33,151 nt of DNA, taken from NCBI GenBank assembly GCA_903895845.1, contig CAITVK010000116.1:1-33151 (forward strand). The letters run 5' to 3'. Position numbers and translations under genes: made by a program. Positions 1 through 33,151 of this stretch are shown in pieces. Every line of letters starts with the position of its first letter. Position 1 is the first letter of the stretch. This DNA is from an uncultured Chitinophagaceae bacterium (GTDB lineage: Bacteria; Bacteroidota; Bacteroidia; Chitinophagales; Chitinophagaceae). The notes beneath the pieces are model-generated. The model was given only the letters and a program-made list of their open reading frames with translations. It searched no databases and was not told the origin of the DNA.

Positions 1-223
1 GTGATAAAATGGTGGTACATTATATCCTCTAATTTACACCTTTTTTCTTAATCTCTTATCCCGAACTCACGTTAAATAGATATTACTATTGATACCACAA
101 AGGCTTTGGATAAAATTAAAGTGTAACAGTAGTAAATTAATGGCTTCTCCTTTACTTTCGGTACTTTCAAACCTTGATTCACGTTATTAGGATACCGGGA
201 AGCTTCATGCCATAAGTTATTAC
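1..223. other. Intergenic stretch at window edge, no gene seen
   Basis: AT-rich sequence with no convincing reading frame, RNA gene or repeat. It may be the downstream flank of a gene outside the window. Confidence 0.5.
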
Positions 224-266
224 ATACAGAAAGGGGGACTTCAATTTGAAGTCCCCCTTTCTGTAT
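224..266. terminator. Perfect 21-bp-arm palindrome, likely terminator
   Basis: Positions 224-244 and 246-266 are exact reverse complements, separated by a single T. The stem includes a GGGGG/CCCCC core next to AAA/TTT. It lies 23 bp beyond the stop codon of the minus-strand gene 290-976, where a rho-independent terminator would be expected. There is no clean U-tract on either side, so it could instead be a cruciform or REP-like element. The symmetry is visible in the sequence; the terminator role is inferred. Confidence 0.6.
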
Positions 267-289
267 CCATCATTTTTTCCCCTCGTAAA

Positions 290-976
290 CTAAATTCCTT
301 TTACGGCAATACTTATCACGTTACTCCATTCGCCCACCTGTTCATCTTTTACTACATATCTATACATGTATTTGTACAGCGTTTCAACTCCTGCTGCCGG
401 AAGGCGTGGGTCTAGAAAGTGTACAGAACTTATTCTTGCCACGTTCACCATCCCTAATGTATCGCCATAATCGCACTTGATGTCCACAGCATCTGTTCCC
501 TGGTGATTCCAATAAGAATAGGTATGTGAATTTTTCATAACTATTTTGGCATTCACTACAATCTTATCAAAGTCATAGATTATTTCACTTCCTTCAAGTC
601 CCATATCCTGAATCATACCTGCAGTCAGCTTAGGATTGGCCTTTAAGGTAGACGCCATTGTTCTGGCTCTGTTAAAAACACCTTGCAAAACGGCCACGTG
701 TACGGGCATAATACTAAATGGAGGCACATCTGCAAGAACAATACTGTTACCAGATATTAAAGCATTTTTATAAAGTACCAAGCTATTCATATTGGTGGCC
801 ACAGTTTCCAGATAGGACAGCAATCCGGTGAAGAAATCGGAATCGGCTTTTGTTGTTTTAATCTCGTCGGCTGTAATGCCTAGTTCTGCACCATGAAGAC
901 TTAAGCCAACGGAGAATTTGCTAAGCCATTTCATCTTCAATTCATCTTTTGCGGGAATAAGACTTTCGTGTGTCAT
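290..976 (-). CDS. Hypothetical protein with Fn3-like C-terminus
   Basis: A 228-residue protein of unknown function. There is no signal peptide or membrane segment. The N-terminal half (about residues 10-125) looks alpha-helical. The C-terminal part (about 135-228) looks beta-rich and ends in a pattern (YKYMYRYVVKDEQVGEWSN) typical of the last strands of a fibronectin-III-like fold. Similar small proteins of helical plus Fn3-like layout are common hypotheticals in Bacteroidota, but I cannot name a family with certainty. The start is supported by a TAnnTTTG promoter element 22 nt upstream of the ATG and an A/T-rich leader. It is a single-gene unit followed by the palindrome at 224-266. Confidence 0.75.
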   Translation of the reverse strand: MTHESLIPAKDELKMKWLSKFSVGLSLHGAELGITADEIKTTKADSDFFTGLLSYLETVATNMNSLVLYKNALISGNSIVLADVPPFSIMPVHVAVLQGVFNRARTMASTLKANPKLTAGMIQDMGLEGSEIIYDFDKIVVNAKIVMKNSHTYSYWNHQGTDAVDIKCDYGDTLGMVNVARISSVHFLDPRLPAAGVETLYKYMYRYVVKDEQVGEWSNVISIAVKGI

Positions 977-998
977 AAACTATTTTTTTAGAATTATT

Positions 999-1006
999 CA
1001 AAAGTA
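999..1006 (-). promoter_or_regulatory. Bacteroidota-type -7 promoter element
   Basis: Read on the minus strand this is TACTTTTG, an exact match to the Bacteroidota -7 consensus TAnnTTTG, 22 nt upstream of the ATG of gene 290-976. No clear -33 TTG is visible at the usual 19-23 nt spacing, so the call rests on the -7 box and its position. Confidence 0.5.
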
Positions 1007-1221
1007 GTTTATTAAATGCGTAAAAAAAATTTAATAAAATGACATTTTAACATTTGAAACGCAATTAGTGCAACTATTTTTTTGTTTGGGGAAGCTTATG
1101 GGGTGTTATTAGCGAAAAGGTGAAACAGAATGCGAGGTAAGAGTTTTGAAAACCAATTAATATTTTGTTTAACCTTTCAAATTTGGGTAAAAAGTGCTGC
1201 TCTAAGAATCATTCATTGAGG
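1007..1221. other. Intergenic stretch, nothing recognised
   Basis: AT-rich sequence between the promoter of the hypothetical gene and the hairpin cluster. No gene or RNA is supported. Confidence 0.4.
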
Positions 1222-1456
1222 CGTATGAATGGCTCATACGGGTGCAAAAATGATTTATGGAGCTGTATGAGTGGGTCATACGCCTGTATGAATGACTCAT
1301 ACAGCTATCTGAATAATTTTTAGTGTTTAATGAATGCAATAAGGGGACGAGAGAACCATTTTCAAGGTTTGTTGAAGGGGCAAATAGCGTTAAAAATGGG
1401 TTATTCAGCCCGATGAGCCATTCATACACCCGTATGAGCGGCTCATACGGGTGTAT
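1222..1456. repeat. Cluster of TATGA/TCATA inverted repeats (hairpin array)
   Basis: Four hairpins share the core GTATGA-n5-TCATAC or a variant. 1222-1240 has arms CGTATGA/TCATACG around ATGGC. 1265-1281 has arms GTATGA/TCATAC around GTGGG. 1284-1304 has arms CTGTATGA/TCATACAG around ATGAC. 1424-1456 has perfect 16-bp arms around a single G. In addition, 1412-1426 contains the exact reverse complement of most of the first hairpin (1223-1237). The reading frame across this region gives a low-complexity peptide of repeated Met-Ser-His-Ser-Tyr type and is probably not a gene. The cluster lies about 600 bp upstream of the giant gene. Its role is unknown. Confidence 0.8.
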
Positions 1457-1471
1457 AATTTGATCAATCAA

Positions 1472-2051
1472 CTGTAAAAGTGATTTTGACGGGAGATTGA
1501 AGCATCAACTGAGACATAAAAGTGGTTGATATAGCACCTGAAATCATTTTGGGAGACAACTAAATCAATCCAAAAAGCCTAGATAGGTAATTGGGGTAAT
1601 AAAATAGTTGGCATTGTTTGAGGACTTACCTGAAAATTTTATCATTTTCTTAAATAATTTAAAAGCAATTAGGGGGTTGGCCTATTCTATCCGTAATAAT
1701 GATTCGTACGGACGATTGTGATTTCAGATGTTAAATTGTAACGAAATATTTTCAGTAAATAATTGAACATGAAGAGCGGTACTCTTCACAAATTCTTGTC
1801 GGGATGCATGTAGATACAAAAAGGATAGGATTTTTTTTAGTGAAAACAAACATGCTTTTTTTTAAAATAGGTAATGGTGTAGACCATAAAAATCATTTTT
1901 AAAGGTACTCGCCTTGGCTGATAAACGATTGCAACAGTAAATATGAATATTCTTCCCCTTCAGGGATTTCAATAAAGTAAGTTTTTTAATAAATAAGTAA
2001 TAACAGGTCTCTTTTAAGCATTAAATATTTCAATAACGAAAAAGCTCAATT
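1472..2051. other. 580-bp leader region of the giant gene, no gene
   Basis: AT-rich non-coding sequence. No exact TAnnTTTG box was found. The closest match is TAAGTTTT near 1977, one mismatch, about 70 nt before the ATG at 2052. A long 5' untranslated region is possible. Confidence 0.4.
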
Positions 2052-5000
2052 ATGAAAAGTAAATTTCTCCTAACCCTTCTCGCTGGTATTTTAAGTTTTA
2101 CAGCTGCAATGGCTGCTAATACAAACTACTATTACAATGGAACTGGTGATATAACCAATGTTGCCAGCTGGAATACCAATACGAGTGGTTCTGGAGGGGC
2201 TTCCCCAACTGATTTTGTTACTGCGGCCCAAACATTTAATATCAGAAATGCCAGTTCTGTCACGCTATTAGCTGGATGGACGGTTTCGGGAACTGGGTCG
2301 CTAATACAACTTGGAGACGGTACCAATGCCTGTACGTTCACAATCCCTTCAAATTTTGCTGTAACGGGAACGATTAATGTTTCTGCCAATGCAACTTTAT
2401 CTATTGCCAATGCTACCATCCCAACATTGGGTACATTAAGTACAGGGAGCACGGTTACTTTTTCGGGTGCAGTTGCTCAAACAGTGCCTTCCAAAACCTA
2501 TTCAAATTTAACTATTTCTAATTCTGGTTATGTTGCATCTGCGGTTGGAAGTGTTACTGTTAATGGGATTTTGACAATTAATAGTAACGCCACCTTGAAT
2601 ATGGTAACTTATCAACTATTAGGTTCTACTTTAACAACAGCCGGCAGTGCCTCTGGAATATTGGAAACACAATTTCCTACTAGTTCAGGAGCCATTCCTG
2701 CGACTACTACAAACTGGGCATTTACGGTAGAATTTAATAATACGGCAGCTTCTACAACACAAACCTTACCCAATATTGCTGGCGGAAACACGTTCGCTGG
2801 GTTGATTATTGCAAATACAGGGGGGCTAGTAAATTTATATGGTCCAATTACAGTAAATGGGATACTGACTATCAGTAGTGGTTGCACTTTGGGAGGAGGA
2901 ACTTATACTATTGGGGGGAGTTATACAACAAGTGGTACGGGTACACTAAATGTAGGATCTACTTCTGCAACCCCCATTGCTAATGCTACCTACACATTTG
3001 ATGTAAACTATACGAGTGCCAGTGCACAAACAATAGTTGCAGCCAATTATAACAACCTTATTTCAAGTGCTGCAGGAGGCAGAACATTGGCGAGCTCAGG
3101 AACTATTGGTATTGCAGGAACGTTTACAAAAGGAACCAATACCTATACAGCCACAGGTAGTACAATTGCATTTAATGGTACTGCAGCACAAACAATTCCT
3201 AATTTCTCTTATGTAGGTCTTGCAGTTACCAATACAACTGCTACTGTTTCTGCAGGTGCAGCATTCAGTGTTTCGGGTCTATTGAATATAGCATCAGGTG
3301 CTACGCTTGACATGGGTACTTATCAACTGACAGGGGCTTACACCACAAGTGGCACTGGCACATTAAAAACCTCCTGTACTACTAGTCCAGCTATTACGTC
3401 GGGCAGGGTTAACTCTTTTGCGGTTAATTATGCAGCATCAACTGGGGGGCAATTTTTTGGAGGCACCTACAATGGTGGTTTAACTTTTAGCAATACTAGT
3501 GGTGTCAATACCGCAGTAGCCAATACGCTGGTTACTGGTACTTTAGCTATAACCAATTCCGGAAGTACTGTAAATATGGTAACATATACATTGCAAGGAG
3601 CTATTACCCAAGCAACAACTGCTACAGGTACGGATTTGTCCACCAGTTCATATACGGTCAATTTCAGCTCTGCCGTAAATGCGAGTATTGTTGTTGGTAT
3701 GAGTGTTAGTGGCCCTAATATTCCCCTTGGAACAACAGTAGCAGGAATTAATACGAATTCGATAACAATTTCAAATTATCCTATCGCAAATGTCAGTAAT
3801 ACGGCTTTGACACTAACATTCGGGTTCTCTACAAGTGGTTCTGGTTTATTGTTAACACAGTATGCCTCTTCAACAGCAATTCCTCCAAGCTCTTATTCCT
3901 TTACGGTAGAATACAATAGCAGCTCCTCAAGCCAAACATTTCCCAATGGCATTTCTGGATTTAACAATTTGATTATTGCCAACACTGGGTATTTCACTGC
4001 CTTGTACGGAAATATAACCATTGGTGGAACACTAACCATCACAGATGGATCTATATTGAATGCAGGAACTTACGCTATTGGTGGCAGTTTTACTACTTCC
4101 AATAACAGTGGTTCTGGGACAGGCAAATTGATTACCGCCTGCACATCAAGTGCTACTCCGCTTGCTGCAGGCACAGTTTATAATTTTGAGGTAGACTATG
4201 GTTCTGGTGGAAATCAGACAATTGTTTCAGGAAACTATACTACTTTAAACACTAGTGGTTACACCACAAGTACCGCTTCATTGGGAACTACAAATCCTAT
4301 CGTTATCGCATTTGCTGCAGGGCCAATAGTAGTTGGTGAGACTGTAACAGGACCAAATATTCCTGCAAACACAACAGTAACGGCGGTATCTGGTACAACT
4401 ATTACCCTTTCCAATGCGCCAACTGCTGGGACTGGAGTTGCAATTGGTAGTATCACGTTTGGATCTATGGGTACACGCACCTTGGCATCTGGTACTGTCT
4501 CTGTTTCTACTTCATTTGTACCCGGAACAACATCGTCATATTCTGTTAACTCGGGTAATATCATCAGTTTGGGATATGCTGGAACGCTTCCTTTACTGGG
4601 ATCTAATAGTGCCAACTATGCAGGATTGACTATTGCTGCTGGTACTACAACTGCATCCAGCGCATTAACAGTTGGGGGCAATTTTACCATTAGTAGCGGT
4701 GCAACTTTTGTAGCTCCTGGTTCAGGTACGGCCTTTAATGTGGCTGGTAACTGGAGCAACAGTGGTACTTTCACAAATAATGGCGGTACTGTTACCTTTA
4801 CAGGAACGAGTCAAACAATAACAGGTTCAAACACTTTCAATAGCTTCACTAAATCTGTTGCTACTGCCGCCACACTAACTTTCCCTGCGGGTGCAACTCA
4901 AACGTTTGCTGGAACATTGACTTTAAATGGCGCTGCTGGTCAGTTGTTGACTATTGCATCTAGTACAGGTAGTTCAGCTGCAAATTTAAATTTAACCGGT

Positions 5001-8000
5001 TCAGCAGTTGTTTCCTATGTTACAGTGAGTTATAGTAATAATTCTGGCACAACAATTCTTGCCACAAATGGAACAGATGGAGGAAACAACACAGGTTGGA
5101 CTTTTACTGCGGGACCTGTATGGACAGGGGCTAACAGTGCAAATTGGAATGATGCAGCAAACTGGATACCAGCAAGTGTGCCACTTGCTACAGATGCGGT
5201 TACAATTACAAAAACGGGGACTAATAATTTGTCGATAGAAACTTCACCAACGGTAGCAAGTATCAGCATCAGTGCCGGTAATACGGTTACCTTACTCAAT
5301 GGACAAACCCTTACTTTGAATGGTAGCATGTCCAATGCGGGTACTTTTACGGGAAATGCGACCAGTACTTGTGTGTTTGCAGCGAGTGGAGGTGTTTCTG
5401 GTATAGGAACAACCAACTTTAATAACCTTACGATTAATTCGGGACAAACCCTTACCGGAGGAAACTTTGGCATTTCGGGATCCTTTACCAATAATGGTAC
5501 TTACACAGCTTCTGGTGGAACTATTACCTTTAATGGAACGGGTACACAGACAGTTCCGGGGCTAACATACGGTTCGCTATCCATTACAAATACGGTTGGA
5601 CCGGTAACTGCTGGAGGTAATATTTATGTTGCCAACAATATTAACATCAATTCAAATGCAACATTGGATATGAGTTCCTATCAGTTGACAGGGTATACTT
5701 TTACTCAAAATACTTTAGGGGCAGGATCTATTACAAATGGGAGTACTACAATAACACTTTCTGCTGCAAATGCAAATATTTCTGTTGGGCAACAAGTAGT
5801 TGGGTTCTCTATTCCAGCTGGAGCAACTGTTGCAGCCTACACGCCAGGGGCTACATCTTTTACCCTTTCTTCTTCCGCAACGGGTACTTCTACCGCAGCC
5901 AATACATTGGTATTTGGTTTTACAACCAGTGGAACAGGCACACTAAAAACTCAGAATACTACCGCGCCCGCAATTCAGTCTAGCAGAGCGTGGAGTTTTG
6001 CAGTAGTTTACAACAATGCTTCAGGAGGACAAACTGTATCTTCTTCTTCTTTTATGAATGGGTTTACGATCATGAATGGAGCCAACACTGCAACAGGAAG
6101 TATCTATGTTAATGGCACATTTGATATTCACAATGTAGGAAGCAGCCTGAGTATGGGAACAAATACCGTTACAGCGGGCACTTCGATGACTACGACAGGT
6201 AGTGGTACACTCTCAACTGGGGTACTAAATAGTTCTGGGGCTTTATCAGCTGGTCAGACCTGGAACTTTAATGTTACTTACAATGGTAATGGTACACAGA
6301 CACTTCCTCAAGGTACAAATACTTTCAATAACCTTACTATTACAAATAATAGTACATCAACTCTTTATGGCGGTTCTACTTATGCCATCAATGGTACACT
6401 TACCATTACTGGTGGAAGTACGCTTATTACAAGTAACTGTTCTATTACGGGTAACTTCCTGACAAGTGGAACAGGAAAATTGTTGGTAAACAACAATACA
6501 ACATCCACTCCTATGACTGCTGGATTAAGCTATAGTTTTGAAGTAGATTATAATGGAGCAGTAGCAGAAACAATAGTTGCGGGAAATTATTCTACATTAA
6601 ATGGCACGTCAGTCAGTACAACTACTACCGCATCTACCGGTACAACAAACCCAATTGTAGTTGCATCTGCAACTGGTTTAGCGGTTGGGCAGGTTGTAAC
6701 AGGAACTTACATTGCTGCTAATACTACAGTAACTGCAATATCCAGTACTTCAATTACTTTGTCAAATGCACCTACTGCTGCATCGGGTACTACAATTGGA
6801 ACGGTAACCTTTACTGGAGGCGGCAGTAGAACATTAGGCGCGGGTACGGTTGCCGTATCTACTTCATTTGTTCCTGGTACGACCAGTTCTTATACTGTAA
6901 ATTCTGGAAATATATTGAGCATCGGCTACACAACCACACTTCCTGCTACACTCGGAACAAATAATGTAAACTATGCTGGATTGACTGTGACAGCCGGTAC
7001 AGTAACAGCTCCTGCCAACCTAACCCTTCTTGGTTCATTCTCTATTAGTGGGGGAACTTTCACTGCTCCTTCAGGTAATTTCACCGTTGGGGGGGATTGG
7101 AATAATACAGGAGGAACATTTAATGCTAATAGTGGAACGGTAATACTTAACGGAGTAAGTCAGACTATTACAGGCTCAACAAACTTCAATAATTTGACAA
7201 AATCAGTTGCATCAGCTGATGTAATTACTCTTCCCTCAGGACAGACTCAAACATTTGCAGGTACTTTAACCCTAAATGGTGCTGCAAATAATCTGTTGAC
7301 AATTGTTTCTAGTTCCACTACTACACAAGCGAATATTAATCCTCAGGGTTCATATTCTATAAGTTATATAGCGGTGAGTGGTAATAATAATTTAAGTGCT
7401 TCTCCGCTAGTGCCTACAAATGCAACCAACAACGGAAACAATACAAATTGGACATTGCCTGCTGCAAGCTATGTGTGGACAGGGACCAATAGCACCAATT
7501 GGAATGATGCAGCCAACTGGAATCTAGGTGGTGTTCCAACAGCTACTGACGGTGTAACAATAACCAAAACGGGTAGTTATGATTTATCCATTGAAGTTTC
7601 TCCAACTGTTGCAAGCATTACTATTAGCTCCAGCAACAATGTTACATTGCAAAGTGGTAAAACCCTAACTGTAAATGGTAGCTTTATCAATTCTGGTACA
7701 TTCACTTCTACGCCAACTAGTACCATTGAATTTGGAGGTGCAACCACAATATCTGGTAACGGTACTACAACTTACAATAATATCATCATAGATAACGGTG
7801 CAACACTTGCCGGTGGTAGTTTTAGTGTTACTGGAAATTGGACTAATAGCGGATCTTTTATTGCAACAACTGGAACAGTTAATGTCAATGGCTCCTCAGC
7901 TCAGACGATACCTGCAGCAACATTCTATAATCTAGCTGTTAATAATGCGGCTGGTGTAACGCAATCAGGTAATGTTACTGTAAACAATACACTCACACTA

Positions 8001-11000
8001 ACTACGGGTACTTTGAATGTAAATGGTGATTCTTTAACAATTGCGACAGTGCCAACAGTAACGTCTGGCGCTATCAATGCAAGTGCTACAAATAGTGTCG
8101 TTGCTTTCAATAATCCATCTCTTATCACACTTCCTGCAGCACTCTTTGCCAGCAATGCTGTTTACAACTTTACTATTTTGAATGCTGGTGAAGTTTTGCT
8201 TGGAGGGGCTACTACCATCAGCAATACAATAAATCTTTATGGAGCGGGTGTTTTTAGTCTTGGGGGAAAAACATTGACCTTCAATGGCAATAACTTAATC
8301 AGAACAAGTGGTACAATGCTTGCAACTGGAGCAGGTTCTGAACTGTATCTGACCAGTGGTACGACTTTGATTCCATTGAATACAATTTCAACTATATATA
8401 AACTGACACTCAACGGGGGTAGTGTCGCGTTGACAAACTCATTGACGATAACTAACACACTTAATCTAACAAGTGGGACACTTTACTTGAATGGGTTGAA
8501 ACTTACCTTGGCAAATACAACCATTAATCCGGGAAGTGGCTTCATTAATACCACAACAGATATGTATGGAAATTATATTACAGGAACTTACTGTCAGGTA
8601 ATTGTTACGAATACTTCTGCCTTGTCGATCCCTAATGTATTTACAAATGGTGTTATAAGGTATCTGACAATTAATAACACAAGTACTGTCTCTTTTTCTG
8701 GGGCTGTCTCTATTGCGAATAATGGATTCCTCAATTTAACGACCGGAACATTAAGCGGTACAAATCTAACGCTTGGAACAGGTGCTACTATTATTCGTAC
8801 AGGTGGAACAATGAGTAGTGCGCCATCTTACACAAGCAATGTTAATGTTGAATATCTGGATCTCGCAACTGGTTCAATTACCACTGGTTATGAGTTGCCT
8901 TCTGGCTCTACTGCCTTAAAGAATCTGATTGTAGATGTGAATAATGCGCGTCCTTTAATCATTAATTCTACGGCCACAGTTAATGGCAACTTGTTCTTGT
9001 GGGTAGGCGGCATTACCAATTCAGGTAATTTGACGCTTGCAAATGGGGCAACTATAACAAGATCGGGCGGTGCATTTGATGTTACACCAAACTTTGCAGG
9101 TTCGGTTAACATAACTTACATTCAAGGCTATGGTACAACAGGAACGGAATTACCTACCTCCACTTCGACAGTAAATAATCTTACTGTAAGCGCTGGTTAT
9201 ATAACAACAGGCACTTCTGCTGTAACCCTCACATCCGGAGGTTCTGGATATACCACCGTTCCGAATGCAACAGTTGGAAATATATGGTCTTCAGGAACTG
9301 CTTATTCTGTTGGTCAGCAAGTTATCAATAATGGTAATCTCTACACTTGTATTGTTGCGGGTACCAGCAGCACCGCTTCGTATGGTCCTCTCGATTTTAG
9401 TACTACAATTACAGATGGCACTGCAACATGGCAGTTTGCTGGATTCCCTGCTTCTGTGACACCTACTGTTTCTCTTGGCGCAGTAACCGGTTTAAATGTT
9501 GGGTCTAAAGGAAATAATTATACTTCCACTCAGGCCATACAATTAGGTACCCAATGGAGTGCTTCCAGAACCAATTATCCAATTTCATATACTGCGGGTA
9601 GCTATGTGTACTATGGTTCAAACCTTTACAATGTTACAACTGCGGGATATAGTGGTAGCACAGCACCAACAGTTACCAGTGGAACATTTACTGCAACAGG
9701 AAGCTTTGGCGGAACACCAGCCGTATTCACTTACGTGGGGACTCCTGCTGCTGCAACTGCTGCTTTAACTGCAGAAAGTATTTATTTGGATAATTCTGTG
9801 ACAGTAAATGGGACTTTAAACCTCACTGTAGGGGACTTGGTACTGCAAGGATTTAATGTCGTTGCAAATAGTGTTAATGGAAATAGCTCTAATTATATTG
9901 TCACTAACAGTACTGGGACATTGACTATTAAAGGCGTGGGCAATTCCGCAACCTTATTCCCGATTGGTACTTCAACTTCGTATGCGCCTTTGACTATTAC
10001 CAATACTACGGGAACTTCAAATGTTACAACAGGCGTTCAATCTACTTTCTCTAACCAGCCAGGTGACCCTACTCAGGTGGTTAAACTGCAATGGAATGTT
10101 TTGGGAAGTACTGCGACTACTGCTACTATCAAATATCAATTTAATGCGAGTGATTTGCCTTCGGGTAATACTTTCCTTACAAATGCAACTTGTGAAGTTG
10201 GTAACTACCAATCTGGGTTCACTGTAAAAGCGTGCACAAATAGTGGAAGCAATGGTTCAGGTACTCCTTTTGGAACTGATCCTTACACGGTCTCTGCTAC
10301 AGGCTTTACAATCCCTTCTAGCGGTACAAACTACTATCTTGTTGGAAACACGGGCAACATCATTGTCCCTGCAACTACTTGGACTGGTGCTTTGTCAACC
10401 GATTGGACATTGGCGGGCAACTGGGACAATGGCTCTCCTGCTTCTAGTTCTGTAGTTACAATTGCAGCAACAAGCAAATCTCCTGTTATCAGTACAGCCC
10501 AATCTGTTAAGAGCCTGACTCTTGCTTCTGGAGCAATACTTACCAACAATAGTTCGCTCAGTATTGCTACATCCTTGTCATTCGGAAGTGCCACCGGAAC
10601 AATCAATGGCTCTGGTACAACCATTTTATCTGGCACTGCTGCACAAACTGTCAGCGGAAATGGTATTGTAGGCAACTTTACACTGAACAATAGCAATGGT
10701 GCAACTGTGACAGCTGGTGCTGGTAACAGTTTGGGTATCACTGGAGTGTTGAACTTGCAAAATGGCACATTGACCACCAATGGCAATGTTACTTTGAAGT
10801 CAACCAGTCTTGCTAATACAGGTACCCTCGCCTCAATAGATGGTGTCACAAACAAGGGCTCAATTAGTGGCAATGTAACCGTTGAGCGTTACATTCCTAA
10901 GGGTTTCCGTGCGTATCGCGATATTGCCCCTGAGGTTTATGGTGCGGGTACTATCTTCAAGAACTGGCAGTTGAATGGGGCAACTACCCCAGGTTATGGT

Positions 11001-12746
11001 ATCTTCATTACAGGGCCTACAGCTTATGCTGGTTCTTCCAATGCGGGTACAACTGATGCCAATGGTTTCGATAAGTCTGCTACCTCTGCGTACAACACAC
11101 AGGATTATACCTTTGTGAATGGCACCTGGAATCCATTTATTAATACCAGTGCAAACCTTGATGCCTTTACAGGTTACAGGTTATTGGTTCGTGGCGACAG
11201 GACTGCGAATATCTACACTAGCCCTGTTACCAATACACAATCTGGTTTGGCGATGTTCAATGCCACAACCTTGAGTGCGACTGGTCAGTTGGTTACAGGT
11301 ACAGTTACTTACAATACTATTGCAAATGGTGGTGTGACGAATACCGCCACAGGTGGTAATTCCGCAGTTGGCTTAAATGCAACTACCAACGGCTTCAGTC
11401 TGGTTGCCAATCCTTATGCTGCTCCGGTACAATGGGGTACAGGAACAGGAAGCAACAGCAGTACTGCAACCGTATATGGTGCGTCAGGTGGTATCAATGG
11501 TAGCTACTGGTATCTGGATCCAACCTCCGGTGCGACAGGTAAATACATTGCCTTCAATGCTTTGACAGGTGCTGCGACTGTTTCTGGCTTGGGTACTTAT
11601 TCGAATACAGGTACTGTACCAGTAGGTACAGGTTATATACAACCTGGTCAGGCGGTATTCGTACAAACAACAGGTGCTACTCCAACGGTAGTTTTCCAAG
11701 AAACCGCTAAGGCTACAGGTGCTACCAAGGCGTCTGTATTCGGTACAGCAGCCTTGAGTAAGATCTATATCAGCTTGTTGAAACAAACTACAACCGGATA
11801 CAGCAATGTTGATGGTGCTGCGGTAGCCTTCAGGTCAGACTTTTGCAACAAAGTGTATGGACCTCAAGATGCCATCAAGTTCAGCGGAGCAAATGATAAT
11901 ATTTATATCAGCGATAAAGGCAAGAATTTAAGTATTGATGGAAGATTGCCTGCGACTGCAAGTGACGCCATTGCGCTGAAGATTTCTAATCCTACTGCAA
12001 CAGCCTATCGCTTGAGTATTGATGCTTCTGCCTATGCCAATAACGGGTTCGAACCATTGTTGTATGATGCTTTCAAGAATACCGCCAAGGCATTGGGCAC
12101 AGGAACTACCACAGTAGATTTCACTGTTGATACAGCGAAGGCTGCATCATTCAGCAACCGATTCACTATCCTGTTTGCACCAAGTGCATTGCCGGTAAAT
12201 AGTATCGTTGCCAATGCAAGCCTGAGCAATAAGACAGCAACTATCACCTGGAACACAGTAGGTGAAAAGAATGTAGCTTCCTATGAAGTAGAGAAATCTA
12301 CCGATGCCAAGAACTTCACAGCAATCGGTCAGGTTACAGCTAAAAATACGGCAACTGCCAGTTACACTGCGACTGATAACAGCGTAACTGCAACTACATA
12401 CTACCGCATCAAGGCAATAAGTACAGCAGGCAACATTTCTTACAGCAACGTTGCTAAAGTGACTTATGACTTAAGACTTACGACTTATGCCTTGTATCCT
12501 AACCCACTAACAGGCAAGACCCTTAATGTGTCTTTGGATAATGTGGTAGCGGGTAAATACACAGTGAGCATCTACAATGCGTTGGGACAAAGGGTGATTA
12601 CACAAACAATCAGTCATACGGGTGGAAGTGCCACACACGCCATCAGCATCAATAGTGCATTGGCTGCGGGAGTCTACAATGTGAGCATCAGCGAAGCAAA
12701 CAGCAAGCAAGTGGTTCATCAAAGTAGCTTGATAGTTGAAAATTAG
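2052..12746 (+). CDS. Giant secreted T9SS repeat protein (adhesin-like)
   Basis: A 3564-residue Thr/Ser/Asn/Gly-rich exported protein. Signal peptide about 1-22. Residues from about 30 to 2950 are beta-helix-like repeats of the T-x-n-x-G-T-L-T-I type. Three WTG-n-WNDAANW-type module starts lie at W1024, W1809 and W2777. The first two are about 785 residues apart and begin closely similar sequence, marking a tandem super-repeat. Four copies of a 65-80 residue insert (core like IPAGTTV-x-ITLSN) sit near 517-593, 737-803, 1214-1293 and 1521-1587. Residues about 2405-2570 hold two aromatic modules like carbohydrate-binding or phage-tail modules. An Fn3-like domain spans about 3391-3473, and a type A T9SS sorting domain (YPNPLTGK onward) about 3482-3564. 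Likely exported by T9SS and surface-attached or released; ligand unknown. The frame is uninterrupted, and opposite-strand frames are codon-bias shadows. Start chosen for the clean signal peptide. Confidence 0.93.
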   Translation: MKSKFLLTLLAGILSFTAAMAANTNYYYNGTGDITNVASWNTNTSGSGGASPTDFVTAAQTFNIRNASSVTLLAGWTVSGTGSLIQLGDGTNACTFTIPSNFAVTGTINVSANATLSIANATIPTLGTLSTGSTVTFSGAVAQTVPSKTYSNLTISNSGYVASAVGSVTVNGILTINSNATLNMVTYQLLGSTLTTAGSASGILETQFPTSSGAIPATTTNWAFTVEFNNTAASTTQTLPNIAGGNTFAGLIIANTGGLVNLYGPITVNGILTISSGCTLGGGTYTIGGSYTTSGTGTLNVGSTSATPIANATYTFDVNYTSASAQTIVAANYNNLISSAAGGRTLASSGTIGIAGTFTKGTNTYTATGSTIAFNGTAAQTIPNFSYVGLAVTNTTATVSAGAAFSVSGLLNIASGATLDMGTYQLTGAYTTSGTGTLKTSCTTSPAITSGRVNSFAVNYAASTGGQFFGGTYNGGLTFSNTSGVNTAVANTLVTGTLAITNSGSTVNMVTYTLQGAITQATTATGTDLSTSSYTVNFSSAVNASIVVGMSVSGPNIPLGTTVAGINTNSITISNYPIANVSNTALTLTFGFSTSGSGLLLTQYASSTAIPPSSYSFTVEYNSSSSSQTFPNGISGFNNLIIANTGYFTALYGNITIGGTLTITDGSILNAGTYAIGGSFTTSNNSGSGTGKLITACTSSATPLAAGTVYNFEVDYGSGGNQTIVSGNYTTLNTSGYTTSTASLGTTNPIVIAFAAGPIVVGETVTGPNIPANTTVTAVSGTTITLSNAPTAGTGVAIGSITFGSMGTRTLASGTVSVSTSFVPGTTSSYSVNSGNIISLGYAGTLPLLGSNSANYAGLTIAAGTTTASSALTVGGNFTISSGATFVAPGSGTAFNVAGNWSNSGTFTNNGGTVTFTGTSQTITGSNTFNSFTKSVATAATLTFPAGATQTFAGTLTLNGAAGQLLTIASSTGSSAANLNLTGSAVVSYVTVSYSNNSGTTILATNGTDGGNNTGWTFTAGPVWTGANSANWNDAANWIPASVPLATDAVTITKTGTNNLSIETSPTVASISISAGNTVTLLNGQTLTLNGSMSNAGTFTGNATSTCVFAASGGVSGIGTTNFNNLTINSGQTLTGGNFGISGSFTNNGTYTASGGTITFNGTGTQTVPGLTYGSLSITNTVGPVTAGGNIYVANNININSNATLDMSSYQLTGYTFTQNTLGAGSITNGSTTITLSAANANISVGQQVVGFSIPAGATVAAYTPGATSFTLSSSATGTSTAANTLVFGFTTSGTGTLKTQNTTAPAIQSSRAWSFAVVYNNASGGQTVSSSSFMNGFTIMNGANTATGSIYVNGTFDIHNVGSSLSMGTNTVTAGTSMTTTGSGTLSTGVLNSSGALSAGQTWNFNVTYNGNGTQTLPQGTNTFNNLTITNNSTSTLYGGSTYAINGTLTITGGSTLITSNCSITGNFLTSGTGKLLVNNNTTSTPMTAGLSYSFEVDYNGAVAETIVAGNYSTLNGTSVSTTTTASTGTTNPIVVASATGLAVGQVVTGTYIAANTTVTAISSTSITLSNAPTAASGTTIGTVTFTGGGSRTLGAGTVAVSTSFVPGTTSSYTVNSGNILSIGYTTTLPATLGTNNVNYAGLTVTAGTVTAPANLTLLGSFSISGGTFTAPSGNFTVGGDWNNTGGTFNANSGTVILNGVSQTITGSTNFNNLTKSVASADVITLPSGQTQTFAGTLTLNGAANNLLTIVSSSTTTQANINPQGSYSISYIAVSGNNNLSASPLVPTNATNNGNNTNWTLPAASYVWTGTNSTNWNDAANWNLGGVPTATDGVTITKTGSYDLSIEVSPTVASITISSSNNVTLQSGKTLTVNGSFINSGTFTSTPTSTIEFGGATTISGNGTTTYNNIIIDNGATLAGGSFSVTGNWTNSGSFIATTGTVNVNGSSAQTIPAATFYNLAVNNAAGVTQSGNVTVNNTLTLTTGTLNVNGDSLTIATVPTVTSGAINASATNSVVAFNNPSLITLPAALFASNAVYNFTILNAGEVLLGGATTISNTINLYGAGVFSLGGKTLTFNGNNLIRTSGTMLATGAGSELYLTSGTTLIPLNTISTIYKLTLNGGSVALTNSLTITNTLNLTSGTLYLNGLKLTLANTTINPGSGFINTTTDMYGNYITGTYCQVIVTNTSALSIPNVFTNGVIRYLTINNTSTVSFSGAVSIANNGFLNLTTGTLSGTNLTLGTGATIIRTGGTMSSAPSYTSNVNVEYLDLATGSITTGYELPSGSTALKNLIVDVNNARPLIINSTATVNGNLFLWVGGITNSGNLTLANGATITRSGGAFDVTPNFAGSVNITYIQGYGTTGTELPTSTSTVNNLTVSAGYITTGTSAVTLTSGGSGYTTVPNATVGNIWSSGTAYSVGQQVINNGNLYTCIVAGTSSTASYGPLDFSTTITDGTATWQFAGFPASVTPTVSLGAVTGLNVGSKGNNYTSTQAIQLGTQWSASRTNYPISYTAGSYVYYGSNLYNVTTAGYSGSTAPTVTSGTFTATGSFGGTPAVFTYVGTPAAATAALTAESIYLDNSVTVNGTLNLTVGDLVLQGFNVVANSVNGNSSNYIVTNSTGTLTIKGVGNSATLFPIGTSTSYAPLTITNTTGTSNVTTGVQSTFSNQPGDPTQVVKLQWNVLGSTATTATIKYQFNASDLPSGNTFLTNATCEVGNYQSGFTVKACTNSGSNGSGTPFGTDPYTVSATGFTIPSSGTNYYLVGNTGNIIVPATTWTGALSTDWTLAGNWDNGSPASSSVVTIAATSKSPVISTAQSVKSLTLASGAILTNNSSLSIATSLSFGSATGTINGSGTTILSGTAAQTVSGNGIVGNFTLNNSNGATVTAGAGNSLGITGVLNLQNGTLTTNGNVTLKSTSLANTGTLASIDGVTNKGSISGNVTVERYIPKGFRAYRDIAPEVYGAGTIFKNWQLNGATTPGYGIFITGPTAYAGSSNAGTTDANGFDKSATSAYNTQDYTFVNGTWNPFINTSANLDAFTGYRLLVRGDRTANIYTSPVTNTQSGLAMFNATTLSATGQLVTGTVTYNTIANGGVTNTATGGNSAVGLNATTNGFSLVANPYAAPVQWGTGTGSNSSTATVYGASGGINGSYWYLDPTSGATGKYIAFNALTGAATVSGLGTYSNTGTVPVGTGYIQPGQAVFVQTTGATPTVVFQETAKATGATKASVFGTAALSKIYISLLKQTTTGYSNVDGAAVAFRSDFCNKVYGPQDAIKFSGANDNIYISDKGKNLSIDGRLPATASDAIALKISNPTATAYRLSIDASAYANNGFEPLLYDAFKNTAKALGTGTTTVDFTVDTAKAASFSNRFTILFAPSALPVNSIVANASLSNKTATITWNTVGEKNVASYEVEKSTDAKNFTAIGQVTAKNTATASYTATDNSVTATTYYRIKAISTAGNISYSNVAKVTYDLRLTTYALYPNPLTGKTLNVSLDNVVAGKYTVSIYNALGQRVITQTISHTGGSATHAISINSALAAGVYNVSISEANSKQVVHQSSLIVEN

Positions 12747-12850
12747 TAATTGACAATTGAAATGATTATCGGTGTTGATGGATATATGATAACGGTATCC
12801 TTGGTTTTTAGATGAATTTTAGAAGTTATTTGAGTGATTGGAAGGACGAG

Positions 12851-13340
12851 GAAAAAGATTTGCGGCAACACGAGTTCTTGTGTCAGGGCGAATTCGAAGA
12901 TTTGCTGTGTCACTAGTTCTCGTGCCAGGGCAAATTCGAAGATTTTCTGTAACACGAGTTCTCGTGCTAGGGCAAATTCGAAGACTTGCTGTGTCACGAG
13001 TTCTTGTGCTAGGGCAAATTCGAAGATTTGCTGTAACACGAGTTCTTGTGTCAGGGCAAATTCGAAGATTTGCTGTGTCACGAGTTCTAGTGTCAGGGCA
13101 AATACAAAAATTTGCTGTGTCGGTCATCTAACTGACTACATGAATTTGAAGATTCGCTGTATCGGTCATCTAACCGACTACATAAATTTAAAGATTCATA
13201 CTGTCGGTCATCTAACCGACAGTATGAATTCGAAGATTCGCTGTATCGGTCATCTAACTGACTACATTAATTCGAAGATTTGCTGTGTCAGTCTTCTAAC
13301 TGACTACATGAATTCGAAGATTTACTGTGTCGGGCGCATC
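12851..13340. repeat. 42-bp phase-locked tandem array of two hairpin types
   Basis: Eleven units start exactly every 42 bp at 12869, 12911, 12953, 12995, 13037, 13079, 13121, 13163, 13205, 13247 and 13289, with degenerate edges before and after. All units share a half resembling aattcgaagatttgctgt. The other half is of two kinds. Units 1-6 carry CACGAGTTCTCGTG-like hairpins followed by a yAGGGcaa segment. Units 7-11 carry TCGGT-CATCTA-ACCGA-like hairpins followed by a ctacat segment. The array begins about 105 bp after the stop of the giant gene and lies before the small secreted protein. Because 42 is divisible by 3, several frames stay open across it; these are not credible genes. Confidence 0.92.
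13194..13229 (+). repeat. Longest hairpin of the 42-bp array
   Basis: Positions 13194-13208 and 13215-13229 are perfect 15-bp complementary arms around the loop CATCTA. It is the most stable-looking unit and the only type B unit in which the flanking segment also pairs without a bulge. Confidence 0.8.
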
Positions 13341-13496
13341 GGTATTGGTACAAATACATTTCGGGGTTGGGCAATGGGGCTTTCAATCAATAAAAAATAG
13401 ATTCATCCATCAATAAAGAATAAAGAAAGGAATTGCTTTTGGATGAATAACAGTGGTGAGTCAATCAATCAATAAACACTTTTAATACAAAATAGT

Positions 13497-13745
13497 ATGC
13501 AACAAACAGTTAAGGCACTCCGCACGTTTGGTTTTATCCTTCTGGTAAGTATTTGTGTAACAACCATCTCCAAGGCGCAGTCTCCGGCAGATGATCCGGG
13601 CATTGGTGGTCCAGGTAGTCCCAGTGAAGGCGTTGGTGGCGATGGCGGGCCTGTGGTTCCCTTTGATGGTGGCATGAGTCTGATGCTAGCTGCGAGTGGT
13701 ATTGGCTATGCGGCAAAGAGGATGAAAGGCACATATAGTAAATAA
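13497..13745 (+). CDS. Small secreted protein with PID-CTERM-like tail
   Basis: An 82-residue protein. The N-terminus is a signal peptide (hydrophobic stretch about 11-24, likely cleavage after SKA near residue 27). The middle (about 28-52) is rich in Gly and Pro with acidic residues. The tail is a conserved-looking VPFDGGMSLMLAASGIGYAA segment followed by basic residues (KRMK). This order of Pro/Asp-Gly-Gly, short hydrophobic helix and basic end is like the PID-CTERM putative sorting signal of Bacteroidota. Assignment to that family is from memory of the pattern and is not certain. It lies between the giant T9SS protein and the polysaccharide cluster, with its own 160-bp upstream gap. Function unknown, probably envelope-associated. 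Confidence 0.75.
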   Translation: MQQTVKALRTFGFILLVSICVTTISKAQSPADDPGIGGPGSPSEGVGGDGGPVVPFDGGMSLMLAASGIGYAAKRMKGTYSK

Positions 13746-14171
13746 ATGGTTCATTAATTTAGTGGGGCAGCTGTAATTGCTAATTGTTTTCTATATATAC
13801 TTAATAGATCGGGGGGTATGATTATTTCGTTTCATAACCTAGATTTATTTGTTTGAAAGTAGAGAAAAGCAACACATCCGATTTTGATGAGGTAATCATT
13901 TTGATGTGAAACAATTGTTATTGAGGATGCTTCCACTTTAATGTTTGAAATTTTCCAGACCTATTTTAAACCTTCGCTCGCATTTAATTCTTTGCTTACC
14001 AACCAACTAAAAATGAGTTCTTCAAAAAAGTGTCTGTTGGGTGATTATTTCTTTTTATTTATGATAATCAGACCTATTTATTGATTCCTTTTTTAGTTAG
14101 TAAATTGGCATTTAATCTTTTTAAATTCATATAGTCAAACAACAAATTCATTTCATTAATACTCCTCAATT
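13746..14171. other. 426-bp leader region of polysaccharide cluster
   Basis: Non-coding AT-rich sequence before the first enzyme gene. It probably holds the promoter of the five-gene cluster, but no exact TAnnTTTG element, operator or riboswitch could be identified. Confidence 0.4.
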
Positions 14172-15713
14172 ATGCATCAAGTAACAAGAATAAAAAGTCT
14201 GATTATTGCTGTCTTTTTCATTCCATTATCGTTTTCAACTGTTGTTAATGCCCAAGATGGTGCTGCTCTAAAACCAAATAGTTTATTTTCTGATAACATG
14301 GTGTTGCAGCAAGGCGTTGATGTTCCTGTTTGGGGAACTGCGGATGAAGGCGAAAAAGTAACGGTTGAATTTGAAGGTCAAAAGGTTTCTACCATTGCCA
14401 AGGATGGTCATTGGATGGTTAAACTGGCTCCGCTTAAGGTGAGTAGGAAGCCATTGTCCATGACTATTACTGGTAAGAATACGCTTACAATCAAAAATGT
14501 TTTAGTGGGGGAAGTGTGGGTTTGTAGTGGTCAGAGTAATATGGAAATGTTACTTTCCAATGCTTGGCCCAAGCCGATAGTTAACTGGAAAGAAGAAGCT
14601 GCAAATGCTAATTATCCAGAAATTCGCCAATACCATGTTGCTCGCAAAGCAGCAGATACATTGGTTTCGGATGCAAATTCTTCATGGGTCGTCTGCGATA
14701 CGGCAACTGTTAAAGAGTACACTGCCGTTGGTTACTTTTTTGCACGTGATTTATATAAGTCATTGAAAGTGCCTATTGGATTACTGTTCTCTGCCTGGGG
14801 TGGTACGCCAGCGCAAAACTGGACTACCAGAGCTACCTTGGAATCGAATCCGGAGTTGAAGCATAGTGTAGAAAATTACTACAAGGCGGTGAAGAATTTT
14901 CCTACTGATCTGGCAGATTTCAAGAAGAATCAGGCGTCTATTATGGCTAAATGGGCTGCCGATACCCTTGCTGCATCCCTCGCAAAGCAGCCTTTGCCTA
15001 AAAAGCCAGAGGCACCCAGAAATCCTGCAGGAGGGGCAGGTGGCTTGTACAATGCAATGATCAATCCATTGATTCCTTATGCAATCAAAGGTGTAATCTG
15101 GTATCAGGGAGAAGCAAATAGCAGCACTGCCAAAATGTACCGTACCCTTTTTCCTTTGATGATTAACGATTGGAGAAAGAACTGGAAACAGGGTGAATTC
15201 CCATTCTTGTATGTACAGATTGCGCCTAACCGTGCGATGCTTCCCGAGATAAGGGAAGCCCAACTACTTACCCTAGACAAGGTAAACAATGTTGCGATGG
15301 CCGTAACGACAGACTGCGGGGATTCAATTGCAATACATCCTACCCTGAAACAGCCCGTAGGAAACAGGCTTCAGTTGGCGGCACGCGCATTGGCCTATCA
15401 TGAAAAGATAGAATATATGGGGCCTATCTACAAGGGGTTTGAAATAAAGGACAATACAATAGAAATTTCGTTTACCCATATTGGCAAAGGGTTAATGGCG
15501 AAAGATGGTGATTTGATTGGCTTTACCATTGCGGGAGAGGACAAGAAATTTGTGACTGCCAAAGCTGTCATCAAAGGGGATAAGGTGATTGTATCTGGCA
15601 GCGAAGTGGCAAAACCCGTTGCTGTAAGGTTTGGTTGGGAACATGTTCCAATCACTAATCTTTATAATGTAGAAGGTTTGCCTGCATCGCCATTCAGGAC
15701 GGATGTTGAGTAA
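14172..15713 (+). CDS. Sialate O-acetylesterase-type SGNH esterase
   Basis: A 513-residue exported carbohydrate esterase of the SASA/SGNH type, expected to remove O-acetyl groups from glycans. Signal peptide about 1-27 (cleavage near VNA-QD). The N-terminal beta domain has the family hallmark SLFSDNMVLQQ...VPVWGTA. The nucleophile block is CSGQSNME with Ser122. The block IKGVIWYQGEAN follows at about residue 300. The catalytic His block reads IAIHPTLKQPVGNRL, with His389. Many relatives have Asp two residues before this His (DIHP); here that position is Ala. The length is usual for the family. It is the first gene of the cluster, 57 bp before the DUF2264 gene, which suggests deacetylation of the same polysaccharide. 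The exact acetylated sugar cannot be read from sequence. Confidence 0.9.
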   Translation: MHQVTRIKSLIIAVFFIPLSFSTVVNAQDGAALKPNSLFSDNMVLQQGVDVPVWGTADEGEKVTVEFEGQKVSTIAKDGHWMVKLAPLKVSRKPLSMTITGKNTLTIKNVLVGEVWVCSGQSNMEMLLSNAWPKPIVNWKEEAANANYPEIRQYHVARKAADTLVSDANSSWVVCDTATVKEYTAVGYFFARDLYKSLKVPIGLLFSAWGGTPAQNWTTRATLESNPELKHSVENYYKAVKNFPTDLADFKKNQASIMAKWAADTLAASLAKQPLPKKPEAPRNPAGGAGGLYNAMINPLIPYAIKGVIWYQGEANSSTAKMYRTLFPLMINDWRKNWKQGEFPFLYVQIAPNRAMLPEIREAQLLTLDKVNNVAMAVTTDCGDSIAIHPTLKQPVGNRLQLAARALAYHEKIEYMGPIYKGFEIKDNTIEISFTHIGKGLMAKDGDLIGFTIAGEDKKFVTAKAVIKGDKVIVSGSEVAKPVAVRFGWEHVPITNLYNVEGLPASPFRTDVE

Positions 15714-15770
15714 TATGCTTTTTAAAAAGGTATTAACATTTTTAAGATTAAATTATTTTGTATCATCATC

Positions 15771-17039
15771 ATGTGTAGAATAACAAGAAGAATTGTCGCG
15801 TTTGGCTTGGCCGTAGTCATTGGAATTAGTTTTAACGGTCGTGCAACTGCCCAAAGCACAGGGCAGAAAACAACAGCGGATGTTGCCCTGAGTGGCAAAA
15901 TGGATCGTGCGTTTTGGATTGACCAATTGGATAAGCTGGCAAGACCAGTGTTGACAAATATGGCACAGGATAACCTAAAGAAAAACATGCCTGTGCTGGT
16001 TTCTAAGCGTTCAGATAATCCTGAAATGCGCAAGAAAGTGGCTTATCTAGAAGTATTGGGCAGGACAATGAGCGGTATTGCACCGTGGCTGAATCTGGAA
16101 GGTGGCGATGCACACGAAGTGGCGCTGCGCAATGAATTCCGTCAGCTTGCGCTAAAATCAATTGCCAATGCAGTCAATCCTAGTGCAGATGATTATGTTG
16201 AGTGGTACAAAGGTAGCCAACCCCTTGTGGATGCGTCCTATCTGGCATTAACGTTTCTTAGGTGTCCTTGGCTGTGGGAACACCTGAGTGAAACCACACG
16301 TGGGCAAGTAGTTGATGGGTTTAAATTGACGCGAAAGGTGACGCCTGTGTACAATAACTGGCTTCTGTTTTCGGGAATGATTGAAGCTTTCTTTTGCAAG
16401 TTTGGTTACGAGTGGGATGGTATGCGTGTTGATTATGCTTTTCGTCAGACGGAGCTTTGGTATGTGGGTGATGGTTATTATTCGGATGGCCCTCAGTTTC
16501 ATCTGGACAATTATAATAGCTATGTTATTCATCCTTACCTCGCCAAGATGTCTGAAGTGTTTGCAGACAAAGTGCCTGTCCTAAAAGATTTGACGGATAA
16601 GATAAAGGCGCGGAATGAACGGTATGCCATTATTCAGGAAAGGTTGATTAATAGTGATGGTTCATATCCCGCCACAGGAAGATCTATAGTTTATAGAGGT
16701 GCTGCGTTTCAGCACTTAGCAGATATGGCGTTAAGAAAGCAATTGCCGGAGCAATTGAAGCCTGCGCAGATAAGGTGTGCCTTGACTGCCGTAATAAAAA
16801 AGACGATGCTGGCACCGGGTACTTACACCAAAGATGGCTGGTTGAATATTGGCATCTGTGGCTCGCAACCCGATCTTGCGGATGTGTATAATAATACTGG
16901 AAGCTTGTACATCTGTTCAAACATCTTCCTTCCGCTAGGGTTGCGCGATACGGATGAGTTTTGGTCTGGCGCTCCTGTTGATTGGACGGAGAAAAGAATC
17001 TGGAACGGGGAAGATGTACGGGGAGATCACGCTTTGTAG
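15771..17039 (+). CDS. DUF2264 family enzyme (GH154-type, likely glucuronidase)
   Basis: A 422-residue exported protein. Signal peptide about 1-28 (cleavage near ATA-QS). The rest is a DUF2264 (PF10022) alpha/alpha-barrel-type domain, recognised from the order YLEVLGRTMSGIAPWL, QPLVDASYLALTFLR, TPVYNNWLLFSGMIEAF, WYVGDGYYSDGPQFHLDNYNS and VIHPYL. I recall that members of this family define GH154, with beta-glucuronidase activity on plant glycans; I cannot confirm that from sequence alone. It is a short version without the extra C-terminal domain some homologues carry. It sits between an O-acetylesterase and a GH2 enzyme in the same orientation, which supports a role in trimming uronic acids. 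An unsaturated-uronyl hydrolase role is also possible, since no GH88 or GH105 gene is nearby. Confidence 0.88.
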   Translation: MCRITRRIVAFGLAVVIGISFNGRATAQSTGQKTTADVALSGKMDRAFWIDQLDKLARPVLTNMAQDNLKKNMPVLVSKRSDNPEMRKKVAYLEVLGRTMSGIAPWLNLEGGDAHEVALRNEFRQLALKSIANAVNPSADDYVEWYKGSQPLVDASYLALTFLRCPWLWEHLSETTRGQVVDGFKLTRKVTPVYNNWLLFSGMIEAFFCKFGYEWDGMRVDYAFRQTELWYVGDGYYSDGPQFHLDNYNSYVIHPYLAKMSEVFADKVPVLKDLTDKIKARNERYAIIQERLINSDGSYPATGRSIVYRGAAFQHLADMALRKQLPEQLKPAQIRCALTAVIKKTMLAPGTYTKDGWLNIGICGSQPDLADVYNNTGSLYICSNIFLPLGLRDTDEFWSGAPVDWTEKRIWNGEDVRGDHAL

Positions 17040-17237
17040 AAATAAGAGAAGAGTAGGGTTGCTACGTGCAAGGAAAAGGATTGAGTGGCACGGTTGCTTG
17101 TGGGTATGTTGTTTGTGAATGGTTTGATAGATTTTGATTCTAAGGCATTACCGACACGAGTTGAAGAAGTAGAAATTGTATCATATAGTAACCAGATTGG
17201 TAATAGTGATAAAATAAACGATTGATAAATTGATTTA

Positions 17238-19889
17238 ATGAGAATGAACACGCTTAAAAATTGGATGCTGCTCTGTATGCTTTGCTTGGTATTCTCTGCA
17301 AATGCAACCTATCAGCCCAAATTCTCAACGGCAGGCTTCTTTGCCTTAAATGGTTCTGGCAGAACCGCTTATTCCATGAACATTGCGTGGCGTTTTGTGA
17401 AGAAAGATGCTGTCAATGCGGAGTCAACAACATTTGATGATAGCAAATGGCAGGTTGTTTCCTTGCCGCACGGACTGGAATATCTGCCTGTGGATGCCAG
17501 TGGCGGCGTAAACTATCAAGGCCCTGCCTGGTATCGTAAACACTTCACACCCGATGAGGCACTGAAGGGCAAGAAACTCTTTCTTCACTTCGAAGCCATC
17601 ATGGGTAAATGCAAAGTGTGGGTGAACGGACAACTGGTAGCGGAACATTTTGGAGGTTACCTGCCCGTTATTGCCGATATTTCCAACAATCTTAAATGGG
17701 GTGAGGACAATGTGATTGCCGTGAGGGCTGACAATAGCAACGACCCGCTTTATCTGCCGGGAAAGCCTCAGAATCTCTTGGACTTCTGTTATTTTGGAGG
17801 TATCTATCGGGATAGTTGGCTGGTAGTTCACAACAATGTTTTCATCACTGATCCAAATTATGAGAATGAAGTTGCGGGAGGGGGGCTATTTGTTTCGTAT
17901 GATAAAGTATCGGAAGCAAGTGCCACCGTTAATTTGAAACTCCACGTAAGAAATGAACAGGGCACTGACTTTAAAGGTACTGTCAGTTATGAACTACTGC
18001 AAAGTGATGGGACAATTATCAAAACTTTGTCTGACAAAATAGCTATCCGGGCAGGAAATGCAACAAGTGCTATCAGTCAATTTGAACTTAAGAACCCAAA
18101 CCTTTGGAGTCCTGAATCTCCTTACTTATATCAACTGACTGTTAGGGTAAAAGATGCCAGCGGAAAGGTGGTGGATGGCTATATGCAACGAATTGGCATC
18201 AGGAGTATCGAATTTAAGCAGACAGATGGGCTTTGGTTAAATGGAAAGCCTTACAAGGATAAGCTGATTGGTACAAACCGCCACCAGGACTTTGCGGTGG
18301 TGGGCAATGCGCTGTCTAACAGCACCCATTGGAAAGATGCTAAGAAGTTGCGTGATGCTGGTTTGAAGGTAATCCGTTGCCATTATCCGCAAGACCCTGC
18401 GTTTATGGATGCTTGCGATGAGCTGGGATTGTTTTGTTTGGGTAGTACTGCCGGATGGCAATTCTGGAACAATGATTCGCTGTTTAGTAAACGTGTTTAT
18501 CAGGACATCCGTAACCTCGTTCGTCAGAATAGAAACCATGCTTCCTTGTTTTTCTGGGAACCTGTGTTGAATGAAACGTCTTATCCAGCAACTTTTGCCA
18601 AGAATGCAAAGGCTACGGTGGATGAGGAATATCCTTACCCATATAGTACTTCTGCTTGCGATGATGGTTCAGATGGAGCAGAATATTATTCTTTATTACT
18701 TCGTCCGAGAAAAGATTTAAATCCATCTAAGACCTATTTTATCAGGGAGTGGGGAGACAATGTAGATGACTGGAGTGCACAAAACTCTGATAGCAGGGTA
18801 AACAGGGGATGGGGCGAAGTGCCGATGCTGTTGCAGGCAAAACATTATGGCCGTCCCGACTATGATTTCCTTTGCTTGGATGACATCTACAAAGATGCTC
18901 GTCAGATTGTGGGCGGTTGTTTCTGGCATTCATTTGATTGTCAGCGAGGTTACCATCCTGTGCCGTTCCTGGGTGGGTTTATGGATGCGTTTCGTCAGCC
19001 TAAATATTCTTATTATATGTTTCAGTCGCAACGGTCAGCTCAAAAGAGTAATCTGATTGCGGAAACGGGGCCGATGGTATTCATAGCTAATGCGATGACG
19101 CCTTTCTCTCCCAAAGATGTTACTGTTTATTCCAATTGTGACGAGGTGCGGTTGACATTTTTGAAGGGTGGTGAGCAAAGAATTTATAAAAAGGACTTGA
19201 AAAAGGGAGGGATGCCTTCGCCCGTCATTACATTCAATAATGTTTTTGATTTCATGAAATGTAAGGCATTGGCAAGAGCCAAGAAGCAAGATGATGTGTA
19301 CTTGCTGGCAGAGGGATTGATGGATGGTAAAGTAGTAGCGACCCAAAAGGTTGTACCTGCACAACGTACCGAAAAGCTTGTGCTTTGGCTGGATAATGAA
19401 GGGGTTGACCTTATTGCCAATGGTTCCGACTTTGTTACGGTAGTAGCTGGTATTGCTGATGCAAATGGGACGATTCAACGGTTGTCTAATGATATTGTTA
19501 AGTTCGAGATTGAAGGAGAGGGGCGCCTTTTGGGTGGTGCGGGTCAAGGACTCAATCCGAGGCAGTTGCAATGGGGTACTGCACCCATTCTGGTGCAATC
19601 CACTACAACAGCAGGGGCCATTAAGGTTACAGCAAGTGTTGCTTTTGGAGGTGTTCAACGCCCCGTCAGCGGTGAGTTGATTATTAATAGCACCAACAAT
19701 GCGGTGCCTTCCATTTTTAGTCAGAAAGAAGTGGACGTGATGAATAAACAAGTAATTAAGCAAGAAGAACATCAGTATAATAAGTCTGAATTGGAAAAAG
19801 AGAATGAAAGGTTGAGGCAAGAATTGAATCAGATGAAAGTAAAAGAAGTGGAGCAGCAGCAAACTAAGTTTGGTAATGGGATCAACTAG
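17238..19889 (+). CDS. GH2 glycoside hydrolase with C-terminal coiled coil
   Basis: An 883-residue exported enzyme. Signal peptide about 1-24. A GH2 sugar-binding jelly roll spans about 45-200, then an immunoglobulin-like domain to about 325. The TIM barrel follows (LWLNGKPYKDKLIGTNRHQDF onward). The likely acid/base is Glu446 in WEPVLNE and the likely nucleophile Glu504 in FIREWGD. A GH2 C-terminal beta domain (C5-like, DFVTVVAGIADANGTI) covers about 730-815. The tail, about 834-877, is a strongly charged Glu/Lys/Gln coiled coil (SELEKENERLRQELNQMK), which is unusual for this family. Substrate could be a beta-galactoside, glucuronide or mannoside; the gene context favours a side chain of a uronate polysaccharide. 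It lies 42 bp before the heparinase-like gene. Confidence 0.9.
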   Translation: MRMNTLKNWMLLCMLCLVFSANATYQPKFSTAGFFALNGSGRTAYSMNIAWRFVKKDAVNAESTTFDDSKWQVVSLPHGLEYLPVDASGGVNYQGPAWYRKHFTPDEALKGKKLFLHFEAIMGKCKVWVNGQLVAEHFGGYLPVIADISNNLKWGEDNVIAVRADNSNDPLYLPGKPQNLLDFCYFGGIYRDSWLVVHNNVFITDPNYENEVAGGGLFVSYDKVSEASATVNLKLHVRNEQGTDFKGTVSYELLQSDGTIIKTLSDKIAIRAGNATSAISQFELKNPNLWSPESPYLYQLTVRVKDASGKVVDGYMQRIGIRSIEFKQTDGLWLNGKPYKDKLIGTNRHQDFAVVGNALSNSTHWKDAKKLRDAGLKVIRCHYPQDPAFMDACDELGLFCLGSTAGWQFWNNDSLFSKRVYQDIRNLVRQNRNHASLFFWEPVLNETSYPATFAKNAKATVDEEYPYPYSTSACDDGSDGAEYYSLLLRPRKDLNPSKTYFIREWGDNVDDWSAQNSDSRVNRGWGEVPMLLQAKHYGRPDYDFLCLDDIYKDARQIVGGCFWHSFDCQRGYHPVPFLGGFMDAFRQPKYSYYMFQSQRSAQKSNLIAETGPMVFIANAMTPFSPKDVTVYSNCDEVRLTFLKGGEQRIYKKDLKKGGMPSPVITFNNVFDFMKCKALARAKKQDDVYLLAEGLMDGKVVATQKVVPAQRTEKLVLWLDNEGVDLIANGSDFVTVVAGIADANGTIQRLSNDIVKFEIEGEGRLLGGAGQGLNPRQLQWGTAPILVQSTTTAGAIKVTASVAFGGVQRPVSGELIINSTNNAVPSIFSQKEVDVMNKQVIKQEEHQYNKSELEKENERLRQELNQMKVKEVEQQQTKFGNGIN

Positions 19890-19931
19890 TTTGAAATAGC
19901 TTAATCTTGCCTGTAATTTACAATACAACGG

Positions 19932-21797
19932 ATGCACATGAAACATAAATATATGAATAGAAGCGGGTTACTCGGAGGGATGGTGTCACTTATTATGATA
20001 CTATTGTTAGTGTCTTTTGCTAAGGCGCAGGAAAAGTATGTTTCTACTGATTATCAGCCACAGGCACATCCCAGACTTTTGCTTTTGAATGGAGAGGAAG
20101 AGGGTATCAGGCAATCAACTCAGAATGAACCCTTGAAAATGAAGGTTCATGAGGCAATCATCAATGAAAGTAAACATATCCTTACTAAATCCTTTGTAGA
20201 ACATAAGCTGGAAGGAAGGCGGTTGTTGAGTCAATCGAGAGAGTTTCTTCGTAGAATCTTCTTCCTTTCCTATGCCTATAGAATGACTGGAGAAGCACAA
20301 TATGCTGAACGGGCTGAGAAAGAAATGTTAGCAGTGGCAGCCTTCAACGATTGGAATCCATCCCATTATCTGGATGTTGCGGAGATGACGACAGGGATGG
20401 CCATTGGTTATGACTGGTTGTATCCTTCTCTGTCGGATGCATCCAGGAAAAGTATTGCCAATGCGATCATTGGGTTGGGTTTAACCCCTTCATTGGATAC
20501 TGTTAAATGCAAATCGTGGTTGCGTGGGACTAATAACTGGAATCAGGTATGCAATACAGGGATGACTTTGGGGGCACTGGCAGTGTATGAATCGGATCCT
20601 TCATTAGCAAACAAGATTATCAATCGTAGTATTAATGCCATTCAACTGGCAATGAAGGAATATGCACCTGATGGTGCTTATCAGGAAGGCTATGGTTATT
20701 GGGAATATGGTACTACTTACAATACACTTTTTCTTACTGCGATTGAAAAGGCTTTTGGTCAGGACTTTGGACTCGCTAAGTTTAAAGGCTTTCTGCAAAC
20801 TAGTACTTATATGCTGAATATGACAGGACCTAAAGGAGAAAGCTTCAATTACTCCGATGCAGGTAATTCAATCAGGACTGTTGCACCTGCTATGTTTTGG
20901 TTTCAGAATAAAAATAAAGACAATACCACCCTTTACAGTCAGCAGATTTTCCTGAAGATGTGCAATCCTGCTTCTTTGGCAAAGGATAGGTTCATGCCCG
21001 CCCTTTTGTTGTGGGCAAAGGATATTCAGTTTTCTACAATTACCAAGCCTACCAATCATTTGTGGATAGGGCAGGGGCATACACCCGTTGCTTTGATGCG
21101 TACTTCATGGGATAAACCCAATGATATTTTTGTTGGATTGAAGGGAGGTTCACCATCAACCAATCATGCACACATGGATGTAGGTTCTTTTGTGATTGAT
21201 GCGTTGGGAGAGCGTTGGGCAATGGATCTGGGTATGGAAAACTATACTGCTATTGAGGCGCAAGGAGTTGACCTGTTCAATAACAAACAAAATAGTCCTC
21301 GTTGGCAGGTATTCCGACATAGTAACTATCATCACAATACACTTACTGTGGATGGGGCTTTACAAAATGTAAAAGGCTACGCTGCCATTACCTCCTCTAA
21401 TGATGCCCTTGATTCGTTGAGTGCAACTGCCAATTTAACTACCTTATATACCCCTGCTTTGTCTTCTGTTATTAGGACGGTGGCTATTGTAAACAAAGAA
21501 AAGGTAGTAGTGAAAGATGAGGTTAAGAACACAGATAAGTCTACCAGTGTTCGTTGGACATTGGTTACGCCCGCAACTGTTACGATTGTTAATGATTACA
21601 CCATCAAGTTGTCACAGCATCAGAAAGATGTATATGTACGATTGACTTATGCAGGTAAAGCAAGTACGTTTTCTACACCAGCAACACCAACTACTACTTA
21701 TGAGAGACAAAATGATGGGGTTCAGTTGACAGGGTTTGATGTAGTTGTTGCGCCCAATGAACAGACTGAATGGCGTGTGACTTTCAGTGCGCAGTAG
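19932..21797 (+). CDS. Heparinase II/III-family polysaccharide lyase
   Basis: A 621-residue exported protein. The signal peptide ends near AKA-QE (about residue 34). Residues about 75-350 form the helical barrel half, with HYLDVAEMTTGMAIGYDWLYP and NNWNQVCNTGMTLGALA (Asn201-Asn204). About 375-620 is the beta-sheet half, with the hallmark NHAHMDVGSFVIDALGERW (His412, His414) and HHNTLTVDG. This two-part layout is that of heparinase II/III-like lyases, which cleave uronic-acid polysaccharides by beta-elimination through Asn/His/Tyr residues. The exact PL family (for example PL12, PL21, PL33 or others) cannot be settled by eye. It is flanked by GH2 and PL8 genes and is probably co-transcribed. 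The first Met (19932) or the third residue could be the start. Confidence 0.88.
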   Translation: MHMKHKYMNRSGLLGGMVSLIMILLLVSFAKAQEKYVSTDYQPQAHPRLLLLNGEEEGIRQSTQNEPLKMKVHEAIINESKHILTKSFVEHKLEGRRLLSQSREFLRRIFFLSYAYRMTGEAQYAERAEKEMLAVAAFNDWNPSHYLDVAEMTTGMAIGYDWLYPSLSDASRKSIANAIIGLGLTPSLDTVKCKSWLRGTNNWNQVCNTGMTLGALAVYESDPSLANKIINRSINAIQLAMKEYAPDGAYQEGYGYWEYGTTYNTLFLTAIEKAFGQDFGLAKFKGFLQTSTYMLNMTGPKGESFNYSDAGNSIRTVAPAMFWFQNKNKDNTTLYSQQIFLKMCNPASLAKDRFMPALLLWAKDIQFSTITKPTNHLWIGQGHTPVALMRTSWDKPNDIFVGLKGGSPSTNHAHMDVGSFVIDALGERWAMDLGMENYTAIEAQGVDLFNNKQNSPRWQVFRHSNYHHNTLTVDGALQNVKGYAAITSSNDALDSLSATANLTTLYTPALSSVIRTVAIVNKEKVVVKDEVKNTDKSTSVRWTLVTPATVTIVNDYTIKLSQHQKDVYVRLTYAGKASTFSTPATPTTTYERQNDGVQLTGFDVVVAPNEQTEWRVTFSAQ

Positions 21798-21896
21798 TTG
21801 TAGAATTCAATCAGTGTTGCTTTGCTTAAAAGGAAGAATAGCGAAAATAAGTTTGAAGATTAGTCACATTTAGGATAAAAAGAGTATCTAGTTAAT

Positions 21897-24668
21897 ATGT
21901 TCAACAAAATATACACCCGCCGTTTAGTAACTATTGCTGTTTTGTATTTGCTGATAGTTTGTAGTGCTTCTGCGCAAACACAGGCTGATACAGATACAAT
22001 AACGGCTCGTTTCAGGAATTATGTCCTTACTGCTTCTACAACGCCTGATGCTACAATCAAGACCTATCTGGATAGCATGCAGGCAGATGGTAGTTGGAAT
22101 GATGTTAACTATGCAGACAAATCCCTGACCAATTGGTTGCCTATTGTCCACCTGAACAGGCTATTGGCTATCTGTATTTCTTATAATTCAACTAAGAGCA
22201 GTTTCTATCACAATGCCGCTACAAAAACTAAGATATATGCTGCGTTTAACTTCTGGAATGTGCAAGCGCCTGTTTCAAATAATTGGTATGAGAATGATAT
22301 TGCTGGACCAACTGTATATGGTAAAAGCTTATTGGCGATGAAAACGGGTAATGCCTACGGATTCAGCAAGGATACATTGTATTCACTTGCCGATCAGGGG
22401 CTAAACTATTATGATGTATCGGCGGCTATTTATGTCCCTCAAGCAAATGAAGCTGTACAAGGATCTAATCAGACGCTGAATCTAGAAACATCCATGTTTA
22501 AGGCGTGTGTGAAAGATAGTACTGATGAATTGAGGAGAGACTTCGATACTGCCTTTGCCAGTATCATGATATTTCCTGGAACAGGACTAGGAATGAAGGT
22601 AGATAATAGCTACTACATGCACGGTTCACAGTTATATAATTGGGGATATGGAACTGCGTTTTTGGGTGGTGTCTCCTTTTTTGCTTATTACGCCAGAAAC
22701 ACAGCTTATGCTACGTCAACCGCTAATATCAAAACCTTGATAGACTTTGTATTGGATGGTCAGCAGTGGATGCAACAAAAGAACACCGCCGATTTTGATG
22801 CGATTGGAAGGGGTATATCAAGGAGTGGGGGATTGGTAGCGAGTGGTATCCGAAGTAATTGCCTTAATTACCTGATAGGTCTGAATGTTGGATATCGTAC
22901 GACTGAATTGAACAACTATTATAAGTTTGCTAATGGTGGGAATGTTTCCTTTCAATCGCCCGGCAATAAACAATTCTTTAAGTCTGATTTCATGACACAC
23001 CATGGTACAAACTTTTATCTTTCTGTAAAGACTCCTTCCAAAAGAACAATAGCATCTGAGTCGTTAAATGGCGAAAACCTTAAGGCCAAATACATGCCTT
23101 GGGGTAGTACCAATATCATGATTAATGGCGATGAATATCAGGATGCAATACCTGTTTGGGACTGGACAAGAGTACCCGGAACAACAGGTGCAAATGACCC
23201 TAACGCCAACTATACTAAAATGCCTGCTAATGGCTTCAAGACAACTACTTCTGTAGCAGGTGGCGTATCCAATGGCGTTTATGGTTTGTCGGCAGATGCA
23301 TTTACATGGGATTCAGTTTCAGGCAAGAAAGCTTACTTCTTTACGCCCGATGGGATGTATTGTATGGGGGCAGCTATTAAATCTACCAAAGTGGGCAGGA
23401 ATATCGTAACGAGTGTAAACCAATGTATGTCCTCTGGAACGATAACTGTAGACAGTGCTGGTAGTCAGTCGGCGTTTACCACACAGCAGGTTACTTCTTC
23501 AAATGTTACGTGGGTTCACCATAACAATGTAGGGTATCTTTTCCCAAACAATGGTAAGGTCACGATATCCAATAAAGTTCAGACTGGTTCCTGGAGTAGT
23601 ATCAACTCTGCTCAATCGGCCACTGCGGTATCCAATAGCATCTTTAGTTTATGGGTTAATCACGGTGTGTTACCAACGGCAAGTACCTACGAATATATAG
23701 TTGCCCCTTACAAGAGTGTTAGTGGTTTTGCGAGTTGGGTTAGTAACTGTCAATTAAAAAAGATTGCCAATAACTCGGGTTTTCAAGCGTTTTATGATGA
23801 CAGTGCCAAGGTATATGCAGTAGCATTTTATGTTGCGGGAGGAGCGTTACTGGATACTGCCAATAAGTTTTATGTACGATCCAATAACCCTGCGTTGTTG
23901 TTGATTCAGAAACAAGCTAGTGGTTATGCCATTTCTGTTGCAGATCCTACACAGTTGTTGGATTCACTTGGGTTGACAATCTCCTCAAAACTTACGGGTG
24001 CTAATGCTACTATCAATGGCGATTCAACTTTTATCAGTATACAATTGCCTACGGGGGATACTGCTGGTAAGACTGTTACAAATACTTACACCTTATACAA
24101 TCCATTGCCGATTCATTTTATAGGAGTCAAGGCAAACTACATACATGCGCAGGCTATCATTGATTGGGAGGTAAATGAGAGTGAAGCGGTTAAAGTATTT
24201 GAAATTGAAAGGTCTGTTGACGGAATTAATTTCATTAAGATAGGCGAACAGGCTAGTAATCATTTGCCAGCAAGTAGTTATTCTTTTGTGGATACTAAGT
24301 CTTCGGCGGTGAACTATTACCGCATCAGGTCGGTTGATGCATTGGGTGCCAGTTCATATAGTAGCGTTATAAAGCTAATAACCAGCAATGCGCATCTTAC
24401 AACGTATTCGATCTATCCGAATCCATTGAGAGGAAAAGTAATTAATGTGCAGTTGAGCAATGTTGAGACAGGTAAATATTTAGTGGATATATATAATGCC
24501 ATCGGGCAACGTGTGGACGAGCAAACCATCACGCATACGGGTGGTAATGGTACCTACTCTTTAAAATCTAGCAATCTGTTGGCAAATGGTAATTATCAGA
24601 TAGTTGTCAGGGATGCTACTGGTGGACAATTGGTTTATGAAACAGTGATATTGGTTCTCGCTAAATAA
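21897..24668 (+). CDS. PL8-family polysaccharide lyase with T9SS tail
   Basis: A 923-residue secreted lyase. Signal peptide about 1-26. The alpha/alpha toroid (about 30-390) has NNWYENDIAGP, GSNQTLNLET and DNSYYMHGSQLYNWGYG. Asn191, His242 and Tyr251 match the Asn/His/Tyr catalytic set of PL8, and the His-Tyr spacing of 9 equals that in known hyaluronate lyases. GRGISRSG follows. A beta-sandwich region covers about 390-745. An Fn3-like domain lies at about 748-835 and a T9SS sorting domain from YPNPLRGK (about 840) to the end. PL8 enzymes cleave hyaluronan, chondroitin or xanthan; the specificity cannot be read here. The Fn3 and sorting domains closely resemble those of the giant protein. It is the last gene of the plus-strand cluster and is followed by a bidirectional terminator. 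Confidence 0.92.
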   Translation: MFNKIYTRRLVTIAVLYLLIVCSASAQTQADTDTITARFRNYVLTASTTPDATIKTYLDSMQADGSWNDVNYADKSLTNWLPIVHLNRLLAICISYNSTKSSFYHNAATKTKIYAAFNFWNVQAPVSNNWYENDIAGPTVYGKSLLAMKTGNAYGFSKDTLYSLADQGLNYYDVSAAIYVPQANEAVQGSNQTLNLETSMFKACVKDSTDELRRDFDTAFASIMIFPGTGLGMKVDNSYYMHGSQLYNWGYGTAFLGGVSFFAYYARNTAYATSTANIKTLIDFVLDGQQWMQQKNTADFDAIGRGISRSGGLVASGIRSNCLNYLIGLNVGYRTTELNNYYKFANGGNVSFQSPGNKQFFKSDFMTHHGTNFYLSVKTPSKRTIASESLNGENLKAKYMPWGSTNIMINGDEYQDAIPVWDWTRVPGTTGANDPNANYTKMPANGFKTTTSVAGGVSNGVYGLSADAFTWDSVSGKKAYFFTPDGMYCMGAAIKSTKVGRNIVTSVNQCMSSGTITVDSAGSQSAFTTQQVTSSNVTWVHHNNVGYLFPNNGKVTISNKVQTGSWSSINSAQSATAVSNSIFSLWVNHGVLPTASTYEYIVAPYKSVSGFASWVSNCQLKKIANNSGFQAFYDDSAKVYAVAFYVAGGALLDTANKFYVRSNNPALLLIQKQASGYAISVADPTQLLDSLGLTISSKLTGANATINGDSTFISIQLPTGDTAGKTVTNTYTLYNPLPIHFIGVKANYIHAQAIIDWEVNESEAVKVFEIERSVDGINFIKIGEQASNHLPASSYSFVDTKSSAVNYYRIRSVDALGASSYSSVIKLITSNAHLTTYSIYPNPLRGKVINVQLSNVETGKYLVDIYNAIGQRVDEQTITHTGGNGTYSLKSSNLLANGNYQIVVRDATGGQLVYETVILVLAK

Positions 24669-24987
24669 TTAATACATCAAAATAAGTAAGGTAGGGTAGG
24701 AAGAAGATCATTAAAAGTATTCTTACTTTAGCTAGTTGTAGTAACTGTTAGTTCATGCAGCGTGAGAGGTCAGATTCGAGATTCAAAGGCTATTGGTAAA
24801 CGGACAACTATCTTAAAAAAAACATTAAGGAAAGGTCCGATTCGATATGTTACTTCCGTAATTTAATAATGCTTTACGTTTGTTAGGTAGTAATTCTCAC
24901 TTAAGATACCATCAGGTCAAATAATTAAAATAGGTCTATTATACAGCCATGGTCAGCACAAAAATACAGAAGATGTGATAATAAAAC
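24669..24987. other. Intergenic sequence after PL8 gene, nothing recognised
   Basis: AT-rich sequence between the end of the lyase cluster and the terminator hairpin. No gene, RNA or repeat is supported. Confidence 0.4.
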
Positions 24988-25030
24988 AAAAGAGCGGTTG
25001 TCACCAATTAGTAACAACTGCCCTTTTATT
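24988..25030. terminator. Bidirectional terminator between convergent clusters
   Basis: AAAAGAGCGGTTGT pairs with ACAACTGCCCTTTT with one mismatch around a loop of roughly 12 nt. T-rich stretches follow on both strands (ttttatttt on plus; ttttgtttt on minus). It lies between the convergent ends of the lyase cluster (24668) and the respiratory cluster (25138). Confidence 0.7.
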
Positions 25031-25137
25031 TTCTCACTTACTCCAGATACCCATGTAGATTTGCTTACTTAACGTGGGCGTCGGCATTCAATCTTTATTC
25101 AATTAAAATAGTCAATCTAACTGAACACTATATAAGG

Positions 25138-26016
25138 TTATTCTATGCCTAATGTTTTTATCTTTCTTATTTGTCCTACTAGGTAAACTAAAATAATCCA
25201 CACAACGCCAATAATAGAATATGCCAATAACTCTAGCCATATTGGTGAATGACCTCTTCTTGCAAACAAAGTTCTTCTATCAAACCTAGATACATATTCC
25301 ATTTTAGCCCCCCAAGGCACCAGCTCTTCTACAGTTAGATTCCCGTATGTGTCATTGTCTTCTACCTTGGCAATTAAAGTCAGATTACCATTCAGGTCTC
25401 CTGGCAAAGAATCTCTTTTAAAGTCTGCTGAAATAGATCCTGTAGAATCAGTGGTGTAGGTTTGAGTCTCACCTACATTTAGATCTCCTCCCATCCTTTT
25501 GATTGCTACTTTTAGGTCAACCCCTTTAACTGGTGTCCAGCCGGTATCTTTCAGTTCCAAGACCATCACATTTATTTTCTTATCAGCAGTTGTGTCAATC
25601 TTTAGTTTCGCTTTCACTACATCTGTAGACGCTTTCGTTTGATCGAACACTTTGTTAGCCTTAGAAACCACAACAAAGGTTTGCTTTGCCGATTTCACCC
25701 ATTCACTTTGTGCAGAGGCGGGAATCATCAAAGGAGCTTCGCCTTTATCGTTGGTTACTGCCTTGCCTAGCAGATGCGATTCAGCAGAATCGTTTGTTAT
25801 ATAAAAACTCACTTCAATAGCTGGTATTGGAAGAAACTTGCCATCTATCTTACACTTGGTATGTGCCACCAGATATTGAGTCTGATTGTTACTATTAAAA
25901 TAACTGGTACTCAACATCAAGTCTTTTTTATCTCCATCCTGCGCTATCGCAACGGTAGCCATCATACCCAATAGTAGTACAGCTAAGAGTATCGATTTGT
26001 AACTATTCTTTTTCAT
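25138..26016 (-). CDS. Exported, C-terminally membrane-anchored Ig-like protein
   Basis: About 292 residues from the chosen start at 26016 (MKKNSYKS), which gives a clean signal peptide ending near AIA-QD. A longer form from 26073 lacks this feature. The body (about 25-240) is predicted extracytoplasmic and beta-rich, probably two Ig-like or carboxypeptidase-regulatory-like domains. One membrane helix (about 257-280, IWLELLAYSIIGVVWIILVY) sits near the C-terminus, with a short basic cytoplasmic tail. I do not recognise a named family. It is the last gene of the minus-strand cluster and overlaps the NrfD gene by 14 nt, so it is probably translationally coupled and a partner of that membrane complex. 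A structural or assembly subunit is the best guess. Confidence 0.8.
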   Translation of the reverse strand: MKKNSYKSILLAVLLLGMMATVAIAQDGDKKDLMLSTSYFNSNNQTQYLVAHTKCKIDGKFLPIPAIEVSFYITNDSAESHLLGKAVTNDKGEAPLMIPASAQSEWVKSAKQTFVVVSKANKVFDQTKASTDVVKAKLKIDTTADKKINVMVLELKDTGWTPVKGVDLKVAIKRMGGDLNVGETQTYTTDSTGSISADFKRDSLPGDLNGNLTLIAKVEDNDTYGNLTVEELVPWGAKMEYVSRFDRRTLFARRGHSPIWLELLAYSIIGVVWIILVYLVGQIRKIKTLGIE

Positions 26017-27310
26017 GTTGTTCCGTTTCTGTAATTGTTTCGTGAATAGGGATGATAGGGAATATTCGTGCAAAAATGGTAATAATGAGCATCGCTCCAG
26101 CTAGTGAGCCTATTGCTATTGCCCACTCTTCCCAAGTAGGAAAGTAATGTTTGTAACTTTCGGGTACATCGTGCATAGGAAGGAACGGATGCAATAAAGT
26201 GGGTGTTACAATCAGATACCTTTTAAACCATGAACCAACCACTACCAATAATCCAGCTATAAATGCAGGTAGTGGGCGTCTACCCTTTCTATTAACCAAA
26301 ATCAGTATCGGGATAATCATTGCCGTACAGATAGCAAACCAGAATACAGGGGCAAATTCGCCGGTAAACAATCCCATCAAATGATCTTCCTCCGATTTTT
26401 TCATCTTGAAAGCAGGAACTAAAAACTCATTTACATTGAAGTAGAGATACAACAAAGCAAGCATTACCAATATTTTTCCCATCTTGTCAAAATGACTATA
26501 AGTGATATACCTTTCTAGGTTGTAATGAGACCTGAAAACATACATGGCAACAATAACAGCACCTGCTCCTACTAAAAAAGCACCTGAAATAAAGTATGCC
26601 CCAAAGTTTGTACTATCCCAACCGGGACGATAGGTAGTTGCAAACAACCAAGACGTTACGGTGTGAATAGAAAACGCTACGGGTATAATAGTGATAGACA
26701 AGATATTTACAGCACGACGGCTTATCTTGATCTGTTGTGGGGTATCTTTCCAAAAGGAACCTAAGAAACCATATAGCCAATATAAACGTTTGTTGGTTCT
26801 TTCTTTGAATCTCAATAAGATTTGCAGATCGGGAAGTAAAGGAAAATAAAGCAGTAATAGACTGATAAAGAAATAGGTTGTTATAACAATTACGTCCCAG
26901 ATGATTGGTGATTGTAAACGTCCATGAATAAATAAGTTATAAAACCTATCTGGGCGACCCATATCTACAATAATAATTAGCGAAGCAAAAGTGATGGCAG
27001 ACACTGCAATTATTTCCGCAATCCTTGTTAATGGCGTACTCCATTCGGCATTGGTCAACCTTAACACTGCTGTAATCAACGACCCTACCAGACTGATGGC
27101 AACGAAAAATACAAAGTTTGAGATGTAGATTCCCCAAGAAACATAATCTCTCATTCCAGTTACCACCAATCCTTTGGATAGCTGGCGACAATAAGCTATG
27201 AACCCGATGATACAGAGTACCGATAAAAACGCTACCCATATCTTCCCCTGCTTGCCAAACTTTTGCGGCAAGAGGTCTTCTGTTATTTTTTGAATTGCAC
27301 TGTCTTTCAC
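26003..27310 (-). CDS. NrfD/PsrC-family membrane quinol subunit
   Basis: A 435-residue integral membrane protein with about ten hydrophobic segments (near 23-40, 63-84, 99-116, 138-160, 205-229, 242-265, 288-309, 325-346, 353-373 and 403-425). The pattern fits the NrfD/PsrC/ActC family (PF03916), which exchanges electrons between quinones and a periplasmic Fe-S subunit and carries no heme. The segments around SWLFATTYRPGWDSTNFGAYF and the late PTWEEWAIAIGSLAG are family-like. It lies 17 bp after the Fe-S protein gene, the standard pairing for NrfC/NrfD, PsrB/PsrC and DmsB-type modules. Direction of electron flow is unknown. Confidence 0.88.
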   Translation of the reverse strand: MKDSAIQKITEDLLPQKFGKQGKIWVAFLSVLCIIGFIAYCRQLSKGLVVTGMRDYVSWGIYISNFVFFVAISLVGSLITAVLRLTNAEWSTPLTRIAEIIAVSAITFASLIIIVDMGRPDRFYNLFIHGRLQSPIIWDVIVITTYFFISLLLLYFPLLPDLQILLRFKERTNKRLYWLYGFLGSFWKDTPQQIKISRRAVNILSITIIPVAFSIHTVTSWLFATTYRPGWDSTNFGAYFISGAFLVGAGAVIVAMYVFRSHYNLERYITYSHFDKMGKILVMLALLYLYFNVNEFLVPAFKMKKSEEDHLMGLFTGEFAPVFWFAICTAMIIPILILVNRKGRRPLPAFIAGLLVVVGSWFKRYLIVTPTLLHPFLPMHDVPESYKHYFPTWEEWAIAIGSLAGAMLIITIFARIFPIIPIHETITETEQHEKE

Positions 27311-27327
27311 AATTAATAATTTAATGG

Positions 27328-28257
27328 TTAGCTATGTTTTCCTTCTTCTTTTCCTTCATTATTTTCAAAAGGGAAGTTTCTATTAACTGGTGGTAGATAG
27401 TAAACACTAGGTTTAGTTCCAAGATCTTCCATCAATCGATATCCTGCCTTATCCCTTATCAAATCGCTGAAGCGAAAGGTTTCAGATCCGTTTGTAACTG
27501 TGTCTTCCAACATATCGCCAAAGGCAAATACACCGTTGGGACAAGCAGAAACACAATGTGGAAGTTCTCCCTTACGTGCCATATCCGGACAGAAATCGCA
27601 CTTGCCTACCGTACCCTTCTTTTGCGGAACACTAGTCTCGCACGAATAAGGTTGCTTAGCAATATCTTCTGGCACACCAGGATCCTCCCAGTTAAACACA
27701 CGGCTTGAATAAGGGCAGGCAGCCATACAAAACCTACAGCCAATACACCTGTCGCTGTCTATTAATACAATACCATCCTGCCTTTTGAAAGTGGCATCTA
27801 CTGGGCAAACCTTCACACAAGGTGGCTCGTCGCAATGCATACAGGTAGTGGGTTCCCAATAGGGTGCAGTGTGTTCAGCATCCTGCATTGGGTAAACCTT
27901 TATCCAGTTTTGACCAGGATGTATATGGTGCATGTGGTTACAAGCCGCTTGGCATTTCTTTAGGCTCTTACACCTTGAAAGATCAATGACCATTACAAAC
28001 TTCTTACCTGCAATACCTTTTCTCGCAATGTCGTTAGGGATGGCTGGCAACTCAGGGACAGGCTTTAAAAATGCTTTATCTACCTCAATTACTTTACCAT
28101 CTACGGAAAGTAGTTTCACCATTACGCCAGAGGGCTTCACTTCCTCAAGGGTGTCAGTTTCGAAGGGATTCTTTTTTGTAGAACATCCAGCCAAAGCTAA
28201 ACCTGCTAGCAAGCCTGCGGCAATAAACTCACGTCTCGAATTATCTTTTATTTCCAT
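27328..28257 (-). CDS. Tat-exported multi-cluster Fe-S lipoprotein (NrfC/DmsB-like)
   Basis: A 309-residue electron-transfer subunit. The N-terminus has a twin-arginine motif (SRREF, Arg8-Arg9), a hydrophobic segment and a lipobox ending at Cys25, so it should be a folded, Tat-exported periplasmic lipoprotein. Four cysteine groups are present: Cys96/102/106; Cys139/142/147/151; Cys171/174/177/181; Cys210/213/225/229. The first group lacks the usual second cysteine (Leu99 is there instead), so one of the four clusters may be [3Fe-4S]. Cys196 is extra. Residues 47-60 (VKLLSVDGKVIEVD) resemble a stretch in the upstream 90-residue protein. Paired with the NrfD gene, it should pass electrons between quinones and periplasmic c-type cytochromes. 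No molybdopterin partner is encoded nearby. Confidence 0.9.
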   Translation of the reverse strand: MEIKDNSRREFIAAGLLAGLALAGCSTKKNPFETDTLEEVKPSGVMVKLLSVDGKVIEVDKAFLKPVPELPAIPNDIARKGIAGKKFVMVIDLSRCKSLKKCQAACNHMHHIHPGQNWIKVYPMQDAEHTAPYWEPTTCMHCDEPPCVKVCPVDATFKRQDGIVLIDSDRCIGCRFCMAACPYSSRVFNWEDPGVPEDIAKQPYSCETSVPQKKGTVGKCDFCPDMARKGELPHCVSACPNGVFAFGDMLEDTVTNGSETFRFSDLIRDKAGYRLMEDLGTKPSVYYLPPVNRNFPFENNEGKEEGKHS

Positions 28258-28276
28258 TAAAAGTTGTTTTTAATTG

Positions 28277-28549
28277 TTACCGTTTTACCCAACCCATTAG
28301 TTGTTCGTTAGATAATTGTTCTTTGGTAGTACTTGTTTTGGATATTTCCACTTCCACTAATCTTCCGTCCTGAGTTAGAAGTTTCATTGTTTCTGGTTTG
28401 TCGGGTGTACAACTGATTACTTTCTTGTCTTTATTGAGAGAAATAAATTTCAAGAAGGGAAACATTGCCAATACACCAATACTGCTCAGTAATATTTTTC
28501 GTCTGATGCTCCGAGTTGATTCAACTGGTAAATTTTCCATGATAGACAT
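28277..28549 (-). CDS. Small membrane-anchored protein of the respiratory cluster
   Basis: A 90-residue protein of unknown function. Residues about 14-35 read SIRRKILLSSIGVLAMFPFL, a hydrophobic segment preceded by Arg-Arg like a Tat-type or uncleaved anchor. The C-terminal part (about 53-90) contains MKLLTQDGRLVEVE, similar to residues 47-60 of the neighbouring Fe-S lipoprotein. It lies 19 bp before that gene, so the two are likely co-translated partners. A start at the fourth residue (28540) is equally possible. Two strong hairpins lie in its 168-nt upstream gap. Confidence 0.75.
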   Translation of the reverse strand: MSIMENLPVESTRSIRRKILLSSIGVLAMFPFLKFISLNKDKKVISCTPDKPETMKLLTQDGRLVEVEISKTSTTKEQLSNEQLMGWVKR

Positions 28550-28613
28550 TTATTAATGCGGTAAATACAAATTCATTAAGGCGTGTGTAATCTTTCAGTA
28601 AAAGTGGCTGCTG

Positions 28614-28684
28614 AATATTGGTTATCTAGCCTAGACAACCAATATTTTTATGACAGCAACCTGAAAACTACCGTAAGAATACGG
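28614..28684 (-). promoter_or_regulatory. Two intercistronic hairpins upstream of the 90-aa gene
   Basis: Positions 28614-28629 and 28631-28646 form 16-bp arms with one mismatch around a single base. A further short stem (GCTGCTG-type) can form outside it. A second hairpin, CCGTAAGAATACGG, lies at 28671-28684. They sit in the 168-nt gap between the cytochrome c gene and the 90-residue protein gene. They could terminate or process the transcript, or stabilise the downstream message. The pairing is seen; the role is inferred. Confidence 0.55.
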
Positions 28685-28717
28685 CGGTTTTATAAAAAAC
28701 AACCATGACTGAAACAA

Positions 28718-29122
28718 CTATTTTTTTAGTGTTCTCATGAAATTAACCAGATTCCAGATATCCTCTGCTTCGGGTAATTTCTTTTTAAAACTTGGCATGT
28801 CATCTCTTCCTTCAGATACTTTATAAAATAAAGATCCATCTGATTGACCTTGAAAAGATGCCTTTGTGAAATCTGGCGGTGTTGTTTTTAACTGAGCCGC
28901 TTTGCTACCATCACCTAACCCAGCTTTTCCATGACAGGAAGAACAGTGTTGAGACCACAATGCTTTCCCTTCCGATACAGAAGCGGCACTTGTTTTTACA
29001 GCATTTGCTGTCTTTGCTGCCTTGTCTGGTACAGTCCAAGGCTTTGTTTGTAAAAGTGTAAAACTTGCACAAACCACTGCTACAGCGACCACTGCACCAA
29101 CTTGAAGAATCCTACTTTTCAT
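28718..29122 (-). CDS. Class I cytochrome c, membrane-anchored or lipidated
   Basis: A 134-residue monoheme cytochrome c. N-terminal export signal about 1-20 (AVVAVAVVCASF); the Cys at 18 could be a lipidation site or lie within an uncleaved anchor. A Lys/Ala-rich linker follows to about 50. The heme site is CSSCH (Cys60, Cys63, His64), followed by GKAGLGDG. The likely distal ligand is Met109 in GRDDMPSFKKKL, and the ending ((D)IWNLVNFMRTL) is typical of class I domains. It should shuttle electrons in the periplasm between the Fe-S/NrfD pair and other heme proteins of the cluster. Confidence 0.92.
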   Translation of the reverse strand: MKSRILQVGAVVAVAVVCASFTLLQTKPWTVPDKAAKTANAVKTSAASVSEGKALWSQHCSSCHGKAGLGDGSKAAQLKTTPPDFTKASFQGQSDGSLFYKVSEGRDDMPSFKKKLPEAEDIWNLVNFMRTLKK

Positions 29123-29150
29123 AATGAATGTTTATTTGAGGTGAAAAAAA

Positions 29151-29229
29151 AGTTATGAATGATGAGTTATGAATGATGAGTTGTAATCGGTTAGAGTACT
29201 CATAACTTATCATTCATAACTCATAATTA
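29151..29229. repeat. TTATGAATGATGAG direct and inverted repeat
   Basis: The left side (29151-29182) holds two near-copies of gttatgaatgatga. The right side (29197-29229) holds the inverted form. Positions 29162-29180 pair with 29206-29224 at 18 of 19 positions. It fills the gap between the DUF5777 and cytochrome c genes. Repeats of the ATGAGTTATGAA kind are, from memory, common between genes in Bacteroidota. It could act as an intercistronic stabiliser or attenuator. Confidence 0.65.
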
Positions 29230-29231
29230 TT

Positions 29232-30158
29232 TTAGAAGTTCCAGAGTCTAGAAATATTAAACCCTATACAATACTGTCCTTTTGTAAAATCATTCTGATT
29301 CAATACATTGTTATCTTGTTGTAGCAAGTAACCATAGTTGCCAAAAGTAATCTGGAAGTCGTGTCCACTAGTATTAAAGTCTAATGCTGCACTTAGGTTG
29401 GGATGGGGATTGTACATAGGGTGTTGCGTTAACGGTTGATCATAATTCAACAATAAGGACATGCCTTCAGACAATCTTATTTTGCCTCCAACACTTATTG
29501 CCACGTGTTGATTTTCCATTGCTGGCTGTACATTTCCTTTGTCATCCGTATAAGCTGGGACATTGTTGTAGTAAGAGATACTTGGAGCAACTTGCAGGGA
29601 AAAGAAATCACACACTTTACTGGCAATAATCAATTGACTGAAAAAACTAAACCTGTCGGATGTGGTTACTATAGGCAATGAGCTATTTTTTGCCCTTGTA
29701 TCCATTGCTGCATCACCATAGAATGTAACGCTTACAGGTATTTTTTTATCCTTTGTTTGCTTTAGAATGGAATATTTTAAATTTCCATCAACTTGCATTC
29801 TGTCATTTGTTGAACCAAAACCTAATTGAAGGTTCTTAACGGGTACATAGCTTGCAGATAAGCGCATATTAGCACCGGAATATATTCCAAACAAATCTGT
29901 AGTGCCATTAGAAACTGTACCGAACCTGTGTTGAATATAGAACTCAAATGTTCCTTTAATTGGTACCATTACCGACTGGTTGTCTATTAATAGATTTCCA
30001 TTGAAGGTATTTTTAACAAATTGCTTCTTTTTTGCAACAGGAGCAGTATTTGTTGAATCCTGTGCTTTCAATTCAGTCATCCCTATCGAAAAGCAAAGGA
30101 ATAAGAGTACGGCAAGTTTGATTTGAACCGTAGATAGATAATATTTAACTCTTTTCAT
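29232..30158 (-). CDS. DUF5777-family outer-membrane beta-barrel protein
   Basis: About 308 residues from the start at 30158 (MKRVKYYLSTVQIKL), which gives a clean signal peptide (cleavage near LKA-QD) and a 10-nt gap to the upstream gene. An alternative start at 30185 would overlap that gene. The mature protein has alternating hydrophobic strands, begins near VKNTFNGNLLIDNQSV, contains GTFEFYIQHRFG and LQLGFGSTNDRMQVDGNLKYSIL, and ends in an aromatic residue (LWNF). These are features of the DUF5777 family of beta-barrels, which often sit next to cytochrome genes in Bacteroidota. It may be a pore or scaffold for heme lipoproteins at the outer membrane; its function is not established. Confidence 0.88.
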   Translation of the reverse strand: MKRVKYYLSTVQIKLAVLLFLCFSIGMTELKAQDSTNTAPVAKKKQFVKNTFNGNLLIDNQSVMVPIKGTFEFYIQHRFGTVSNGTTDLFGIYSGANMRLSASYVPVKNLQLGFGSTNDRMQVDGNLKYSILKQTKDKKIPVSVTFYGDAAMDTRAKNSSLPIVTTSDRFSFFSQLIIASKVCDFFSLQVAPSISYYNNVPAYTDDKGNVQPAMENQHVAISVGGKIRLSEGMSLLLNYDQPLTQHPMYNPHPNLSAALDFNTSGHDFQITFGNYGYLLQQDNNVLNQNDFTKGQYCIGFNISRLWNF

Positions 30159-30168
30159 TTTTAATGAT

Positions 30169-30567
30169 TTAATTGTTTTGAGCACCTTGATTTATCCAAG
30201 CATAAATCTTTGCGTTTATTTGTGAATTAGGTCCCGCACCAAGTGGCATTACAGGGCTTTTTTTACCCGTTAGCCAAAGCATTATTACACTATTATCAGG
30301 ATCATTCGCTTTAACATATCCTCCACTCGTTAATGAAGTATATGCATTGCCTGCTGTCAAATTAGGCACATGACCTCCAGTTACATGACAACCACTCAAT
30401 GCACAATTAGCTGTCAAAACAGGTGTTATATCTTTAGCAAAACTCAAAGTCTGTGTTATTTCACTACCTGGGTTAACTACATACGTTGCTGTTTTTGAAC
30501 AACCAAACATTACAATCAGTAGAATCGCAATAATTCCTGACAGTATCGTTATCTTTTTCTTGAACAT
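30169..30567 (-). CDS. Small cytochrome-like lipoprotein with CX4CH motif
   Basis: A 132-residue lipoprotein: hydrophobic signal about 6-22 and lipobox FGC with Cys23. The heme-binding candidate is CALSGCH (Cys55, Cys60, His61), with four residues between the cysteines instead of two. The surrounding pattern (FAKDITPVLTANC ... AYTSLTSGGYV ... MPLG) matches small Bacteroidota cytochromes of the 'ITPIL..NC..SGCH' type, and Met107 is a probable sixth ligand. It lies 35 bp after the EB_dh-type gene and 10 bp before the DUF5777 gene. It is probably a surface or periplasmic electron carrier. Confidence 0.83.
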   Translation of the reverse strand: MFKKKITILSGIIAILLIVMFGCSKTATYVVNPGSEITQTLSFAKDITPVLTANCALSGCHVTGGHVPNLTAGNAYTSLTSGGYVKANDPDNSVIMLWLTGKKSPVMPLGAGPNSQINAKIYAWINQGAQNN

Positions 30568-30602
30568 AAAATAATATTTTTTTAGTGAAAAAGATGCTGC
30601 TA

Positions 30603-31928
30603 CTATTGTTGAAAATGTAAAAGCAGATTAGGTTGGATTCCATGTTGATTATTTGCGGTGTTCCAGATTGCCATACCAAATGGTCTGTCAGTTAGATCAG
30701 TAAAGTCAGCATCTTGTTTTAAGACATCACTAGTTTTTAATTTGCGTTTGATGATAACAGTCCATTTTGTTCCATCATAATATGCTGAACCATTAATATC
30801 ATCTCTTTCAGATCCGATAATATATGGTTGAGAGATAAAACCAGGAAAGCATTTTGCCCCCACATTTCTACCAATGCCTGGATCATCTGCATAGGATGCT
30901 GCATCTACATTAGGGTCAAGTGTCTGACTATTTGCCAAAGTAAGTACTCCCATTGAGTCAACTCCGGTTACTTTTACTGCAGCCCCTCCAATATCAGTTG
31001 AAGGATAGTATGGTTTTGTAGAACCAATTTCTATATACAATGGAACTTTTACAGAAACTTTTGTTCCTGATGCTAAAGTATAAGACAAAGTTTGAGAATT
31101 TGAATAAGGACCACTATAATTAGATGCTGCTGCTTTTTTTGTAGCAGGCAATATATAAGTAGTGGAGAATGGGGAAGGTTTTACCTGACCATCAGCATGA
31201 CGACCATTTCCATTTCCACCTACAGAATCTGTAGCACTTGGTCCACCAGCATCATCAATATACCAGTCATCCATTTGATTTGTTAGTGAAATGTCTTTAT
31301 TTAATTTAGCCCACCACAAATCTACCTTCTCATTTGCACCATTGGTATAGTGATTTCCATCTAGATTGGCGTTATATACTCCTGCATAATTTCTATACGG
31401 GGAAAATACATGGCAAGAGGCATAACAAGTTTGTGTAGCGAAGTTTTGTGTAGAGTTATCTATGTTCCATTGAAATGCCAATTGGTCTAATCCCATGGAA
31501 CGTTTAGTTAGATTACCGTTTGCGTCAAATAACTTTGAGTTTGATCTTTGTGACCATGTGTGTGCATTTGGATCAAAAACCCATGGTTGTGGCTCTAGTA
31601 CATTTGTTGAGTCTGCCCATTGTACCTTCAAATAAAGGTAAGTGTTGTCATACATTGCCTGAATAGTGGCAGGATATTGTTCACCCCAATAACCCATGAA
31701 CAACCCATTTCCAGGATCGGGTACAGTGGGAGTTACTGCTAATGCTGTTGCATTATTCCAAATTGCCTGAGATTGGGTAGCATCAATTAATGGTGCCGTT
31801 GATGTTTTGTAGGCATTTAAAGTACTGGAGCTACCAGATGAACTGCTAACAACTTGATCTTTCTTGGTGCAGTAAGCCAAAAAAGTCGTAATAACTAAGA
31901 AAACATACAGGAGTGAATAACTTTTCAT
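30603..31928 (-). CDS. EB_dh-type heme-binding lipoprotein with CX3CH motif
   Basis: A 441-residue exported protein. The N-terminal signal ends at a possible lipobox Cys20 (FLAYC; Tyr just before the Cys is unusual). The body resembles the heme-binding gamma-subunit fold of ethylbenzene dehydrogenase and related proteins (PF09459): WNNATAL..., YDNTYLYLKVQWAD, RSMGLDQLAFQWNID, and late DDINGSAYYDGTKWTVIIKRKL. A second heme site is CYASCH (Cys169, Cys173, His174), a CX3CH motif. Known family members receive or donate electrons for molybdoenzymes or cytochromes. It is the first gene of the minus-strand cluster. The partner enzyme is not in this window. Confidence 0.85.
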   Translation of the reverse strand: MKSYSLLYVFLVITTFLAYCTKKDQVVSSSSGSSSTLNAYKTSTAPLIDATQSQAIWNNATALAVTPTVPDPGNGLFMGYWGEQYPATIQAMYDNTYLYLKVQWADSTNVLEPQPWVFDPNAHTWSQRSNSKLFDANGNLTKRSMGLDQLAFQWNIDNSTQNFATQTCYASCHVFSPYRNYAGVYNANLDGNHYTNGANEKVDLWWAKLNKDISLTNQMDDWYIDDAGGPSATDSVGGNGNGRHADGQVKPSPFSTTYILPATKKAAASNYSGPYSNSQTLSYTLASGTKVSVKVPLYIEIGSTKPYYPSTDIGGAAVKVTGVDSMGVLTLANSQTLDPNVDAASYADDPGIGRNVGAKCFPGFISQPYIIGSERDDINGSAYYDGTKWTVIIKRKLKTSDVLKQDADFTDLTDRPFGMAIWNTANNQHGIQPNLLLHFQQ

Positions 31929-31967
31929 ACAGTAAAATTTGTTTAATAAAAATTATTATTTATAGAA

Positions 31968-31975
31968 CAAATATT
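31968..31975 (-). promoter_or_regulatory. Possible -7 element of the respiratory cluster
   Basis: On the minus strand this reads AATATTTG, one mismatch from TAnnTTTG, 39 nt before the ATG of the EB_dh-type gene. A TTTG lies 15 nt further upstream (31991-31994), shorter than the usual 19-23 nt spacing. Weak call. Confidence 0.3.
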
Positions 31976-32389
31976 CAAACTACAAGACCCCAAATAGGTT
32001 AACATGCGTCACGAATAAATATGACTCTTATCAGTTTTGTCATGGAAATGTCATGAATTGTATTGTAGAGGGATGTAATCAGTTGAAAAGAAGGCTTCTA
32101 TAAAGTGAAAAAATAAAGAAGTATTCACCGAAAAAGTTTTGTAGGAGAGTGGCAATTTGCTGATTGTGCGTGTGGGCAATGACTTTTTTGGCAAATTACT
32201 TAGAAAGAATTGAGATGTTACAATGCTTAGTCAGTAAATAATTCCCTCACCTCACATTCATTGATGGGTTGGTTAAACCCTGCTTTCATCGTTTTGAACT
32301 CAGGGCTTATCCCTGTCCGCATCTTTTATTTGGAAATTGTTTAATATAATTTGATTAAAAGCACGCATAAGATTTATATTAGAAACCTA
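31976..32389. other. Divergent intergenic region with short direct repeat
   Basis: No gene is seen. It separates the divergent respiratory cluster and the TPR gene. It contains TGTCATGRA direct repeats at 32038 and 32049 (11-bp period) and a short CAGGG/CCCTG hairpin near 32299-32313. Confidence 0.45.
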
Positions 32390-32397
32390 TACATTTG
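32390..32397 (+). promoter_or_regulatory. Bacteroidota-type -7 element before the TPR gene
   Basis: TACATTTG is an exact match to TAnnTTTG, 113 nt before the chosen ATG at 32511. No clear -33 TTG at normal spacing. Such sites occur by chance in AT-rich DNA, so confidence is moderate. Confidence 0.4.
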
Positions 32398-32510
32398 TCC
32401 AAATAAAATTACTCGCCCGTAAATTATAATCTTTGGAAGTTTTTATCAAGAAATTGCGGATGCAATTTCTCAGTTTTATCTCTTTTCTGTTGATTGAGCA
32501 TTTATTAAAA

Positions 32511-33151
32511 ATGAAATCAGGTTTGCTGTCTTGCCTTTTCTTTTTCCTTGCAGCAAGTACATCGCTGGCACAGATTAGAAAAGTGGATAGTGTACTGAAC
32601 CAATATAATAAATGCAAGATTGATACCGCAAAGATTGACGTCCTACTCGATAATTCTGGTTTCTTGATTGATGCTGATTCTAAAAGATTAGTCGATTACG
32701 CCGAAGCTGCACTGAAAATTGCTAAAAAAATTGATGATAAAAAAAGGCAAAGCGCTTTGTTGTGTTTACTAAGTCAAGGATATGAGCAGATTGGTAAAAT
32801 CGCTGAGGCAATCGGGTATATAGATGAAAACATTAAAGTAGCCACCCAAATTAATAATCCTAAAGACCTTGGAATGGCTAAGATGAATTTGGGTGTATGC
32901 TACAATGAAATAGGACATTATAGTTTATCAATAAAGTACTATGAACAGTGCCTTGAATTCTTTTCTAAAACAAAAGACTCCCTATCAATCTGCATCAGTT
33001 ATATCGCGCTTTCTGACGCCTATTTTAAAACGAATCATCCCGACAGTGCCATTTTTCATCTTAAGCTAGCGGAGAAAGTTAGTTTGTTGCAAAACAATTA
33101 TTTATTAGACTACATCTATACAAACTATGCCGAATCGTATTACCTGAAAAA
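32511..33151 (+). CDS. Exported TPR protein, truncated at window end
   Basis: An open frame of 213 codons runs off the window edge. The first 21 residues (MKSGLLSCLFFFLAASTSLA) are a clean signal peptide. An in-frame ATG at 32460 would add 17 residues and spoil it. The rest is helical with tetratricopeptide-like repeats of about 40 residues, for example around QSALLCLLSQGYEQIGKIAEAI, MAKMNLGVCYNEIGHYSLSI and SYIALSDAYFKTNHPDSAI. In Bacteroidota, exported TPR arrays of this kind are often the sensory N-terminus of histidine kinases or DNA-binding regulators with a later membrane helix. That part lies outside the window, so the final function is open. Confidence 0.85.
   Translation, partial: MKSGLLSCLFFFLAASTSLAQIRKVDSVLNQYNKCKIDTAKIDVLLDNSGFLIDADSKRLVDYAEAALKIAKKIDDKKRQSALLCLLSQGYEQIGKIAEAIGYIDENIKVATQINNPKDLGMAKMNLGVCYNEIGHYSLSIKYYEQCLEFFSKTKDSLSICISYIALSDAYFKTNHPDSAIFHLKLAEKVSLLQNNYLLDYIYTNYAESYYLK

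Follow-up and report, generated by a model that had tools for sequence, protein, structure and literature searches.

The window analysed here, a stretch of 33,151 nucleotides from an uncultured Chitinophagaceae bacterium whose genome we designate G000 (its contigs carry C-numbers, the window locus being C116), encodes on its plus strand a surface protein of 3564 aa (2052..12746) with a T9SS C-terminal sorting domain (Por_Secre_tail). About 100 bp past the stop codon of this gene (12746), and as a sequence-only reading had described when it placed the element behind a 10.7-kb surface-protein gene, begins a tandem array of 42-bp units (12849..13352, plus strand). The first same-strand gene downstream of the array encodes a small PID-CTERM-like protein of 82 aa (13497..13745), scored at 23.1 bits, below the 26-bit cut-off. 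A weak terminator-like hairpin with a T-rich tail (12780..12809, plus strand) lies between surface gene and array; it is absent from our terminator scan, which had a loop limit of 8. Upstream of the surface gene, short palindromes (CGTATGAGCNGCTCATACG-like) cluster at 1222-1456, partly 21 bp apart, and are perhaps a decayed array with a period that is a multiple of 21 bp (a 21n array).

The units begin every 42 bp throughout, from 12849 to 13311, with zero indels, just as the sequence-only reading had observed. Its count of six A and five B units also stands, and a twelfth unit has to be added to its eleven, which gives the array its full extent. TRF reports the same DNA as two separate 42-bp rows (12855-13121, score 373; 13110-13333, score 294). 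Block A (12849..13100, plus strand, 6 units) carries the inner palindrome CACGAG/CTCGTG, and the left edge of its first unit is degenerate. Block B (13101..13310, plus strand, 5 units) carries GTCGGT/ACCGAC, and its first unit (AATACAAAAATTTGC), compared by eye with the ends of other arrays, resembles an array end fused to an array start. The terminal unit (13311..13352, plus strand) is a twelfth copy of the shared left half with a right half that is neither A nor B; its end, TTGGTACA, is identical in an array on contig C96 and partially present in one on C121.

The A and B consensuses are identical in 17 of 18 left columns and in 5 of 24 right columns, which bears out the description of a shared half joined to a switched one. 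The further claim, that a constant half is attached to a separate hairpin half, is not supported: folded singly, most units form one imperfect hairpin covering nearly all of the unit (in A units, the outer arms ATTTGC...GCAAAT together with the inner palindrome), and the shared half is therefore the linker plus the left arm and no separate module. The layout of a unit is an imperfect palindrome of ~34 bp and a linker of 8 bp, and the 42-bp repeat corresponds to four turns of B-DNA. One B unit contains an uninterrupted stem of 16 pairs (13194..13229, no strand assigned) in which both arms deviate from the neighboring B units and yet pair with each other.

A conserved protein-coding repeat, which the sequence-only reading had itself named as the finding that would count against it, was tested for, and no coding signal was seen. 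Differences are spread evenly over the codon positions (249:291:286) with no concentration at the third, the most open frame (frame 0) has a synonymous-to-nonsynonymous count of 34/151, one unit of the C96 array carries an in-frame stop (nearly all units are otherwise open in that frame), and related arrays with a 41-bp period change frame with every unit.

Nor is the array unique. Contig C96 of the same genome bears a near-copy (7 A and 5 B units) behind a second surface-protein gene, and C121 bears an array of A units only. Inner palindrome A is thus found at three array loci of G000 and inner palindrome B at two; outside the window, the B type was found on C96 alone, besides one single match with 2 mismatches on C62. 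The window locus and C96 are identical at 942 of 1000 positions in the upstream flank and at 449 of 504 in the array. Between locus L021 (7851-17177) and the window (2052-12746), the surface genes, arrays, and small downstream genes resemble a segmental duplication that is best kept near its 3' end. The earlier judgment that simple satellite expansion does not suffice to describe the array is upheld by the recurrence of the A/B switch in C96 and by a second composite array, on C14 of genome G001 (another species), which also switches midway.

Beyond G000, two-unit models searched across 13 genomes of the genus matched 7, with arrays in six; the G006 match was not an array. These arrays have 42-bp units, mostly with the outer arms TTTGC...GCAAA and with varied inner palindromes. 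A strict-filter search gave one weak match each (E 0.003-0.01) in seven of nine matching genomes, and G006, the one inspected, held no array; a scan of genome contigs returned three single matches, none inside an array. In G000, G010, G009, and G007, the array is flanked by a T9SS gene on one side and a small PID-CTERM-like gene on the other, despite unlike inner palindromes (the small genes that follow the arrays of G010 C99, G009 C87, and G007 C138 were judged similar by eye). The array of G007 C69 has exactly one whole unit fewer than that of G009 C175 (four against five), and the flank downstream is identical at 138 of 138 positions. These comparisons of sequence show the position of the array to be kept while the sequence of the array turns over.

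A terminator-like hairpin precedes the array at comparable loci as well. It is strong in G009 C87 (-34.3 kcal/mol), G007 C138 (-32.1 kcal/mol), and G007 C79 (-30.6 kcal/mol), weaker in G010 C190 (-20.5 kcal/mol), and weak in the window. Because such a hairpin comes before the array, we assign the array more probably to the upstream region of the PID-CTERM-like gene than to the 3' untranslated region (3' UTR) of the surface gene.

The period itself proved to be a property of the genome. We sampled 20 stretches of G000 (393 kb), picked by coordinate away from the arrays then known and on contigs met through earlier matches. Autocorrelation detected 27 tandem arrays in this sample, and 26 of them have a period that deviates by at most 1 bp from a multiple of 21 bp, a length of two turns of B-DNA; repeats of 7 and 14 bp are present as well. 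Twenty-five arrays were taken from TRF rows, with the exclusion of rows of about two copies, 7- and 14-bp arrays, and periods of 22, 31, and 60. None of the 25 lies mostly within a called open reading frame (ORF) once array-overlapping ORFs shorter than 900 bp are set aside; when these are retained, an overlap with at least one ORF of 80 aa or more is seen for 15 of 26 arrays, but such ORFs, here as in the window, are in our view spurious. Palindromic symmetry of the unit consensuses exceeds that of shuffled sequence (combined p 2e-12); taken singly, 11 of the 25 fall below 0.05 and 14 do not. Where both neighboring genes could be assigned (21 arrays), the genes are in tandem at 14, divergent at 6, and convergent at 1. 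The window array accordingly belongs to a class of arrays, helix-phased and often palindromic, that extends across the genome.

Just downstream of many arrays of the genus lies a gene for a family of ~320 aa, which we call gene X. Genomes with gene X yielded 47 21n arrays in 1015 kb (26 of them from the 393 kb of G000), against 1 in 294 kb of genomes in which no gene X was detected, a contrast confounded by relatedness, with genomes other than G000 sampled unevenly, at 1-60 kb each. Genome G012 has mostly non-21n periods, and G009 has two arrays with a 28-bp period. At loci L226 and L227 of G012, a member of the genus, many tandem arrays have periods of 28, 35, 40, 48, and 123, some of them adjoining N runs. 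A 21-bp palindrome, GACCTAC-TATTTTG-GTAGGTC, is repeated about 17 times at L275 (10947-11314) of G351, from another family of the order. Since the G000 sample showed the period to be genome-wide, the link with gene X is one of enrichment and not of exclusivity.

We collected 40 distinct homologs of gene X from at least about a hundred matches, 38 of them with usable upstream DNA (L148 and L175 have none), and searched the 800 bp upstream for periods of 25-80, an array being counted when it scored above 30 shuffles. The best period is 42 in 26 loci and 41 in 9, so that 35 of the 38 have an array. Nine loci had been found through their arrays, and all nine have one; with these excluded, there remain 29 homologs that homology searching alone had yielded, and 26 of these carry a significant 41/42-bp array upstream (17 of 42 bp and 9 of 41 bp), five of the 26 being barely over threshold (L161, L159, L185, L088, and L163). 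L162, L167, and L169 (period 65) have no significant 41/42-bp array. In a background drawn from G000 only, 21 of 159 ORFs have an upstream array at any period, 13 of those at 41/42 bp (Fisher p 6e-16); another control (12/61) was discarded, its loci having been chosen for arrays. In the genus, many of the arrays at gene X stop some 40-50 nt ahead of the start codon, a few gene-X arrays from other genera have more variable units, and outside the order four loci have 41/42- or 21-bp arrays near gene X, two of them downstream of it. On G007 C11 (L087 8629-8841), a gene X shortened to 70 aa stands behind a six-unit array.

Gene X is present in 27 of 246 relatives, with up to at least nine matches per genome, and in 3 of 395 genomes of a phylum-wide sample, namely, G000 and two others. 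None of 37 members matches any Pfam model (E <= 0.01); among three members scanned, no PHROGs family was found and NCBIfam gave one match, below its cut-off; and a sequence search of the PDB gave no match better than E 0.043. A PADLOC match to Cas7d in 2 of 37 members (best E 0.0029) is taken as noise. An AlphaFold model built from 37 sequences (pLDDT 87.9, pTM 0.52), where an earlier one from 10 close sequences had been poor (pLDDT 59.4), predicts two helices of 59 residues each and a jelly-roll-like end. Fold searches of PDB and viral libraries gave, among the matches listed, query TM scores of at most 0.26 and many jelly rolls, and pointed to no function. For the helical part, no DNA-binding domain is named among the best 50 matches per library, which are mostly jelly-roll-like partials. 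The median pI of the family is 7.1.

Some arrays that stand apart from gene X share a unit with one that adjoins it. The window array has no adjoining gene X, and its A consensus is identical at 34 of 42 positions to the gene-X array of C121; no B-type array was found beside any gene X in G000. A 41-bp array near 139 kb of C53 (L204 9263-9638), in whose vicinity no gene X was detected, has a unit identical at 41 of 41 positions to that of the C21 gene-X array, and an array at a contig end of G390 (L230 1-198) has a unit identical at 42 of 42 positions to a gene-X array (L181) of that contig at a distance of 184 kb. The second block of the composite array on G001 C14 is 38/42 identical to a gene-X array of G001. 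In the sampled stretches of G000, our profile detects no gene X, and of 16 arrays there in 41/42-bp register compared with seven G000 gene-X arrays, 15 match none beyond chance (at most 22/42).

The pattern of change within units speaks to the level at which such arrays might act. In a cross-validated count over 37 array groups, dyad-symmetric columns changed in 458 of 4620 cells (9.9%) and all other columns in 970 of 4436 (21.9%), a ratio of 0.45; with axes placed at random (200 runs), the ratio is 0.965 +/- 0.089 and never falls below 0.76. Selection on an RNA hairpin should favor G:U pairs and compensation. Deviations from pairing in the same 37 groups include 108 G:U and 93 A:C (p = 0.32), which amounts to no RNA-strand bias. 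Of the double changes, 10 keep pairing and 15 do not, where by our own estimate 8.3 are expected by chance, and compensatory double changes are thus not in excess. As judged from these sequence comparisons, the conservation of dyad columns fits the half-sites of a dimeric DNA-binding protein and favors a function in DNA over one in RNA, because those columns are conserved with neither G:U bias nor compensation and the units are spaced by whole helical turns.

We tentatively propose, at a probability of roughly 0.4, that the window array is a cis-acting DNA element, a series of phased dyad sites upstream of the PID-CTERM gene that a protein would bind. The dyad-symmetric sites are set exactly four turns of B-DNA (42 bp) apart, and a dimeric or polymerizing DNA-binding protein, which could be either gene X or some nucleoid protein, would fill the units side by side along one face of the helix. 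Its occupancy would set expression or local DNA topology, and composite A/B arrays would combine sites for two such proteins. We favor this proposal because of the period rule that holds for 26 of 27 arrays, the conservation of dyad columns without RNA-strand bias, the kept position, the gain or loss of a whole unit, the association with gene X, and the units that arrays apart from gene X can share with gene-X arrays. Against it weigh the median pI of gene X, the matches that name no DNA-binding domain for its helical part, the absence of gene X beside the window array and from the sampled stretches, the 15 of 16 sampled arrays unlike any of the seven gene-X arrays, the 14 of 25 sampled arrays that are not singly significant as palindromes, and the other periods of G012 and G009. 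Concerted turnover, moreover, could keep units alike without function.

The leading rival is a neutral satellite, which we consider somewhat unlikely: palindrome-prone intergenic DNA would expand and contract by slippage or unequal exchange and do nothing, its 21-bp quantization arising from a duplication step that helical phase (or a 7-bp unit) restricts and its palindromes from templated quasi-palindrome correction. It would account well for sequences private to most arrays, for the unit gain and loss observed, for pairing-preserving double changes that stay near chance, and for the 7- and 14-bp repeats. It accounts poorly for the retention of an array at corresponding loci of four species, for the conserved dyad columns, and for the association with gene X. 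A two-part system, in which the widespread gene-X family would make, maintain, or read 21n palindromic arrays in intergenic DNA, is a further reading that we consider unlikely; its paralogs would have their own arrays beside their genes and could have target arrays of the same unit elsewhere, and composite A/B arrays would combine sites for two paralogs.

An RNA-level element, that is, a multihairpin 5' leader of the downstream gene acting as an attenuator, a stability element, or a protein-binding RNA, is less probable again. Most units do fold as hairpins, many gene-X arrays of the genus stop shortly ahead of the start codon, and a first, cruder count, in which unit-border pairs were skipped, gave 76 G:U against 54 A:C. 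That bias vanished with more arrays and linear pairing, however, and the want of excess compensation, a helical quantization with no obvious RNA reason, and the 6 of 21 sampled arrays between divergent genes all argue against a leader; no Rfam family reaches its gathering score in the window. We give very little weight to the idea that the array is the RNA partner of a gene-X ribonucleoprotein, with distant arrays as decoys or leftovers. The order of array then gene with private repeats (the 35 of 38 usable loci) recalls type III toxin-antitoxin loci, and the stem-loop units of TIGR arrays are likewise variable yet palindromic (PMC12045711). Set against this are the lack of a Nop match in G000, the empty Pfam and PHROGs searches of gene X with their single sub-threshold NCBIfam match, and genus arrays with neither variable spacers nor strand bias. 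That the array terminates transcription of the surface gene or forms part of its 3' UTR, the latter an idea of the sequence-only reading, is hardly credible: it does begin close behind the stop codon, and a perfect-stem unit does receive a terminator score for the minus strand, but comparable loci have their terminator-like hairpins ahead of the array, just one of the 21 sampled arrays stands between convergent genes where the background has 7 such gaps in 95 (no enrichment), and a position between divergent genes, as at 6 of 21, does not suit a 3' UTR.

Tandem repeats between bacterial genes tend to be regarded as noise from slippage or used as genotyping markers. A single period rule across the sampled tenth of a genome, followed by sequences that differ from locus to locus, suggests that DNA geometry is constrained, whether in the origin of the arrays or in what binds them, and this constraint comes with a candidate protein family that is open to test. 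If the DNA-element proposal is right, it would open a way into the question of how repeated regulatory DNA is built in some bacteria, and surface-protein loci could be linked to their possible regulators through matching repeat units.

Searches of an open-access library showed no description of 21n palindromic arrays, and the array lacks tested features of several established systems (REP/BIME, CRISPR, TIGR-Tas, type III toxin-antitoxin, and coding repeats). CRISPR loci are regular tandem arrays with palindromic repeat parts and unique spacers; here there are no spacers, and the entire 42-bp unit repeats. In type III toxin-antitoxin systems (ToxIN), tandem repeats private to each locus lie directly upstream of one gene. 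Gene-X loci share this arrangement of locus-private repeats immediately 5' of a single gene, but gene X is about 320 aa long and belongs to no Pfam family, and no such gene stands close to the sampled arrays. The STRR and LTRR of cyanobacteria are likewise intergenic tandem repeats dispersed over the genome, 7-bp-based or tens of bp long; we know of no description of them that includes strict 21n periods, palindromic units, or a linked gene family.

TIGR arrays consist of tandem stem-loop units that are variable yet palindromic, with the first and last repeats truncated and a gene adjoining (PMC12045711), and the arrays described here share each of these traits. They differ from TIGR-Tas in that, within an array of the genus, the units resemble one another over their whole length, with no two variable spacers and no RNA-strand bias, and the Nop domain (PF01798) has 0 matches in G000 against 4 of 14 control genomes, in a search that a very divergent Nop could escape. 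The REP/BIME/REPIN elements are palindromic intergenic units that are numerous per genome and also clustered, as are ours, and their proposed roles include supercoiling, termination, and mRNA stability (PMC3733652; see also PMC3116915). Unlike them, the arrays reported here are mostly private in sequence to each locus and are fixed at 21n bp. The tag motifs are not general either (of the 37 array consensuses, 13 contain GTAG/CTAC anywhere in the unit and 3 contain CGTC/GACG), nor is one sequence family shared by many loci: in G000, inner palindrome A was found at three array loci and B at two, and all but one of the 16 sampled arrays match none of the seven gene-X arrays compared. Y1_Tnp (RAYT) has 2 matches in G000, and TRF sees no 21n array in the surrounding 3-kb loci. 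What we observed agrees with an array of phased DNA sites, both whole-turn spacing and conserved dyad half-sites being present, and the window array may work in the manner of a BIME or of a phased operator array.
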